From NCBI RefSeq assembly GCF_010501075.1, contig NZ_QVMN01000003.1, positions 324,292 to 388,291 on the forward strand: a stretch of DNA of 64,000 nt, written 5' to 3'. The position numbers and the translations under genes are program-made. The notes beneath the pieces are model-generated. The model was not told the origin of the DNA, ran no database searches, and saw only the letters and a list, made by a program, of their open reading frames with translations. This document shows, one piece after another, positions 1-64,000 of the stretch; position 1 is the first letter of the stretch; every line of letters starts with the position of its first letter. The DNA comes from Dysgonomonas sp. 25 (GTDB taxonomy: Bacteria; Bacteroidota; Bacteroidia; Bacteroidales; Dysgonomonadaceae).

Positions 1-496
1 GCAATATCTTATGCTTCTCGGTGGTGGCGAGGATAAAAATGGCATGCTTAGGGGGCTCTTCCAATGTTTTGAGAAAAGCATTGAAGGCCGCCTGCGAAAG
101 CATATGCACCTCGTCGATGATATATACCTTGTATCGTCCTATTTGTGGCGGGATACGTACCTGATCGATAAGTGAGCGGATATCCTCTACCGAGTTGTTG
201 GAGGCGGCATCCAGCTCGTGAATGTTATACGAGCGGTTCTCATTGAATGCTACGCACGATTCGCACTGGTTGCAGGCTTCACCCTCGGCAGTAGGAGTGA
301 GGCAATTAATTGTTTTGGCAAAGATGCGGGCACAAGTCGTTTTTCCTACTCCACGCGGGCCACAGAACAAATAAGCATGTGCCAGTTTGTTCGAAGCTAT
401 CGCATTCAGCAGGGTAGTGGTCAGTGCACGCTGCCCTATCACCGAACGAAAGGTCGATGGGCGGTATTTACGAGCCGAAACAATATAATTTTCCAT
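1..496 (-). CDS. dnaX: DNA polymerase III subunit gamma/tau, N-terminal part (runs off window)
   Basis: This is the clamp-loader ATPase that loads the beta sliding clamp during replication. Only the first 165 codons are present; the rest lies beyond position 1. Visible are the Walker A motif GPRGVGKT (residues 46-53), four zinc-type cysteines (65, 75, 78, 81) and the Walker B DEVH (128-131), followed by the ATPase core motif around LKTLEEPP (142-149). All are diagnostic of the DnaX AAA+ domain. The ATG at 496 gives the expected N-terminus (MENYIVSARKYRP). A perfect -7 box on the minus strand (506-513) lies only about 10 bp upstream of the start, so the transcript would be almost leaderless. 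The gene is divergent from rnpB. Confidence 0.96.
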   Translation of the reverse strand, partial: MENYIVSARKYRPSTFRSVIGQRALTTTLLNAIASNKLAHAYLFCGPRGVGKTTCARIFAKTINCLTPTAEGEACNQCESCVAFNENRSYNIHELDAASNNSVEDIRSLIDQVRIPPQIGRYKVYIIDEVHMLSQAAFNAFLKTLEEPPKHAIFILATTEKHKIL

Positions 497-505
497 AGGC
501 GAAAA

Positions 506-536
506 CAAAGATAACTAAAATACTTTGTCGGTGAAA
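506..536 (-). promoter_or_regulatory. dnaX promoter (Bacteroidota -33/-7 type)
   Basis: Read on the minus strand: TTTC (533-536), 19-bp spacer, TATCTTTG (506-513). This fits the TTTG-N19-TAnnTTTG consensus with one mismatch and exact spacing. The predicted transcript start falls about 5 nt before the dnaX ATG. Confidence 0.6.
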
Positions 537-588
537 GAGGGTGAATCTTAAAAAGTGAGAAAGATATACAAGGCTGTCCGATTATTCT

Positions 589-596
589 TACCTTTG
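589..596 (+). promoter_or_regulatory. rnpB promoter -7 box
   Basis: TACCTTTG matches TAnnTTTG perfectly. It lies about 12 bp before the first paired base of RNase P RNA, which is the right distance for a transcript starting near 603. No good -33 TTTG is seen at 19-bp spacing. Confidence 0.5.
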
Positions 597-604
597 TGGC
601 AATA

Positions 605-965
605 AATGCAGTAGGCCGGTTTGTCGCTTGCCTCTCGGGGTAAGAGGAAAGTCCGGGCAACACAGAGCATCGCATTTCCTAACGGGAAGCTATCCGCGAG
701 GGTAGAGTTGAAGGTAACAGAAAATAACCGCCTTGCCATTGGCAGGGTAAGGGTGAAAAGGCGGGGTAAGAGCCCACCGGTCTGCATAGCAATATGCGGA
801 GCCGTACTACTTGCGAGTTGCAAGACCATGTATACCGGCGCATGTAGGGCTGCTCGTCCGATGCCGGGGGGTAGGTCGCTCGAGCTTACCGGTGACGGTA
901 AGTTTAGATAAATGACAGACACTCCATCTTTTTGGAGCACAGAACCCGGCTTACAGGCTTACTGT
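605..965 (+). ncRNA. rnpB: RNase P RNA (class A)
   Basis: This is the catalytic RNA of ribonuclease P, which removes the 5' leader of tRNA precursors. The hallmark GAGGAAAGTCCGGGC is at about 640-656. The central GGGTGAAAAGGCGGGGTAAGAG-type segment, with its following CCCACCG, is near 748-780, and the 3' segment ends with ACAGAACCCGGCTTACAGGC. The terminal stem P1 is visible: AGTAGGCC at 610-617 pairs with GGCTTACT at 956-963 through one G-U pair. The overlapping short ORFs on both strands are shadows. A hairpin terminator follows at 988. Confidence 0.96.
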
Positions 966-974
966 TTTATTTTT

Positions 975-1019
975 CAAAAAAGAAGAAAGCCCCGGAATGG
1001 ATGTCCGAGGCTATTTTTA
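975..1019. terminator. Bidirectional terminator between rnpB and lipoprotein gene
   Basis: AGCCCCGGA (988-996) pairs with TCCGAGGCT (1004-1012) with one mismatch. There is a T-run after it on the plus strand and an A-rich run (975-987) before it, so it can end transcription from both convergent genes. Confidence 0.75.
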
Positions 1020-1038
1020 TTGATTTCAGCGGAGTATA

Positions 1039-1962
1039 TTATTTCTTTCTTATGTATTTGAAAGTAATGCCGCTGTATGGGATGCTGGAAATAGGCTGTA
1101 TATGTTCCGGAAAACCGTATTCGTCATATGTGATTTCATATTCCTTCCGGTGATATCTTCCCCAAGGATCTGTAAATGACACTGCTGTCATAACGCCATC
1201 GCCTTTATTCGCCATTGTTTTCAGGTGGGCTGCTCTTGGCATGAATTCTTCGAACAAGAGGAATAGTACCCAGCTCGGAGTTTCTACATTGCGGAAAATA
1301 CCAAGTCCTTCACTATCATATTCTGTCTGAAGATCATTGTGCCCTTCGCGAGAAAAGGTACTCAATGGATCAAGTAATCTTCCGGCAGCATCGTAGGTAT
1401 AATCCACACTTCTATACACAGGGCCTGCTCTTGTGACATCTATTTTCGAAACCCATCCGTTGGCATTCAGTGTTATCGTATAATCCATTGGAGTTGCTGT
1501 CTCCACCGTTCCATCTTCGTTGTAATGAATCTCTTGATCCCAGCGAATAGTATTGCCTTCTTGGTGTAGAGGATACCCTTTTCTTGATGATGTCCTATCA
1601 CCATGCATCATTTTTTCGGAGATGGATGTAACAGTTCCGGCTTCGTTGTAATTAACCGAAAAGATGTAAACAAGGTCGGATGACTCAGATATACTTTCTT
1701 CTTTTACCGAAGCCAGACGATTCTGGTCGTCATAGGTGAAAGTATAATTCGCATTGCAAGCGAATCCTAAGAAGTCACCGAGTCTTCCTTTCATTTCGCT
1801 TGGCAAGAAGTCGTCTGCTGTTGCTGCAGGGAGTTCTGTTGATTCTTCGCCGCCACTTCCTTTGGGGCTGTTGTCATTGTTATCGTCGTCGCTACTACAA
1901 GATACTAATATGAGCGGGAGACAGATAAGTAAAGTTTGTATTACTGATTTAAATGTTCTCAT
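1039..1962 (-). CDS. Lipoprotein with YD-like repeats (DUF4595-like)
   Basis: A 307-aa protein. It starts with a type II signal peptide ending LILVSC, followed by an Asp/Asn-rich linker (SSDDDNNDN), so it is a lipidated outer- or periplasmic-face protein. The body has several strand-turn motifs of the form Y-x-Y-D-x-x-G/N-R-L (about residues 75-85, 188-196, 285-293). These resemble the short YD/RHS-type repeats of Bacteroidales DUF4595 lipoproteins. No catalytic motif is visible. Its function is unknown; binding of a surface ligand or glycan is only a guess. It is a single gene, convergent with rnpB. Confidence 0.8.
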   Translation of the reverse strand: MRTFKSVIQTLLICLPLILVSCSSDDDNNDNSPKGSGGEESTELPAATADDFLPSEMKGRLGDFLGFACNANYTFTYDDQNRLASVKEESISESSDLVYIFSVNYNEAGTVTSISEKMMHGDRTSSRKGYPLHQEGNTIRWDQEIHYNEDGTVETATPMDYTITLNANGWVSKIDVTRAGPVYRSVDYTYDAAGRLLDPLSTFSREGHNDLQTEYDSEGLGIFRNVETPSWVLFLLFEEFMPRAAHLKTMANKGDGVMTAVSFTDPWGRYHRKEYEITYDEYGFPEHIQPISSIPYSGITFKYIRKK

Positions 1963-2060
1963 AACTTCTTTTTAATTTGTGTATTATTTAATATATTATC
2001 TTTATATTCAGCAAAATATTGGACAAATATATTTATAAGAAGAATGTGAAAATTATTTAG

Positions 2061-2144
2061 TAGACGAAATGGGTTTTTGGGTCGACGAAATTGCTTATTT
2101 CGTAGACGAAACTGCCTGTTTTGTAGATGAAGCAGGAAATCAAA
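2061..2144 (-). repeat. Four degenerate 21-bp tandem repeats
   Basis: Four units of exactly 21 bp (2061-2081, 2082-2102, 2103-2123, 2124-2144) downstream of prs. On the minus strand each ends in a TTTCGTCTA-like core; the unit at 2103-2123 is CAAAACAGGCAGTTTCGTCTA read as two halves. In one minus frame the array stays open and would encode heptads of the form F-V/I-Y-x-x-x-x. There is no convincing gene start, so I list it as a repeat, not a CDS. Confidence 0.7.
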
Positions 2145-2211
2145 ATGAACAATAAACAACAAAAGATGCCTTGGATAAGACATCTTCTATTGGCGTTGGT
2201 TATATGATATA

Positions 2212-3150
2212 TTACAATACGTATAGCGAACTTATCGACTGGTTGCTGCATACGCGGCGGATAGCATCGGCAAATACATCGGCAACAGGGAGTATTGTTA
2301 CTTTAGCCGATTTCTTCGGATAAGGGATGCTGTCGGTGAATACCATCTCTGTCAGAGCCGATTCGTCGATGCGTTGCGATGCCGGATCGGACATGACGGC
2401 GTGGCTGGCGATGGCGCGTACCGAGCGTGCTCCGTTGGCCATCATCAGGTCGGCAGCTTTGGTGATTGTTCCCGCAGTGTCTACAATATCGTCTACCAGC
2501 AGGACGTCCATATCTGTTACGTCTCCGATGATTTGCATTTCGGATATAACGTTTGCTTTTTTGCGTAGCTTGTAGCAAATTACCATCGGGAAACCGAAGT
2601 ATTTGGCATACGAACTGGCACGTTTTGTACCTCCCACATCAGGAGTTGCAATCACGAGGTTATCCGAATTCAGCGATTTGATGTAGTCGACAAAGATAGC
2701 CGAAGCATATAAGTGGTCGACAGGTACATTGAAGAAGCCTTGTATCTGGTCGGCATGTAAATCCATAGTTATCAAACGATTGATTCCGGCTGCGCTGAGC
2801 ATATCGGCAATCAGCTTTGCCCCGATGGATACGCGGGGTTTGTCTTTACGGTCTTGGCGTGCCCATCCGAAATAGGGAATAACCGCTACAATAGAGCGTG
2901 CCGAAGCTCTTTTGGCTGCGTCTATCATCAGCAGCAACTCCATCAGGTTGTCGGAAGTAGGGAATGTGGATTGTACCAGAAATACTTGGTGTCCACGGAT
3001 CGATTCTTCGTACGAAACTGAAAACTCGCCATCGGCAAAACGTTCTATATTCATTTGTCCGAGTGGACATCCTAAACTTGCACAGATTTTTTCGGCCAGA
3101 TAACGGGAGTTTGTTCCCGCAAAAATCTTAAAAGGCACATCTTCTACCAT
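2212..3150 (-). CDS. prs: Ribose-phosphate pyrophosphokinase (PRPP synthase)
   Basis: Makes PRPP from ribose 5-phosphate and ATP for purine, pyrimidine, His, Trp and NAD synthesis in the cytoplasm. It is 312 aa, the usual class I length. Visible motifs are the regulatory flexible loop FGWARQDRKDK (94-104), the metal-binding D-L-H-A-D-Q region (130-135) and the PRPP-binding loop DVLLVDDIVDTAGT (about 215-228). A minus-strand TACTTTTG box (3195-3202) sits about 45 bp upstream and fits the Bacteroidota -7 element. It is monocistronic, with the 21-bp repeat array behind it. Confidence 0.97.
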   Translation of the reverse strand: MVEDVPFKIFAGTNSRYLAEKICASLGCPLGQMNIERFADGEFSVSYEESIRGHQVFLVQSTFPTSDNLMELLLMIDAAKRASARSIVAVIPYFGWARQDRKDKPRVSIGAKLIADMLSAAGINRLITMDLHADQIQGFFNVPVDHLYASAIFVDYIKSLNSDNLVIATPDVGGTKRASSYAKYFGFPMVICYKLRKKANVISEMQIIGDVTDMDVLLVDDIVDTAGTITKAADLMMANGARSVRAIASHAVMSDPASQRIDESALTEMVFTDSIPYPKKSAKVTILPVADVFADAIRRVCSNQSISSLYVL

Positions 3151-3230
3151 TGTTTGATAAGCTTAAAAGTTCAACTACATTCTCGTTAACCCCACAAAAG
3201 TATAAAATAGAAATGAGTTTCGAGCATTAT

Positions 3231-4919
3231 TTAAAACGAAATTTTGACAATCATTCCCGAACGGGCATTCAGTTTCGTTTTAATCGAATTCGGGAAGTTA
3301 TCGTCCAACGCAAATGGCTTGTTTGTCAGTAGTTCTTTCGCGCCTTTCACCTTTGCCGGCGATAGTTTCATATATTCGTAGGCTTCGTCGGGGATGACAG
3401 TCGAAACTTCGGCTTGGTGATCGGAGAAATTGGCGATGATGAACAGTAATTCTTTCTTGTATGCGCGCAGAAAGGCGTATTGTTTGGTAGAATCGAAGTA
3501 TGGATTCTCGTAATTGACATACATCAAGTCGAAGAATGTTCCTTTGCTGATGGCATCTTCTGTTACGCAGCTACTCAATAGTTGTGTATAGAATTTACGC
3601 AACTTTGCTTGCTCTTTTGTCAATCCTGCTGTGCCGAATTTACCGCCATTTCGCCAGTTGCGGATAGTCTCTACCGACCAGTAGTCGAAGATAGTGGTGC
3701 GCCCGTCGAGGCCGCTGAACCCTTCTTTGTCCATGCCGCGCTCGCCCAGTTCTTGTCCGGCGTAAATCATCATGGGATTGGTATTCATCGTGGCCGAAAC
3801 AATCATTCCGGGGATAGCTTTGAAAGCATCGCCTGCGAAGAAATCGGACGCAACACGCTGCTCGTCGTGGTTTTCGAGGAAATTGAGCATTTTCTTTTCC
3901 AATCCGTTGAGGCTTTGCCAGCAAAAGGTAATATCCGATGCCGGTTGATGTCCGCAGATAATATTTCGCAAGGTGTCGTACAGCCCGACTTTGTCGTACA
4001 AGTAGTCGAACCCTGCGTTTATATAGTTCTGATATTGATGAGGAACATATATCTCGCCGATAAAAATAACCGGTTTATAGTTGGCTTTTACTTCTTTTAT
4101 CACCCAGTTCCAAAATTCGACAGGAACCATTTCTGCCATATCGCAGCGGAAACCGTCGATTCCTTTCGATGCCCAGAAGCAAAGAATATCTTTCAGTTTC
4201 AGCCATAAGTCCGGCACCGGCACAAAATGAGGCGCACGTCCGTTCATATAGTCGATGCCGTAATTGAGTTTCACGGTTTCGTACCAATCATTTATCGAGG
4301 GTTTGTTATCGAAGTGGTCGTTTCCGGTGACTTTCGCCGGCTCTTCTATATATTCTCCTTCGCCCGTTGTGTGCGGGAATTGCAACTCCAATCGCTTTCC
4401 GGGGATATAATAGTAATTATTGTCGGGATTGAAAGCTTCGGCGGAATTGTCGCTTCCGCCTATGTCTTTTACCTTTTTGGGTTTTGCATCCGAATGGTAT
4501 TGGCGGGCAGTGTGGTTCGGCACAAAATCGAGGATAACCTTCAACCCGTTTTCGTGCGAACGCTTTATCAGTTGCTCAAACTCGTGTACGCGTTTCCCTA
4601 CTTCGTCAGCCAAATCGGGATCTACATCGTAATAGTCTTTGATGGCATACGGCGAACCGGCATTGCCTTTTACTACATCGGGATGATCTTTGGCGATACC
4701 GAAGGCCGAATAATCGGTTTTGGTGGCATGTTCCAATACGCCGGTATACCAGATATGCGAAAATCCCATCCGCTTGATTTCTTTCAGCGCTTTATTGTCA
4801 AAGGCCGAGAATTTACCCGAGCCGTTTTCTTCTAATGTTCCGTTTTCTTTGTTTGTTGTGTTGCTGTTTCCGAACCAGCGCGGGAAAACCTGATATATCA
4901 GTACTTTTTCATCTTTCAT
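3231..4919 (-). CDS. GH13-family alpha-amylase/glucosidase, cytoplasmic
   Basis: A 562-aa alpha-amylase superfamily enzyme without a signal peptide, so it probably acts on intracellular alpha-glucans or maltodextrins. The four GH13 signature regions are present: DFVPNH (region I), GFRCDMAE with the nucleophile Asp at about 260, IGEIY with the acid/base Glu at about 289, and ENHDEQR with the transition-state Asp at about 351. A C-terminal beta domain follows. Compact cytoplasmic amylases of this kind are common in Bacteroidales. The exact specificity (amylase, glucosidase or cyclomaltodextrinase) cannot be read from the sequence. Confidence 0.92.
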   Translation of the reverse strand: MKDEKVLIYQVFPRWFGNSNTTNKENGTLEENGSGKFSAFDNKALKEIKRMGFSHIWYTGVLEHATKTDYSAFGIAKDHPDVVKGNAGSPYAIKDYYDVDPDLADEVGKRVHEFEQLIKRSHENGLKVILDFVPNHTARQYHSDAKPKKVKDIGGSDNSAEAFNPDNNYYYIPGKRLELQFPHTTGEGEYIEEPAKVTGNDHFDNKPSINDWYETVKLNYGIDYMNGRAPHFVPVPDLWLKLKDILCFWASKGIDGFRCDMAEMVPVEFWNWVIKEVKANYKPVIFIGEIYVPHQYQNYINAGFDYLYDKVGLYDTLRNIICGHQPASDITFCWQSLNGLEKKMLNFLENHDEQRVASDFFAGDAFKAIPGMIVSATMNTNPMMIYAGQELGERGMDKEGFSGLDGRTTIFDYWSVETIRNWRNGGKFGTAGLTKEQAKLRKFYTQLLSSCVTEDAISKGTFFDLMYVNYENPYFDSTKQYAFLRAYKKELLFIIANFSDHQAEVSTVIPDEAYEYMKLSPAKVKGAKELLTNKPFALDDNFPNSIKTKLNARSGMIVKISF

Positions 4920-4972
4920 AATCCGATAGTTTAACTGAATTGTTAATTTGCATCTAAAATAGAAAATTCTTT

Positions 4973-5776
4973 TTAGTGAACAAAGGTACTTAGTTTATGT
5001 TCGTTTTCTTCCATCCATTTTAATGTAAAGTTGTACCCCCTTTGATATATTTCGCGTGGGTGTTCCAGGTCGAACATCGGATATTCGTTCAGGTTGGCCA
5101 GTTCGAGGAGAATGTCGCACAGTTGCCTGTCGAGGAATGTATTCGAGATAGAAAGATAGTGGTAAGACCTCTCTATGATATATTTAAGCGATTCACGATA
5201 TTTCACCCGGTTCAGCGGGCTGACGTTGACGCCTATTATCGTTTTGCATTGTTTGCGGATTATCGAAACAGGGAAGTTCTTGAACAACCCTCCGTCTACA
5301 TAATGCTTCCCGCCTATTTCCACAGGGGAGAAAACGATGGGGAAAGCGCACGACGCAACAATCGTTTCGAGTAAAGGGCCGGACGAAAAGGTATGTGATT
5401 TGCCTTCTTCTATATCCGTTGCCACTACCAATAAAGGTATTTTTAATTCTTCGAAAGTGCGGGCTGTCAGATGCTTTTCCAGAAAGGCGTAGAACGGTTT
5501 GGTATGGAAGAATCCGCATTTGGGCATTGTAATCTGTGCAAACTGCTTAAAGGCTTTCTTCTCGAACAGGGTTATGATGTCGTGCGGCTCGTATCCGTCG
5601 GCAATCAGTACGCCGGCCAATGCTCCTGCACTTGTGCCCGAAATGATGTCGGGTGAGATACCATTATCCTGCAACGCCTGCATCACGCCCAGATGCGCAA
5701 AGCCTTTTGCTCCGCCTCCGCTGAGGGCAACGCCCAGCTTGTATGTTTTTGTATTGTCAGCCTTTTGTGTAGACAT
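4973..5776 (-). CDS. Patatin-like phospholipase
   Basis: A 267-aa serine hydrolase of the patatin family (Ser-Asp dyad), expected to deacylate phospholipids or lysophospholipids. The oxyanion motif SGGGAKG is at 19-25, the nucleophile elbow GTSAG at 47-51 with Ser49, and the catalytic Asp is in DGG near residue 161. There is no signal peptide and no C-terminal beta-barrel, so this is the short RssA/YchK-like cytoplasmic type, not an autotransporter fusion. A terminator-like hairpin at 5803-5832 separates it from the gene upstream. Confidence 0.92.
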   Translation of the reverse strand: MSTQKADNTKTYKLGVALSGGGAKGFAHLGVMQALQDNGISPDIISGTSAGALAGVLIADGYEPHDIITLFEKKAFKQFAQITMPKCGFFHTKPFYAFLEKHLTARTFEELKIPLLVVATDIEEGKSHTFSSGPLLETIVASCAFPIVFSPVEIGGKHYVDGGLFKNFPVSIIRKQCKTIIGVNVSPLNRVKYRESLKYIIERSYHYLSISNTFLDRQLCDILLELANLNEYPMFDLEHPREIYQRGYNFTLKWMEENEHKLSTFVH

Positions 5777-5802
5777 AATCGAATTAATTTAATAGTAGGT
5801 GT

Positions 5803-5832
5803 ACAAAAAAGAGAAACATTGTGTTTCTCTTT
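5803..5832 (-). terminator. Terminator of the T9SS-like gene
   Basis: AAAGAGAAAC (5808-5817) and GTTTCTCTTT (5823-5832) form a perfect 10-bp stem with a 5-nt loop. Read on the minus strand it is followed by a T-run (A-run at 5804-5809). Confidence 0.7.
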
Positions 5833-5863
5833 CTGCTATATTTTTAGGAGTGCGCCAGTATTG

Positions 5864-6211
5864 TTATCTGACGACTATCTTTTTAGTCACTTTCCCCGAT
5901 TTCAGGATATAGATGCCTTTGGGTAACTCTATATTGTAATTGGTCGTATAGTTTTTCAGTTGTCTGCTGGTCACTTTTACACCCAGAATGCTATATACGT
6001 CCAATGTGTTTTTGGTAGAAACATTTTCGAGCCGGATAGTTGTCGAACTGTTGATGTAGACATCGATTGTCATCAAATTTTCGGGATTGTTTTCGTCTCG
6101 TTCGGAAAGTTCTTCATTGATAAACGCATCAACTCCCACCTCGGCATTCAGCGAAGTGGAGTAAACCGTCAATAGCGTAAAAATCAATGTAGTATAAAGT
6201 AATTTCTTCAT
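5864..6211 (-). CDS. Small secreted protein with T9SS type A-like sorting domain
   Basis: 115 aa when started at the ATG at 6211, which gives a clean signal peptide (MKKLLYTTLIF through SLNA). Upstream in-frame starts would place the signal peptide internally. After a short acidic linker, nearly the whole mature protein is one beta domain. It has the pattern LDVYSILGVKV, then LPKGIYILK, then a basic end KKIVVR. This is the layout of the Por/T9SS C-terminal sorting signal normally found at the end of large secreted proteins, here without a cargo domain. It could be a decoy, a tiny surface protein or a degenerate remnant. The hairpin at 5803-5832 is its terminator. Confidence 0.75.
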   Translation of the reverse strand: MKKLLYTTLIFTLLTVYSTSLNAEVGVDAFINEELSERDENNPENLMTIDVYINSSTTIRLENVSTKNTLDVYSILGVKVTSRQLKNYTTNYNIELPKGIYILKSGKVTKKIVVR

Positions 6212-6289
6212 TCCGATTTTAACCACTGATGCAAATATAACTATATAAATAAGAAAGAGAATTAAAATAGGCAAAAAAAACGATTTGGT

Positions 6290-7204
6290 TCACAATTTTT
6301 CACATAGCCCTTCGTTGGCGAGGATTGTATTCGGGAATATCTCTTGTGCCTCCCTCAAGAAGATTCTGTTGTCGGGGTAGCGTGCCGAGAAGTGGCCGAT
6401 GATGAGTTTTCCGGCATTCGCCAGTTTGGCTATCTGTGCTGCCTGCGCTGCCGTAGCATGTCCGCGCGATGTGGCTTGCGGCAGTTCGTTGTTGGTGTAA
6501 GTGGCCTCGTGGTATAACACATCTACCCCCTCGATAATGGGCACGATGGCTTCGTCGTATATCGTGTCTGAGCAATAGGCATAACTGCGGGCTTTATCGG
6601 CAGGCTTGGTCAACTTGGCATTGGGTACGACTGTTCCGTCCTCTTTCACAAAGTCGGCACCTTGCTTAATAGCTACCCTGTCTCTGATAGGAATCTGGTA
6701 AAATTCTACCATATCTTTTATGAGGCGGGCTTCCTTCTCCTTTTCGCGGAAGAGGAATCCGGCACAAGGGATGCGATGCTTCAACGGGATGGTGCTGACC
6801 GTGAGGGAACGGTCTTCGTATATTACTTCGTTCTTTTCCGGCGCGAAAGGTTCTATCTTTACATTGAAGGGGTTATCCCTGCAAAAGTAGTCTAACTGCG
6901 GACGTAGCAACTTTTCGAGGTCGGCATGGGCATGGATGACGAGGTCGCCTGTGCGTCCGAGCAGAGCCAATGTGGAGATGAAACCGATTAGCCCGAAGCA
7001 ATGGTCGCCATGCAGGTGCGTAATGAAGATACGGTTGAGACGGCTGAATGATAGCTTGCTCTTGCGGAATTGGAGTTGCGCTCCTTCGCCGCAATCGAGC
7101 ATAAACAGTTTCTCCCGTATATTCACCACTTGTGTGGATGGGAAATGCTGTAAAGTGGGCGTTGCCGAGCCGCATCCTAATATGTTGACATCGAATTTTT
7201 CCAT
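6290..7204 (-). CDS. rnz: Ribonuclease Z (tRNA 3' processing)
   Basis: A metallo-beta-lactamase-fold endonuclease that cuts the 3' trailer from tRNA precursors. At 304 aa it is the short form. The zinc motif HLHGDH is at 63-68, and further ligands lie in the HEATY and GHFSARY segments near the C-terminus. The long flexible arm of the family is represented by the charged region around residues 140-200. It is the last gene of a minus-strand run queD-queE-rnz, with only 5 bp after queE, so the run makes tRNA maturation and modification enzymes together. Confidence 0.95.
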   Translation of the reverse strand: MEKFDVNILGCGSATPTLQHFPSTQVVNIREKLFMLDCGEGAQLQFRKSKLSFSRLNRIFITHLHGDHCFGLIGFISTLALLGRTGDLVIHAHADLEKLLRPQLDYFCRDNPFNVKIEPFAPEKNEVIYEDRSLTVSTIPLKHRIPCAGFLFREKEKEARLIKDMVEFYQIPIRDRVAIKQGADFVKEDGTVVPNAKLTKPADKARSYAYCSDTIYDEAIVPIIEGVDVLYHEATYTNNELPQATSRGHATAAQAAQIAKLANAGKLIIGHFSARYPDNRIFLREAQEIFPNTILANEGLCEKL

Positions 7205-7209
7205 GTGGT

Positions 7210-7791
7210 TTATTCTATGTGTATCAGTTTGTGTACCTGGAGGCTAAGCTTCCATTGAGGGTTATTCTTAATAAAGTCTACGCAATAAGCTATATTTTCC
7301 ATATTCAGCCTGTCGCCGTCGAATACCGGGCTGAGGAAATAGTTTGTGGCCGCAGGCAGCATCGTTGTGTCGGGTATGGCGTCGCCTTTCTTTACCGGGA
7401 TGCGTATTTCGTGCGCAAAAGGGATAATGGATTTCAGCTTCTCGTAATTCCCTTTCGGGCTACAGGCGATATAATCGAGCAATGATGGTACGGGGCGCGT
7501 TCCGTTGGTTTCTATAGCCTGTTTATAGCCATGTCCGGCAAAGAATTTCAGGTGTTCGTCTTTCAACTGCAAAGTTGGTTCGCCACCTGTCCAGATAATC
7601 CATTTGCAGGGATATTGGGCTATCTGGTCCAGTAGTTGCGGCATGGTCATTTCTTCGCCTGTCTCGAAATCGGTATCGCAGAAATCGCAAGCCAGATTGC
7701 ATTTCGTCAGGCGAATAAAGATAGAAGCTTCGCCCTGCCGCCCCCCTTCGCCCTGCAAGGAGTAGAATATTTCATTTACAATCAGCTTCAT
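7210..7791 (-). CDS. queE: 7-carboxy-7-deazaguanine synthase
   Basis: A radical SAM enzyme that rearranges 6-carboxytetrahydropterin to 7-carboxy-7-deazaguanine in queuosine synthesis. The iron-sulfur cysteines are Cys31, Cys35 and Cys38 in the C-x3-C-x2-C motif, and the GGEPTL motif follows near residue 79. The N-terminal NEIFYSLQGEG signature is typical of QueE. It is 193 aa, the short form found in many bacteria. The start overlaps the end of queD by 20 bp, consistent with translational coupling and sequential reactions. Confidence 0.96.
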   Translation of the reverse strand: MKLIVNEIFYSLQGEGGRQGEASIFIRLTKCNLACDFCDTDFETGEEMTMPQLLDQIAQYPCKWIIWTGGEPTLQLKDEHLKFFAGHGYKQAIETNGTRPVPSLLDYIACSPKGNYEKLKSIIPFAHEIRIPVKKGDAIPDTTMLPAATNYFLSPVFDGDRLNMENIAYCVDFIKNNPQWKLSLQVHKLIHIE

Positions 7792-8134
7792 AGATAGCTG
7801 TTGTTTTGGGTGTTTCCGAAACTTCTACGGCGTACAGTTCGGGCATTTCCGGCTTGAATCTGTCGTAAATAGCCTTTGCCATATTTTCGGCAGTCGGGTT
7901 GAACGGAAATACATCATTCAGGTGACGGTGGTCGAGTTCGTTGTCGATGTATTCCTTTACGGCGCTCAACTCGCGATAGTCTTTTACGAAACCGACTTTG
8001 TTCAGTTGCTCCGCTTTCAGATGGACTGTGACAATATAGTTGTGCCCGTGCATGCGTGCGCAAGGGTGTTCCTGCGGAAGCCCTTCTAATATGTGCGATG
8101 CCGAAAAGGCAAATTGTTTACTTATTTTGTACAT
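7772..8134 (-). CDS. queD: 6-carboxytetrahydropterin synthase
   Basis: Converts dihydroneopterin triphosphate to 6-carboxytetrahydropterin, the step before QueE in queuosine synthesis. It is 120 aa, a full single-domain PTPS fold. The zinc-binding histidines are visible at 14 (FSASH), 29 and 31 (MHGHNY), and the catalytic Cys25 is in HPCARMHG. The ELDHRHLND motif in the middle is also characteristic. It is the first gene of the queD-queE-rnz group. No preQ1 riboswitch was recognised upstream. Confidence 0.96.
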   Translation of the reverse strand: MYKISKQFAFSASHILEGLPQEHPCARMHGHNYIVTVHLKAEQLNKVGFVKDYRELSAVKEYIDNELDHRHLNDVFPFNPTAENMAKAIYDRFKPEMPELYAVEVSETPKTTAIYEADCK

Positions 8135-8155
8135 ATCTTATTTATGAATAATACT

Positions 8156-8914
8156 TTACCATGAAATACAAATATCAACGATCACGTCATTTCCTTTTTT
8201 CCATCTAAGCCAGCCTTCATGTCCCGATTTCTTATATTTGATATGAAGCCATTCATCTTCAAGTCTAACTTCTTGGTAATAGTCTTCGGGTTCATCACCT
8301 TCATCTTTACTTGTAAGGTCATCAACTACAGGAGCATCATCTGAAGGCGATTCCCGTAAAGGATTGTCTTCTGTCGGATCTATTGTGAATACAGACTGGA
8401 AGAAATTTTCCCATGTATAATACTTGATATTTCTATTTTTCCTAATATATTTCTTATCTGTTCCATTTATGGCTACTTCGTATGAATCAGCATTCGAGGC
8501 TGTACAAACAAAACAATACCATCCATAATCGATGCTGTTATATATTGGGATTATATTCTTGTCTTTCGGAGGATTATTGGCTCTGTCAATATTGTAATCA
8601 CAAAACAAGTTTTCGCATGCAGAGTCATTATAGATAACTATTCTCTCGAAAGAGACAGTTTCATGATTTTCATCTTCTATGTATGAACTGATATTAACCA
8701 AGCCAGTCCCTATAATGCCAATCGGATTAAAAAAAGCAAGGGTATTCTCCTCTGAAAAACTATCCTTATACACAATTTCCGACGGAATGCCAGCAGATTT
8801 TAAAGTCTCGTCAATAGCGGGCTGATCGGTTTCTGTTTTTGCTTTATTCTCACCAGTACAGGAGAAAAACAAAGAACAGAAAAAAAGAGAATATAAAATT
8901 AAATTGCGTATCAT
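8156..8914 (-). CDS. Lipoprotein of unknown function
   Basis: 252 aa with a type II signal peptide ending SLFFSC-T (Cys about residue 19), hence lipidated. The middle is hydrophilic with no recognised catalytic motif. An acidic linker (about 195-212) precedes a C-terminal segment with Trp-rich short strands (DEWLHIKY, GWLRWKKG), which looks like a small SH3-like barrel. It lies between queD and the DPP-IV gene on the same strand, but with gaps of about 20 bp on each side. Whether it is cotranscribed is unclear. Confidence 0.75.
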   Translation of the reverse strand: MIRNLILYSLFFCSLFFSCTGENKAKTETDQPAIDETLKSAGIPSEIVYKDSFSEENTLAFFNPIGIIGTGLVNISSYIEDENHETVSFERIVIYNDSACENLFCDYNIDRANNPPKDKNIIPIYNSIDYGWYCFVCTASNADSYEVAINGTDKKYIRKNRNIKYYTWENFFQSVFTIDPTEDNPLRESPSDDAPVVDDLTSKDEGDEPEDYYQEVRLEDEWLHIKYKKSGHEGWLRWKKGNDVIVDICISW

Positions 8915-8934
8915 TGAATGAGATAAATGGCATT

Positions 8935-11097
8935 TTACTTTAAATGATCTTCAAAATAGCGTGTAATATGCTCGTGTAGATGCACACGGTCGCGCCCCAT
9001 CATATTGTGTCCCTGTCCCGGATAAACGAAGAAATCGGGATGAGTGCCTTTCTGGATAGACGACTTGATAAACATAAAACTTTGCTGCATAACCACCGTC
9101 GGATCTTCGTCGCCATGAATGAGTAGCAATCGTCCCTGCAAATCGCCGGCACGGTCTATCATACTTGTTTCAGCATAACCTTCGGGGTTCTCTTTCGGCG
9201 TGTCCATATAGCGTTCGCCATACATCACCTCGTAATATTTCCAGTCGGTAACAGGACCGCCGGCTACACCCACTTTAAACACTTCGGGGTGGCGAAGCAT
9301 CAGGTTGAGTGTCATAAATCCGCCGTAGCTCCAGCCGTGGACACCGATGCGATCGGCATCGACATACGAGAGTGATTTCAGAAACTCGACACCTTTCATC
9401 TGGTCTTTGGTTTCTTCTATGCCGAGGTTGCGGAAGGTCGCTTGCTCGAAGTCTGCTCCGCGGTTATTGGTACCCCTGTTATCCATCGTGAAAACGACAT
9501 AGCCTTTTTCGGCCATGTAAATATCCCATCCGCGCGTTTGCGCCATCCACGAATTGTCTACCAGCTGCGAATGCGGCCCTCCGTATACATAGACGATTGT
9601 CGGGTATTTCTTGTTAGCGTCGAAATTCAACGGTTTCACTATGCGGTAGTATAAATCGCTTGTTCCATCAGCCGCTTTCATCGAGCCGAGTGTGATTTCG
9701 GGGAGCTCCACTTTTTCGTACGGGTTTTTAGCTTCGTGGAAAATATGTGTTTTATCCGAACGAGTATCGGTTATGGCAACCTTGCCCGGATTGTATTGCG
9801 ATGTATACCAGTCGAAAGCATATCTGCCCGATGCACTCAATGCAGCATGGTGTACACCTTCCTCTTTCGTCAGTTTAGTGCGTTTACCCGATTTCAAGTT
9901 TACTTTATATAGATGTTGTTCGATTGGCGACGGTTCGTTTGATATATAGAACAAGTTGTCTCCTTTGGTGTCGAATCCCAGCACCGAAAGCACTTCCCAT
10001 GCTCCCGAAGTTAGCTGTTTCAGCATATTGCCATCCGTATCGTAGACGTAGAGATGGTTATACCCGTCGCGACGGCTTTGCCAGATAAACGTTTCGGACT
10101 TTCCTTTGACAAACAATGGTGGCTGCTGTGGTTCTACGTATTTAGGATGCGTTTCTGTGAAAAGCGTTTTATGTAGTTTGCCCGAAATAACATCGTAGCT
10201 TTTCAGTACGCAGGTGTCTTGCCCGCGGTTTACTTCTGCAATATAAATCAGCTTCTCGTCGGGACTCCAGGCAATATTAGTCAGGTATTTCTCTTTCGGA
10301 GTACCTGTCTTCAGATAAGTAGTCTGCAAAGTCGCAGGACTATATATTCCCACTGTCACATGGTGGCTCTTCATACCGGCCATCGGATATTTTTCGTTTT
10401 TCAGCGTCGCTATACGTGTCGAAACATCCACTAATGGATAATCGGTTACCATCGTTTCATCCATCCGGTAGAAAGCCAACAGGCTTCCTTTGGGTGACCA
10501 GAACGTTCCTGTATTGATGCCAAATTCGTTGCGGTGGACGGCACGCCCCGAAACGATTCCTTTATCTTTTTCATCGGTGATGGTGTATTCTTTTCCCGTT
10601 GCATCCTGCATGTACAGGTTATTTTCTTTGTTGTAGGAAACATAGGTATGCGTCGGCGAGAAGTCATAATTCTCAAGAACCCGGCTGACTTCGTAGGTCG
10701 CGCGGATTGCTTTCGTTTCTACATTGTAGATGTATGTTTTGTTATATGTCCTGACCAGTAAATCGTTCGATTCGGGACTTAGCCACATCGTGTACAGAAG
10801 GTTTTGTACGCGTTCGCGCCCTTCGAGTCCCATGTCGGCATTCAATTGTTCCAGTGTGAGGTACGGTTTCGCTTTTTCGCTTTCCTTTTTCGGGGCGATA
10901 TACATCGTGTCACCTTTCACATAAGTCAGCTCCTCGCCGTGCCATGCTAATCCGCGTGGTGTGACGGGACGGTATTTGGCAAAATTCTTTCCGCCCGGTA
11001 TCAGGTCTTCGAGCGTAAGGGGTATATCTTGACTTTGTATCGTCATCGGGAATAATATTATTGTTGATAGGATAATAAATGTTTTGATTAATTTCAT
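8935..11097 (-). CDS. Dipeptidyl peptidase IV-type serine peptidase (S9B)
   Basis: A 720-aa secreted peptidase that removes N-terminal X-Pro or X-Ala dipeptides, important for protein-fermenting Bacteroidales. A signal peptide (MKLIKTFIILSTIIL to SQ) is followed by a beta-propeller (about 40-460) and an alpha/beta-hydrolase domain. The nucleophile is in GWSYGG near residue 589, the Asp in HGDEDP near 664 and the His in GQGHNM near 697. Two glutamates of the S9B substrate site could lie in the propeller (a DERE-like stretch is not obvious). It is divergent from rplS. Confidence 0.93.
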   Translation of the reverse strand: MKLIKTFIILSTIILFPMTIQSQDIPLTLEDLIPGGKNFAKYRPVTPRGLAWHGEELTYVKGDTMYIAPKKESEKAKPYLTLEQLNADMGLEGRERVQNLLYTMWLSPESNDLLVRTYNKTYIYNVETKAIRATYEVSRVLENYDFSPTHTYVSYNKENNLYMQDATGKEYTITDEKDKGIVSGRAVHRNEFGINTGTFWSPKGSLLAFYRMDETMVTDYPLVDVSTRIATLKNEKYPMAGMKSHHVTVGIYSPATLQTTYLKTGTPKEKYLTNIAWSPDEKLIYIAEVNRGQDTCVLKSYDVISGKLHKTLFTETHPKYVEPQQPPLFVKGKSETFIWQSRRDGYNHLYVYDTDGNMLKQLTSGAWEVLSVLGFDTKGDNLFYISNEPSPIEQHLYKVNLKSGKRTKLTKEEGVHHAALSASGRYAFDWYTSQYNPGKVAITDTRSDKTHIFHEAKNPYEKVELPEITLGSMKAADGTSDLYYRIVKPLNFDANKKYPTIVYVYGGPHSQLVDNSWMAQTRGWDIYMAEKGYVVFTMDNRGTNNRGADFEQATFRNLGIEETKDQMKGVEFLKSLSYVDADRIGVHGWSYGGFMTLNLMLRHPEVFKVGVAGGPVTDWKYYEVMYGERYMDTPKENPEGYAETSMIDRAGDLQGRLLLIHGDEDPTVVMQQSFMFIKSSIQKGTHPDFFVYPGQGHNMMGRDRVHLHEHITRYFEDHLK

Positions 11098-11193
11098 CTT
11101 TACAAATCTTATTTATTTTCGATAATACAAAACACAAAGATAATGAATTTCGTTTCGACTGCTAACCTATAGATAAAATATCGGAGACGAAGA

Positions 11194-11224
11194 CTTGTTT
11201 ATTACGAAATATTTGTTATTTTTG
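11194..11224 (+). promoter_or_regulatory. rplS promoter
   Basis: CTTG (11194-11197), 19-bp spacer, TATTTTTG (11217-11224). The -7 box is perfect, the -33 box has one mismatch and the spacing is the consensus spacing. The predicted start near 11231 coincides with the foot of the leader stem at 11233. Confidence 0.7.
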
Positions 11225-11232
11225 CATCCGCT

Positions 11233-11274
11233 TTACGTAATCTCTGACGGGAAAGTCCCGTGAATATTGCGTAA
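11233..11274 (+). promoter_or_regulatory. Structured 5' leader of rplS
   Basis: An outer 9-bp stem, TTACGTAAT (11233-11241) with ATTGCGTAA (11266-11274) including one G-U pair, encloses a perfect 6-bp inner stem, ACGGGA (11247-11252) with TCCCGT (11256-11261). The internal loop between the two stems is asymmetric. There is no T-run, so it is not a terminator. It begins at the predicted transcript start and ends 24 bp before the rplS ATG, which suits an autoregulatory ribosomal-protein leader. No named Rfam family was matched by eye. Confidence 0.55.
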
Positions 11275-11298
11275 TTACTATTTAAAAGAAATAAGATC

Positions 11299-11667
11299 AT
11301 GGATTTTATAAAAGTTGCAGAAGAAGCATTTTTGACAGGCAAAGAAAACCAACACCCGACATTCAAGAGCGGTGATACGGTTACTGTCGCTTATCGAATC
11401 AAAGAAGGTAACAAAGAACGTGTACAGCAATATCGCGGTGTTGTTATCAAAATCGGCGGACACGGAAACAAGAAACGTTTCACCGTGCGTAAAATGTCAG
11501 ACAATATCGGTGTAGAGAGAATCTTCCCGCTTGAGTCTCCGTTTATCGACAGCATCGTAGTGAACAAAGTCGGTAAAGTACGTCGCGCTAAATTGTACTA
11601 CTTGCGTGCCCTTACAGGTAAGAAAGCTCGTATCAAAGAGAAAAGAGTGGTTACGAAGAAAGACTAA
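11299..11667 (+). CDS. rplS: Large ribosomal subunit protein bL19
   Basis: A structural protein at the 30S-50S interface of the ribosome. It is 122 aa, normal for the family. The conserved elements are present: F[15 protein letters not shown] near 24-40, [10 protein letters not shown] near 46-55, FTVRKMS near 66-72, [10 protein letters not shown] near 77-86 and the basic RRAKLYYLR near 99-107. It is transcribed alone from a strong promoter, with a structured leader before it and a strong intrinsic terminator behind it. Autoregulation through the leader is an inference. Confidence 0.97.
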
Positions 11668-11694
11668 CTTCTTCCTGCAAAGACGAAGATACAG

Positions 11695-11726
11695 AAAGCC
11701 CGTTCATCAGAACGGGCTTTTTTTTA
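11695..11726 (+). terminator. Intrinsic terminator of rplS
   Basis: AGCCCGTTC (11697-11705) pairs perfectly with GAACGGGCT (11710-11718), loop ATCA, followed by eight or more Ts. Confidence 0.9.
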
Positions 11727-11847
11727 TTTTTGCTACTTTTGTTTCAATAAAATTGCGAAATGTAATTCAAATTGTTACATTTGTTTTATTTTGTCTTTTT
11801 ATTGAAAAGGAAGACGTGTTTTTATTACCTTATTAATGATAATTGCC

Positions 11848-12378
11848 ATGAAAAAGAAAGTATTTTTAATTTTCCTATTTACTTTGTCCCTTCTTTATGG
11901 ATGTAACTCTCAAAAGAGTACTGTAGCAAAGGGAGAGTCCGAGGCTTCTGATGAATTACTGTATAAGCAGGCTCTATTCGCATTAGAACAAAAAGATTTC
12001 GTTGTGGATATTAATAGGATGGGGGACTTTACTCATAAATTGAGTCGTTACAGAACGAATGAATTTTATGCAGGATCCTTCTTCTTGAAAAAGGATGATC
12101 AATATATAAAGTTTTCAGTCGATTATAATACAAACTCTGAGAGAGGGAATGATAATTTTTATTTCGAAGGACATGTTACTGAATTCAATAAAGAGTTAGA
12201 TAAAAAAGGAAATACGAAAATTAAAATGAAGATAAAGCATGTAGACAAAGCAAACAGTGACATTACTCTTGAGTTTACGCTTTATGAAGACACAAATTAT
12301 TGCACAGGGAAGATATATAATCTTGCATCCATAGCATCTAGCTTTTCGGGTTATCTTTCACCGAGAGATAAAGCATAA
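11848..12378 (+). CDS. Small lipoprotein of unknown function
   Basis: 176 aa from the ATG at 11848 (MKKKVFLIFLF). An in-frame start 12 bp upstream only adds MIIA. The signal peptide ends SLLYGC, a lipobox with Cys about residue 19. The mature part begins with a charged, Ser-rich linker. It then reads as an alternating beta protein of the DUF4251-like kind: 'QALFALEQKDFVVD' split here as QALFALEQ and KDFVVD, a GDFTHKLS segment, a hydrophobic FYAGSFFLKK strand and a final FSGYLSPRDK motif. DUF4251 is a tentative match from memory. Its role is unknown. Confidence 0.75.
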   Translation: MKKKVFLIFLFTLSLLYGCNSQKSTVAKGESEASDELLYKQALFALEQKDFVVDINRMGDFTHKLSRYRTNEFYAGSFFLKKDDQYIKFSVDYNTNSERGNDNFYFEGHVTEFNKELDKKGNTKIKMKIKHVDKANSDITLEFTLYEDTNYCTGKIYNLASIASSFSGYLSPRDKA

Positions 12379-12405
12379 GTTAGTTTTGATCTTATAGATA
12401 CAAAC

Positions 12406-12433
12406 AAAGCCCTTCGATACCGAAGGGCTTTTG
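12406..12433. terminator. Bidirectional terminator between lipoprotein gene and eno
   Basis: AAAGCCCTTCG (12406-12416) pairs with CGAAGGGCTTT (12421-12431). T-rich flanks on both sides suit the two convergent genes. Confidence 0.85.
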
Positions 12434-12455
12434 CTATATAAGGGATATTACCTTC

Positions 12456-13754
<1,299 letters not shown>

Positions 13755-14097
13755 TTATTGTTTTATGAATAAATGAATATATAGTTGTTTTCGTTTTTTG
13801 TCAATTTCAGGCGGAACAAAAGTAGTTTATTTTTCTCACCTGAAAAAGACTAATTGCATGAAAATTACGGCAATCGATTATTTTTTATGTTCTTTTACCT
13901 TTCCCCGTTTTGGGGGTGTGGAAAATGTAAACAATCGGGTCGCTTTTTTGTATTAGACCTGTTATTCCTGTTAAGTGTATTTACGCTTGTTAATGAGTGA
14001 CTTAAATGTCAAAAGAAACTTTACAATACATATTTTTTTATGAAATGTATTTTTCTTTTTTCAGCACAGGGCACTTCTTTACAGGACTAATATAGCA

Positions 14098-14176
14098 GTC
14101 AAGTTTTGTCAAAAACCTACATCGTTGATAGTCAGTCGAATTTTAGTTAAAACTTGACACACTTGACATATTTGAC
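14098..14176. repeat. TTGAC/GTCAA array with 10-bp inverted repeat
   Basis: GTCAAGTTTT (14098-14107) is perfectly inverted at 14149-14158 (AAAACTTGAC). TTGAC recurs with a 9-bp period at 14154, 14163 and 14172, and GTCAA recurs at 14108. It looks like a multi-site protein-binding region or a decayed repeat. Confidence 0.6.
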
Positions 14177-14260
14177 GCGATACAGCGTTTTTTGTCTTGT
14201 CATTTTTTTTATTAGGCTCAAAGATTCTACACGAAGGGCACAAAGTAAAAGAACGGTTTT

Positions 14261-14290
14261 GTCATGCTGAGCGGATGCGAGGCATCCCGA
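14261..14290 (+). repeat. GTCATnCnGAG palindromic repeat
   Basis: GTCATGCTGAGCGGATGCGAGGCATC-type element with imperfect inverted symmetry. Related copies are at 16575, 22255 (reverse), 26301, 29052 and 29259. It resembles the REP-like repeats common in intergenic DNA of this phylum. Confidence 0.65.
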
Positions 14291-14464
14291 CCCGACTACA
14301 AACAGCACAAAACGTAACGAGATCCCTCACTATGTATCGCGATGACGCAAGCGCCACGGAGTAAAAGAACGCAGGGAAACAGTCCTCGCGGACTGCTTCC
14401 CTGTATAGATAAATTTCTTGTAACTCGTAACTTGTAACTGCCTGAAGGGCGAAGTAACTGATTG

Positions 14465-16375
14465 TTAATCTTTCTTGCAGCGCACGGAAGCAAACTGATC
14501 GTAATCCAATAAGGTGCGCTTAACCGTCGTCTGGGAAAGCATCCCGAAATCCCGAATCCAACCCGCGGGCATGGTGGTTGGTATAGGATAGCTGCTGTGA
14601 CCGACAGGACTCGCAGTCCAATAATAAGTCCTTGCGGGATTATAAACATTAATGTTAAAACCTCCTTTCTGCGTGGAGGAGATATTGTTGGATGTGCCGA
14701 TAAATTTATCGATGAGTATAGAAGACAGTATTCTTCCGTCCGCTTGAAGAAGACTCATGTAAATGGGGCAACTCTCTCGCATCCCCAAGCCGTGAGTAGT
14801 ACCACGATAGCCCATCTGCCCCACCGTGATGGTGGCGTTGGCATTGGCAGTGCTGCTATATTGGCTGGTGCGGGTGCTTATTTCCTGTTCCAGGTATGTC
14901 CATTCGCGATCGCTGGGTAGGTGCCATCCATTAGGACAAATGCCTTGAGTTTTGGCGGGAGTTCCACCTTGTCCTTCGCCCTCGCCGGTGGCAGAACCAC
15001 CATTGGCTTTTCCATAAGTGGCAGCCGCCCAATTATACGTCAGTCCTAACTGCTTGTTTGTGTTATAGAGCGAATCCGGGGTTATCAAGGCTCTTTCGGC
15101 AGGGTAGTAGTAATTTGCGCTGTACCTACTATTTCCATTGCTGGCAGTGAGTAGATAGCCGTCGGCAAATTTGGTTGCAGCCAGATTGACTATCATCCAT
15201 CGCCCCGCAGTACCAAAATCACTCGATATAAACAAATTGGCGTCTTGGTCGCGGTGGAGTTGGTAGCCATTTTTGATAGCGGACGAACCGGCGTCGGCGT
15301 CGGTCACTGCTGCTATTTCGGCAGGGGTAAATCCTGCCCGTTCGGCCCATTGCTCGAGGGTGGGTTCGTTGTAGCAGCTGATGAGTGAAACAGTGATGTC
15401 AGCGAAGCGCTTTACTGTAGCAGTATCTCTGATTGTGATTTCGGCTGTGCTATATTTTTCGGCCATCATCTTTGGGCTATAGCTGATGCTGCTGGCGGGA
15501 TCGACAGTGCCATCCTTTTTGTCTGTCCCTCCCGTTGTCGGAGTCGTTTTTCCACCGACCAAAATGCCCTTGCTGTCTTTTACCGTAGTCCTCCATGCAG
15601 CATTGCTTTGCACATCGAATGCGTAGTTTTTCGCAGGGTTGAAGAGTAACACTTTGGCAGAAGCAAACAGGCCTCCTCCTATACTTAGAGCATAGTTGGT
15701 TTGGTTGAGGGTGGCCGTTTTTGTCCCACCGCATTCGGTGTCGGTAAAGGTCAATACACTTTCGTAGCTCTGCCACGGACTGGTAGGTACGGGTGTAGCC
15801 ATAGCCGCAGGTGTGATGTTCATGCTGTATGGCGATGCGCCCACGGTTCCGGCAGCACTGGAAGGGGAGGTTAGTGTAATCTCTGTAGGCAGGCTTCCTG
15901 CGCTTTTTGCCCAGGTAGGATTAGATGCCCCTGTCCAGGAGACTTTCAGTGGCTGTGGCCCTAATGTCCGGGCATCGTGGCCGCTGGGCAGATCGAGATA
16001 GTCGCGGTTGAAGTTGATGCCACCGAGCGAGACCTTGCTTAGTATGGTCCATTCCGTTCCATCCCAGACGTATATTCCTGTCCCTTTCAATGTGCATCTG
16101 TTGTTGTGAAATACCATCAACCCAATGTGATTAGCATCTTCGCTGGACGCGTACCCGTTTGGGAGCATCGGGTACAACTTGTCGTTGTCCGTCAGCGCCA
16201 CCTTGGGCAACATAAGCCCTTTGGTGGACATGCCGTCCGGTAGCATTTTCAAGTCGAGTAGCGTGCCCGCATTGGGTGTTTCACCGCTCCCGATAGTTAC
16301 TTGTGTGTACGCATTGCTTGCTGCAAAGAATAAGGCTAATATGATAATAGCCAGTGTCAAGATTGTTCTTTTCAT
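14465..16375 (-). CDS. FISUMP-domain surface/secreted protein 1
   Basis: 636 aa from the ATG at 16375, which gives a signal peptide (MKRTILTLAIIILAL to YTQ); the longer open frame only reads through leader DNA. The conserved N-terminal module (QVTIGSGETPN, LLDLK, STKGLMLPKV, GIYVWDGTEW) covers residues 25-115. The middle, rich in Thr/Ser and beta strands, is about 120-360. The C-terminal FISUMP domain (TIGR02145-like) has YNWAAA, CPNGWHLPSDREW, YYWTAS and the final SVRCKKD. FISUMP proteins are expanded cell-surface paralogues of unknown ligand. Its signal-peptide DNA is almost identical to that of the gene at 27598-28968, and it lies under repeat leader 1. Confidence 0.85.
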   Translation of the reverse strand: MKRTILTLAIIILALFFAASNAYTQVTIGSGETPNAGTLLDLKMLPDGMSTKGLMLPKVALTDNDKLYPMLPNGYASSEDANHIGLMVFHNNRCTLKGTGIYVWDGTEWTILSKVSLGGINFNRDYLDLPSGHDARTLGPQPLKVSWTGASNPTWAKSAGSLPTEITLTSPSSAAGTVGASPYSMNITPAAMATPVPTSPWQSYESVLTFTDTECGGTKTATLNQTNYALSIGGGLFASAKVLLFNPAKNYAFDVQSNAAWRTTVKDSKGILVGGKTTPTTGGTDKKDGTVDPASSISYSPKMMAEKYSTAEITIRDTATVKRFADITVSLISCYNEPTLEQWAERAGFTPAEIAAVTDADAGSSAIKNGYQLHRDQDANLFISSDFGTAGRWMIVNLAATKFADGYLLTASNGNSRYSANYYYPAERALITPDSLYNTNKQLGLTYNWAAATYGKANGGSATGEGEGQGGTPAKTQGICPNGWHLPSDREWTYLEQEISTRTSQYSSTANANATITVGQMGYRGTTHGLGMRESCPIYMSLLQADGRILSSILIDKFIGTSNNISSTQKGGFNINVYNPARTYYWTASPVGHSSYPIPTTMPAGWIRDFGMLSQTTVKRTLLDYDQFASVRCKKD

Positions 16376-16574
16376 GTTATAAAAGAATAAGCCACCTCCC
16401 CCTGCCCCCTCCACAAGAGGGGGCAACAGAAAAAGATGATGTGAATAAATAGTTTGATTGAGCCCCTCCAAACCTCCCCGTGGAAGAGGCTAAGGGAAGG
16501 ATATATTTTCGTTTTTTGTTGAATGGTGGAGCAAACCCATTTCCCCCTCTGGGGGATAAAGGGGGCTGGCTATT

Positions 16575-16602
16575 GTCATCCCGAGTGGATACGAGGGAGC
16601 TC
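16575..16602 (+). repeat. GTCATCCCGAG repeat in leader 1
   Basis: Nearly identical to the copy at 29052-29079 in leader 3: both read GTCATCCCGAG, TGGATACGAG and GGAGCTC. Confidence 0.65.
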
Positions 16603-16614
16603 TTGCCAACTTGC

Positions 16615-16679
16615 GTGTAGGGGGCAATAAACATTGCCCCGTGTATGTCGGATATCGCGGGCGAATATTTATTCGCCCC

Positions 16680-16684
<5 letters not shown>
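16615..16684. repeat. Two-hairpin palindromic element, copy 1
   Basis: Outer arms TGTAGGGG (16616-16623) and CCCCTACA (16676-16683) enclose hairpin GGGGCAAT/ATTGCCCC (16621-16628, 16633-16640) and hairpin GGGCGAAT/ATTCGCCC (16659-16666, 16671-16678). It has the same architecture as the elements at 22178, 29299 and 42090, but different, still perfectly paired, arms. Confidence 0.75.
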
Positions 16685-17059
<375 letters not shown>

Positions 17060-17223
17060 TTGTTGTATATCATATTAAAATACAATATATTATATATAAA
17101 ATATAGTCCTGTTTTATCGGCTGTTTTCATGTTTATTTGTATGCTGTCTGAAATACAAAGGAAGCAAAAATACTCGAAACGGCAATGGAAACCTCCTCTT
17201 TTTTAATAAAAAGAGCCTGATAA

Positions 17224-17973
17224 CTAAATAATACCCATCAGGTCGCCGTTCTCGTCGAAGCAGGCCATTTCTTCCATTTCGAATCTGAACAAATTACCAT
17301 TTCCAAGCAATGTTTCCAGGCGTTTCCAGTCTTCTTCGGGGATACGTTCGATTTCCTTTCCTATTTCTTCTTTGCAGCCGGTGCCCCATGCTAATGGCCG
17401 CAAATCGTAACTGGTATAATAATTCTCGTCCAGCTCTCCAAACATGATGCTGCAAGGCACACGTTCGCCTATTTCATGGCTGTGCAATGGCAGGTTCTTT
17501 ATTTGCATGCGTTTGCACCCGTAATGTTTGGGCGAACCTTTGTCGGCCGCCGTGTTGATTATTACGGCAATTTCGAGCGGTTGAACATTGATGACGATAC
17601 CCGGTGCCAGATAGCCGGCTTTGTAGGCCATCCCCGATTGCAATTTTCTCAAAATGTAATAAACGAAAAACAATCCGGATGCAACGATTGTTACAATAGC
17701 TCCCCAAAACCAATTCTCGGTAATGAACATTTCTATTGCAATAAATAATAAAATCAATGTCGTGATCAAGGACAAGTAAGCACGCCTCGATACATATTTA
17801 TGATAATGATCGTGCCGCCTAATCAAATGCCTGTCAATCGTTATTTGAGGATTCATCCATCCATGGCAGGACGGGATTCCCTCATTTTGAGCCTTTTCGG
17901 TCAAATTCTCCATATCTCCTATAACATTATTACACCAAACAAAAGGGGGGAGATTCATCTTGTTGAGTCTCAA
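17224..17973 (-). CDS. Two-helix membrane protein of unknown function
   Basis: 249 aa. Two hydrophobic helices lie back to back (about 67-85 and 90-110, each with an aromatic-rich stretch such as LITTLILLFIAI). They are preceded by a His/Arg-rich cytoplasmic segment (RRHDHYHKYVSRR) and followed by a beta-rich soluble domain to the end. The true start may be the internal ATG giving MENLTEKAQ (residue 21). A good promoter, TTTG (18132-18135), 18-bp spacer, TATCTTTG (18106-18113), reads toward it. I do not recognise the family. No neighbour gives a functional hint. Confidence 0.75.
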   Translation of the reverse strand: MRLNKMNLPPFVWCNNVIGDMENLTEKAQNEGIPSCHGWMNPQITIDRHLIRRHDHYHKYVSRRAYLSLITTLILLFIAIEMFITENWFWGAIVTIVASGLFFVYYILRKLQSGMAYKAGYLAPGIVINVQPLEIAVIINTAADKGSPKHYGCKRMQIKNLPLHSHEIGERVPCSIMFGELDENYYTSYDLRPLAWGTGCKEEIGKEIERIPEEDWKRLETLLGNGNLFRFEMEEMACFDENGDLMGII

Positions 17974-18105
17974 TTCCGCCCTCCAATAAACTTTCTTTTC
18001 ATGAAGAAATAATCCATTAACGAATCAAATATTTGCTTAATCAATGATTATTTCCTTTGGATCATACAGCCTTCATCTGATAATTTTTAATTTCCTTTAA
18101 CATGA

Positions 18106-18135
18106 CAAAGATAATAATTTTGTTTTTCTTGCAAA
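18106..18135 (-). promoter_or_regulatory. Promoter of the 17224-17973 gene
   Basis: On the minus strand TTTG (18132-18135), an 18-bp spacer and TATCTTTG (18106-18113). Both boxes match consensus. Confidence 0.65.
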
Positions 18136-18208
18136 GAAAATCTTATTTAATTCTGTTGAAATGCTAAAATCAAGATTCCGTGTACTATATGTGGGCCTGA
18201 TTCAATCA

Positions 18209-18313
18209 TCCGGGCAATTACATATTCATACACCTGCGCATACTTTTGCTAGCCTTTCGCGGATTCGAGATTGGGGTGAGCCGGCGTAAATAAACCTTGC
18301 AGGATTGCCCGGA
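18209..18313. repeat. Long inverted repeat, possible structured RNA
   Basis: TCCGGGCAAT (18209-18218) and ATTGCCCGGA (18304-18313) are perfect 10-bp inverted arms. Inside them CCTGC (18232-18236) can pair with GCAGG (18299-18303). The 70-bp interior is G+C-richer than the flanks and holds no start or terminator. Together with the promoter above, this accounts for the gene-free stretch 17974-18405. Confidence 0.5.
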
Positions 18314-18405
18314 ATTTTAAAATATTTGTTAAATGAACTTTTTTTTTCAGATTTTGTTATTACCTTTACATCAATGCGGAATATAGGATATAAAAACAAT
18401 ATGTC

Positions 18406-18525
18406 ATGACAAAGAAAGTACTTGCAATAACTCTTGTAGCAGCGATTAGTAGTGTGGCTGTTTATGCCTATATGCAGACAAAAAAAAAAGCAAAAAGAAA
18501 AGACTTGCCAATGAGATTCATGTAA
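18406..18525 (+). CDS. 39-residue single-helix membrane protein
   Basis: ATG at 18406 to TAA at 18525. The peptide starts MTKKVLAITLVAAIS, has one hydrophobic helix of about 18 residues (VLAITLVAAI to VAVYAY) and a very basic tail (QTKKKAKRK). Basic residues on both sides of one helix fit a small inner-membrane protein. It lies convergent to the following gene in a region otherwise without coding potential, with an AT-rich upstream stretch but no textbook promoter spacing. It could be a chance ORF. The helix plus basic tail and the compact fit make me favour a real small gene. Confidence 0.45.
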   Translation: MTKKVLAITLVAAISSVAVYAYMQTKKKAKRKDLPMRFM

Positions 18526-18558
18526 GGCGTCGTCGTATAGCAAGCAGGCGGCTGCCCC

Positions 18559-20022
18559 TCAGTCAAGTTCACTTACACCACTGATCCCGTTCCGGTTGAA
18601 CAATAGCCGGTATTTGTAATAATAAATTTCCTTATTTGATTCGCACGATAGTATAATATACAGGGGATACTCTTTCGAACCTGTCGTTTCCTTAAACCCG
18701 TTTTCTTCATCAGGCAAATACAATGTAAGGGTAGGATCGTCCGTCTTACGGATGAAATGCATGATATTGAACACCGTAATATCATTGATCCCCTCCACAT
18801 GGTATTGGTTATACTTTTCTATATCCTCGAGCGACAGGTGCACCAATTTGCGGTACAGGATAACCTTCTCGCCATACGCCTCATTCTCTGCTTCGACGAG
18901 GGGCGAACGGTTGCGCATGTTGAGGATCTCCTCGGGAACTTTCGTTTCCGGCATAAAGTCGAACGCCTCTTTTGTCCACCCTATTTCCTGATTGCGGATT
19001 TTCAGACGGCGTTTATTGTCGAAATACTTCCGGCTCATATGCGAAGTGAAGTAATAACGCGTCACTTCCTTGATGCGGTCTTTGAACATATAGCTTATGA
19101 CCAGAATCACGAATAAGTCCATGGTGAAGTTGCCATACCGCTGCGTCGCAAAAAAAGTGACGAGTGTGGCGAATATCATCGCTATTCCCGCAGCTATGCT
19201 GTATAATACCTGTTCGGCAAAAGCTCCGTCTTTCTTTTTTATTGTCTGCAGATAGAGGTCGCTTTCGACAAACTTTTTAAGGATATTCCGTTTGATGATC
19301 AGCAATTTGTTGTGCTCCTCGTTCCCCTCCACGGGCAGGTTGAAGCCCATTTTGCGTTTATGCTCGTCTTCCTTGCCCATCAATCCGGTGAGGATGGGCA
19401 TAATCTTATCGTAGTACTCCTTTCCTTTGAATTTCTTCATCAGGAAATAGGCGTGCTGCTCGATAACATTTCCTACGAACTCGTCTCCGAAGAGAAACGT
19501 GTGATATTCTTTATCCGGGATATTCCCCTCTTTCAATAAATCGTACAGTCCCCTGTATCGGAGGACGATTTGCCAGCTAAGTGATGCAAACTCGTTGATG
19601 CGCGAAATGGCCTCATCTTCGCTTTTCAGTTTGCTTATCAATACTGCTTCGTCGCGGAGGGCGCTTTTCATGATGCACGAAAACATCTTCACCTGTGAAG
19701 TGTAGTGCTCTATGGTTTCGGCATCCCCGGGTTGCGCCGCCAATGATTCTATAGCCTTTTGCATATAAAACAAAGGCCCTTCGGGTGTGTCCAATATTCC
19801 CCGGAGGGTATAAGTCGGCGTTATAAGTCGCAGATATGTTTTTACGTCGCGGTAGAAGCGGTTTTTGTCGTACGTGTCGCGGTTTATGTCGAGGCTGTTG
19901 GGCAGGAAAAGCCAGGTATTGATTTTGAATTCATTTATTTCCTGCGGATCATTATCCGGCACGAATCCTGTTTTGAACTCGAACGAATAATTGTCATGTA
20001 TTTTTACCTGCGGATTTATCAT
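18559..20022 (-). CDS. Large membrane protein of unknown function
   Basis: 487 aa. The N-terminal half is soluble, with many charged helices. Two adjacent transmembrane helices lie at about 270-310 (YSIAAGIAMIFATLVTFF and MDLFVILVISYMF), then a soluble C-terminal half rich in Tyr and acidic residues. I do not recognise the family. It overlaps the CYTH gene upstream by 29 bp, and that gene abuts the DUF4831 gene, so the three form one minus-strand operon. The coupling suggests a shared process, perhaps linked to a phosphorylated or nucleotide substrate of the CYTH enzyme, but this is inference only. Confidence 0.8.
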   Translation of the reverse strand: MINPQVKIHDNYSFEFKTGFVPDNDPQEINEFKINTWLFLPNSLDINRDTYDKNRFYRDVKTYLRLITPTYTLRGILDTPEGPLFYMQKAIESLAAQPGDAETIEHYTSQVKMFSCIMKSALRDEAVLISKLKSEDEAISRINEFASLSWQIVLRYRGLYDLLKEGNIPDKEYHTFLFGDEFVGNVIEQHAYFLMKKFKGKEYYDKIMPILTGLMGKEDEHKRKMGFNLPVEGNEEHNKLLIIKRNILKKFVESDLYLQTIKKKDGAFAEQVLYSIAAGIAMIFATLVTFFATQRYGNFTMDLFVILVISYMFKDRIKEVTRYYFTSHMSRKYFDNKRRLKIRNQEIGWTKEAFDFMPETKVPEEILNMRNRSPLVEAENEAYGEKVILYRKLVHLSLEDIEKYNQYHVEGINDITVFNIMHFIRKTDDPTLTLYLPDEENGFKETTGSKEYPLYIILSCESNKEIYYYKYRLLFNRNGISGVSELD

Positions 20023-20500
20023 GCCCGTCTTTCCATTTATTATACGGATTCCTTGTCAACGATGCGTTATAATAGCGCTTGTCTCCTGTGACTTCCTTGC
20101 CGAGCCATGCGGGATGGGCGAAGGCTTCCTTTTCGTCTTGCAATTCGATTTCGGCAATAACCAACCCGTCGTTCTCGCCCGAAAATTCGTCTACTTCGAA
20201 CAGGTGATTGTCTACTTTAACAAGATAGCGAATTTTGTCGATTACTCCCGGTTCGCAGAGTTTAATTAACATTTGCGCTTCGGCTACAGGGATTTCCTTT
20301 TCCCACTCGAAGCGGGTTGTACCCGATTCATTGCTTATCCCTTTGATGGTGATATATGCCTGTTCACCCGAAATGCGTATGCGTACCGTCCGTTCCGGCA
20401 CCGAAGACAGATAGCCTTGTACAATATGCAGGCTTTTATAAGCCTCCTGCTTGTAGCTGTCGCTTGCGACGAGGAACTTCCGTTCGGTTTCGGTGTGCAT
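19994..20500 (-). CDS. CYTH-domain protein (triphosphate tunnel metalloenzyme)
   Basis: 168 aa. The family hallmark E-x-E-x-K is at residues 4-8 (ETERK). Alternating charged strands (RTVRIRIS, AYITIKG, RFEWEKEIP, FEVDEFSG, VIAEIEL) build the eight-strand tunnel that binds triphosphates and metal ions. Family members are inorganic triphosphatases, thiamine triphosphatases or class IV adenylate cyclases; short bacterial forms like this are most often tripolyphosphatases. The start ATG shares one base with the stop of the upstream DUF4831 gene (TAATG), and the end overlaps the membrane-protein gene, so all three are translationally linked. Confidence 0.88.
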   Translation of the reverse strand: MHTETERKFLVASDSYKQEAYKSLHIVQGYLSSVPERTVRIRISGEQAYITIKGISNESGTTRFEWEKEIPVAEAQMLIKLCEPGVIDKIRYLVKVDNHLFEVDEFSGENDGLVIAEIELQDEKEAFAHPAWLGKEVTGDKRYYNASLTRNPYNKWKDGHDKSAGKNT

Positions 20501-21576
20501 TACTGTATCTGCTTGATTGAACCGAGTTCGGGGTAGAAAATGATTTTTACAGTTCGCTTGTTGTCACCCAATTGGTTAGGCGACAAAACATCCTGTGTGC
20601 CATATTGTGCTACCTCGCATTCGGTATCGACATAATCCTTACCATTGAAAACAACTTTCAATGCGGCTTTGTTCGGAATGTTATATATCAGCCCCTTCGA
20701 GAATTTTTTCTCCATAGCTTGCTGTTCCTTTGCCGATAGATACACTTCGGGGCGAGGATCTTTGTTTTGCAGCGAGACATAAACGGGAGCACCCGAGAGG
20801 TCGTTCGCTTCCACTACGCCCAGTTTGGACGAAAAGCGGAAAATGATTTCCTTATCGATATTTTTCTTATCCGGCACAATGCTAAATGTCTTTGTCCCCG
20901 TTTCTACGATTTCCGTCCCGATAAACATGGCTGTCAAAGCTTTCTCCTGCTGGTCGAGCTGTTCCATTACCAATTTGTAGGCATTGCCGTCGGGCGGCAT
21001 GTTGTCGGCTTCGCCGGTGAGTATATTCGTGCGGCTTTCGCGTAGGCGGTATATCTGTTTCGCTATCAATTCGGCCTGTTTGGCTGTCGAGCCTGCGCGA
21101 AGTATTTCTTCGGACAAGAACGTATTCGGGTTCGGTAATTCTTCGGTGATTATTTCGGTTTTAGCCTTTCGCACCTCTTGTGTTGTGGCTGTGTAATCAT
21201 CGTTGATGGCGCATATCAATCCTTCTTCCGAGAGGCTGACAAATGCTGCCGGATTATTCGGGCGGAATTCTACCAGATAAGAATTGTCCTTGTCGGGAAT
21301 GCCGCGCGTAGAAGTTTCTATCTTGTCTAATGTATAAACGACCTCATTTTCGGTCGTAGGGTTTGTGATGTTGAGATAGCGCTCGGCGTATTGATAAAAG
21401 TCGCCGGCTTTGCGTGTCGTTTTTGTGTACGAAACGGTGATGTCTATTGCTGTTTTGGGCAGCGAATAGGTAACGCCATAGTCGTTTGCTTTCACAGCGC
21501 TTGTCTGCACGATGTTTTGCGCCGAAAGGGAGGTGCCGGCAAATAACAATGCCCCGAGGAATATATATAATTTCAT
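20500..21576 (-). CDS. DUF4831 family secreted protein
   Basis: 358 aa from the ATG at 21576, which gives a signal peptide (MKLYIFLGALLFAG to SLSAQ); the upstream in-frame start adds ten polar residues in front of it. The body matches my memory of Bacteroidota DUF4831: a beta-rich N-terminal domain with VTYSLPKTAIDITVSY near residues 34-49, a central GLICAINDDY, and a C-terminal GLIYNIP and Y-G-x-Q-D-V-L-S-P end. It probably acts in the periplasm or outer membrane. It is the first gene of a three-gene unit with the CYTH protein and the membrane protein. Function unknown. Confidence 0.85.
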   Translation of the reverse strand: MKLYIFLGALLFAGTSLSAQNIVQTSAVKANDYGVTYSLPKTAIDITVSYTKTTRKAGDFYQYAERYLNITNPTTENEVVYTLDKIETSTRGIPDKDNSYLVEFRPNNPAAFVSLSEEGLICAINDDYTATTQEVRKAKTEIITEELPNPNTFLSEEILRAGSTAKQAELIAKQIYRLRESRTNILTGEADNMPPDGNAYKLVMEQLDQQEKALTAMFIGTEIVETGTKTFSIVPDKKNIDKEIIFRFSSKLGVVEANDLSGAPVYVSLQNKDPRPEVYLSAKEQQAMEKKFSKGLIYNIPNKAALKVVFNGKDYVDTECEVAQYGTQDVLSPNQLGDNKRTVKIIFYPELGSIKQIQ

Positions 21577-21809
21577 AACCAAATGCGTTTTTGAGTTATA
21601 CGACATACAAATCTAAGGATTTTTTTTTGAAATAATAGAAAAGTCTTTTTTTTCATGTTAAAATTCAGGAAAGGATAATTATATCCGAATATTTCCTTTA
21701 TCTTTGCGGTATTGCAGGGATAAAACGAACGTATAAATAATGCATCGAACCGATACAATATTTTCAATTATGCAATTCTATATCAATATTTTACTTGATG
21801 TAAAATATT

Positions 21810-22181
21810 CACACACACACACACACACACACGAAATATAATAAATATTTCGGATTAATCCAAGGTTTTAAGGGAAAAAGTTACTTCGCCCTGCGGGCAG
21901 TTACTTCGTGCTTTGCACAGTTACAAGTTACAAGAAATAACTTGCGAGCTGTTGTATGGCTTTGCCCCCACTCGTCACTCGTAACTTGTAACTCGTCTAC
22001 TAAAAGATATGCTTGTGTTAATGTCAGGGGTATATCCGGCTGCGACAGCCATACCTACCTCCCCCCAGCCCCCTCCGCGAGAGGGGGAGCGAGGGGCTGT
22101 CTTTCAGTTAACAGCAGGCCCCCTCAATCCCTTGAAGGGGGAAGTATATCATCCTCTTCTATCAACAATAGAACTTTTGTA
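21810..22181 (+). repeat. FISUMP leader core, copy 2 with (CA)11 tract
   Basis: Inverted relative to copies 1 and 3 and nearly identical to copy 1 over about 370 bp. The dinucleotide tract is 21810-21832, one unit shorter than in copy 1. Confidence 0.85.
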
Positions 22182-22246
22182 GGGACACACCTGCGTGTGC
22201 GCCCGCGAATCGATATATCGGGCAGACACATAGGTCTGCCCCTACA
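22178..22246. repeat. Two-hairpin palindromic element, copy 2
   Basis: The perfect hairpin GGGCAGAC/GTCTGCCC lies at about 22220-22241. The other hairpin is partly decayed (CACAC/GTGTG remains at 22186-22198). Terminal TGTAGGG and CCCTACA arms are present. Reversed relative to copy 3. Confidence 0.75.
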
Positions 22247-22254
22247 TAAAATCG

Positions 22255-22286
22255 CAGCGAGCTGCCTCGCTCCGTTTCGGGATGAC
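22255..22286 (-). repeat. GTCAT repeat (reverse copy) in leader 2
   Basis: Reads GTCATCCCGAAACGGAGCGAGGCA-like on the minus strand; same family as the copies at 16575 and 29259. Confidence 0.55.
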
Positions 22287-22589
22287 ATTTTCATGCGGAA
22301 TGATATAATGCGAACCTTCAAACACACTTCTATATATCTCACAGGCTGCCCCGTACCGACGCCCTTTTGTCCGTTCAACTTCCTTTCCTTTGGTCGTGCG
22401 GGGAAGGCCTGTCCTTTAATGCTACCTCCCCCCAACTCTCCGAAGGGGGAAATAGATTCCAGTCTGTTTTACAAGTCAATTAATAATGCTGCTCTCCTAA
22501 GCCTCCCCCACGGGGAGGTTTGGTGGGGCTCAAACAAACACCATTTATTCACCTTGCCTTACGGGGCATCAAAACGAAATCAAAAAAAA

Positions 22590-23105
22590 ATGAGAACGAT
22601 GAGAAGAACTAAAACAAAGAGCAAAAACCTCAACCATTTCAAGACGGCTATACTAATTATAGCCTTGACATTTGCAGGCAACATGTGCGTAGTGAATGCG
22701 CAAGCGACTATCGGCAGCGGCGAACGCCCCAACAAGGGGGCGCTGCTCGACCTGAAAGAGACAAATGCCGACGATTCATCGACCAAAGGGTTTATCCTGC
22801 CAAGGGTAAAGCTCACCGACCTGAACAACCTCTTTCCGATGTTCGAATCCGATGGCAATGAAGGATACATAGATGCCGTAAAAGCGGATGAAGACAAGCT
22901 GCATACCGGGCTGATAGTCTTCAATACGAACAGTGACTTCCCTTTCTTTGTGGACGTATACGTCTGGATGGGGGATAAATGGTATCGACTACCGCGGCTT
23001 ATGCAAGTGCCTGCCGGAGAATGGTACCGGCCGATCAACGAATTATATTTTACTAACACTGCTTTTGCTGCACTTTCTGATGGACGAAAGAGCGGAAAAG
23101 CTTAA
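22590..23105 (+). CDS. FISUMP N-terminal-module protein, short paralogue
   Basis: 171 aa from the ATG at 22590. A basic N-terminus (MRTMRRTKTKSK) and a signal-type helix (TAILIIALTFAG to VNAQ) are followed by only the conserved N-terminal module: ATIGSGERPN, GALLDLK, STKGFILPRV and VYVWMGDKWY. It stops after about 50 more residues, and there is no C-terminal FISUMP domain. Over about 150 bp its DNA closely matches the start of the next gene, which begins 16 bp downstream, so it looks like a tandem duplicate that lost its tail. It may still be a functional secreted module. The same frame is open upstream through leader 2, but those codons are repeat DNA. Confidence 0.7.
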   Translation: MRTMRRTKTKSKNLNHFKTAILIIALTFAGNMCVVNAQATIGSGERPNKGALLDLKETNADDSSTKGFILPRVKLTDLNNLFPMFESDGNEGYIDAVKADEDKLHTGLIVFNTNSDFPFFVDVYVWMGDKWYRLPRLMQVPAGEWYRPINELYFTNTAFAALSDGRKSGKA

Positions 23106-23121
23106 ATAAAACCAAACCGAC

Positions 23122-24837
23122 ATGAAAAGAATCTTATTTACACACATGCTATTGCTGATGCTGCTGTCGGCAACGATGACAGGCCATGCGCAGGTAACTA
23201 TCGGCAGCGGCGAGAAGCCCAACAAAGGCGCACTGCTCGACCTGAAACAGACGAATAACGAAATATCCTCTACCAAAGGGGTTATCCTGCCAAGGGTACA
23301 GCTGACAGACCTGAACAACCTGTTTCCGATGTTTGAGAGTGATGACAACGGAGGCTATAAAAATGCCGTGAAGGCTGACGAAGACAAGCTGCATACCGGC
23401 ATGATCGTCTTTAACACGGCTTCGAGTGTATTGCTCCCCGAAGGCGTGTATATCTGGGATGGCAGCAAATGGACAAAAGGAGCAGAAGAAGCCCTCGCCA
23501 AGCTGCACCTCAGCGAGAGCCGCTTCGACCTGCCGAGTGGTAAGGATGCACGCACACTTACAGCACAGGAATTGGTTATCAACTGGATGGATGGAGCATC
23601 GCCGACCTATAACGCAGCGGCAGCCAGTGGCTTCACAGCTGTACCTTTTACGGGCAATCCGCTGACGCCTGCGACACTGACGACCTCCCCGACAACGATA
23701 AGCTTGTTGCCCGATGCGATGACCGATACGGATGTTACAGCAGCTAACCCGTGGAAGACGAAAGAAACAGAACTCTCGTTCCTCTACACCGATACAGATG
23801 AAGATGGCAACTCCAAGGAAAAGATAAAAACGGTGACCATCAACCAGACTAACTTTGCGCTGAAAGTGAACAACTCGCTTGGTAACACCCAGTTTGTCTA
23901 TCTTACTGCCGCTGCGGCGAACTTCGATGTGCAGGGAAATGTCAGATGGGTGGCGGAAATTGCAGACGAGGGAGTATTGGAATCTGTTACTCCGGCTGCA
24001 GGAGGCGAAACACTGACAGACGGTACAAACACGACCGAAAATGTGGTGCTGAGTTATACTGCCGGTTTGAGCGGCAAATACATTCTCGATGATATTACTT
24101 TCAAAGATGCAGATACTCCTAAGCGATTCGAAGATATTACTGTATCTACATTAAGCTGCAATACGTCGGAAAACGATCCCAGCATAGAAGAATGGGCAAG
24201 GCGCGCAGGCTTCACTGACGACGAGATAGCCGCCGTGCTGGAGGACGGAACCGATTCACGCATCAACACCGACAATGGTATCCAATTGCACCGCGACCAG
24301 TGTGATAGCCTTTTTCTCTCGGGCGACTTTGGCACTGCCGGACGATGGATGCTGCACAATATGCGGGCAACGAAAAATTATAATGGAGGTGCTTTGTCTT
24401 TAGATTACCCCAATAATTCGGTCGCCACCTATAACAAAGGATCGCGCATGGGACGTTTGTATAACTGGGGTGCTGCAAGCGTAGCGTGTCCTACGGGATG
24501 GTCGCTGCCCAATGCAACACAATGGTCTACCTTGCTAAGTGAGCTGCAAAACAATCATGCAATATACGGAACAAATGCAAAAGATCCTTGCCCTATGCCG
24601 GGTACAACAACTGCTACCGGAGGCAACTCTAATGTTATATCGGCAAAACTGAAACCCGGATTCAATATAATGTTTTCAGGCAGCAGAGGGTATAGCGGTA
24701 TTGGCGGTTATGGAGGATCAGCAATGTTTCGTGTTGGAAGTGCTAGTTATATACAATCGTCAGGCGATTTCTGGATATATGGGGCTTCCGGAGGATACAC
24801 TAATTATGCATATTCCGTCCGTTGCATAAAAAACTGA
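23122..24837 (+). CDS. FISUMP-domain surface/secreted protein 2
   Basis: 571 aa. A signal peptide (MKRILFTHMLLLMLL to GHAQ) leads to the N-terminal module (VTIGSGEKPN, ALLDLKQ, GVILPRV, GVYIWDGSKW; residues 25-118). A Thr/Ser-rich beta region follows (about 120-360), including an ITVSTLSCN strand also present in FISUMP protein 1 (ITVSLISCY). The end is the C-terminal domain with LYNWGAA, CPTGWSLPNATQW and SVRCIKN. The CPNGWHLPSDR consensus is altered here (SLPNAT), so this copy may have changed specificity. It follows the short paralogue by 16 bp and shares its leader; a hairpin at 24861 ends the unit. Confidence 0.85.
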   Translation: MKRILFTHMLLLMLLSATMTGHAQVTIGSGEKPNKGALLDLKQTNNEISSTKGVILPRVQLTDLNNLFPMFESDDNGGYKNAVKADEDKLHTGMIVFNTASSVLLPEGVYIWDGSKWTKGAEEALAKLHLSESRFDLPSGKDARTLTAQELVINWMDGASPTYNAAAASGFTAVPFTGNPLTPATLTTSPTTISLLPDAMTDTDVTAANPWKTKETELSFLYTDTDEDGNSKEKIKTVTINQTNFALKVNNSLGNTQFVYLTAAAANFDVQGNVRWVAEIADEGVLESVTPAAGGETLTDGTNTTENVVLSYTAGLSGKYILDDITFKDADTPKRFEDITVSTLSCNTSENDPSIEEWARRAGFTDDEIAAVLEDGTDSRINTDNGIQLHRDQCDSLFLSGDFGTAGRWMLHNMRATKNYNGGALSLDYPNNSVATYNKGSRMGRLYNWGAASVACPTGWSLPNATQWSTLLSELQNNHAIYGTNAKDPCPMPGTTTATGGNSNVISAKLKPGFNIMFSGSRGYSGIGGYGGSAMFRVGSASYIQSSGDFWIYGASGGYTNYAYSVRCIKN

Positions 24838-24860
24838 TTAGCTTCTGCACTGCTCATACA

Positions 24861-24890
24861 GCCTCCGAAAAAGTTTCGGGGGCATTGTTT
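24861..24890 (+). terminator. Probable terminator after FISUMP protein 2
   Basis: GCCTCCGAA (24861-24869) pairs with TTCGGGGGC (24875-24883) through one G-U pair. The following T-run is weak (ATTGTTTGTC). Confidence 0.55.
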
Positions 24891-24979
24891 GTCCTTGTTT
24901 AACTTCCTTTATATAAGTGATAGGCCTCATTTTCTGTTTTTATTTACTATTTTTGTTGTAGATTAATAGAAAAAACAGA

Positions 24980-25558
24980 ATGAACACAAAGCTGAAAGGA
25001 ACCGTCTATTCGAAGGATACTGTCGAATTTACAACTGTGGCGGTGCAATATTGCTTTTTACTCGAGAGTTTCGAAGAGGCTTCAATGAATGATCTGACCG
25101 ATAAATTGTTGAAGATATTGCCTTTGCTTTACCTCAAAGCTTCGCTCGTTCCCGCGGCGGATATGGAGACCGACGACGAGCAGGAGGTTACGGTGACCGA
25201 GGAGAATTATGATTACATCCTGCACCGCTTGTATGCCGTTTTCGGGAAAGACGATATCTACCTCGAGGTTTTTATGCAGGATATGAAATACAGCGAAACG
25301 CCTATTTCGGCAAGTGTCTCCGAAGATCTGACGGATATCTATCAGGACCTGAAAAATTATATAACTATCTACGAGCGCGGCATAGAAGAGAATATGAACG
25401 ATGCGCTGGTTATCTGCACCGATAACTTCAAAGCCTATTGGGGGCAGAAATTAGTCAACGTCATGCGTGCTTTGCATCAGTTGAAATATTCGTTTGCCGA
25501 CGAATATGGCAATTACCCCGGCGAGGAAGAGGATAACGAGATGGAGGAAATATGGTAA
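24980..25558 (+). CDS. DUF5063 family protein
   Basis: 192 aa, soluble, mostly helical and strongly acidic at the C-terminus (GEEEDNEMEEIW). The VEFTTVAVQYC start, LPLLYLKAS (about 50-58) and YWGQKLVNVMRALH (about 155-168) segments fit the DUF5063 family as I remember it. Its stop overlaps the start of the exonuclease gene by 7 bp, so the two are coupled. A DUF5063 gene beside a DEDD exonuclease is an arrangement I recall from other Bacteroidota, which suggests that the two work together on nucleic acid. A TATTTTTG box (24948-24955) lies about 25 bp before the start. Confidence 0.8.
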   Translation: MNTKLKGTVYSKDTVEFTTVAVQYCFLLESFEEASMNDLTDKLLKILPLLYLKASLVPAADMETDDEQEVTVTEENYDYILHRLYAVFGKDDIYLEVFMQDMKYSETPISASVSEDLTDIYQDLKNYITIYERGIEENMNDALVICTDNFKAYWGQKLVNVMRALHQLKYSFADEYGNYPGEEEDNEMEEIW

Positions 25559-26139
25559 AAAGTATTTCGAAAGAAGAGCTGGCAGCCTTGCCTGTGGAAA
25601 CATTCCCGGGGCGGATAATTCTCATCCAGTCTCATGCCGAGGCTGAGAAAGCCGCTCAATACCTCTCCGGCTTCGACAAAGTAGGCTTCGATTCTGAAAC
25701 CCGTCCGACTTTCCGCAAAGGGAAGTTGAATAAAATAGCCCTGATACAACTTTCTACCGAGGATACCTGCTTCCTGTTCCGTACCAATATTATCGGCATA
25801 CCCGACTGTTTGTCGGATATCCTCACCAGCGACCGTATTATGAAAATAGGCGTCTCTGTGCATGATGATATATCCGCTATCAATGGCCGCCGCAAGATGC
25901 GTACCGACGATTTCATCGACCTGCAAAAGATGGTCAAGGCCTATGGCATAGAAGATGCCAGTTTGCAGCGCATCTACGCAATACTTTTCGGCAAACGCAT
26001 AACCAAAGGGCAGCGCCTGTCCAACTGGGAGACGGATGTGCTGTCGGATGCCCAAAAACAGTATGCCGCCATAGATGCATGGGCATGCCTGCGGATATAT
26101 TACGAGTTGCAGCGCATAAAGCTCGGCGGTAATAAATAG
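25552..26139 (+). CDS. 3'-5' exonuclease, DEDDy type (RNase D-like)
   Basis: 195 aa containing one DnaQ-fold exonuclease domain and no HRDC domain. The first motif D-x-E is Asp47-x-Glu49 (GFDSET), the second Asp lies in KIGVSVHDDI near residue 105, and the third motif is YAAIDAWACLRIY near 177-189. It hydrolyses nucleotides from 3' ends of RNA or DNA using two metal ions. The start ATG lies inside the end of the DUF5063 gene (7-bp overlap). Without HRDC it is unlikely to be true RNase D. Confidence 0.9.
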   Translation: MVKSISKEELAALPVETFPGRIILIQSHAEAEKAAQYLSGFDKVGFDSETRPTFRKGKLNKIALIQLSTEDTCFLFRTNIIGIPDCLSDILTSDRIMKIGVSVHDDISAINGRRKMRTDDFIDLQKMVKAYGIEDASLQRIYAILFGKRITKGQRLSNWETDVLSDAQKQYAAIDAWACLRIYYELQRIKLGGNK

Positions 26140-26298
26140 CCCTGCTGTTTTTACATCTTGACGCAAAAGATTGCTTATTTCCCTGCTTACCCTTTCAACT
26201 TCTTTTCCTTTTCAGTTGTTTATATTTTATTGACTTTCTACGGAGGATATTTGGCATATTATTTGAATATTCTTCGGCGGAAATCTACTATCGCCCGA

Positions 26299-26340
26299 TT
26301 GTCATGCTGAGCAACGCGAAGCATCTCATTCCGGCGAAGC
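26299..26340 (+). repeat. GTCATGCTGAG repeat upstream of cbpA
   Basis: GTCATGCTGAGCAACGCGAAGCATCTC-type element, a close relative of the one at 14261. It lies in the 235-bp gap between the exonuclease gene and cbpA. Confidence 0.65.
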
Positions 26341-26374
26341 AAGAAACGGACAAACAAAATAAAATATATAACAA

Positions 26375-27295
26375 ATGGCATTTATAGACTATTACAGCAT
26401 ATTGGGCGTACCCAAAAATGCCTCACAGGACGATATCAAGAAGGCTTACCGTAAGCTGGCCCGCAAATATCATCCTGATATCAACCCGAATGATGAAGAA
26501 GCGAAGCGCAAATTTCAGCAGGTGAACGAGGCAAATGAGGTGCTTAGTAACCCCGAAAACCGTAAAAAATATGACGAGTACGGCGAAAACTGGAAGCATG
26601 CCGAAGAATACGAAAAAGCCCGTCAGCAGCAAGCCCAGAATGGCGGTTTTGCCGATTACGGCAGCTTTGGCGGATTTGGTGGCGGCGGTGGAGCTTATAG
26701 TTTCTCCGGCGATGACGAAGGATTCTCCGACTTCTTCGAATCCCTGTTTGGTAACAGGGGAGGAGGCGGCTCGCGCGCACGGCGTGGCTTCAGGGGGCAG
26801 GACTATTCCGCCGAATTGCATCTGACATTGAAGGAGGCAGCCGAAACGCATAAGCGAACCCTTTCGTTGAACGGAAAGAACCTGCGTATTACCGTTCCGG
26901 CAGGGGTGGCAAACGGGCAGGTCATCAAGCTCGCAGGGCAAGGTAGCAAGGGATCGAACGGTGGCCCCGATGGCGATCTGTATATCACGTTTGTCATTGC
27001 CGAAGATCCGAAATTCAAGCGGGTGGGCGACGATTTGTATATGACAGCCTCTGTCGATCTCTACAAAGCCGTTCTTGGTGGCGAAGAAGAAATCGATACT
27101 TTCGACGGGAAAGTGAGGCTGAAAATTCCTGCCGGCACACAGAATGGGACAAAAGTCCGCCTGAAAGGCAAAGGTTTCCCGAAATATAAGCAAGACGGGA
27201 AATCCGGCGATCTGTTTATAACATATCAGATTGCAATCCCTACTCACCTGACGGAAGAGCAAAAGCAACTCTTCGAACAATTAGCCCGGTCTTAA
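26375..27295 (+). CDS. cbpA: DnaJ-family co-chaperone CbpA
   Basis: 306 aa. The J domain is at 4-70 with the HPD motif at 33-35 that stimulates DnaK ATPase. A Gly/Phe-rich linker follows (about 90-135, [12 protein letters not shown]), then two substrate-binding beta domains (about 140-300). The zinc-finger region of DnaJ is absent, so this is the type II CbpA form. cbpM follows after 18 bp, the classical cbpA-cbpM pair in which CbpM binds the J domain and inhibits it. Confidence 0.94.
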
Positions 27296-27313
27296 TCTTA
27301 AAACATTAACGCT

Positions 27314-27601
27314 ATGAACTCAGAATTGATTATCATAAAAGAATATTGCATGTATAGCAATGTCGAACCCGAATTCATCATGGATCTGGGCGAAGAGGGG
27401 CTGATCGAAATTTACATTGTCGATAACGAGCCCCATATACAGGCATCGCAATTGGAGATGCTCGAACGCTATATCCGCTGGCACTACGACCTTTCGGTCA
27501 ATGTTGCAGGCATCGATGTTATTCGCAACCTACTCGACAAAATGGACGAGATGCAGCGCGAAATAGACCGTCTGCGTGAAATTGCCCGGTTGATAGGCTA
27601 A
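27314..27601 (+). CDS. cbpM: Chaperone modulator CbpM
   Basis: 95 aa with a MerR-like fold. A short N-terminal LIIIKEYC strand, an acidic middle (MDLGEEGLIEIYIV), a helix-turn region ending RWHYDLSVNVAGIDVI, and a C-terminal coiled coil (LLDKMDEMQREIDRLREI). Directly behind cbpA it is expected to bind and regulate the CbpA J domain. Its stop codon overlaps by 4 bp the stop of the convergent FISUMP gene, with no terminator in between. Confidence 0.88.
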   Translation: MNSELIIIKEYCMYSNVEPEFIMDLGEEGLIEIYIVDNEPHIQASQLEMLERYIRWHYDLSVNVAGIDVIRNLLDKMDEMQREIDRLREIARLIG

Positions 27602-28968
27602 TCCTTTTTGCAGCGGACGGAGTAATAGGCTTGTTGCATAGATTGACTGCGAGAAATGCCCTGAAGTACAGAGCCACTGTTGACAGAGCGGTTTATTGCC
27701 ATTCCAGTTCCGAGAGCACTTGCTGTCCAAAAATTACTTCCATTGCCATAAGTATTAACTACACCGAAAGCGACTACACCTGCAAGTCGGGCGTCAAACC
27801 CTCCTGTCGATGCTGTTTTACTTGTCCCATTAGTGGGTATTCCGTTGACAGGTGTCGTTGATTTTATCGCTTCGCCATGACGACTGCCGCGATAACCAAA
27901 TGCATCTGTGTGACTCAATGTCACACCAATAGTTGCCGTGGAACTAAAAGTGCTGGTGTATAGGATTATTCCATTCTCGAGGTCAGTCCATTGACGGTCG
28001 CTGGGTAGGTGCCAGCCGTTAGGGCATACGCCTTGTATGCGGCTTCCTTCTTTTAATCCGCTTTGGTCAACATTTCCGGGGTCGGGAATTTGCCCTACGC
28101 CTGTTCCCATATTAATGGCGGCAGCCCAGTTGTACAACACTCCCAAAGTAGTACGGTTTGATGCCTGCAGGTCCGGATAGTTAATGTAGGGAATGCCGGT
28201 GACATGTGCTATGCTTTGAGTTATTGCCGCTCCATTAGGCATTGTTATGGCTCGCAGATTTTCTGCCATCCATACCCCGTCTTCGAGCGTCTGGTTGCCT
28301 AATATGGTTTCGGTACTAGGCGCACTTATTTTGCTCCCATCTTGTGCGCAACTGAGGTCGCGCGTTATTTCGTAAATGTCATCGCTATCGACATAACCTA
28401 CGTAAAAGCGGGAGTAATGATAGTTTTGTGGAGTATCATTCGGTCGGTTGTCCGTAAAAGTTCCGATATATCCCAGTGGGTAGTTTGATGCATTTTCTCC
28501 CAAGGTTGCCCACATCGGATCGGCTGGGTTGTTCGGGTTAAGATGAGTGAAGTTATAAAGTACTCTCGATGATAAGACTCGTTGTTCTCCCATTTTAGGG
28601 TAATCTGTAAGGGCTTGCCACTCCGTTCCGTCCCATAGGTGGATGCCCGGGCAAAAACGGGTGTTTGCGGAGGTTTCGTTTTTGCCGATATTATAGACGA
28701 TTAGCCCTACATGATCGTCCGGATCCAAGGTGCCACTCGTTAAACCCATTGTTTCGGCAAGGTCGGTTTTGGTTTTTATGTCTTTTAATTCTACGCGGGG
28801 AAGTCCCAGCCCTTTGGTAGACATCCCTTGATTGTCCATTTTTAAGTCGAGCAACGCCCCTTTGTTGGGTGCTTCTCCGCTCCCGATGGTTACTTGTCCA
28901 TGCATGCTGATTGTTGTTGTTAAGAAGGCTAATATGATAATAGCCTGTGTCAAGATTGTTCTTTTCAT
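27598..28968 (-). CDS. FISUMP-domain surface/secreted protein 3
   Basis: 456 aa. Signal peptide (MKRTILTQAIIILAF to MHGQ), whose DNA is almost identical to that of FISUMP protein 1. The N-terminal module (VTIGSGEAPN, ALLDLKMDN, STKGLGLPRV, GIHLWDGTEW) covers 25-140. The middle is much shorter than in proteins 1 and 2, and then the FISUMP domain with VLYNWAAA, CPNGWHLPSDRQW, NFWTAS and SVRCKKD follows. The shared ends with a different middle fit domain shuffling between paralogues. The last bases overlap cbpM on the other strand. Repeat leader 3 lies directly upstream. Confidence 0.86.
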   Translation of the reverse strand: MKRTILTQAIIILAFLTTTISMHGQVTIGSGEAPNKGALLDLKMDNQGMSTKGLGLPRVELKDIKTKTDLAETMGLTSGTLDPDDHVGLIVYNIGKNETSANTRFCPGIHLWDGTEWQALTDYPKMGEQRVLSSRVLYNFTHLNPNNPADPMWATLGENASNYPLGYIGTFTDNRPNDTPQNYHYSRFYVGYVDSDDIYEITRDLSCAQDGSKISAPSTETILGNQTLEDGVWMAENLRAITMPNGAAITQSIAHVTGIPYINYPDLQASNRTTLGVLYNWAAAINMGTGVGQIPDPGNVDQSGLKEGSRIQGVCPNGWHLPSDRQWTDLENGIILYTSTFSSTATIGVTLSHTDAFGYRGSRHGEAIKSTTPVNGIPTNGTSKTASTGGFDARLAGVVAFGVVNTYGNGSNFWTASALGTGMAINRSVNSGSVLQGISRSQSMQQAYYSVRCKKD

Positions 28969-29051
28969 AATAAAAAATAATTAGTTAATATGATAATGAG
29001 ATAATGTACTGATATATAGCTTTTAGCCGTTAGCTGATAGCTATTAGCTTT

Positions 29052-29079
29052 GTCATCCCGAGTGGATACGAGGGAGCTC
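29052..29079 (+). repeat. GTCATCCCGAG repeat in leader 3 (a)
   Basis: Nearly identical to 16575-16602, including the GGAGCTC end. Confidence 0.65.
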
Positions 29080-29258
29080 GCTGCGTTCTTACTAATTGCC
29101 TCCACTTTTAAGTGGAGGAACAAGAAGAGCAGGATCCAAGGGGCTTTAGCCAAATCCCTTTTGACTAAAGTCATCTCCTGAAAGATGCAATCATACCCAC
29201 GCCTTAAAAGACGTGGCAACATTAGGCTGTTATCCGTTGACTGCTTGCTGTTAACTTT

Positions 29259-29287
29259 GTCATCCCGAGCGAAGGCGAGGGATCTCC
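29259..29287 (+). repeat. GTCATCCCGAG repeat in leader 3 (b)
   Basis: GTCATCCCGAGCGAAGGCGAGG form; its CCCGAGC and GGCGAGGG parts give inverted symmetry. Confidence 0.65.
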
Positions 29288-29298
29288 TTCGTTTTTTG

Positions 29299-29368
29299 TG
29301 TAGGGGCAGACCTATGTGTCTGCCCGATATATCGGTTTGCGGGCGCACACCCAGGTGCGCCCCTATAA
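29299..29368. repeat. Two-hairpin palindromic element, copy 3
   Basis: Hairpin GGGCAGAC/GTCTGCCC with loop CTATGT and hairpin GGGCGCAC/GTGCGCCC with loop ACCCAG, inside TGTAGGGGC/GCCCCTATA ends. The first hairpin is identical to those in copies 2 and 4. Confidence 0.8.
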
Positions 29369-29384
29369 GGATTTCATTGTTCAC

Positions 29385-29714
29385 TGTTGACTGCTCACTG
29401 TTAACTGAAATATTGCCCCTCGCTCCCCCTCTCGCGGAGGGGGCTGGGGGGAGGTAGGTACGGCTGTCGCAGCCAGAAATACCCCTGACATTAACACAAG
29501 CATATTTTTTAGTAGACGAGTTACAAGTTACGAGTGACGAGTAGGGGCAAAGCCATACAACAATTCGCAAGTTATCTCTTGTAACTCGTAACTGTGCGAA
29601 GCACGAAGTAACTGCCCGTAGGGCGAAGTGACTTTTTTCTGAAAATTCTACACTGGAAATTTGGTAGTCTAAGAAATAATCGCTAAATTTTCGTGTGTGT
29701 GTGTGTGTGTGTGT
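29385..29714 (-). repeat. FISUMP leader core, copy 3 with (GT)11 tract
   Basis: About 255 bp (29385-29640) nearly identical to the cores of copies 1 and 2. The stretch next to the (GT)11 tract (29693-29714) has diverged. Confidence 0.85.
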
Positions 29715-29947
29715 ACGTAGATAACAGCATATACCATATTAGAATACAATATATTAACTATTAAAGTTGTCTTATTATCTCTGTTTTTTAGCACGATATT
29801 TGTGTTTTATAATACTGCAAAGGAATGCATTATTCCTTACACATGCAAGTTTTTTCTTATTCTCTTTTTGTTTTCTTCCTCCATGGCTCAATAAATTAGC
29901 TATCCTCCCTTTTCGTCCCATGTTAATAACTTTTTAGTAAAATTAAG

Positions 29948-29987
29948 TGGGGAAAAGTGGGGAAAAGTGTTTTATTTTATATCTTTA
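29948..29987 (+). promoter_or_regulatory. MraZ-type operator overlapping the division-cluster promoter
   Basis: TGGGG at 29948-29952 and again at 29958-29962, spaced by AAAAG, with a weak third TG at 29968. This matches the known MraZ operator of TGGGN boxes in a 10-bp period. A TATCTTTA -7-like box (29980-29987) follows, and the TGGGG boxes cover the place of its -33 element. Binding would therefore block RNA polymerase; autorepression is expected. Confidence 0.75.
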
Positions 29988-30027
29988 CGACATATTTTGG
30001 TTTATTGTATTAAAAAACAAACGGTTA

Positions 30028-30489
30028 ATGTTAAACTTTCTGGGCAATATCGAAGCAAAAATAGATGCAAAGGCGCGTGTCTTTGTGCCTGCCGCCTTCC
30101 GTAAGGTGCTGCAATCTTCGGCTCAGACAGTTTTGATATTACGCAAAGACTTGTTTCAGGACTGCCTCGTACTCTATCCCGAATCCGTTTGGGACGAAGT
30201 CGTGGAGCAGTTGCGTTCCCGCCTCAGTCAGTGGGATAAAGCACAACAACAGCTTTTCAGGCAGTTTGTTGCCGATGCCGAACGCTTGGAGATGGATGCC
30301 AATGGGCGCATACTTTTGCCCAAGCGTTGCATGCAGATGACCAATATCGCTTCGGATATTACCTTCCTCGGGGTGGGTGATACCATCGAACTATGGACGA
30401 GAGAGGCATTTGAGAAATCACTTATACCGGCCGAAGATTTCAGTCTTCGCATACAAGATTTAATGAACAACAATCCCGGAAGGGAATAA
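30028..30489 (+). CDS. mraZ: Transcriptional regulator MraZ
   Basis: 153 aa from the ATG at 30028; a longer open frame upstream would translate the promoter and operator. Two AbrB-like swapped-hairpin half-domains are visible, each with its core: AKIDAKARVFVPAAFR near 11-26 and EMDANGRILLPKR near 90-102. Family members form ring oligomers that bind TGGGN repeats before the cluster and repress it. Two such boxes lie 66-80 bp upstream. It is the first gene of the division and cell-wall cluster. Confidence 0.95.
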   Translation: MLNFLGNIEAKIDAKARVFVPAAFRKVLQSSAQTVLILRKDLFQDCLVLYPESVWDEVVEQLRSRLSQWDKAQQQLFRQFVADAERLEMDANGRILLPKRCMQMTNIASDITFLGVGDTIELWTREAFEKSLIPAEDFSLRIQDLMNNNPGRE

Positions 30490-30503
30490 AATTGCAAACG
30501 AGG

Positions 30504-31415
30504 ATGTCTGAAGTGTATCACATACCCGTACTGCTGAAAGAGAGTGTCGATGGTATGAATATCCATCCTGACAGTATCTGTGTCGACGTTACATTTGGCG
30601 GAGGAGGGCACTCGCGCGAAATATTATCCCGCTTAGGAAAAAAAGGGCATCTCTACTCGTTCGATCAGGATGAGGACGCCTTTTCCAATATCGAGCCCGA
30701 TGACAAATTTACGTTTGTCCACAGCAATTTCCGTTTCCTCAAGAACTTTATGCGTTACCACGAAGTAGAGGAAATTGATGCTGTATTGGCCGATTTGGGT
30801 GTTTCGTCCCATCACTTCGATGATTCGCAACGCGGCTTTTCGTTCCGCTTTGAGGACGAGAAGCTGGATATGCGCATGAATCAAAAAGGCAAGAAAACTG
30901 CCGCAGACATACTTAACACGTACACCGAAGAGCAATTGGCCGATGTTTTCTATCTCTATGGCGAACTGAAACAAGCCCGCCGCATAGCTTCGGCAATCGT
31001 TCGCGCGAGACAGGAAAAGCCTTTCGATAAGATAAGCGATTTGCTGGCAATCCTGTCGCCGTTGATGGGGAAAAGCGAAAAAGAAAAGAAAGTGCTGGCG
31101 CAGGCATTTCAGGCATTGCGCATCGAAGTGAATGAAGAAATGCAGACGCTGAAAGATATGCTCACCCAATCGCTGGAATTATTGAAGCAGGGAGGACGCA
31201 TATCGGTCATTACCTATCATTCGCTCGAGGACCGCTTGGTCAAGAACTTTTTCAAGACAGGTAACTTCGAAGGGAAGGTAGATAAAGACTTCTTCGGCAA
31301 TGTGAATACACCCTTCCGTCTGGTAAACAATAAGGTGATTGTTCCGTCCGACGAAGAACAGCAAAAAAATCCGCGTTCGCGTAGCGCCAAACTGCGTATT
31401 GCGGAAAAACTATAA
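30504..31415 (+). CDS. rsmH: 16S rRNA (cytosine-1402-N4)-methyltransferase
   Basis: 303 aa. I take the ATG at 30504 (MSEVYHIPVL, the usual family start) instead of the in-frame TTG 12 bp earlier. RsmH methylates N4 of C1402 in the ribosomal P site with S-adenosylmethionine. Visible are YHIPVLLKES at the N-terminus, the SAM motif FGGGGHS (about 31-37), DLGVSSHHFD near 104-113, RGFSFR near 117-122 and the C-terminal TYHSLEDRLVK. It is always next to mraZ in this cluster. Confidence 0.96.
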   Translation: MSEVYHIPVLLKESVDGMNIHPDSICVDVTFGGGGHSREILSRLGKKGHLYSFDQDEDAFSNIEPDDKFTFVHSNFRFLKNFMRYHEVEEIDAVLADLGVSSHHFDDSQRGFSFRFEDEKLDMRMNQKGKKTAADILNTYTEEQLADVFYLYGELKQARRIASAIVRARQEKPFDKISDLLAILSPLMGKSEKEKKVLAQAFQALRIEVNEEMQTLKDMLTQSLELLKQGGRISVITYHSLEDRLVKNFFKTGNFEGKVDKDFFGNVNTPFRLVNNKVIVPSDEEQQKNPRSRSAKLRIAEKL

Positions 31416-31420
31416 GGGCA

Positions 31421-31747
31421 ATGAAAGCGAAAGAGGTAAAAAAGAAGTTTATGCATATTGTCGGCGGTTCGGTGCTGGCAGAAGACTTTGTGACCAAAAA
31501 CATCCGCTTCATCATTGTCATTTTCGTCATTCTGGTATTCTATATCAGCAATCGTTATAGTTGCATCGAAAAGCAATCCAAGATAGAATCGTTGCAGCGG
31601 GAACTGAAAGATGCCAAATACGAATCGCTCACCATATCCGCCAAGCTGATAAGCGTCAGCCGCGAAACACGGGTGAACGAACTGATAAAGAAAAACGAAT
31701 TGGAATTGGAACGGACAAAAGAGCCGGTATATAAAATAAAAAAATAA
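31421..31747 (+). CDS. ftsL: FtsL-like division protein
   Basis: 108 aa bitopic membrane protein. A short cytoplasmic N-terminus, one transmembrane helix (about 29-46, FIIVIFVILVFYI) and a periplasmic coiled coil (about 50-95, with heptads through KIESLQRELKDAKYESL). This topology, its length and its place between rsmH and ftsI identify it as FtsL, the partner of FtsB and FtsQ in activating septal peptidoglycan synthesis. Sequence conservation in FtsL is always low, so the call rests on topology and position. It ends 3 bp before ftsI. Confidence 0.88.
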   Translation: MKAKEVKKKFMHIVGGSVLAEDFVTKNIRFIIVIFVILVFYISNRYSCIEKQSKIESLQRELKDAKYESLTISAKLISVSRETRVNELIKKNELELERTKEPVYKIKK

Positions 31748-31750
31748 GCA

Positions 31751-33961
31751 ATGTCCACCAAGAAGAAAAGTAATAAGACAAAAAATGCCGCAATCGGTCG
31801 TTATGGCTGGGTTGTGCTGTTTATGTCCGTTGTTTTCGTCTTGATTATCGTATGGATATTCCGCACCAAATATATCGAAGGGCCTCAATGGCGCGAATTA
31901 GGCCGTCAGGCTATTATGACCAGCGACCGCGAAGTGCGCCCCAACCGGGGTAATATCTATGCCGACGACGGGCGATTGCTGGCTACGAGCGAACCACTTT
32001 ATGGCATATACGTCGATTTCATGTCCGAAGGGATTAAGAAAGACACCCTGATGAAATACGTCGAGCCCCTTTCGAAGGAACTGGCAAAGCGCTACCCACA
32101 ACGTTCGGCAGCCCAATACAAAAAAATATTTATGGATGGCTGGGCGCAGAGCCGCAAAGACATTGCCGAGATAGAAAAAATAAAAAAGGCAGGTTCAGAC
32201 AAAAAATACCGTCCCAAGAGCCGCTATATACGCATCATTCCCCGCGACATCAACTACCTCGAATTGAAGGAACTGCGCCGGTTGCCTTACTTCAGTCAGC
32301 GGACAAACCGCAGCGGTATGATTGCCGAAGAAAAGACGATGCGCTCGAAACCCTACGGGGCATTAGCCGGACGCACGGTAGGAGATATTTACAAAGATTA
32401 TAAGATGGGTGCGCGTAGCGGCATCGAATTGAAATACGATTCGCTATTGCGGGGCGAGCCGGGCGTAAAAACCCGTCAACGCGTGAGCGGACGATGGATA
32501 GACGTTATCCAGCAAGAACCGGTAGACGGATTAGATATAAAAACGACGCTGAATGTCGATGTGCAGGATTTGGCCGAACAGGCACTGAAAAAGAAACTGA
32601 TAGAACTGAAAGCCGAATCGGGTACGGCCATCGTGATGGAAACCGAAACGGGCGAAATAAAAGCCCTCGTCAATCTCGACCGATTATCGGAAGGCGTCTA
32701 TGCCGAAGGCAATCCGAATGCCTTTTCGTATATGTCCGAACCGGGGTCGACGTTCAAAACCATTTCGCTGATGATAGCGCTCGAAGACGGTGTTGTCACT
32801 CCCGAAGAAGAAATATATGTCGGTAAAGGCTTGTTCGATTATAACAAGCGCACCATTCGCGACCACGACTGGCGCAAAGGGGTGGAGAAAGGAAACATAA
32901 CCGTTGCCAAAGGGATGTATACCTCGTCTAATGTGCTTGTTGCCAAAATGATATTGAAAGGATACGAAAGCAACCCGAAAAAATATGTACAGCGTATACA
33001 CGATTTAGGATTGGCTAAAAAGCTGACGTGGGATGTGCCCTTACAAGGTCGTGAAGGGACTTCATACATCCGCTTCCCCGACGATAAGGATAACCCTTTT
33101 TCGAAAGTGACTTTGCCTTGGATGTCTTTCGGCTACGAGACACAATTGCCGCCTATCTATGTATTGATGTTCTACAATGGCATTGCAAACAATGGCAAGA
33201 TGATAAAGCCTTATCTCACTAAGGCGATTATGAAAAACGGCTCGGTGGAGGAAGAATTCGAGGCGGAAGTTATCAATCCGTCGTTATGCTCCGAAAAGAC
33301 GCTGAAACAAGTGCAGGATATTCTTCGCGGAGTAGTGACCGACGGAACAGCCAAAGCCGTAAACTCCAAATACTTCGACATTTCGGGTAAAACGGGTACT
33401 GCCATGATTGCCTCCAAAGGGGGATATGACGGTGGCTATTATGTCTCTTTCTGCGGATATTATCCGTCCGAAAAACCAAAATATACCTGTTTTGTCGGCA
33501 TACGCCGTCCGCAGGGAAGTCCTTCGGGTGGATTGATGCCCGGAGCGGTTTTCAAGGAGATAGCCGAAGGCATGTATGTGCGCAATATCGGCGAAAACCC
33601 GATTGCCTCGCCTGCTCCGGCTGATACCATTCACCCGTTCCTGCCGAAAGTGAAAAAAGGCATGTACGCCAATACGCGAATCGTATTGGACGAACTCGAC
33701 CAGAAATACGCTTCGGCAGCGAAAAGCGCTGAATGGATAGAGGCAAAATCGTTAGAGGATAAGTTGCAACTGGAAGCAGTCGCTTACGAAGAAAATGTTA
33801 TGCCCGACGTGAAAGGGATGGGTGCGCGCGATGCACTTTATCTGTTAGAAAATATGAACCTGAAAGTGAAACTCGCGGGTGCGGGCAAGGTGGCGGAGCA
33901 ATCCATAGCACCCGGAACAAAGATTGCGCGGGGTTCACTGGTTACGATACAATTAAAATAA
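31751..33961 (+). CDS. ftsI: Septal peptidoglycan transpeptidase (PBP3) with PASTA domain
   Basis: 736 aa. One N-terminal membrane helix (about 16-37), a pedestal domain (about 55-250), and the penicillin-binding transpeptidase domain with nucleophile Ser333 in S-T-F-K, the SSN triad near 392-394 and KTG near 547-549. One PASTA domain ends the protein (about 680-736, starting MPDVKGMGARDALYLLE). FtsI crosslinks septal peptidoglycan together with FtsW. A C-terminal PASTA domain is common in Bacteroidota PBPs and absent from E. coli FtsI. Confidence 0.96.
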   Translation: MSTKKKSNKTKNAAIGRYGWVVLFMSVVFVLIIVWIFRTKYIEGPQWRELGRQAIMTSDREVRPNRGNIYADDGRLLATSEPLYGIYVDFMSEGIKKDTLMKYVEPLSKELAKRYPQRSAAQYKKIFMDGWAQSRKDIAEIEKIKKAGSDKKYRPKSRYIRIIPRDINYLELKELRRLPYFSQRTNRSGMIAEEKTMRSKPYGALAGRTVGDIYKDYKMGARSGIELKYDSLLRGEPGVKTRQRVSGRWIDVIQQEPVDGLDIKTTLNVDVQDLAEQALKKKLIELKAESGTAIVMETETGEIKALVNLDRLSEGVYAEGNPNAFSYMSEPGSTFKTISLMIALEDGVVTPEEEIYVGKGLFDYNKRTIRDHDWRKGVEKGNITVAKGMYTSSNVLVAKMILKGYESNPKKYVQRIHDLGLAKKLTWDVPLQGREGTSYIRFPDDKDNPFSKVTLPWMSFGYETQLPPIYVLMFYNGIANNGKMIKPYLTKAIMKNGSVEEEFEAEVINPSLCSEKTLKQVQDILRGVVTDGTAKAVNSKYFDISGKTGTAMIASKGGYDGGYYVSFCGYYPSEKPKYTCFVGIRRPQGSPSGGLMPGAVFKEIAEGMYVRNIGENPIASPAPADTIHPFLPKVKKGMYANTRIVLDELDQKYASAAKSAEWIEAKSLEDKLQLEAVAYEENVMPDVKGMGARDALYLLENMNLKVKLAGAGKVAEQSIAPGTKIARGSLVTIQLK

Positions 33962-33973
33962 AAAGGAGCCATT

Positions 33974-35425
33974 ATGAGATTAGAGGAACTGTTGAAAGAT
34001 GTTGACGTGGTAGGAATCAAAGGAGATAAAGACTTTGATGTGAAGGCTATTTGTACCGATTCTCGCAAGGCTGTCGAAGGCGCTCTTTTTATCGCTATAA
34101 AAGGGGTACAGGTAGACGGTCATCACTATATAGATAATGCCCTCGGTTTGGGGGCGAAAGTTGTCGTTCACGACGAGCCGTTGGAAGCCGAAAAGAACGG
34201 CATCACTTATGTGCAGGTGAAACATTCGGCCGATGCTGCTGGAAAGATTGCGACACACTGGTATGGCAATCCGACCAGTAAGTTGAAGTTAGTCGGCGTC
34301 ACAGGGACGAACGGAAAAACCACCACGGCAACCCTGCTCTATAATATGTTCCGCAAACTCGGATATAAGGCCGGATTACTTTCTACCGTTGCCAATTATA
34401 TCGAAGATAAAGTTTTCCATGCTACGCAAACCACGCCCGACCCGCTGACATTGAACGAGATGCTGGCGAAGATGGTCGATGCCGGTTGCGACTATGCCTT
34501 TATGGAAGTCAGCTCGCATGCCGTACATCAGAAGCGTATCAGCGGATTGACTTTTGCAGGAGGGATTTTCACGAATCTCACGCAAGACCATCTTGACTAT
34601 CACAAAACGATGGACGAGTATCTGAAAGCTAAAAAGCAATTCTTCGACGAGCTACCTGCTACTGCTTTTGCGCTCACCAATAGCGACGACAAAAACGGCA
34701 TGGTGATGCTCCAGAATACCAAAGCCAAGAAACATACCTATGCCGTAAAAAGCATGGCAGACTATAAAGCCCGCATCATCGAGAAGCATTTCGACGGGAC
34801 GGGTATCGAAATCAACGGCAAAGAAGTACAGGTACAGTTTGTCGGCGTATTCAATGTCTACAACCTGTTAGCCGTATATGGTGCAGCCAACCTGCTCGGG
34901 CAAAAAGCGGAAGATATTCTACTTGTCCTCAGTACGCTGAAATCCGTCTCGGGACGCTTCCAGCCATTGCGTTCGCCGGAAGGCTATACCGCTATTGTCG
35001 ATTATGCGCATACCCCTGACGCTTTGACAAATGTCTTGGAGGCTATCCACGAAGTATTGAACGGCGAAGGCAAGGTGATAACCGTTGTCGGCTGCGGTGG
35101 AAACCGCGACAAGACCAAGCGCCCGATTATGGCGCGTGAGGCTGTCCGGTTGAGCGACCAAGTGATACTGACATCCGACAATCCGCGCTTCGAAGAACCG
35201 CAAGCCATTATCAACGATATGGAAGATGGCCTGAATAGCGAGCAGATGAAGAAAACGCTTTCCATTGCAGACCGGAAACAAGCCATCAAAACCGCTTGCC
35301 GTCTGGCTCAGAAAGGCGATGTGATTCTTGTTGCAGGGAAAGGTCACGAAGATTATCAGGACATCAAAGGAGTAAAACATCATTTCGACGATAGTGAAGT
35401 GATTGCCAATATATTTAAGGACTAA
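33974..35425 (+). CDS. murE: UDP-MurNAc-tripeptide synthetase
   Basis: Adds the third amino acid to UDP-MurNAc-L-Ala-D-Glu, using ATP. It is 483 aa. The ATP loop GTNGKTTT is at about 110-117, the substrate-binding [11 protein letters not shown] near 150-160, and the C-terminal SDNPRFEEP near 396-404. The DNPR motif is the signature of meso-diaminopimelate-adding enzymes, so the cell wall is predicted to be DAP-type. It lies 12 bp behind ftsI. Confidence 0.96.
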
Positions 35426-35442
35426 GATAAAATCAAGAAAGA

Positions 35443-36702
35443 ATGCTATATTACCTATTTGATTGGTTAAACGAACTGAATTTCCCCGGCGCTGGACTTT
35501 TCCAGTACGTATCCTTCCGTGCCGCGATGGCGATTATCCTCTCGCTGATGATTTCTACGATTATCGGCCGGCGCATTATCGACAAACTGCAAAAGATGCA
35601 AATCGGCGAGACGATTCGCGATTTAGGGCTCGAAGGACAGATGAGCAAACGCGGGACGCCTACGATGGGGGGGCTTATTATCATCATCTCCATTCTGGTG
35701 CCTGTCTTGCTTTGCTGCAAGCTGCATAACGTCTACATCATACTGATGGTGGTGACGACTATCTGGCTCGGAATGCTCGGTTTCTTGGATGATTATATCA
35801 AGCTGAAAAGAGACAAAGAAGGGCTTCGCGGAAAATTCAAAATTGTCGCTCAAATCGGATTGGGATTGATTGTCGGGCTTACTCTTTATCTTAGCCCCGA
35901 TGTGATGATAAAAGAAAACATCGAAGTCCGTAATGCCGATGGCACGCTGGAGCGGGTGACCTATGTCGCCGAAGGCGTGAAGTCTACGCAGACGACAATC
36001 CCGTTTGTCAAAAATAACAACCTGAATTACGAATCCTTTACTTCATTTTTGGGTGATTATGCCGAACCGGCAGCATGGATATTGTTTGTCGTCATCACGA
36101 TTTTCATCGTCACGGCTGTATCCAATGGCTCAAATCTGACGGACGGATTAGATGGCTTGGCGGCGGGATCGTCCGCCATCATAGGGGCGACGCTCGGAGT
36201 GTTGGCATATGTCTCGGGGCACATCCAGTTTGCCGCTTACCTCAATATCATGTTTATCCCGGGAAGTGAAGAGTTGGTAATATTTGCCGCAGCCTTTATC
36301 GGTGCGCTGATAGGCTTCCTCTGGTACAATGCCTATCCCGCGCAGGTCTTTATGGGCGATACGGGTAGCTTGACGATAGGCGGTATTATTGCCGTGTTCG
36401 CTATCATCATCCATAAAGAGCTCTTGCTGCCTATCTTGTGTGGTATCTTCTTTATCGAGAGCCTTTCGGTGATGATGCAGGTTTTCTATTTCAAATATAC
36501 CAAAAAACGCTATGGCGAAGGCAAGCGCATCTTCAAGATGACGCCTTTGCACCATCATTTCCAGAAAGCGGGAAATGCGGGCATTGCAGCTAAATTTCAA
36601 CGTCCGATTATTCCGCTACCCGAATCGAAGATTGTGACACGCTTCTGGATTATCGGGGCAATTCTGGCGGTAATTACGTTGGCAACATTGAAGATACGAT
36701 AA
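35443..36702 (+). CDS. mraY: Phospho-MurNAc-pentapeptide translocase
   Basis: Ten-helix inner-membrane enzyme that transfers phospho-MurNAc-pentapeptide to undecaprenyl phosphate, giving lipid I. It is 419 aa, about 60 longer than E. coli MraY. The extra part is an extramembrane insertion around residues 150-200 ([17 protein letters not shown]), typical of Bacteroidota. Conserved motifs: GTPTMGG near 72-78, FLDDYIKL near 114-121, [10 protein letters not shown] near 231-240, FMGDTGSL near 303-310 and the histidines of MTPLHHHFQ near 366-374. Confidence 0.96.
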
Positions 36703-36706
36703 AATA

Positions 36707-36748
36707 GTTACAAGTTACTGCGCCCTACGGGCAGTTGCGAGTTACAAG
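36707..36748. repeat. GTTAC / GCCC palindromic repeat between mraY and murD
   Basis: GTTACAAGTTACTGCGCCC, TAC and GGGCAGTTGCGAGTTACAAG form a palindrome around GCCCTACGGGC. The same unit occurs in all three FISUMP leaders (about 16920-16980, 21885-21945, 29570-29632) and at 14407-14460. Confidence 0.75.
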
Positions 36749-36764
36749 AAATATACGAAGAAAG

Positions 36765-38099
36765 ATGAAAAAGATAATAGTTTTAGGTGGTGGCGAAAGC
36801 GGTGTAGGTTCCGCTATTCTTGCGCAGGCAAAGGGATTCGATGTCTTTTTGTCGGATATGGGCGCTTTGCAGGATAAATACAAAGCCGAGCTCGCCCGTT
36901 ATGCTATCCCTTACGAGGAGAAAGGGCACACCGAAGAACTCATTCTGTCGGCAACCGAAATTATCAAAAGTCCGGGCATTCCGAACGAAGCCCCGTTGAT
37001 ACAAAAAGCGATAGCGAAGAACATTCCTGTAATCTCCGAAATAGAGTTTGCCGGAAGATATACCGATGCCAAAACGATTTGCATCACCGGCAGCAACGGC
37101 AAAACCACGACCACAAGCCTTATCTACCACATCCTGAAAACAGGAGGATTGAACGTCGGTTTGGGCGGAAATATCGGACGCAGCTTTGCCCGTCAGGTAG
37201 CCGAATCAACTTACGATTACTATGTATTGGAGCTAAGCAGCTTCCAACTCGATAATATGTACGACTTCAAGGCGGATATTGCCATCCTGCTCAATATCAC
37301 GCCCGACCACCTCGACCGTTACGACCACGATATGCAGAAGTATGTCGATTCCAAAATGCGCATCATCCGCAACCAGACTGCCGCGGATGCTTTTATCTAT
37401 TGGGCGGACGATCCGGTGGTGACCAAAGAAGTAGCTAAACTGAAACCTGCGGCGCAGCTCTTTACCTTTGCCGAACGCAAAGAGCAAGGAGTAGCTGCCT
37501 ATGCAGAGAACAATAAAATCTATATAAAAACCCCCAAGGCTGAATTTACCATGGAACAAGAATTGTTAGCCCTCACAGGTACCCATAACCTGCACAATTC
37601 CCTCGCTTCGGGCATTGTTGCGAAACTGGTCGATATAGAAGACGAAAACTTACGTCAGGCACTCAGTGACTTTCAAGGGGTGGAACATCGCCTCGAGAAT
37701 GTGGCTAAGGTGCGAGGCGTGCAATATATAAACGATTCCAAGGCAACCAATGTCAATTCGTGCTGGTATGCCCTGCAAAGCATGACGACCAAAGTTGTCC
37801 TCATCTTGGGCGGAATCGACAAAGGAAACGATTACACGGAGATAGAAAGTCTGGTAAAGGAAAAAGTCCATGCCCTGATATTCTTAGGGACGGACAATTC
37901 CAAGCTACATGCTTTCTTCGACGGGAAAGTAGATACGATAGCAGATGCCCGTTCGATGGAAGAAGCGGTAAATACCGCCTACCGTCTGGCGAACGAAGGG
38001 GATACAGTCCTGCTTTCGCCTTGCTGTGCCAGCTTCGACCTCTTCAAAAGCTATGAGGACAGAGGACGGCAATTTAAAGAGTATGTAAGAAAATTATAA
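36765..38099 (+). CDS. murD: UDP-MurNAc-L-alanine:D-glutamate ligase
   Basis: 444 aa from the ATG at 36765 (MKKIIVLGGGESG). The longer frame begins with a TTG inside the palindromic repeat and would add ten repeat-encoded residues. MurD adds D-Glu to UDP-MurNAc-L-Ala. Motifs: N-terminal nucleotide-type loop GGGESGVG (8-15), ATP loop TGSNGKTTT near 108-116, the LNITPDHLDRY segment near 179-189, the C-terminal HRLENV and DSKATN segments near 303-320, and LSPCCASFDLF near 422-432. Confidence 0.96.
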   Translation: MKKIIVLGGGESGVGSAILAQAKGFDVFLSDMGALQDKYKAELARYAIPYEEKGHTEELILSATEIIKSPGIPNEAPLIQKAIAKNIPVISEIEFAGRYTDAKTICITGSNGKTTTTSLIYHILKTGGLNVGLGGNIGRSFARQVAESTYDYYVLELSSFQLDNMYDFKADIAILLNITPDHLDRYDHDMQKYVDSKMRIIRNQTAADAFIYWADDPVVTKEVAKLKPAAQLFTFAERKEQGVAAYAENNKIYIKTPKAEFTMEQELLALTGTHNLHNSLASGIVAKLVDIEDENLRQALSDFQGVEHRLENVAKVRGVQYINDSKATNVNSCWYALQSMTTKVVLILGGIDKGNDYTEIESLVKEKVHALIFLGTDNSKLHAFFDGKVDTIADARSMEEAVNTAYRLANEGDTVLLSPCCASFDLFKSYEDRGRQFKEYVRKL

Positions 38100-38111
38100 T
38101 TCAAGAAAGAA

Positions 38112-39317
38112 ATGGGATTGCAAATCTTTGGCAAAGCCTTCAAAGGAGATAAAGTCATCTGGTGCATATTCATTGCGCTGTGCCTTGTCTCGTTGCTCGC
38201 GGTATTCAGCTCTACCAGTACCATTGCCTATAAACAGCAAAGTCACTGGGCGCCGATATTGCGTCACGGAGCTTTCCTGCTCATCGGGTTTGCCATTGTC
38301 CTTTTCTTGCAGCGCATACCTACCCGTTTCTTTTCTTTGCTGATATTGGGCGTTCCGCTGTCGGCTATTTTGCTGGTTGTGACCATGTTTATGGGAGTCG
38401 ATGTCAATGGCGCGCACCGCTGGATTGGAGTAGGTTCTATTACTATACAACCGTCGGAAATAGCCAAAATCTGTATGATTGGCTACATGGCTTTCTTCCT
38501 GAGCCGGATGAAACCCGAAAACGAATCGTGGATATTCAAGGCGCTGATTATTGCCATCGCCGGAATTTGTATGCTCATTGCACCCGAAAACCTTTCGACA
38601 GCATGTTTGCTGTTTACGGTCTGCTTTCTGATGATGTTTATCGGGCAGGTCAGCATGAAACGGTTGGGTAAGATAGTGGCCGTCTGTGCCATTGGCGGTG
38701 TGTTGTTGATAGGTAGTGTGACATTGCTTCCGAACAGCTTTGTCAAAGATTATATGCCCGACCGCTTTTCTACATGGAAAGGACGTATCGAGCGGCATAG
38801 CGACAAGGCTGATGAAGACAAATTCAAGATAACCGACGAGAACTTTCAGGAGTCACATGCCAAAATAGCTATTGCCAACGGCGGCATTATCGGTCTGCCC
38901 GGCAGTGGGGTAGAGCGCGATATTCTGCCGCAGGCTTATTCCGATTTCATCTTTGCCATTATTCTGGAAGAAATGGGACTGTTGGGAGGCTTGTTTGTGC
39001 TGATGCTCTACGTCTCGCTGATGGTGCGGTGCGGCGTCTTAGCCTCGAAGTGCGAAAAGAAATTCCCCCGCTATCTGATACTGGGGGCCGGATTGATATT
39101 GACCATGCAAGCCTTGCTGAATATGGCAGTGGCCGTCAATCTGATACCCGTTACCGGGCAACCCTTGCCGCTAATTAGCAGGGGAGGGACGTCGACCATC
39201 ATCACTTGTGCCTATTTTGGTATTATATTGTCTTGTTCGTCCAAGTTCAATGACGAAGATTATCACGAAGATGTGGACGAAGAGATAGCAAACTTAGATG
39301 TAGAAGATTATCAATAG
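38112..39317 (+). CDS. ftsW: Septal peptidoglycan polymerase FtsW
   Basis: SEDS-family glycosyltransferase with about ten transmembrane helices, which polymerises lipid II at the septum and pairs with FtsI. It is 401 aa. Family features are the first extracytoplasmic motif FSSTSTIAY, GAHRWIGVG near 99-107, the PSEIAKI near 113-119, the large periplasmic loop with FQESHAKIAI and GLPGSG near 249-266, and the C-terminal INLIPVTGQPLPLISRGGTS-type end (near 348-365), read here as NLIPVTGQPLP and LISRGGTS. The tail is acidic. Confidence 0.96.
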   Translation: MGLQIFGKAFKGDKVIWCIFIALCLVSLLAVFSSTSTIAYKQQSHWAPILRHGAFLLIGFAIVLFLQRIPTRFFSLLILGVPLSAILLVVTMFMGVDVNGAHRWIGVGSITIQPSEIAKICMIGYMAFFLSRMKPENESWIFKALIIAIAGICMLIAPENLSTACLLFTVCFLMMFIGQVSMKRLGKIVAVCAIGGVLLIGSVTLLPNSFVKDYMPDRFSTWKGRIERHSDKADEDKFKITDENFQESHAKIAIANGGIIGLPGSGVERDILPQAYSDFIFAIILEEMGLLGGLFVLMLYVSLMVRCGVLASKCEKKFPRYLILGAGLILTMQALLNMAVAVNLIPVTGQPLPLISRGGTSTIITCAYFGIILSCSSKFNDEDYHEDVDEEIANLDVEDYQ

Positions 39318-39329
39318 CATAAACAAAGC

Positions 39330-40445
39330 ATGAGCACGAAATTAGAAAAAGTGATTATCAGCGGAGGTGGAACGGGCGGACATATTTTTCCGGCCGTAGC
39401 TATCGCCGACGCTATAAAAAAACGTTATCCCGATGTGGATATTCTCTTTGTCGGTGCGGAAAACCGTATGGAGATGAAGCGTGTACCCGAAGCGGGGTAC
39501 GAAATTGTAGGATTGGATATATCAGGCTTCGACCGGCAAAACTTGTTGAGGAACTTTGCTGTTCTCTGGCGATTATTTAAGAGTTTTTTCAAAGCTCGCA
39601 GAATCTTAAAGAAATTCAAGCCGCAAGTTGCAGTAGGTGTGGGCGGTTATGCCAGTGCTGCTACGCTGAAGATGGCTAATTGGCTGAATATACCGACTGT
39701 CATACAAGAGCAAAATTCGTATGCAGGCGTAACGAATAAATTTCTGGCAAAAAAGGCGAGCCGTATATGCGTAGCCTACGACAAAATGGATGCCTTTTTT
39801 CCGAAAGACAGGATTGTCCTCACGGGAAATCCTTGTCGGCAAGATTTGCTGAATTTGGCTATCACAAGGGAAGAAGCTGCAGCTTTTTTCAACGTAAATC
39901 CGGCGAAAAAAACGATATTGGTTATTGGCGGAAGCCTCGGAGCGCAGACCATCAACCGCAGCCTGTCGAAAGACATAGAAAAAATAGCCGGCCTCGACGT
40001 TCAGATTATCTGGCAATGCGGAGCACGCTATATAACCGAACTGACACTCAGACTGGAATCGGCAGGAAATCCGGAGAATATCCGCTTGTACGATTTTATC
40101 AGCCGCATGGATTTAGCCTATAAGGCTGCCGATTTGGTTATTTCGCGGGCAGGAGCAAGTTCCATTTCGGAGCTTAGTTTGTTGGAAAAGCCTGTTATCC
40201 TGATACCTTCGCCCAATGTGGCCGAAGACCATCAGACCAAAAATGCCAATGCATTGGTCGAAAAAGATGCGGCAATCCTTATAGCCGACAAAGATGCGAA
40301 CGACCAATTGTTGGCTACAGCGTTGGAAACCGTACAGGATGATACCAAGTTGAAAACCTTGTCGCAGCATATAGCTCAACTTGCCCAGCGCGATTCGGCG
40401 GAACGGATTGTGGATGAGATAGTAAAGATTATTGATAAGAAATAG
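39330..40445 (+). CDS. murG: UDP-GlcNAc:lipid I N-acetylglucosaminyltransferase
   Basis: Peripheral inner-membrane GT-B glycosyltransferase that converts lipid I to lipid II. It is 371 aa. The first signature GGGTGGHIFPA is at 11-21, the second glycine-rich loop GGSLGAQTINRSL near 200-212, and the UDP-GlcNAc-binding SRAGASSISEL near 271-281. The hydrophobic-basic patch around residues 70-92 (FAVLWRLFKSFFKARRILKK, read as two halves) fits membrane contact. It abuts murC with no gap. Confidence 0.96.
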   Translation: MSTKLEKVIISGGGTGGHIFPAVAIADAIKKRYPDVDILFVGAENRMEMKRVPEAGYEIVGLDISGFDRQNLLRNFAVLWRLFKSFFKARRILKKFKPQVAVGVGGYASAATLKMANWLNIPTVIQEQNSYAGVTNKFLAKKASRICVAYDKMDAFFPKDRIVLTGNPCRQDLLNLAITREEAAAFFNVNPAKKTILVIGGSLGAQTINRSLSKDIEKIAGLDVQIIWQCGARYITELTLRLESAGNPENIRLYDFISRMDLAYKAADLVISRAGASSISELSLLEKPVILIPSPNVAEDHQTKNANALVEKDAAILIADKDANDQLLATALETVQDDTKLKTLSQHIAQLAQRDSAERIVDEIVKIIDKK

Positions 40446-41816
40446 ATGAAGGATATACAAAACATATATTTCATTGGTATAGGCGGTATCGGCATGAGCA
40501 ACCTCGCCCGTTACTTTATGGCAAAAGGGAAACAGGTTGCCGGCTACGACCGTACGGAAACACTTCTGACGAAAGAATTGACGAAGGAAGGCGCAAGCGT
40601 CCATTACGAGGACGATACGGCGCTTATCCCCGGGGCGTTCAAGAACCCCGGCAATACATTAGTCGTTTATACGCCTGCTGTCCCTGCCGATTCGAACGAA
40701 ATGGCCTATTTCCGTGCGAACGGTTTCGATATGCACAAACGTGCCGAAGTATTGGGTTTGATAACCCAAGCGAGTAAAGCGCTTTGCTGTGCCGGAACGC
40801 ATGGGAAGACAACAACTTCGAGCATGCTCGCGCATATCCTCAAGCAATCGCATTTGGATGTCAATGCCTTTCTGGGTGGTATTCTGAAAAACTATAACAA
40901 TAACCTTTTGTTGTCCGATACGAGCGAATTTACAGTTGTTGAGGCCGATGAATACGATCGCTCGTTCCATTGGCTGCATCCATATATGGCACTCATTACC
41001 TCTGTCGATCCTGATCATTTGGATATTTACGGGACAGAAGAGGCGTATTTGAAAAGCTTCGAGCATTTTACGAGCCTTATCCAGCCCGGAGGAGCGTTGG
41101 TGCTGAAAATCAATACGAAACTTAATCCGAAGGTTTGTCAGAATGTTCGGGTGTATACCTATTCGCAGGATAAGGGAGATTTTCATGCGACAAATATCCG
41201 TATCGGGAACGGCGAAATACGATTCGACTTTGTTACGCCGAAAGAGGTTATCAAAGATATACATTTAGGCGTGCCTATAAAGATAAATATCGAAAATGCC
41301 GTTGGCTCGATGGCGTTGGCATGGTTGAATGGTGTTACGGCGGACGAACTCCGTCAGGCGATGGCTACCTTCCAAGGGGCAAAGCGTCGCTTCGATTTTC
41401 TGCTGAAAACTGACAAAGTAGTGATGATAGACGATTACGCACACCATCCCGACGAGCTGGCAGCGAGCATCACCTCGGTAAAGGCGCTCTATCCCGACCG
41501 CAAGGTGACAGGCATATTCCAGCCTCACTTGTACAGCCGTACAAAGGATTTTGCTCCCGAATTTGCTAAAAGCCTTTCGTTGCTCGACGAGCTGATATTA
41601 TTAGACATCTATCCGGCACGCGAAAAACCTATCGAGGGCGTAACCTCACAAATCATTTTTGATAAGGTTACCTGTCCTAAAACGCTTTGCCGAAAGGATG
41701 AATTATTAGCTATATTGGAGAATAAGCAAGATATAGAAGTGCTGCTAACCATCGGAGCAGGCGATATCGACCAGCTATTGCAGCCGATAAAAGAATTGTT
41801 GGAGAAAAGAAGATGA
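40446..41816 (+). CDS. murC: UDP-MurNAc:L-alanine ligase
   Basis: The first amino-acid ligase of peptidoglycan precursor synthesis. It is 456 aa. An N-terminal GIGGIGMSNLAR loop (11-22), the ATP loop GTHGKTTTSSM near 118-128, EADEYDRSF near 165-173, and the C-terminal DDYAHHPDE near 324-332 are all present. Its stop codon overlaps the start of the transposase gene that follows (ATGA at 41813-41816). In related clusters ftsQ would be expected directly here. Confidence 0.96.
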   Translation: MKDIQNIYFIGIGGIGMSNLARYFMAKGKQVAGYDRTETLLTKELTKEGASVHYEDDTALIPGAFKNPGNTLVVYTPAVPADSNEMAYFRANGFDMHKRAEVLGLITQASKALCCAGTHGKTTTSSMLAHILKQSHLDVNAFLGGILKNYNNNLLLSDTSEFTVVEADEYDRSFHWLHPYMALITSVDPDHLDIYGTEEAYLKSFEHFTSLIQPGGALVLKINTKLNPKVCQNVRVYTYSQDKGDFHATNIRIGNGEIRFDFVTPKEVIKDIHLGVPIKINIENAVGSMALAWLNGVTADELRQAMATFQGAKRRFDFLLKTDKVVMIDDYAHHPDELAASITSVKALYPDRKVTGIFQPHLYSRTKDFAPEFAKSLSLLDELILLDIYPAREKPIEGVTSQIIFDKVTCPKTLCRKDELLAILENKQDIEVLLTIGAGDIDQLLQPIKELLEKRR

Positions 41817-42358
41817 CAGAAACCCGGACATACCCGAAAAGGAAAAGCACCCGTCTGACAAAATATGATTATTCGCAGGAAGGGCTGTATTTCGTAACCT
41901 TGTGTACGCAAGGGATGGTATGTTTATTCGGTGAAGTATATGAGCGCGAAATGCAATTGAATGAAGTAGGAAGAATGGTGGAAGGGTGGTACTCCGAGAT
42001 AGAAAATAAGTTTAAAGACATTTTTTGTCATGATATGGTAATTATGCCAAACCACATGCATTTTATTGTCGAAAATATTAATTGTGAATGTGTAGGGGCA
42101 GACCTATGTGTCTGCCCGGATGATGCGGGCGAACACGCAGGTTCGCCCCTACACCTTGTCATACAATGGTTTAAAACCATGACAACAAATGAATATATAC
42201 GTGGTGTGAAAAATGGCAAATGGAAATCATTTGATAAACGTATCTGGCAGCGCAACTATTACGAACATATTATTCGTAATCAATTCGTTTGTAATAAAAT
42301 AGTGGATTATATCAACAATAATCCTTCGAATTGGAAAAATGATAAATACTATCTATGA
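41813..42358 (+). mobile_element. REP-associated tyrosine transposase (RAYT, IS200-like Y1) inside the division cluster
   Basis: 181-aa protein-coding gene of the TnpA-REP/Y1 transposase family. These enzymes nick single-stranded palindromes through an HUH motif and a tyrosine. HUH is His81-Met-His83 in MPNHMH, and the tyrosine candidates are Tyr149/Tyr150 in WQRNYYEHIIRN. Also typical are GLYFVTLCT near 24-32, QWFKTMTTNEYIRG near 118-131 and YINNNPSNW near 167-174. It appears intact. It overlaps murC and ftsQ by ATGA at both ends. Residues of about 93-114 are encoded by a palindromic element that is also found in the FISUMP leaders. It carries no IS-type terminal repeats that I can see. It is either domesticated or a recent passenger. 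Confidence 0.93.
42090..42154. repeat. Two-hairpin palindromic element, copy 4, in frame inside the RAYT gene
   Basis: Outer arms GTGTAGGGGC (42090-42099) and GCCCCTACAC (42145-42154) are a perfect 10-bp inverted repeat. Inside are hairpin GGGCAGAC/GTCTGCCC (42096-42103, 42110-42117; loop CTATGT) and hairpin GGGCGAAC/GTTCGCCC (42127-42134, 42141-42148; loop ACGCAG). The transposase reading frame passes through without a stop. Confidence 0.88.
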
Positions 42359-43086
42359 AAAAAGCCATTATCATCATCGTCATTTGTCTTATCGGAGGCT
42401 ATCTGATATTTGCGGCTGTCACTTTTCAGGATAAGCCGAAAGAAGGCGTGTGCGCGGGGCTGGACATAACAATTATCAACGAGAACAGCGAAACCTTCCT
42501 CGAAGAAAAGCAGGTCGAAAAGATGCTTGCCGAAAAAGGATTATCGCCCCAAGACAAACAGATAAAAGACATCAACACCGACGAGATAGCATCCGCTATT
42601 GCCGGCAACCAGATGATAAAAAAGGCAGAAGTATATGTCGCCAATGACAATGCGATAAAGATAAATGTCTACGAACGCACCCCTATCCTGCGCGTGATAC
42701 CCGAATCTGGCGACAGTTACTATATCGACGACGAAGGCAAACGTATGCCTCTCTCTACGCGTTATACAGCCTATCTTCCGGTGGCTACGGGAAGCATAAA
42801 AGAGCAGTTCGCGCTGGACAATCTTTACCCTTTCGCTCATTTTCTGTGGAAAGATAAATTCTGGAATGCCCAGATAGAACAGATTGTTGTCCGCGCCAAT
42901 GGAGAGGTGGAATTTATTCCGCGTGTAGGCGATCAGCGCATTATTTTGGGAAAAGTAGATGGATTTCGCGAAAAATTAGATAAATTAATGGCTTTTTATC
43001 AAAAAGGGCAAAACGAAACAGGATGGAATAAATATTCTGTTATAAATTTGAAGTACGATAAACAAGTCGTTTGCACCAAACGTTAA
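42355..43086 (+). CDS. ftsQ: Cell division protein FtsQ
   Basis: 243 aa bitopic protein: cytoplasmic basic start, one membrane helix (about 4-22, AIIIIVICLIGGYLIFAA), a POTRA-like domain (about 38-110, with VYERTPILRV at its end) and the FtsQ beta domain (about 110-243, with NGEVEFIPRVGDQRIILG). It links FtsL/FtsB to the early division proteins. The start codon overlaps the stop of the transposase gene (ATGA), so its translation may depend on ribosomes that have just read the transposase. Confidence 0.92.
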   Translation: MKKAIIIIVICLIGGYLIFAAVTFQDKPKEGVCAGLDITIINENSETFLEEKQVEKMLAEKGLSPQDKQIKDINTDEIASAIAGNQMIKKAEVYVANDNAIKINVYERTPILRVIPESGDSYYIDDEGKRMPLSTRYTAYLPVATGSIKEQFALDNLYPFAHFLWKDKFWNAQIEQIVVRANGEVEFIPRVGDQRIILGKVDGFREKLDKLMAFYQKGQNETGWNKYSVINLKYDKQVVCTKR

Positions 43087-43139
43087 TTAATGAGTTATAA
43101 TGACTGCACAGGATGCAGTTTTTCAAATAGATAGAAAAT

Positions 43140-44465
43140 ATGGACCAATCAGGATTTATTGCAGCTATTGAATTCGGGACGTCGAAGATTGTCGGTTTGC
43201 TCGCCCGTAAGAACGAGCAGGGCGTTATTACCATTCTTGCTTCCGAAACCGTTCCGGCCGAAACCTCTATGCGGCACGGAGTTATTTACAACATAGACGA
43301 GGTAGCAGGGAAGACGAAGAAACTGGTGAGCTTGCTCGAAAACAAAGCCGGAAAGAAGATTGGTAAGATGTATGTCTCTATCAACGGGCAATCGCTGAGA
43401 GCGATAGACCATACCGAAGTCTGGGCATTGGAACAGAACGAGCCTGTCACCTTTGCTATGCTCGACAAAATGGAGCAACAAGCCAAGCTGAATAAACCTG
43501 AATTTCTGACCAATTACAGTGTGATTGCTCCCGAATATTTCCTTGACGGGCAATACGAAGAAGAGCCGATAGACAAACCGGCTTCGTCCATCGAAGGACA
43601 TTACCGCCTGATTGTAGGGCGTCCGAACATCAAAAGCAATATCGAGAAAGTACTGGTCAATAAAGTCGGTATCGATATTGCCGGATACATTGTCGGCCCT
43701 GTGGCAGCAGGCGCTTTAGTACTGGAAGAATCGGAACGTCAGGCAGGATGTGCCTTAGTCGATTTCGGGGCGGGTACTACTACCCTGTCGATATACAAGG
43801 ACGGATTGTTGCGCTATATGTCCGTTATTCCGTTTGGCGGGCGCACAGTAACCAAAGATATTCAAGGACTTGGATTTGTTTCCGAAGCGGCCGAATCGTA
43901 CAAAATCCGTTATGGAAGATTAGGCAAGAAAAAAGAAAATACGCCGACAGGCATTGTCAGCTCGGATGTTAATCTGCGCGAACTGAACAAGGTTATCCAA
44001 TTGCGCGAAGATGAAATTATGCTGAATCTGATTCACCAGATAAAAGAGTCGGGCTATGCCGACCAACTCGAAGCCGGAATCATTACCGTCGGAGGAGCTT
44101 CGCAACTGCCGGGATTGACGGAGTATCTGGCCGAGAAATCGCAAATTCCGGTGAAGCGCGGAATCGTTAAGCGCGTTTACATCAATAATGCCGCCGACCT
44201 GCTACAAAATCCGGCTTATACCCAAAGCTTGGGAATGTTCCTTTTTGCCAACGAAAATTGCGAGAAGAAAGAAGAGCCTAAGCCCGTAGCTCCGCCGGTG
44301 CAACAAACGCAACCGAAGCCGGAAGAGCAGCCCGCTGCACCAAAAGAAGAAAAAAAGAAGAAAAAGAAAAGAGATGGACAAGGGACGCTTTTCAGCTTCT
44401 TCGAAAAGATACAGAACTTCGGTGGAACGATGTTCGACGAAGGAGAAGACAATGACGAGGAATAA
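43140..44465 (+). CDS. ftsA: Cell division actin-like protein FtsA
   Basis: Actin-family ATPase that anchors FtsZ filaments to the membrane. It is 441 aa. The phosphate-1 loop is AIEFGTSKIVGL (9-20), the SHS2/1C domain covers about 85-165, the phosphate-2 loop is ALVDFGAGTTTLSI near 202-215 and the adenosine loop is TVGGASQLPGL near 315-325. A Pro/Lys-rich linker (about 378-412) precedes the C-terminal membrane-binding amphipathic helix (FSFFEKIQNFGGTMF). It is separated from ftsZ by a 107-bp gap with palindromic repeats. Confidence 0.96.
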   Translation: MDQSGFIAAIEFGTSKIVGLLARKNEQGVITILASETVPAETSMRHGVIYNIDEVAGKTKKLVSLLENKAGKKIGKMYVSINGQSLRAIDHTEVWALEQNEPVTFAMLDKMEQQAKLNKPEFLTNYSVIAPEYFLDGQYEEEPIDKPASSIEGHYRLIVGRPNIKSNIEKVLVNKVGIDIAGYIVGPVAAGALVLEESERQAGCALVDFGAGTTTLSIYKDGLLRYMSVIPFGGRTVTKDIQGLGFVSEAAESYKIRYGRLGKKKENTPTGIVSSDVNLRELNKVIQLREDEIMLNLIHQIKESGYADQLEAGIITVGGASQLPGLTEYLAEKSQIPVKRGIVKRVYINNAADLLQNPAYTQSLGMFLFANENCEKKEEPKPVAPPVQQTQPKPEEQPAAPKEEKKKKKKRDGQGTLFSFFEKIQNFGGTMFDEGEDNDEE

Positions 44466-44572
44466 TCGCCCCTCCTAACCTCCCCGAAGGGGGAGGAAAT
44501 AAACAATAAGAGTATAATTGCCTTACGATAATCCCCCATGGGAGATTCAGGGGGCTGAAACATATCAATAAT
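44466..44572. repeat. CCTCCCC palindromes in the ftsA-ftsZ gap
   Basis: CCTCCCCGAAGGGGGAGG is a near-perfect palindrome at about 44478-44497. A second one, CCCCCATGGGAG/CAGGGGGCTG, lies at about 44532-44560. Similar C-run/G-run hairpins occur in the FISUMP leaders. No promoter was recognised. Confidence 0.6.
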
Positions 44573-45871
44573 ATGGACGATAAATTATTAGACTTTCAAT
44601 ATCCGCATAATACGCAACGTATCATCAAGGTGATTGGTGTCGGCGGCGGTGGCGGTAATGCTGTAAACCACATGTATAACGAAGGCATACACGATGTTTC
44701 GTTTGCGTTGTGCAATACCGACAATCAGGCTTTAGGACAATCGCCAGTGACGACGCGGGTACAGCTCGGCAAAACGACCACCGAAGGCTTAGGCGCGGGT
44801 AACCGCCCCGAAGTAGCTCAGGCGGCTGCCGAAGAAAGCCGTGCCGATATAGAACGCTTGCTGAGCGACGGGACGAAAATGGTATTCATCACTGCCGGGA
44901 TGGGTGGGGGAACAGGTACAGGTGCTGCGCCTGTCGTTGCCCGCATTGCCAAAAATATGGGAATCCTGACGGTGGGTATTGTGACCATCCCTTTTATGTT
45001 CGAAGGACGTAAGAAGATTATTCAGGCGCTGAAAGGGGTAACCGAAATGGCCAAGAGTGTCGATGCCCTTCTGGTTATCAATAACGAACGCCTGATAGAG
45101 ATATATTCCGACCTGACTATCCCCAATGCCTTTGCCAAAGCAGATGACACGCTGGCTATCGCAGCCAAGGGAATTGCTGAGATAATAACCGTTCACGGGC
45201 ATATCAACCTCGACTTTGCCGATGTCAAAACCATCCTCAAAGACGGTGGCGTAGCCATTATGAGTAGCGGTTTCGGCGAAGGCGAAAACCGCGTCGAAGA
45301 TGCTTTCAGTACATCATTGCATTCGCCGTTGCTCAACAACAACGACGTCTTTCAGGCGAAGAAGATATTGTTCAATATCTATTCGTCCGAAGAAAGCCCG
45401 CTTATCGTGGAAGAAATGGCGGCAGTTGCCGACTTTATGAAGCGCTTCGGGGCAGAGGTGGAAGTTATCTGGGGTACTGCTACCGAAAAGGGGCTGGGCA
45501 ACAAAATCAAGATTACGTTGCTGGCAACCGGATTCGGTATGGAGAATATCCCGGGAATCGAGATGCAACAAAAAGAGTGGACAGAGGAAGAGGAACGTAT
45601 CGAAGAAGAACGCCTGCAAAAAGAGGAAGAAGAAAAACGCCATATCAACGAGATGATAAAGGAATATTATGGCGAGAACGGCATCAAAACCGAAGATGTG
45701 AAAAATATCTTCTTCACGCCGAAGCCGATAATCCTTTCTACTGCCGAGCTGGATGATGACCGCATTATTGAGGCACTGGAGAATACACCGGTTTATAAGC
45801 GGGACGAGAAATTCAACCCGAGCGAATATAGAAGTTCGTCGAAATCGTCAACTAACCTCTTTAACGACTAA
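44573..45871 (+). CDS. ftsZ: Cell division protein FtsZ
   Basis: Tubulin-like GTPase that forms the Z ring. It is 432 aa. The nucleotide-binding glycine loops are [13 protein letters not shown] near 22-34 and the tubulin signature [10 protein letters not shown] near 113-122. The T7 synergy loop is N-L-D-F-A-D-V near 215-221. A charged linker follows about residue 335 ([18 protein letters not shown]). The C-terminal tail ends KSSTNLFND; the usual FtsA-binding peptide is degenerate, as in other Bacteroidota. Confidence 0.97.
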
Positions 45872-45874
45872 AAG

Positions 45875-46270
45875 ATGAAAGCACTCACTATTGCAGGAAA
45901 GATAATCGCTGTTCTGATAGCCATTCTGGGTATTATCCACGTAGGCGCCACCTTCAGCCCGATGATTGGGGGAGGGTTGGGCTGCCTCGACGCAGGAATG
46001 TACGACGCCATGATATATATGAGTTTGATGTGTGGAACCTTGCTTATTTTGTGCGGGTTATTGCTTTTCCTGATGTTGGGCAAAATGCAGGAAATACCCT
46101 ACATGAAAAAGCTATCGCTCATCGTTAGCATCTTTTCCAACATAAACGGTGTGTTGTCGGTAATCTATATGTACGACAATCCGTTTGCATGGGCAGTCTT
46201 TGTATTGGGATTAGCTATGTTTGTGGTTGTACTGCTATTAAGAAATAAAAATCTGAAACAAAATAATTAA
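45875..46270 (+). CDS. Four-helix membrane protein of unknown function
   Basis: 131 aa with four predicted transmembrane helices (about 6-25, 45-68, 80-97, 103-122), short loops and a basic tail (RNKNLKQ). It starts 3 bp after ftsZ and ends 6 bp before the YqeY-like gene, so it is part of the division operon. No family recognised. It resembles small DUF4293-like or DoxX-like membrane proteins only in size. Confidence 0.8.
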   Translation: MKALTIAGKIIAVLIAILGIIHVGATFSPMIGGGLGCLDAGMYDAMIYMSLMCGTLLILCGLLLFLMLGKMQEIPYMKKLSLIVSIFSNINGVLSVIYMYDNPFAWAVFVLGLAMFVVVLLLRNKNLKQNN

Positions 46271-46276
46271 TAAATT

Positions 46277-46729
46277 ATGAACTTATCTGATAAAATCAAC
46301 GAAGGAATCAAAGAAGCGATGAAAGCGAAGGACAAAGTCCGTCTGGACACGCTTCGTGGTGTGAAAAAAGAATTTATCGAAGCCAAAACCGCCAAAGGTG
46401 CAAGTGACGAACTATCGGACGAAGCGGCTATCCTGATTATCCAGAAAATGGTGAAGCAACGTAAAGACAGTGCTGCCATATTCAAAACGCAGGGACGCGA
46501 AGACCTTGCAACCGACGAGCTGGCACAAGTAGCCGTGTTGGAAGAGTATCTGCCGAAACAGCTTACGGCGGAGGAGCTGGAAACCGAATTGAAGAAGATT
46601 ATTGCCGAAGTTGGCGCATCGTCTCCTGCCGATATGGGTAAAGTGATGGGCGCAGCTACGAAAAAACTGGCAGGGATTGCTGCCGGGAAAGATATTTCAG
46701 AAACCACTAAACGGTTACTGAATCAATAG
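46277..46729 (+). CDS. GatB/YqeY domain protein
   Basis: 150 aa, the YqeY family: a helical bundle plus a GatB tail-like domain. Typical elements are the N-terminal LSDKINEGIKEAMKAKD, RLDTLRGVKKEF near 28-39, KMVKQRKDSAAIF near 58-70, LEEYLPKQLTAEEL near 86-99 and the C-terminal GKVMGAATKKLAG near 121-133. The family is thought to aid tRNA-dependent amidotransfer or tRNA quality control, but its function is not settled. It is the last gene of the cluster, before the terminator at 46754. Confidence 0.92.
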   Translation: MNLSDKINEGIKEAMKAKDKVRLDTLRGVKKEFIEAKTAKGASDELSDEAAILIIQKMVKQRKDSAAIFKTQGREDLATDELAQVAVLEEYLPKQLTAEELETELKKIIAEVGASSPADMGKVMGAATKKLAGIAAGKDISETTKRLLNQ

Positions 46730-46753
46730 TTTTGAGTGAAATTACCATAAAAG

Positions 46754-46790
46754 TAGGCTATTCTTGTTGAAGGATAGCCTATATTTTTAT
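46754..46790 (+). terminator. Terminator at the end of the division cluster
   Basis: TAGGCTAT (46754-46761) pairs perfectly with ATAGCCTA (46774-46781), followed by a T-rich run. Confidence 0.8.
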
Positions 46791-46856
46791 CTTTTTATTT
46801 ATTTTTGTACATTCACAGAAATTTGGAGTATAACAAATAAATAATCAATTCATTAG

Positions 46857-48998
46857 ATGAGAAAAGTCATTTTTACACTAAGTACTTTAATTATTATGCT
46901 AAGTTCATGCAACAGCAAGCCGGAGAATCCGTTTTTTGCGGCATTCGATTCACCTAACGGAGTTCCCCCTTTCGACCAGATAAAAAACGAGCATTATATG
47001 CCTGCCTTCGAAGAGGGCATGAAACGCCACAATGCCGAAGTAGAAGCTATCATCAATAGCACTGATGCGCCCACTTTCGAGAATACGATTGTAGCCCTCG
47101 ACAATTCGGGTGAAATGCTGACGCGGGTATCATCTGTTTTCTTTGCATTGAACAGTGCCGAGACGAATGATACTATCCAGCAGATTGCCAAGGATATTAT
47201 CCCGAAACGTACCGAGCATTTCGACAATATCAACTTCAACGAGAAACTCTTCGAGCGTATCAAAGCTGTGTATGAGGATAATAGCCGGACAGACTATACC
47301 CCTGAGCAGAAGATGCTTATAGAGAAATACTATAAACGCTATGTGCGTGCGGGTATCCTGCTCGACAAGGAAAAACAGGATCGCTTGCGCGAAATCAATA
47401 AAGAATTGGGATCGCTTACTTTGAAGTTCGGGCAAAATGTCCTTGCCGAAACCAAAAACTTTGAATTAATTATTGATAATGAAAAAGACTTGGCAGGATT
47501 ACCTGAAAGCCTGATTGCCTTTGCTGCTCAAACAGCTAAAGAGCGCGGCAAAGAAGGCAAATGGGTATTCACCACTTCCAAACCAAGCTGGGAGCCATTC
47601 TTGCAATATGCCGACAATCGCGATTTGCGCGAGAAGTTATACAAAGCCATGTATAACCGTGGCAACAATGGCAACGAATACGACAACAAGGCGATAATCG
47701 CCCAACTTGTTTCGCTTCGCTTGGAGAAAGCCAATTTGTTGGGCTATGCTACTCATGCCGATTATGTGCTGGAAGAAACAATGGCAAAAACGCCCGATGC
47801 TGTCATGGGACTGTTGAATAACCTATGGCAATATGCACTCCCTCAGGCGAAAAAAGAAGCTGCCGAATTACAAGCTATGGTTAAGAAGGAAGGTAAAAAC
47901 TTCCAACTCGAATCATGGGACTGGTGGTATTATGCCGAGAAACTGCGTAAAGAGAAATATGCACTCGACGAGAGTGAGATAGCTCCATACTTCGAAGCGA
48001 ATAATGTGCGCGATGGTTTGTTTACCGTCGTCAACAAATTATACGGGTTGCAATTCAAGCAACGTCAGGATATGCCGGTATATCAGGAAGATGTTCAGGC
48101 ATTCGATGTACTGGATGCCGATGGCTCGTTTATCGGAACAATCTACTTAGACCCTTTTGCCCGTGACGGACGCAAACGCAACGGCGCATGGATGGGAAGC
48201 TTCCGCAAACAGCAAGTCGATGCCGAAGGCAATTTTGTGCACCCGGTCATCTACAATGTTGGGAACTACAATCCTCCGGCAGAAGGCAAACCTGCACTAT
48301 TGACTATCGATCAGGTAGAAACAATGTTCCACGAATTCGGTCACGGATTGCACGGATTACTTTCTAAATGTACCTATTATTCATTGTCCGGAACGGCTGT
48401 TTCGCGCGATTTCGTAGAGCTCCCTTCGCAGGTGATGGAGCATTGGGCGATGGAGCCGGAAGTATTGAAGATGTATGCCAAGCATTATGAAACGGGCGCA
48501 GTAATTCCTGACGAACTGATTGCGAAGCTTCAGAATACATCGAATTTCAATCAGGGATTCCGCACGACCGAGTTGGTTGCTGCTGCCATCCTCGACATGA
48601 AATGGCATACCATCGGAGCTAATCAGGGTGTCGATCCACGCTTCCCCGAAGGAATTAGAAATGTGGATGTAGAGAAGTTCGAAGCGAATGCCATGAAAGA
48701 AATCGGACTTATCGACGAGATTATCCCGAGATACAGAAGTACCTATTTCACGCATATTTTCGATGGCGGTTATTCATCGGGATATTACAGCTATCTGTGG
48801 TCGGAAGTGTTGGATGCCGATGCCTATCAGGCATTTGTGGAAACAGGCAATATCTTCGATCAGAAAACAGCGAAGTCTTTCCGCGAGAATGTCTTGTCCA
48901 AAGGCGGAACGGAAGATCCGATGGAACTCTATAAGCGTTTCCGCGGCAGCGAACCGAATCCGGTGTATCTGCTCAAAAACAGAGGGTTCGTGAAGTAA
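46857..48998 (+). CDS. M3-family zinc peptidase (dipeptidyl carboxypeptidase-like lipoprotein)
   Basis: 713 aa. The N-terminus is a lipoprotein signal ending IMLSSC-N, placing the enzyme at the periplasmic face. The zinc site HEFGH is at about 492-496 in VETMFHEFGHGLH, with the third Glu ligand likely in the VELPSQVMEHW segment near 522-532. The C-terminal part includes GYYSYLWSEVLDADAY. It fits dipeptidyl carboxypeptidase/oligopeptidase A, cleaving C-terminal dipeptides or small peptides, and complements the DPP-IV peptidase at 8935-11097. A TATTTTTG box lies at 46800-46807. Confidence 0.93.
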   Translation: MRKVIFTLSTLIIMLSSCNSKPENPFFAAFDSPNGVPPFDQIKNEHYMPAFEEGMKRHNAEVEAIINSTDAPTFENTIVALDNSGEMLTRVSSVFFALNSAETNDTIQQIAKDIIPKRTEHFDNINFNEKLFERIKAVYEDNSRTDYTPEQKMLIEKYYKRYVRAGILLDKEKQDRLREINKELGSLTLKFGQNVLAETKNFELIIDNEKDLAGLPESLIAFAAQTAKERGKEGKWVFTTSKPSWEPFLQYADNRDLREKLYKAMYNRGNNGNEYDNKAIIAQLVSLRLEKANLLGYATHADYVLEETMAKTPDAVMGLLNNLWQYALPQAKKEAAELQAMVKKEGKNFQLESWDWWYYAEKLRKEKYALDESEIAPYFEANNVRDGLFTVVNKLYGLQFKQRQDMPVYQEDVQAFDVLDADGSFIGTIYLDPFARDGRKRNGAWMGSFRKQQVDAEGNFVHPVIYNVGNYNPPAEGKPALLTIDQVETMFHEFGHGLHGLLSKCTYYSLSGTAVSRDFVELPSQVMEHWAMEPEVLKMYAKHYETGAVIPDELIAKLQNTSNFNQGFRTTELVAAAILDMKWHTIGANQGVDPRFPEGIRNVDVEKFEANAMKEIGLIDEIIPRYRSTYFTHIFDGGYSSGYYSYLWSEVLDADAYQAFVETGNIFDQKTAKSFRENVLSKGGTEDPMELYKRFRGSEPNPVYLLKNRGFVK

Positions 48999-49080
48999 TT
49001 ATGAATGATGAATTATAGGTTATGAGTGGAAATGGTCAACAATTCATAACTCCTCATTTATAATTCATAATTAAAAATAC

Positions 49081-49088
49081 TATCTTTG
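49081..49088 (+). promoter_or_regulatory. efp promoter -7 box
   Basis: TATCTTTG, a perfect TAnnTTTG, 44 bp before the efp ATG. The -33 box is not clear; the upstream DNA is an AATTCATAA-type repeat. Confidence 0.5.
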
Positions 49089-49132
49089 CAACACGAAAAA
49101 CATAAGAATATAAATCAATTATAAAATTTCTA

Positions 49133-49699
49133 ATGGCAACTACAGCAGATATAAGAAACGGAATGTGTATCGACCTCGACGGGCAATTTTTTGTTATCAT
49201 CGAATTCCTACACGTAAAACCGGGAAAGGGTGCAGCCTTTGTACGTACAAAAATGCGCAATGTAAAGACAGGACGGGTATTGGATAAAACATTCAATGCC
49301 GGAGTCAAATTGGATGAAGTACGTATCGAGCGCCGTCCTTATCAATATCTCTATCAGGATGATATGGGATATAACTTTATGAATACCGAAACGTTCGAGC
49401 AAATCAGCATAGAGGGCGACCTCATAGAAGGCGTACAATTCCTGAAAGAAGGCGATATGGTAGAAGTACAGGTGCATGCCGAAACCGAAACCATTCTGAC
49501 AGCCGCAATGCCTCAGACAGTAGTCCTTTTGGTAACTTATACCGAACCGGGATTGAAAGGCGATACAGCAACCAATGCTACCAAACCGGCAACGCTGGAA
49601 ACAGGGGCAGAAGTGCGCGTTCCGCTATTCATCAACGAAGGTGAGAAAATCAAAATCAACACTTCGGATGGTTCGTACGTTGAGCGTGTAAAAGAATAA
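49133..49699 (+). CDS. efp: Translation elongation factor P
   Basis: Relieves ribosome stalling at consecutive prolines. It is 188 aa with three beta-barrel domains. The domain I tip is [10 protein letters not shown] with Lys32 at the position modified in many bacteria. Domain II holds [14 protein letters not shown] near 63-76, and the C-terminal signature [12 protein letters not shown] ends the protein. No epmA or epmB gene is in the window. It is followed by a clear intrinsic terminator. Confidence 0.97.
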
Positions 49700-49719
49700 T
49701 CCATCTTGATATACAAAGA

Positions 49720-49750
49720 GGGCCAGCTTATTAGCTGGCTTTTTTCTTTT
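49720..49750 (+). terminator. Terminator after efp
   Basis: GCCAGCT (49722-49728) pairs with AGCTGGC (49733-49739), loop TATT, followed by a T-run. Confidence 0.85.
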
Positions 49751-49798
49751 ATGGAAAGAAATTGCTATCTTCGGAAACGAACATAAAACAACCGTGCT

Positions 49799-50467
49799 AT
49801 GAAAAGAGTTATTTTGCTGCTATTGTTTGCTATTCCTTTTATATGCTGGGGGCAATCCACCAATGAAAGATTTGTAAAGCCTTTTCAGATAGAACCAGTC
49901 TCTACGAATGTAAACTTGGAGATTGATCCCGAAGCCATTAATCCTCCTTTTCAAGAAATCCCCCGAACTGTCCATGTCGTCCATTGTAGGAGATTCTATA
50001 CTACCCCATTATTGCTTATAGACGGTGTTGTAAAAGAAAATCTCGAAGGTGTCAACTCGGAAGATATTGAAAAAATAGATATACTGAAAGGACGGGATGC
50101 AGAAGTTCTTTTCGGCTCGAGAGGGATGGCTGGTGTAATTATGGTGACAATGAAAGAGGGGCGGAGTGAACTCACTACTTACAAGGCTACTGTCCTCGAT
50201 ACAGGCTTCGACAGCTTTGTCGCTACCCAGCAAGGCATTGATTACTATAGCTCCGATTATCTGAAGAACAAGAATAGGATACTTGTCAATGAATGGAATA
50301 ACCGTTGCAATCAACCCCTGAAGTACAACCCGCAGATATACGAAGCTACAATCGATTACGATCCTCAAAACATCTATGGGAAAGATGTCGAATACACGCT
50401 CTATATGTTCTTCCGCTTTATGGAAGCCCAACATGGTAATCTGTTTAACTCCTTAACTAAATTGTGA
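49799..50467 (+). CDS. Secreted protein with TonB-plug-like motif and DUF6146-like tail
   Basis: 222 aa. Signal peptide (MKRVILLLLFAIPFI to WGQ). Residues of about 75-120 read like the plug of SusC/TonB-dependent receptors: LLIDGV, then SEDIEKIDILKG, then LFGSRGMAGVIMVTMK. The rest (about 130-222) matches a DUF6146-like domain (GFDSFVATQ, DYYSSDYLKNKN, EWNNRC, YNPQIYEATIDYDP, YMFFRFME). There is no barrel, so it cannot be a receptor itself. The C-terminal 95 residues are nearly identical to the next gene. Confidence 0.82.
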   Translation: MKRVILLLLFAIPFICWGQSTNERFVKPFQIEPVSTNVNLEIDPEAINPPFQEIPRTVHVVHCRRFYTTPLLLIDGVVKENLEGVNSEDIEKIDILKGRDAEVLFGSRGMAGVIMVTMKEGRSELTTYKATVLDTGFDSFVATQQGIDYYSSDYLKNKNRILVNEWNNRCNQPLKYNPQIYEATIDYDPQNIYGKDVEYTLYMFFRFMEAQHGNLFNSLTKL

Positions 50468-50472
50468 TAATT

Positions 50473-50982
50473 ATGAAAAAGCTATTTTTCCTTCTTATTT
50501 TCCTCTTATCCGTTGCTGCAGCCTCGGCACAGCAAGACCGGATTTTGTATGTTGTTGACGGAGTGCCCACCGATAGCCTTACGATTTCAGCCGAAGACAT
50601 AGAAGAAATCTATGTCCTTAGAGATAAACAACAAATAGGCTGCCGCCCTATCAAAGATGTTATAATAATCGTAACCAAAGGCAGCAAAGTTTACCACGAA
50701 GCTACTGTCCTCGATGCAGGCTTCGACAGCTTTGTTGCTACCCAGAAGGGCATTGATTATTATAGCTCCGATTATCTAAAGAACAAAAACAGGACACTTG
50801 TCAATGAATGGAATAGCCGTTGCAATCAACCCATGAAGTACAACCCGGAGATATACGAAGCTACAATCGATTACGATCCCAAAACCAACTATGGGAAAGA
50901 TGTCGAATACACGCTCTATATGTTTTTCCGCTTTATGGAAGCGAAACATGGAAATTTATTCAACTCCTTAGCCAAACTGTAA
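50473..50982 (+). CDS. Secreted DUF6146-like protein, tandem paralogue
   Basis: 169 aa from the ATG at 50473, which gives a signal peptide (MKKLFFLLIFLLSV to ASAQ); a GTG 9 bp upstream is the alternative. The plug-like part is shortened (LYVVDGVPTD, SAEDIEEIYVLRDK) and lacks the GSRG turn of its neighbour, while the DUF6146-like tail (GFDSFVATQKGIDYY through HGNLFNSLAKL) is almost identical in protein and DNA. This points to a recent duplication or gene conversion limited to the tail. It lies 5 bp after the first copy and 4 bp before the TPR gene. Confidence 0.82.
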   Translation: MKKLFFLLIFLLSVAAASAQQDRILYVVDGVPTDSLTISAEDIEEIYVLRDKQQIGCRPIKDVIIIVTKGSKVYHEATVLDAGFDSFVATQKGIDYYSSDYLKNKNRTLVNEWNSRCNQPMKYNPEIYEATIDYDPKTNYGKDVEYTLYMFFRFMEAKHGNLFNSLAKL

Positions 50983-50986
50983 ATTT

Positions 50987-52234
50987 ATGGAAATCATCTT
51001 GAATATCATTCTAGCTCTCTTGTTAGTCTTCGGAATTATATTACTTATGAATTTTGTAGAAAGATATGTCGAGAAACAGAGGAAGAAAGCTCTTCCGCCC
51101 CAAAACCAAAAATCTTATCCTTACGAATTACTTGTCCTTAGAGCAAGAAGGATAAGCCAAGAAGCATATTTGAATAAAGATGACGAAGCATTTGATAGAA
51201 GTCTTGACCTCTTTGAAGAGATGATAGGAAAGAAGCCTGATAATTTCCCCGTTTATATTGAATATGCTAAGGTCTTGTATTCCTATTCGCCGGAAGAGAA
51301 CAAATTGCCTTACTACCAAAAAGCAGTAGATATATTGAGAGAAGCAACAAAGAGAGAACCAGGTATTGCAAAAGGATTCTTGATGTGGGGAAAGATTTTA
51401 TATCGTTTGTACCTCTTGGAAAATGATAGCGAGAAATGCGAGGTATTACTGCGAGAAGCCATTAACAAATACGATAAGGTAATTCAACTCGACCCGTCTT
51501 CGGTCGAAGCATACAAAAAGCGCGCAGAGATATTAGAAAGTTTATACAATGAAACCAATGATCAGCAATTAATTCAAAAACATGATGCCAATTACCGAAG
51601 AACTAGTAGGCTGGCACCGGATGATTTTTCCATATACAGAGATTGGGCAAACTTTAAGAAAGAAATAGCTATCTGCAACGAGGATGCAGATGCGTATATT
51701 GAATGTTTCAAGCTATATGCAAAAGCATTCAGTCTTTCCGAGTCAAATAGTGAGGCTAAATTTTCGTCGTATACCATTTTATTAGATTGGGCAGATACCC
51801 TTGCAAATTATGCAATAATGAAAGATGATATACAGTCTTTCGAAGAATCGAACGAGAAATACCAAATCATAAAAGAGCGGTATGCCAAAGAAGCTAAAGA
51901 TAGCTTGTCAGAAATAGAATTATACTGCATCATGAACGATATATATATTGCCAAACTAAACAAGACGATCTATCAGGAAGGAACAGCCACTGCATTAGAG
52001 GAAAAGATGGCGGCATTTTACGGAGAACATCCTATCAAGGTCTCTTTTACGCTGATTCAAATGTACCTATCGATAGACCAAGAAGAGAAAGTTGTTTACT
52101 GGCTTAAAAAACTATTGGATGAACTCGATCCTGAAGACTTTGATCTGCTGGAGGAATTCGGTACATACTTAATAGATTCTCAGCCTTATGCAGTGCTAAT
52201 AGAGGATTTCAAAAACAAATACAACATACAATAA
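50987..52234 (+). CDS. Membrane-anchored TPR-like repeat protein
   Basis: 415 aa. One N-terminal membrane helix (about 4-24), a basic linker, then helical repeats of about 34-44 residues throughout: DEAFDRSLDLFEEMIGKKPDNF, PYYQKAVDILREATKREPG and INKYDKVIQLDPSSVEAYKK, given here as representative parts. The VIQLDPSSVEAY signature is a clear TPR. It probably serves as a scaffold on the cytoplasmic side. It starts 4 bp after the second DUF6146-like gene and ends 8 bp before radC, so the row is one transcription unit. No specific partner can be named. Confidence 0.83.
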   Translation: MEIILNIILALLLVFGIILLMNFVERYVEKQRKKALPPQNQKSYPYELLVLRARRISQEAYLNKDDEAFDRSLDLFEEMIGKKPDNFPVYIEYAKVLYSYSPEENKLPYYQKAVDILREATKREPGIAKGFLMWGKILYRLYLLENDSEKCEVLLREAINKYDKVIQLDPSSVEAYKKRAEILESLYNETNDQQLIQKHDANYRRTSRLAPDDFSIYRDWANFKKEIAICNEDADAYIECFKLYAKAFSLSESNSEAKFSSYTILLDWADTLANYAIMKDDIQSFEESNEKYQIIKERYAKEAKDSLSEIELYCIMNDIYIAKLNKTIYQEGTATALEEKMAAFYGEHPIKVSFTLIQMYLSIDQEEKVVYWLKKLLDELDPEDFDLLEEFGTYLIDSQPYAVLIEDFKNKYNIQ

Positions 52235-52242
52235 AGATAAGG

Positions 52243-52953
52243 ATGGATATCAATTCTCATTCAAAAACCAAACTCAACATAAAGGACTGGGCTGAAGAAG
52301 ACCGTCCGCGTGAGAAAATGCTCCTGAAAGGAGTATCCTCTCTATCCGATGCCGAACTGCTTGGCATACTCATAGCATCGGGCAACAAGAACGAAACGGC
52401 TGTGGAACTGGCACAGCGCATCCTGCATAGCGTGGGCAATAACCTCAATTCCTTAGGGAAGGTCGGAATCAAAGACCTGATAAAGAACTTCAACGGGATA
52501 GGCGAGGCCAAAGCCATCACCATTGTTGCCGCATTGGAACTGGGGCGTCGCCGTAAATTAGCAGAAGCAACCATACAACCGCAAATCCGCACAAGCCTCG
52601 ATGTATTCGATCTGATGCACCCTGTTTTGGCCGACCTGCCACACGAGGAAGTCTGGGTATTACTGCTCAACAGGGCGAATAAGGTGGTCAAGAAGCTACA
52701 AGTGAGCAAAGGCGGCATCACAGGGACGGTCATCGACATACGCATGATTATGAAAGAAGCTCTCGATTCGCTTGCAACGGCTATGATTCTTTGCCATAAC
52801 CATCCATCGGGTAACACCAAGCCGAGCTTCGATGATGACACAACCACCCTGAAACTGAAAGAGGCGGGTAAGTTGATGGAGATCTCCCTGCTCGATCATG
52901 TTATCGTCTGCGATCAGGGGTATTACAGCTATCAGGATAATAAACGTTTGTAA
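52243..52953 (+). CDS. radC: RadC-family JAB/MPN protein
   Basis: 236 aa. An N-terminal helix-hairpin-helix part (about 20-100, with SLSDAELLGILI and FNGIGEAKA) is joined to a C-terminal JAB/MPN metalloprotease-like domain (about 110-236). Its zinc motif is visible as HNHPSGNTKPSFDD, the H-x-H-x10-D type. The family was once linked to DNA repair; its real function is unknown. It is usually found near mobile or housekeeping DNA genes. The start ATG lies 8 bp after the TPR gene. Confidence 0.93.
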   Translation: MDINSHSKTKLNIKDWAEEDRPREKMLLKGVSSLSDAELLGILIASGNKNETAVELAQRILHSVGNNLNSLGKVGIKDLIKNFNGIGEAKAITIVAALELGRRRKLAEATIQPQIRTSLDVFDLMHPVLADLPHEEVWVLLLNRANKVVKKLQVSKGGITGTVIDIRMIMKEALDSLATAMILCHNHPSGNTKPSFDDDTTTLKLKEAGKLMEISLLDHVIVCDQGYYSYQDNKRL

Positions 52954-52961
52954 ATTTAGAT

Positions 52962-53909
52962 ATGAAAAAACTATTTTTTTGTCTCCTTTTATTTTCTATC
53001 TCCCTACATGCTTTTGCTCATCAGGATTTTTATGTGACAAGGGATTATGGGAATATAAAAACCCGAATAATAACAGGCTTTCAATACGAAGAAATAAACA
53101 AGACACTCATCATCGGGCAATTGGCAGAAAAGCTATCGCAAGAATTAAACTACAAAGATTCTGTTTTGCTTTATTTCGAGCATCATTGTACCATTACTGA
53201 AAAAATTGATCCCGATTATTTTGTCTCGTATAATGATAAACGAAAAAGGATTGAAATCAGGATTGACGGGAACTGCTTCGATGTTGCTTCGGTTTTAAAA
53301 TTATTAGAATATGCTATCGGGAATATCCCGGAAATCAAAAAGCAACAAAAGATTGTCCATTACGAAAAGCATTACAACAACGACGATATCTTGACTATCG
53401 ATAGCAAAAACATCGAAAAAATCCTCAGGAAACAAGACAATGATCTGGTAACACAAATCATGCAACAAAAGATCTACAGGCCTGACGGATTAAATAAGGA
53501 AAAGAAACATTCAATGTTTACCTACTATTGGCAAAACAATAAATTCCATATCATAGAGCAGGCTCACGACGAAGAAGTACCAATCATCCAACTGGATAAT
53601 ATTTATACTTATCATGATATGGGACTGAATATCGTTGTTTTCGATTCCAACAATTCCTTTTATCATATCAATGCGGAATATTATAAACAGCCCAAGTTGT
53701 CGCGAAAATTAATCATTGAAGACACACACGGATACTATCGTCCGTATGAAGTATCTCACATCGGGGGGAATAGGATAACCGTCAGTTTCGAATATTATCT
53801 GGAGAACCTCAATATCAAAAATATGACTTTAATTTATTTCCCCGATCAGGATTTACTCATTCAGGACATGGACGAAGCCATTGATACATATCTGGAAAAA
53901 ACAAAATAA
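52962..53909 (+). CDS. Secreted protein of unknown function
   Basis: 315 aa. Signal peptide (MKKLFFCLLLFSISL to AFAH), then a mixed alpha/beta protein without cysteine pairs or catalytic motifs that I recognise. The region around 190-300 is beta-rich (FTYYWQNNKFHIIEQ, IYTYHDMGLNIVVFD, RITVSFEYYLENL). It starts 8 bp after radC on the same strand and could be the end of that transcription unit. I do not recognise the family. Confidence 0.75.
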   Translation: MKKLFFCLLLFSISLHAFAHQDFYVTRDYGNIKTRIITGFQYEEINKTLIIGQLAEKLSQELNYKDSVLLYFEHHCTITEKIDPDYFVSYNDKRKRIEIRIDGNCFDVASVLKLLEYAIGNIPEIKKQQKIVHYEKHYNNDDILTIDSKNIEKILRKQDNDLVTQIMQQKIYRPDGLNKEKKHSMFTYYWQNNKFHIIEQAHDEEVPIIQLDNIYTYHDMGLNIVVFDSNNSFYHINAEYYKQPKLSRKLIIEDTHGYYRPYEVSHIGGNRITVSFEYYLENLNIKNMTLIYFPDQDLLIQDMDEAIDTYLEKTK

Positions 53910-53998
53910 GCATTATCTATGGTTAATTCTTCGTCTAAAACGAAAAGGTTTTATATTTTTGTTTCGGAGTTATTAGAATCATCACAAATCAGAATAAT

Positions 53999-54313
53999 AT
54001 GAGTGATTTAATGAAATTGGAAGAGGACATCGTACGCATGCTCAAAACCGTGTACGATCCGGAGATTCCTGTCGATATATACAACCTCGGGCTGATATAC
54101 AATGTCGATGTAGACGATGCCAACAATGTGACCATCACCATGACATTGACAGCACCCAATTGTCCGGCAGCCGATTTTATCCTCGAAGACGTACGTTTCA
54201 AAGTGAGTTCGATTAAGGAAGTAAACAATGTCATTGTCAACCTCACCTTCGAGCCGGAATGGAACAAAGATATGCTGAGCGAAGAGGCTAAGCTGGAATT
54301 AGGATTCCTGTAA
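53999..54313 (+). CDS. MIP18/SufT-type iron-sulfur assembly protein
   Basis: 104 aa, the DUF59/MIP18 family. Conserved features are VYDPEIPVDIYNLGLIY near 18-34, TMTLTAPNCPAADFI near 48-62 with the single conserved Cys, and VNLTFEPEWNKDMLSEEAK near 80-98. Family members (SufT, PaaD, CIA2) help deliver Fe-S clusters to target proteins. A TATTTTTG box (53954-53961) lies about 40 bp upstream. The stop is immediately followed by the lpxH start. Confidence 0.9.
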   Translation: MSDLMKLEEDIVRMLKTVYDPEIPVDIYNLGLIYNVDVDDANNVTITMTLTAPNCPAADFILEDVRFKVSSIKEVNNVIVNLTFEPEWNKDMLSEEAKLELGFL

Positions 54314-55141
54314 TTGAACCTGTCTGTGGAGAGAACAAAAATATATTTCCTGTCCGATGTACATTTAGGCGCGCCTTATCATCGGAAGCATTTCGGTAAG
54401 CCCGGGTATCAATCCACTGCTTGCGAGAGCAGCGACAATCCCCTTTTCGTAGAACACGAAATAGAACGGAAACTCTGCCGGTGGTTCGATAAGGTGAAAG
54501 CCGATGCTAAGATTATTTACCTTTTGGGTGATATTTTCGATTATTGGTTCGAGTATAAAAATGTCGTGCCACGCGGATTTGTACGCGTATTGGGCAAGAT
54601 AGCCGAACTGACGGATGCAGGTGTCGAAATGCATTTCTTTATCGGCAACCACGATATCTGGATTACCGATTATTTGCGCAACGAATGCGGGTTGATAATC
54701 CATACCCAGCCACTCGTTGTCGACCACGACGGTAAAAAATTCTTCCTTGCCCACGGCGATGGACTGGGAGACGATTCGCGTTCGTTCCGGATTATCCGCC
54801 GTATCTTTCACAGCAAAACATTGCGTGTCCCTTTTGCCGCTATCCATCCGCGATGGACAGTCGGATTTGCACATGCGTGGGCGAGTCATAGCCGCGAAAC
54901 GGGCGAAATGCTCGACTATTTGGGCGAGGACAAAGAGCACCTTGTATTATATGCCAAGCAACACCTTAAATCAGTACCCGATATCAACTTTTTTATATTC
55001 GGTCACAGGCATATCCTGCTCGATTTGCAGATAACGCCTACCTGCCGTACCATCATTCTGGGCGACTGGATAAACTACTACTCATACGGTGTGTGGGACG
55101 GAGAGAAGTTTGTATTGGAAATATTTGAAGAACAACAATAA
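54314..55141 (+). CDS. lpxH: UDP-2,3-diacylglucosamine diphosphatase (LpxH-type)
   Basis: Membrane-associated metallophosphoesterase of lipid A synthesis that makes lipid X. It is 275 aa. Dinuclear metal ligands are visible: D-V-H-L-G (Asp15, His17), LGDIFDYW near 69-76, the GNHD near 114-117, AHGDGLGDD near 147-155 and GHRH near 231-234. No ATG is close. The start is a TTG at 54314, directly behind the stop of the previous gene, or a GTG at 54326. The protein is longer than E. coli LpxH because of a charged insertion after LGAPYH. Confidence 0.92.
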   Translation: MNLSVERTKIYFLSDVHLGAPYHRKHFGKPGYQSTACESSDNPLFVEHEIERKLCRWFDKVKADAKIIYLLGDIFDYWFEYKNVVPRGFVRVLGKIAELTDAGVEMHFFIGNHDIWITDYLRNECGLIIHTQPLVVDHDGKKFFLAHGDGLGDDSRSFRIIRRIFHSKTLRVPFAAIHPRWTVGFAHAWASHSRETGEMLDYLGEDKEHLVLYAKQHLKSVPDINFFIFGHRHILLDLQITPTCRTIILGDWINYYSYGVWDGEKFVLEIFEEQQ

Positions 55142-55160
55142 AGAAATCACAGAAATCAGC

Positions 55161-56471
55161 ATGGAAAAAGAGAAAAAGATCGTCTTAGGCGTCAATGAAA
55201 AACCGAAGCCGCTGCAATGGCTGCTATTAAGTATCCAGCACCTGTTTGCGATGTTCGGTGCTACCGTATTAGTGCCGACGCTGACCGGTATGAGTCCGGC
55301 TATTGCCCTCATAACGAGTGGTATCGGAACCATTACATTTATCATCGTAACGCGGGGTAAAGTGCCTTCGTATGTAGGTTCGTCTTTTGCTTTCATCAAC
55401 CCTATTATCACGGTGAAGGCGTTGGAGTTAGATCCTGCGTCGGGAGTAGCTCCGGGTAGCTTCCTGATAGGATGTTTTCTTGTCGGGCTTTTCTATGCTG
55501 TTGTGGCACTTGTTATTAACCGTGTAGGAACTAACTGGCTGATGAAGCTGTTGCCGCCTGTGGTTGTTGGTCCTGTGATTATGGTTATCGGGCTGGGACT
55601 GGCTTCTACTGCCGTGGGCATGGCTACGAATAATACGACAGGCGAATACGATTTGACCTACGTCTGTGTCGGATTGGTTACACTGGCAATCACTATAATA
55701 ACCGCTATTTTCACGCGAGGATTCTTGAGTGTGATACCCGTCCTTGTCGGTATCATCGGTGGCTATGTTTTCTCCATTATTATGGGGATTGTCGACCTGC
55801 AACCGGTGAAGGATGCCAGCTGGGTAGCACTTCCGCCTTTCCAGATTCCGTTTGTACATTACGAACCGGACTTTAGCTGGCGTGTATTCCTGTTGATTGT
55901 CCCTGTTGCCATCGTACCAATTGCCGAACATATCGGGCATCAGTTGGTATTGAGCAAAGTAATAGGCAAAGACCTGATAAAAGATCCGGGATTGGATAGA
56001 TCCCTCTTCGGAGATGGTCTGGCTACCATGTTTGCATCGCTGCTGGGAGGGCCTCCAAATACGACATACGGCGAAAATATCGGCGTTCTCGCAATAACAC
56101 GCGCTTTCAGTATATATGTATTCATCGGCGCAGCTATATTGGCTATGATGTTCGGTTTCTGCGGAAAGATAGCAATGTTGCTTTCTACCATTCCTTCGCC
56201 TGTGATGGGAGGGGTTTCTATCCTCCTGTTTGGTATCATTGCATCCAGTGGTTTGCGTATGTTGGTCGAGAACAAAGTCGATTTTGCCCGCAAGCGCAAC
56301 CTTATCATTTCATCCGTAATATTGGTTATCGGAATCGGTGGTGCAGCTATTCACGTGGGCGAATCATTTTCGTTGGAAGGAATGGCTTTGGCTTCGATTA
56401 TCGGGGTGATTCTGAATCAGGTATTGCCGGGTAAACAAGTCGTGGATTTCAAAGAAATGTTTAAGGATTAA
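55161..56471 (+). CDS. NCS2-family uracil/xanthine-type permease
   Basis: 436 aa from the ATG at 55161 (MEKEKKIVLG); an in-frame start upstream lies inside lpxH. About 12-14 transmembrane helices. Family signatures: QHLFAMFGATVLVP near 24-37, GSSFAFINP near 73-81, PIAEHIGHQ near 253-261 and the substrate-site GGPPNTTYGENIGVLA near 294-309. This is the UraA-type motif, so uracil is the most likely substrate, imported with protons. It follows lpxH by 19 bp but has an unrelated function. Confidence 0.92.
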   Translation: MEKEKKIVLGVNEKPKPLQWLLLSIQHLFAMFGATVLVPTLTGMSPAIALITSGIGTITFIIVTRGKVPSYVGSSFAFINPIITVKALELDPASGVAPGSFLIGCFLVGLFYAVVALVINRVGTNWLMKLLPPVVVGPVIMVIGLGLASTAVGMATNNTTGEYDLTYVCVGLVTLAITIITAIFTRGFLSVIPVLVGIIGGYVFSIIMGIVDLQPVKDASWVALPPFQIPFVHYEPDFSWRVFLLIVPVAIVPIAEHIGHQLVLSKVIGKDLIKDPGLDRSLFGDGLATMFASLLGGPPNTTYGENIGVLAITRAFSIYVFIGAAILAMMFGFCGKIAMLLSTIPSPVMGGVSILLFGIIASSGLRMLVENKVDFARKRNLIISSVILVIGIGGAAIHVGESFSLEGMALASIIGVILNQVLPGKQVVDFKEMFKD

Positions 56472-56497
56472 TCCGATAATTTCAGAATTATATATAC

Positions 56498-56505
56498 TAC
56501 CTTTG
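56498..56505 (+). promoter_or_regulatory. lrgA promoter -7 box
   Basis: TACCTTTG, a perfect TAnnTTTG, 30 bp before the lrgA start. Confidence 0.45.
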
Positions 56506-56535
56506 TCCTTGGATTAACGCTAAATATCGTGTGTT

Positions 56536-56898
56536 ATGAAAATGATAAAGGGGATATTCTTTGTCCTTTTGTTTTACTTTCTCGGGCAATTGATCAGCTA
56601 CCTGATCGATGGCTTTGTGCCGGGAAGTATTATCGGTATGCTGCTGCTTTTTGCAGCCCTCCATTTCAAAGCTGTCAAGCCTGACAGCGTGAGCGATGTA
56701 GCCAATGCTTTCACCAAAAACATGGCTGTCTTTTTCATTCCTGCCGGAGTGGGACTGATGGGATCGTTCGGTTTACTCAGCAAATTCTGGTATTCCATCC
56801 TCATTGTCTGCTCGGTCAGTACGGCGTTGGTTATAGTTGTTGTTGCCCTTATCCAGCAACATATGGAAAATCACAGAGAAAAACGGAGGAAGAAATGA
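56536..56898 (+). CDS. lrgA: LrgA/CidA-family membrane protein
   Basis: 120 aa with four transmembrane helices and a very basic end (HREKRRKK). The second segment carries FVPGSIIGMLLLF near 28-40, the family signature, and AVFFIPAGVGLMG near 76-88. LrgA-type proteins act as holin-like or metabolite-export partners of LrgB (pyruvate/overflow metabolites, or murein hydrolase control). It overlaps lrgB by 4 bp. Confidence 0.9.
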   Translation: MKMIKGIFFVLLFYFLGQLISYLIDGFVPGSIIGMLLLFAALHFKAVKPDSVSDVANAFTKNMAVFFIPAGVGLMGSFGLLSKFWYSILIVCSVSTALVIVVVALIQQHMENHREKRRKK

Positions 56899-57584
56899 AA
56901 GCATTGTTTGAATCTACCGAGTTTATCCTGCTGCTTATTTTCGGCACATACCTGTTCGGGCAATGGGTCTTTAAAAAGACGAAAATCGCCCTTTTTCACC
57001 CGCTGATTATATCTATTGCTATCATTATAGCCTTCCTGAAAATAACGGATATCGACTACCTCACCTTCGAGCATGGCGCACAATTTGTCAACTTCATGCT
57101 CGGGCCTTCCATCGTAGCGTTGGGTTATGTCCTCTACGAGCAGATAAGTTATCTGAAAGGGAATGTAACTTCCATTATGCTATCGATATTTGTGGGCAGT
57201 GTGGTGGGGATACTCAGCGTTATCCTGCTTGCCCGCCTGACGGGGGCTGATGAAATCCTGATTTACAGCCTCGAACCGAAATCCGTCACGACGGCTATCG
57301 CTATCAGCATATCTTCCCAATCGGGAGGCGATGTCTCGCTGACGGCGGTCATTGTCGTTTTCTGCGGAATCTTGGGAAGTATTATCGGGCCTCCTATCCT
57401 CAAACTGTTGGGTATCAAGAGCAGTGTTGCCAAAGGCCTGGCAATGGGCGCATCGGCGCATAGCGTAGGTACTGCCAAGGCCATGGAGATGGGTATGATA
57501 GAAGGTGCTTTGAGCGGTTTAGCAATCGGACTGATGGGCGTGATGACTGCCCTGCTGATACCGATTGTGCATCAGATATTATAA
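56895..57584 (+). CDS. lrgB: LrgB-family membrane protein
   Basis: 229 aa, about seven transmembrane helices. Family signatures are FMLGPSIVALGYVLYEQ near 66-82, EPKSVTTAIAISIS near 128-141 and GASAHSVGTAKAMEMG near 184-199. It forms a complex with LrgA; the start codon overlaps the end of lrgA (ATGA). The stop overlaps by 6 bp the convergent gene on the minus strand, with no terminator visible between them. Confidence 0.92.
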   Translation: MKALFESTEFILLLIFGTYLFGQWVFKKTKIALFHPLIISIAIIIAFLKITDIDYLTFEHGAQFVNFMLGPSIVALGYVLYEQISYLKGNVTSIMLSIFVGSVVGILSVILLARLTGADEILIYSLEPKSVTTAIAISISSQSGGDVSLTAVIVVFCGILGSIIGPPILKLLGIKSSVAKGLAMGASAHSVGTAKAMEMGMIEGALSGLAIGLMGVMTALLIPIVHQIL

Positions 57585-57956
57585 TAAAGGTAACCCGTAT
57601 TCAGTTAGAATTTGCTCTCCCAGATTATCATAACCACCTATTAAAATAGAGAGGACAGGCAGGAAGTAAAAAAAGAAAAGGTTTACAACACATAGGATGC
57701 AAAGAAAGACTGGACACAGGATGAGCGATTCCTTTTTCAGTTTACTTACAACGATTAGTATGATGCCAGCAAGGTATAGGGGAGGTATAAGACTCATAAA
57801 GGCAATAGAAAGCATATTCCAAAAAATACTAATCTTACTGTTATCCCCCAAATAAATAGAATAAAGAAAAGATACGCATAATATGCTTACAACCAAAAAT
57901 GCCAGTGATGCGATAGCGGCGCATTTTGTTTTCGGTCTGGCATATTTTCCTTTCAT
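57579..57956 (-). CDS. Three-helix membrane protein of unknown function
   Basis: 125 aa. A basic N-terminus (MKGKYARPKTK), three transmembrane helices (about 12-34, 47-70, 78-108) and a short acidic C-terminus. The layout resembles small DUF4190-like membrane proteins (AIASLAFLVVSIL start), but I am not certain. It lies 12 bp after the 281-aa membrane protein on the same strand and was likely cotranscribed with it. Confidence 0.7.
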   Translation of the reverse strand: MKGKYARPKTKCAAIASLAFLVVSILCVSFLYSIYLGDNSKISIFWNMLSIAFMSLIPPLYLAGIILIVVSKLKKESLILCPVFLCILCVVNLFFFYFLPVLSILIGGYDNLGEQILTEYGLPLL

Positions 57957-57968
57957 CAGCCTTTGGAG

Positions 57969-58814
57969 TTATTGAATAATTCTGTCATCGATAACATTTA
58001 TACCTTCAGTTGCCAATGCTTTTCTTTTCGCCTTTTTATCCAAAATATTCGCTATAATTATTTCGATGAGCGGGATAGCCAGTCCCAACACAAACATAAG
58101 GATGGCTTTCGATTTCAATCCCCCGAAGATGTTACGGATATGCGTTTCCATAATCGTTTCGATGACGCCTGTGTCGAGTATCTCCCGAATCTGAATACTC
58201 AATAATTCTTTGGTAATACCTTCTTTCAGCATCACCTTCTCGTCTACGGTGGTAGTGAGTTTGTCCGTCATCTTGTCTTTCAGGTAAGAACTGACAAGGA
58301 AAAGGACAGCTTCGTCTTTTATTTTGGTTATTGTGCTTCTTTCTTTTTCTTCGATAGCATCCTCGATATCCATTTTCTCCTTCACGATACTTGTCAGATA
58401 ACCATAACCTTCGTCTATCAATTCATTTCCTGTATATTTAAGATAGTGTGCATAGATAGACGATTCGAGTGATTCTTTCAGATGTTTTTCGTATAGCTCG
58501 TTTGTGTCGCCCAGATAAGTCGGTATATTGTTGACCAACTGGTTTTCTACATTGTTGTAGGCAAACCATTGAGTAAAACAGAATCCGGCATATAAAGGAA
58601 GAAAGACCATGTAGAGATAAGCCAGTATCTTCAAACTCCAATGGCGGCGGCGAACCAATATTTTTTTGCGCAGGATAATTTCGGCTACCACGAGGATAAC
58701 AAATCCGATTATTCCGCCGATAATAGCCCATTTTACGGTTGAGAGCGGGTTGATGTATTGCTTGAGAACATCCCAGTATTCGAACAGGTCGAAGAATGAA
58801 AAATTAAAGTCCAT
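57969..58814 (-). CDS. Membrane protein of unknown function
   Basis: 281 aa. Three transmembrane helices: two near the start (about 28-48 and 60-82) and one near the end (about 233-255). A large, charged helical domain lies between them (about 85-230, with KEKMDIEDAIEEKERSTITK as an example stretch). The C-terminal tail is basic (DKKAKRKALA). Not recognised. It forms a minus-strand group with the 125-aa protein downstream and two 64-aa proteins upstream, all of them membrane proteins. Confidence 0.75.
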   Translation of the reverse strand: MDFNFSFFDLFEYWDVLKQYINPLSTVKWAIIGGIIGFVILVVAEIILRKKILVRRRHWSLKILAYLYMVFLPLYAGFCFTQWFAYNNVENQLVNNIPTYLGDTNELYEKHLKESLESSIYAHYLKYTGNELIDEGYGYLTSIVKEKMDIEDAIEEKERSTITKIKDEAVLFLVSSYLKDKMTDKLTTTVDEKVMLKEGITKELLSIQIREILDTGVIETIMETHIRNIFGGLKSKAILMFVLGLAIPLIEIIIANILDKKAKRKALATEGINVIDDRIIQ

Positions 58815-58862
58815 TGTATAGTATTATTCAGGTTTCCGGATAGAGGAAAGAACAGCAAATAC

Positions 58863-59057
58863 CTACTCTTTCTTCTTTAGTTCCTTCAAAGATAGAATAA
58901 AAGAACCAATAGCCAAAACAACACCACCTATTAAGAATCCGTATTTTAGAGCTCCCATACCATCCATCGTTACACCAAAGACAACAAACATCATGGCAAC
59001 AACGAGTAATAAAGATGATTCCGACGATTTTTGTTTTTTCTCAACTTGCTTTTTCAT
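58863..59057 (-). CDS. 64-residue membrane protein, paralogue A
   Basis: 64 aa: basic start (MKKQVEKKQKSSESS), two hydrophobic helices (about 16-30 and 36-55) and a basic end (LKELKKKE). It has the same length and layout as the gene directly upstream, with aligned TMD and KEL(K) positions. The two are tandem duplicates. Its start overlaps the stop of paralogue B by 4 bp (ATGA). Function unknown. Confidence 0.65.
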   Translation of the reverse strand: MKKQVEKKQKSSESSLLLVVAMMFVVFGVTMDGMGALKYGFLIGGVVLAIGSFILSLKELKKKE

Positions 59058-59248
59058 GATTTGTTATTTTTAAGTTCTTTGATATAAAAAAACACAGTAC
59101 AAAAAGTCATAATAGCGGCTGCAATCACAACACAATATTGAAGAGGACTGTCATCCATGGTTGAATTGCAAACTCCTAATATTACAGCTGCTGCTGCACA
59201 CACTGAAGACTTTGATTCTTTTTTCGTTTTTGTTATTAGCTTTTTCAT
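59054..59248 (-). CDS. 64-residue membrane protein, paralogue B
   Basis: 64 aa: basic start (MKKLITKTKKESKSS), an Ala/Val-rich helix with AAAAVILGVCNSTMDD, a second helix (about 36-56) and the end IKELKNNKS. The same design as paralogue A, with diverged sequence. The ATGA overlap indicates coupled translation of an equimolar pair. Function unknown. Confidence 0.65.
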   Translation of the reverse strand: MKKLITKTKKESKSSVCAAAAVILGVCNSTMDDSPLQYCVVIAAAIMTFCTVFFYIKELKNNKS

Positions 59249-59330
59249 AATCGCAGATTTTTAAGTTTATCCTTTATTCTATTAGTCGTAGCAAGGGACA
59301 GAAAAATCACACCGAAGCACAAAAAATTAT

Positions 59331-59338
59331 TACCTTTG
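59331..59338 (+). promoter_or_regulatory. ABC-F gene promoter -7 box
   Basis: TACCTTTG, a perfect TAnnTTTG, 22 bp before the ATG at 59361. Confidence 0.45.
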
Positions 59339-59360
59339 CTACCCTAAAGCAGAATAGCGC

Positions 59361-61238
59361 ATGGCATCATACTTACAGGTAGAGGGATTGACAAAGAGTT
59401 TCGGCGATTTAGTCCTGTTCCGGAATATTTCATTTGGCATTGCCGAAGGGCAACGCATCGGGCTGATAGCCAAAAACGGTTCGGGAAAAACAACCCTGCT
59501 GAATATACTGGCAGGGAAAGAATCGTACGATGCCGGAAACATCTCTTTCCGCCGCGACCTGCGTATCGCCTACCTCGAACAAGATCCGCAATATCCTGCC
59601 GAGTTGACCGTGATACAAGCCTGCTTCCAGTCCGGCAATGAAATTACCGACCTCATCGCCCGTTACGAGCAGGTAATAAATTCTACCGATCAAAACGGCT
59701 TAGATGCTATCCTCCAACAGATGGATATTTTGCAGGCATGGGATTATGAGCATCGTGCGAAGCAAATTCTGGCACAACTCAAAATTACCAATTTCGACCA
59801 AAAAATAGGGGAGCTATCCGGTGGGCAGTTGAAGCGTGTGGCGCTTGCCAACGTGCTGATTACCGAGCCCGACCTCATTATATTGGACGAGCCGACCAAC
59901 CACCTCGACCTCGATATGGTAGAATGGCTCGAAGGGTATCTGCAACGCTCGCGGCTGAGCCTGCTGATGGTGACGCACGACCGTTATTTCCTCGATCGGG
60001 TTTGCACCGAAATCATGGAAATCGACCAGCAGCAGATCTATCAATACAAAGGCAATTATTCTTATTATCTCGAAAAACGCGAAGAGCGTGTCAATGCACA
60101 GAATGCAGAGACGGATCGCGCTAACAACCTACTTCGTAAAGAATTGGAGTGGATGCGCCGCCAGCCACAAGCGCGCGGAACGAAAGCCAAATCGCGTATA
60201 GATGCTTTTTACGAACTGGAAAAGAAAGCCCAGCAACAGCGCGATGCAGGCAATGTGCAACTGCAAATGAAAGGTTCGTACATCGGCAATAAGATATTCG
60301 AAGCACAGCATGTATATAAAGCCTTTGGCGACATCAAAATACTCGAAGACTTCAACTATGTCTTTGCCCGCTACGAGAAATTAGGAATTGTAGGCAATAA
60401 CGGAACAGGAAAATCGACCTTCGTCAAAATGCTGATGGGCGAGGTACAACCCGACAAAGGATGCTTCGACATCGGCGAAACAGTCCGTTTCGGCTATTAC
60501 AGTCAGGATGGATTGGAATTCGACGATCAGATGAAGGTCTTGGATGTCGTGCAAAATATAGCCGAAGTCATCGATTTGGGCAATGGCAGCAAGCTGACCG
60601 CTTCGCAATTCCTGCAACATTTTCTCTTCCCTCCGGAGAAGCAACACAGCTTTGTCTACAAACTTTCGGGAGGCGAAAGGCGACGTTTATACCTGTGTAC
60701 GGTGTTGATTAAGAACCCGAACTTCCTCGTGCTGGACGAGCCTACGAACGACCTCGACATTGTTACGCTGAACGTATTGGAAGAATACCTGCAACAATTC
60801 AGAGGCTGTGTGATTGTTGTTTCGCACGATCGCTATTTTATGGATAAAGTTGTCGATCACCTGTTAGCTTTCAGCGGGAATGCCCAGATAAAAGACTTTC
60901 CGGGTAATTATTCCGATTACCGCGAGTGGAAGGAAATACAGGACTCTTTGGCGAGAGAGGCCGAACAAGCCAAACCGAAAGACACAAAACCCGTGGAGGA
61001 GAAAAAGCAACAACCCACTGAAAAGAAGAAACTAAGCTACAAAGAGAAAAAAGAATTTGAAGAACTGGATGCACTTATTCCCCGATTGGAGGAAGAAAAG
61101 GCAGCCATCGAAGCAGCATTGTCGAGCGGTGCATTGTCTACGGAAGAGCTATTAGCCAAGTCGCAGCGGATAAGCGAACTGATAGCCGAAATAGACGAAA
61201 AAACCATGCGCTGGATGGAATTGAGTGAATATTTCTGA
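59361..61238 (+). CDS. ABC-F family ATPase (Uup-like)
   Basis: 625 aa, two ABC domains on one chain and no membrane helices, so a translation-associated ABC-F protein and not a transporter. Walker A loops are AKNGSGKT (37-44) and GNNGTGKS (about 345-352). The signatures are LSGGQLKR near 152 and LSGGERRR near 435, each followed by a DEPTNHLDLD or DEPTNDLDI Walker B. A C-terminal coiled-coil (about 540-625) after a Lys/Pro-rich linker is the Uup type. It probably acts at the ribosomal E site or on DNA/RNA structures. A single gene. Confidence 0.94.
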   Translation: MASYLQVEGLTKSFGDLVLFRNISFGIAEGQRIGLIAKNGSGKTTLLNILAGKESYDAGNISFRRDLRIAYLEQDPQYPAELTVIQACFQSGNEITDLIARYEQVINSTDQNGLDAILQQMDILQAWDYEHRAKQILAQLKITNFDQKIGELSGGQLKRVALANVLITEPDLIILDEPTNHLDLDMVEWLEGYLQRSRLSLLMVTHDRYFLDRVCTEIMEIDQQQIYQYKGNYSYYLEKREERVNAQNAETDRANNLLRKELEWMRRQPQARGTKAKSRIDAFYELEKKAQQQRDAGNVQLQMKGSYIGNKIFEAQHVYKAFGDIKILEDFNYVFARYEKLGIVGNNGTGKSTFVKMLMGEVQPDKGCFDIGETVRFGYYSQDGLEFDDQMKVLDVVQNIAEVIDLGNGSKLTASQFLQHFLFPPEKQHSFVYKLSGGERRRLYLCTVLIKNPNFLVLDEPTNDLDIVTLNVLEEYLQQFRGCVIVVSHDRYFMDKVVDHLLAFSGNAQIKDFPGNYSDYREWKEIQDSLAREAEQAKPKDTKPVEEKKQQPTEKKKLSYKEKKEFEELDALIPRLEEEKAAIEAALSSGALSTEELLAKSQRISELIAEIDEKTMRWMELSEYF

Positions 61239-61292
61239 TATATTTGTAATCATAAAATACACTTTTACGCACACATAAAAAATTATAGAACT

Positions 61293-61907
61293 ATGGAAAA
61301 GTATTATCAGGAAGAAGGTATTCTGAAGAATATCTATATTACAGACACACACTTGATGGCTACCGACGAAGATTACGGAAACCTCGACGCATTTCTGGAA
61401 AAAGTCAATGCCGAGAAGAAAGGCATGTTAGACACCGTTCATAAGTATGAATACTCTCAGATAGAGCGAATCAATGTCCTCAGAGAAGATAACGTCATAC
61501 AAGTATATTTCAACGAAAACGGAAAGACCGACGTCTCGCCCATCATCTTTGCCAAGAAGAGCGATTTCGAAGAAGTGTTGGCTTTCATTTTATCGAAATG
61601 TCCGAAGCTTCAACATTCCACCGAAGCTGTGAAAACGAAGAACGTTCTCGTTAAGCCCGTTTTATACACCATTGCTGCTGCTGCCTTATCTTTTTCCCTT
61701 GTATTTATGGCAAGCGGTATCGAAGCCGGCGAAAAAATTACAGCCAGCGGAGGAAGAAGAGGTTTGAAAACAATATTTATCGGGATAGCCGAAACGCTTG
61801 GTGTGTGGGGTTCGCTTGCATTGGGCATTGTCATCACCGGAGGATGTATCTTTTATGCTTACAAATGTTACCAGAACTCGCAATTCGAGCGCGAAGTTTA
61901 CCAATAA
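61293..61907 (+). CDS. Membrane protein with PH-like N-terminal domain
   Basis: 204 aa. The N-terminal 100 residues are soluble and beta-rich (SQIERINVLREDNVIQVYF is a typical PH-like strand pair). They are followed by a helix near 125-145 (LYTIAAAALSFSLVFMA), a Gly/Arg-rich linker and a second helix near 168-190. The domain order resembles small bacterial PH-domain membrane proteins. It is unlikely to be linked to the ABC-F gene upstream (54-bp gap). The AraC gene begins 16 bp after it. Confidence 0.7.
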   Translation: MEKYYQEEGILKNIYITDTHLMATDEDYGNLDAFLEKVNAEKKGMLDTVHKYEYSQIERINVLREDNVIQVYFNENGKTDVSPIIFAKKSDFEEVLAFILSKCPKLQHSTEAVKTKNVLVKPVLYTIAAAALSFSLVFMASGIEAGEKITASGGRRGLKTIFIGIAETLGVWGSLALGIVITGGCIFYAYKCYQNSQFEREVYQ

Positions 61908-61923
61908 TCCCTATCTTAGTTGA

Positions 61924-62679
61924 ATGTATTACGAACATCCGCCCCATCCCTTATTGGCTCCCTATGTCGAAACATACTGGGTTGCTGATGGTTTTGTGGA
62001 AGGGCAGGAGGTGATGCGGATTCCTCCCGACGGATGTATCGATATTCTTTTTACATTCACCTCTACTGCTAAAGATGGGTTGAAAGCAAATACTCCCTAT
62101 CTGGTGGGTACGATGACTTCCTACTCTGAAGTCCCTTTTCAGGGACGTGTCGAGATGTTTGGTATCCGTTTCCGTCCGGCAGCTATTGCGGCATTTGTCC
62201 GTTTGCCTGCCTATGAATATACCAATGGCAGGGTGGATATGTCGTTGGAAAACATGGTTTTCGATAATTGCTTTTACGATAATTTATCCGGATTAACGTC
62301 GATGGGAGAGAGGGTTTTATACATAAATAACTACCTGCTCTCTAAACTACCCTTTGCCAACGAGCCGGACAGGCAGATAATATATGCAACCGATCTGATA
62401 AGGAAATCGGGCGGACTGCTCTCTACGGCTGCCGTTGCAGAAACAACATGCCTTAGCGAGCGGCAATTGCAGCGCCGATTCAAAGCAGCAGTAGGCATTT
62501 CGCCCAAAATGTTTAGTAAAGTGATGAGGTTTAAGCATGCGCGGCACTATATCCGTCAGCATCCCGAAGCAAATTTATATACGATTGCTTTCGATTGTGG
62601 CTACTATGACCACGCCCATCTGATAAAAGATTTTAAGGATTTCGAAGGAGGTTTACCCTCCGATTTCCGCGAACAATGA
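61924..62679 (+). CDS. AraC-family transcriptional regulator
   Basis: 251 aa. The N-terminal sensing part (about 1-130, beginning YYEHPPHPLLAPYVETYW with RIPPDGCIDILF) is of the DUF6597 kind often fused to HTH_18. The C-terminal DNA-binding domain (about 155-250) has two helix-turn-helix units: STAAVAETTCLSERQLQRRF near 160-179 and TIAFDCGYYDHAHLIKDFK near 220-238. The ligand and targets are unknown. It is next to, and 10 bp before, the radical-SAM gene, which it might control. Confidence 0.9.
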   Translation: MYYEHPPHPLLAPYVETYWVADGFVEGQEVMRIPPDGCIDILFTFTSTAKDGLKANTPYLVGTMTSYSEVPFQGRVEMFGIRFRPAAIAAFVRLPAYEYTNGRVDMSLENMVFDNCFYDNLSGLTSMGERVLYINNYLLSKLPFANEPDRQIIYATDLIRKSGGLLSTAAVAETTCLSERQLQRRFKAAVGISPKMFSKVMRFKHARHYIRQHPEANLYTIAFDCGYYDHAHLIKDFKDFEGGLPSDFREQ

Positions 62680-62689
62680 TAAGAAGAAT

Positions 62690-63583
62690 ATGCCCGAAAG
62701 ACAATACATACCGGTCGATTGCTCGTCTGCCCTGAATAAGCTGAAACGAAAAGTCCCATACGAATGGGATCTGAATATATACCGGGGCTGCGAACATGGC
62801 TGCAAGTATTGCTATGCTATATATTCGCACGACTATCTGAAGGACGGCGCTTTCTTTGATAGGGTATATGTCAAGCAGAACATCCTCGAACACCTCGAAA
62901 AAGAGCTTCGTTCTCCTTCGTGGAAACGCGATATTGTCAATATCGGCGGAGTGACGGACAGCTACCAGCCTATAGAACAGGAATATCAGCTGATGCCCGA
63001 AATACTGAAGCTGCTTATCAAATACAAAACGCCCGCAATTATCTCTACCAAGTCGGATCTGATATTGCGCGATTACGACCTGATAGACCGCTTGTCGCGT
63101 ATCACTTATATCAATGTGGCGGCAACTGTGACAACAATGGACGAATCTGTCCGTCAGCAATTAGAGCCCAACGGATGCGAATCCGTAAAACGCTTTGCGA
63201 TGCTTAAAGAGTTCCGCAAAACGAATGCCTCCGTAGGCTTGCATGTGATGCCTATCGTCCCCTATCTGACCGATACGGAGGAGAATATCGACAGCCTTTT
63301 TGCCTGTGCGAAAGATAGCAATGTGCATTATGCCTTGCCCGGGACGCTCTATCTACGAGGGAAAACGCGCCCTTACTTCCTCGAATTCATAAAGACCGAT
63401 TATCCCCAGATTTATGAGCAGATGTGCGAACTGTACAAAAAAGGAGGGGCGGGCAAAGAATATAAGGATGTGTTGTATGAAAGGGTAAACCGTTTGCGGA
63501 AGAAATACAATCTTTCGGGCAGCTATACCATTGCCATCAAAGAGAAGATGTATAGAGAGCCGGACTTATTCAGTGGTATGTAA
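62690..63583 (+). CDS. SPL-like radical SAM protein
   Basis: 297 aa with the C-x3-C-x2-C iron-sulfur motif at Cys34, Cys38 and Cys41 (RGCEHGCKYCYA). This form with GCEHGC is typical of the Rv2578c/SplB-like radical-SAM group. The core domain covers about 25-225 (GGVTDSYQPIE near 84-94, VPYLTDTEENID near 190-201). The true substrate is not known; spore photoproduct is unlikely since the organism does not sporulate. It follows the AraC gene by 10 bp. Confidence 0.9.
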   Translation: MPERQYIPVDCSSALNKLKRKVPYEWDLNIYRGCEHGCKYCYAIYSHDYLKDGAFFDRVYVKQNILEHLEKELRSPSWKRDIVNIGGVTDSYQPIEQEYQLMPEILKLLIKYKTPAIISTKSDLILRDYDLIDRLSRITYINVAATVTTMDESVRQQLEPNGCESVKRFAMLKEFRKTNASVGLHVMPIVPYLTDTEENIDSLFACAKDSNVHYALPGTLYLRGKTRPYFLEFIKTDYPQIYEQMCELYKKGGAGKEYKDVLYERVNRLRKKYNLSGSYTIAIKEKMYREPDLFSGM

Positions 63584-63622
63584 AATGTCGTTTTTTTACA
63601 CAAAAAAACTATGTACGATGCA

Positions 63623-63630
63623 TATATTTG
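63623..63630 (+). promoter_or_regulatory. Promoter -7 box of the VOC-family gene
   Basis: TATATTTG, a perfect TAnnTTTG, about 28 bp before the ATG at 63658. Confidence 0.45.
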
Positions 63631-63657
63631 TAGCTTAAACTATAAAGCAAAATAATT

Positions 63658-64000
63658 ATGAAATTCAAAGATTTATCTACCACGTTCCATACTACCAAAA
63701 TTGCTGAATGTAAGGAGTTTTACCTGAAATACTTCGATGTAAAAGTTACCTTCGACTGCGACTGGTATGTAACCATCCATTTCGATAGCGAGGTTAATCC
63801 TTATATTTTCTTATCTTTCATGGCGCCCCCTTGCGATATGGATCCTAAAGAAGCGGCAGGCGGTGTAACACTCAATCTGATGGTCGACGATGTAGATGCC
63901 GAATATAACAAGTTGAAACAGACCGATATTGCTATCCTGGATGCTATTGCCGACCATGAATGGGGCGATCGTTCTTTCACGGTAGCAGATCCGATAGGCA
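63658..64000 (+). CDS. VOC/glyoxalase-family protein, N-terminal part (runs off window)
   Basis: 114 codons are visible from the ATG at 63658. The VOC fold appears as FHTTKIAECKEFYLKYFDVKV-type start (residues about 10-30), then DWYVTIHFDSE, then FLSFMAPP, then the second half NLMVDDVDAEYNKLK and FTVADPIG. Family members are glyoxalase-like, bleomycin-resistance or isomerase proteins. The metal ligands cannot be judged without the C-terminus. Single gene behind its own promoter box. Confidence 0.85.
   Translation, partial: MKFKDLSTTFHTTKIAECKEFYLKYFDVKVTFDCDWYVTIHFDSEVNPYIFLSFMAPPCDMDPKEAAGGVTLNLMVDDVDAEYNKLKQTDIAILDAIADHEWGDRSFTVADPIG

Follow-up and report, generated by a model that had tools for sequence, protein, structure and literature searches.

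A RAYT transposase gene between murC and ftsQ of Dysgonomonas sp. 25, at an operon junction repeatedly filled by incoming genes

RAYT (TnpA-REP) genes are described, in the relevant passages of PMC8049555, as inherited vertically, present in single copy and unable to copy themselves. For one of their groups, subclass 2.4, the passages of Quentin et al. (2018; PMC6006769) that treat it give REPs lying in frame between the HUH and Y motifs as a unique feature. The gene that we analysed in Dysgonomonas sp. 25 resembles this subclass (as those passages portray it) in its HUH and Y motifs, its WQ motif, the GTAG REPs of its genome and an in-frame REP. It differs in being joined into the dcw operon by ATGA overlaps, and in having no further match to its own REP pattern within 12 kb outside its ORF, with up to 3 mismatches allowed. 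As in the E. coli REPtron (TnpA-REP), there is an HUH fold (4er8) and one full-length copy in the genome; in E. coli, however, the REPtron comprises three REPINs, according to the same part of PMC6006769, whereas here the REPIN is inside the gene. A canonical REPtron gene is flanked by REPs, whereas the only matches to this REP pattern in the window lie inside the gene and at 22179-22245 and 29300-29366. The latter two are themselves REPINs of the same family, with REPs 41 bases apart from start to start.

Rickettsia palindromic elements (RPEs) are, in the portion of PMC3733652 that concerns them, likewise palindromes in frame within protein-coding genes; unlike an RPE, the palindrome described here is a GTAG REPIN inside its presumed own transposase gene. 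TnpA-Y1 subclass 1.2, a different class of the same superfamily, concerns not this RAYT but a gene found at the same junction in another species (G003), which is like the subclass, as characterised in the passages of PMC6006769 on it, by motif alone (Y---Q--HH), and which occurs only once in its genome. None of the matches listed from the open-licence literature described a RAYT in a dcw operon or at a stop/start overlap. Neither the RAYT nor its internal REPIN is new; what is new is that Y1-HUH genes have repeatedly filled one coupled junction.

The RAYT between murC and ftsQ

The window, a stretch of 64,000 nucleotides from Dysgonomonas sp. 25 (genome G000), contains the dcw cluster on the forward strand, running from approximately mraZ (ORF from 29947) to ftsZ (45871), with genes named by order and homology. 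The features at the centre of this analysis are the following.

40446..41816, + strand: murC, UDP-N-acetylmuramate--L-alanine ligase (ORF; NCBIfam murC TIGR01082, 363.6 bits, over the cut-off)
41813..41816, + strand: ATGA, overlap of the murC stop and the RAYT start (sequence)
41813..42358, + strand: RAYT/TnpA-REP, Y1 HUH transposase, subclass 2.4 by motif (ORF, profile, fold and motifs)
42050..42061, + strand: HUH motif N80-H81-M82-H83 (no variation at N80, H81 and H83 in alignments A1 and A2)
42092..42152, no strand assigned: in-frame GTAG REPIN inside the RAYT (0 mismatches per REP; none expected in shuffles)
42308..42310, + strand: putative catalytic tyrosine Y166 of the YINNNP motif (invariant in A1 and A2)
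42355..42358, + strand: ATGA, overlap of the RAYT stop and the ftsQ start (sequence)
42355..43086, + strand: ftsQ (ORF; place in the dcw cluster between murC and ftsA; family homologues near murC)

Alignments A1 and A2 comprised 15 and 32 rows, respectively. The first-pass annotation had reported a RAYT between murC and ftsQ with an ATGA overlap on each side, and its coordinates, when read from the sequence, proved exact. The RAYT ORF encodes 181 amino acids with no internal stop. The product of the downstream gene scored 17.2 bits against Pfam FtsQ_DivIB_C (cut-off 21), its best Pfam row being DUF2621 (20.4 bits, also under its cut-off), and the name ftsQ was given from sub-threshold Pfam rows together with the position between murC and ftsA. 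Among the 48 same-strand neighbour pairs of the window, 27 had gaps of at most 20 nt and three overlapped by four bases; murC/RAYT and RAYT/ftsQ are two of those three. The arrangement is not a matter of chance, since three further species of the genus have RAYTs between murC and ftsQ, and in one of these (G020) ATGA again occurs at both ends. A Bacteroidota-type promoter pattern matched twice in the window against 1.7 matches expected, both times at a distance from the RAYT.

The NCBIfam profile REP_Tyr_transpos matched the protein in two stretches (49.8 bits, E 3e-13; cut-off 80), and the C-terminal half reached 22.4 bits against Pfam Y1_Tnp, just short of the cut-off of 23. The match falls into two pieces because the in-frame REPIN splits it, and this splitting is probably the reason why a Pfam Y1_Tnp search of the genome itself returned no match. 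The motifs NHMH, WQRN and YINNNP fit the set of subclass 2.4 (NH[IFV]H, W-Q and YIxNNP), with a hydrophobic M where the subclass has I, F or V, and it was these motifs, together with the position of the insert, that led us to place the gene in that subclass. An HUH fold was predicted by AlphaFold2 (pLDDT 84.7), and Foldseek matched the model to ISDra2, IS608 and the solved RAYT 4er8 at E values of 1.5e-6 to 4.4e-6 (4er8: E 4.4e-6, 20% identity). The loop encoded by the REPs was disordered in the model, with residues 94-101 under pLDDT 50.

Traits of an insertion sequence were not seen, as the genome holds one full-length RAYT, the copy between murC and ftsQ, and no multiple near-identical copies. 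Because the ORF abuts both neighbours, there is also no room outside it for ends of the IS200/IS605 type. Three further RAYT matches in the genome were short and fell over residues 81-136; we read them as translated REPs, and a second search yielded a single match.

The internal REPIN, which the first-pass annotation did not mention, consists of two inverted GTAG REPs (42092-42117 and 42127-42152) that correspond to residues 94-114, in frame between the HUH and Y motifs. It folds more strongly than shuffled sequences, both as DNA (z -4.8) and as RNA (z -6.1). Such internal REPs are already published, and the element is therefore not new in kind. A pattern drawn from these two REPs, with up to 2 mismatches allowed, had 47 matches in the genome of Dysgonomonas sp. 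25 compared to 0 for the reversed control pattern, indicating a REP family in this genome. The most likely function of the gene is that of a RAYT acting on the REPINs of its genome. Across the genus, 10 of 25 genomes had any match to the pattern. Four RAYT carriers (G003, G011, G024 and G004) had 0 matches, and their REPs may differ from the pattern of Dysgonomonas sp. 25.

The murC-ftsQ junction in the genus and the family

We compared the junction in a sample of 25 genomes of the genus, from 22 of which both murC and ftsQ were obtained. Where no gene lies between them, murC and ftsQ overlap by ATGA (-4) in 14 of 15 genomes, the exception being G024, which has a 15-nt gap. The overlap is thus ancestral at this junction, and the earlier proposal that an ATGA-overlapping murC-ftsQ pair had received the insertion, with the overlaps kept on both sides, agrees with these gene-free junctions. 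In family genomes outside the genus murC and ftsQ are separate, with a median of 90 nt between protein matches (n=74; distances taken by hand from those matches). Six of these distances exceeded 200 nt (211-966) and the other 68 were at most 189 nt; sequence inspection covered the six, and in them we saw no ORF that we took for a gene, the 966-nt gap of G123 containing a run of N.

A co-directional gene occupies the junction in 7 of the 22 genus genomes, in each case with more than 200 nt between murC and ftsQ. The occupant is a RAYT in Dysgonomonas sp. 25, G004 (where a DUF2750 gene follows it), G018 and G020. G003 carries the other Y1_Tnp protein (motif YVLNQEVHH, like subclass 1.2), so that Y1-HUH genes account for 5 of the 7 filled junctions. 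The remaining two occupants, neither of them a transposase, are a GH16 protein in G013 and an RHS-repeat-like protein in G011 (19.8 bits, under its cut-off). In G020 (L054/L061), ftsQ after the RAYT reads in two frames, through either a sequencing error or a real disruption.

Distances above 200 nt were found in 4 of 185 instances of nine other dcw junctions of the same genomes, compared to 7 of 22 for murC-ftsQ (Fisher p 1.5e-5); rsmH-ftsL and ftsL-ftsI were left out of this count because the short ftsL was not reliably placed. A gene at murC-ftsQ in 7 of 22 genus genomes, as against 0 of 74 genomes from the rest of the family, gave p 1.4e-5 (9.8e-5 if G123 is counted). Both comparisons count each genome as an independent sample, although the genomes are not independent. 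The genus tree requires at least six changes to account for any gene at the junction and at least three for a RAYT. From the low counts at the other dcw junctions and in the family we conclude that murC-ftsQ is a genus-specific hot spot for incoming genes.

Two of the four other dcw junctions above 200 nt hold the same gene, thioredoxin-like by eye, between murE and mraY; the related copies are in L208 (G005) and L220 (G024), which belong to two lineages of the genus tree. Between murG and murC, a 108-aa ORF with no Pfam match was seen in L216 (G018), and a seemingly decayed relative in L202 (G004) has the ending FDLKH in common with it. Four-base overlaps at ftsW-murG were seen in 12 of 20 genomes of the genus; in one genome this junction is 245 nt long and contains a short ORF, and in none does it hold a RAYT. 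Since overlaps at ftsW-murG are common and free of RAYTs, an ATGA overlap is not sufficient for a landing site. Four-base overlaps may be favoured in the dcw operon.

At the left end of the insert, four of the seven filled junctions (Dysgonomonas sp. 25, G020, G011 and G013) have the newcomer's ATG overlapping the TGA of murC, as the ATG of ftsQ does at the empty site, compared to the window rate of 3 in 48, a rate that includes both junctions at issue (binomial p 5e-4). An ATGA on the right side is present in Dysgonomonas sp. 25 and G020 as well, and two of the four RAYT carriers consequently have overlaps on both sides. The RAYT of G004 has TAATG on the left and another gene on the right, and that of G018 is separated from its neighbours by gaps of 57 and 17 nt. 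In G011 the repeat common to both ends of the insert is ATGAAAAAAG. In G003 (L207), a direct repeat of 14 bp, GGAACAAAAAATAT, lies on either side of the insert, and it is present as a single copy in the near sister G019 (L206). An outcome resembling target duplication is clear once, possible in Dysgonomonas sp. 25 and G020, and absent for the RAYTs of G004 and G018. The first-pass annotation had held that the insertion duplicated the four bases; this fits Dysgonomonas sp. 25 and G020 but fails for G004 and G018, and a four-base target duplication at the RAYT is possible. Y1 enzymes are not known to duplicate their targets.

Relationships and locations of the RAYTs

A protein tree was built from 31 of 108 distinct full-length RAYTs, without partial RAYTs and without the RAYT of G016, which has one internal stop; the groups tested were chosen after an earlier tree. 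The four RAYTs at murC-ftsQ are not monophyletic: a single clade was rejected (dlnL 177, AU p 1e-4), and with it the idea of one RAYT kept across the genus by descent. Grouping the RAYT of Dysgonomonas sp. 25 with that of G004 was also rejected (p 4e-5), and grouping it with that of G018 was not (p 0.29). The first-pass annotation had named an insert shared by sister strains as one sign of domestication; no such shared insert was seen among the four species, whose RAYTs differ and form no single clade. Because the four differ in this way, the history of the site looks like recurrent arrival or replacement, with two to four independent arrivals of RAYTs, most likely three or more.

We also compared trees of the gene before and after the REPIN, using a laxer motif filter that kept 6 of 34 rows dropped by a stricter one. 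The N-terminal halves of Dysgonomonas sp. 25 and G004 paired (support 96/90), and the C-terminal halves rejected this pair (AU p 4e-4). None of four other partners of the N-terminal half of Dysgonomonas sp. 25 was rejected (p 0.28-0.57), and a tree joining it with L071 outscored the free tree by 2.96 log units. Given these alternatives, a mosaic origin of the RAYT in the window would be a lead only. In G020, the RAYT at murC-ftsQ (L061) and that at a second site (L128) have a near-identical block of ~270 bp around the internal REP and diverged ends, which we read as probable gene conversion around the REPIN. The window RAYT compared to L032, L048 and L071 gave dN of 0.36, 0.38 and 0.32, with dS saturated, 1.42 and 2.28, respectively; five pairs of genus RAYTs without the window gene gave dN of 0.13-0.21 against dS of 0.59-2.06.

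RAYTs of the genus recur at two other sites. One is just before what seems to be a DAHP synthase gene, on its upstream side (L066, L070, L128 and, in G016, L010, the RAYT with one internal stop). At the other, L062, L063, L065 and L067 lie upstream of one gene, which we take to encode DUF5682, and L030 (G007) is ~4 kb off. The seven short gene-free junctions of these two sites have gaps of 10-53 nt and no ATGA, which rules out ATGA overlaps as the general location of RAYTs. In G007 (contig C55), the different RAYTs L030 and L063 stand ~4 kb apart on the same strand, apparently in one operon.

The genus has 12 RAYTs that are full-length and intact, and each of them is co-directional with both neighbours; this is weak evidence, because the same holds for 40 of 56 genes of the window. 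Of the 108 distinct RAYTs, 94 could be scored for both neighbours, and 61 of these were co-directional on both sides and 4 overlapped by four bases on both sides, with start codons picked automatically and leaning towards closeness. We rejected the idea that tight junctions are generally enriched in RAYTs, gaps of at most 20 nt being frequent in the window anyway. One RAYT from another phylum, L167 of Nitrosomonas halophila, apparently overlaps both neighbours by four bases (starts picked automatically).

Explanations for the arrangement and their meaning

The explanation that we consider probable is that a RAYT gene came to lie inside the dcw operon at the murC-ftsQ coupling junction, a recurrent landing site, where it took over the start of ftsQ, with ribosomes passing on to ftsQ. 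A RAYT gene would have arrived at the translational-coupling junction of this cell-wall and division operon, where in this genus small co-directional genes, Y1-HUH genes above all, land repeatedly. It would have assumed the former start position of ftsQ at the murC stop, its own stop overlapping the ftsQ ATG. Ribosomes exiting murC would then translate the RAYT and after it ftsQ, so that the operon would supply an enzyme handling the dispersed REPINs while the expression of ftsQ was maintained, and selection for ftsQ translation would account for the retained overlaps. The RAYT is most likely expressed from the division operon, and ftsQ probably relies on ribosomes that come off the RAYT; co-transcription of murC, RAYT and ftsQ, their coupling and the processing of REPs by the RAYT are what we infer from sequence. 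Points against this explanation are that only two of the four RAYT carriers have overlaps on both sides, that tight packing is frequent in the window, that ftsW-murG often overlaps yet holds no RAYT, that the short gene-free junctions at the two other RAYT sites of the genus lack ATGA, and that the non-transposase genes of G013 and G011 overlap murC in the same way as the RAYT. Overall, the locus gives the impression of a coupled operon junction that has been colonised repeatedly, rather than of one domesticated gene.

The model of the first-pass annotation, in which transposition duplicated a 4-bp target (ATGA) and the inserted gene later acquired a division role by domestication, accounts for ATGA at both ends in Dysgonomonas sp. 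25 and G020 and at the empty site, and the Y1-HUH insert of G003, whose direct repeat is present once in the near sister, is in keeping with it. We nevertheless regard it as improbable, since the pattern is missing in two of the four RAYT carriers, target duplication is not a known activity of Y1 enzymes, and RAYTs of different clades at the site mean that the genus has not retained any one gene there. The statement in the cited part of PMC8049555 that RAYT genes make no copies of themselves also counts against this model. A single ancestral insertion, since lost from most species, with surviving copies overwritten by REPIN-mediated gene conversion with other RAYTs so that their non-monophyly misleads, seems to us similarly improbable. 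It would explain the conflict between N- and C-terminal halves in Dysgonomonas sp. 25 and G004 and the common block of the two G020 RAYTs, and a deletion between the two ATGA repeats would restore the exact empty site. However, ~5 independent clean losses by our count on the tree would be needed as against a minimum of three changes, the N-terminal pairing is weak given the better-scoring alternative with L071, and G018 stands beside species with an empty site (the placement of G020 having 29% support).

Somewhat less improbable, though still unlikely, is a neutral accident in which a RAYT lodges in an operon as any other small gene might, and ATGA reflects ordinary packing. The short gaps prevalent in the window favour such an accident, as do the GH16 and RHS-repeat-like genes at the junction, but the singling out of murC-ftsQ within both the dcw cluster and the family, and the predominance of Y1-HUH genes in filled junctions, argue against it. 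An artefact of assembly or binning is very improbable: several of the compared genomes are drafts and the reading frame of ftsQ is disrupted in G020, but the window lies inside a 454-kb contig, the reading frames fit at both ends and the arrangement recurs in other assemblies.

A more speculative proposal, which we hold to be doubtful as a whole, joins these elements: ATGA overlaps in an essential operon can, in this genus, be preferred docking sites of Y1-HUH genes; the newcomer would assume the coupled start and re-create it at its own end; the flow of ribosomes would drive the transposase; the essential gene would constrain clean loss; and internal REPINs would permit swaps of parts by recombination. 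The presence of RAYTs of different clades and of a second Y1-HUH class at one junction makes the relocation of RAYTs testable, as filled sites can be set beside empty ones, and the shift of ftsQ from murC to a position behind a transposase provides a natural test of translational coupling.
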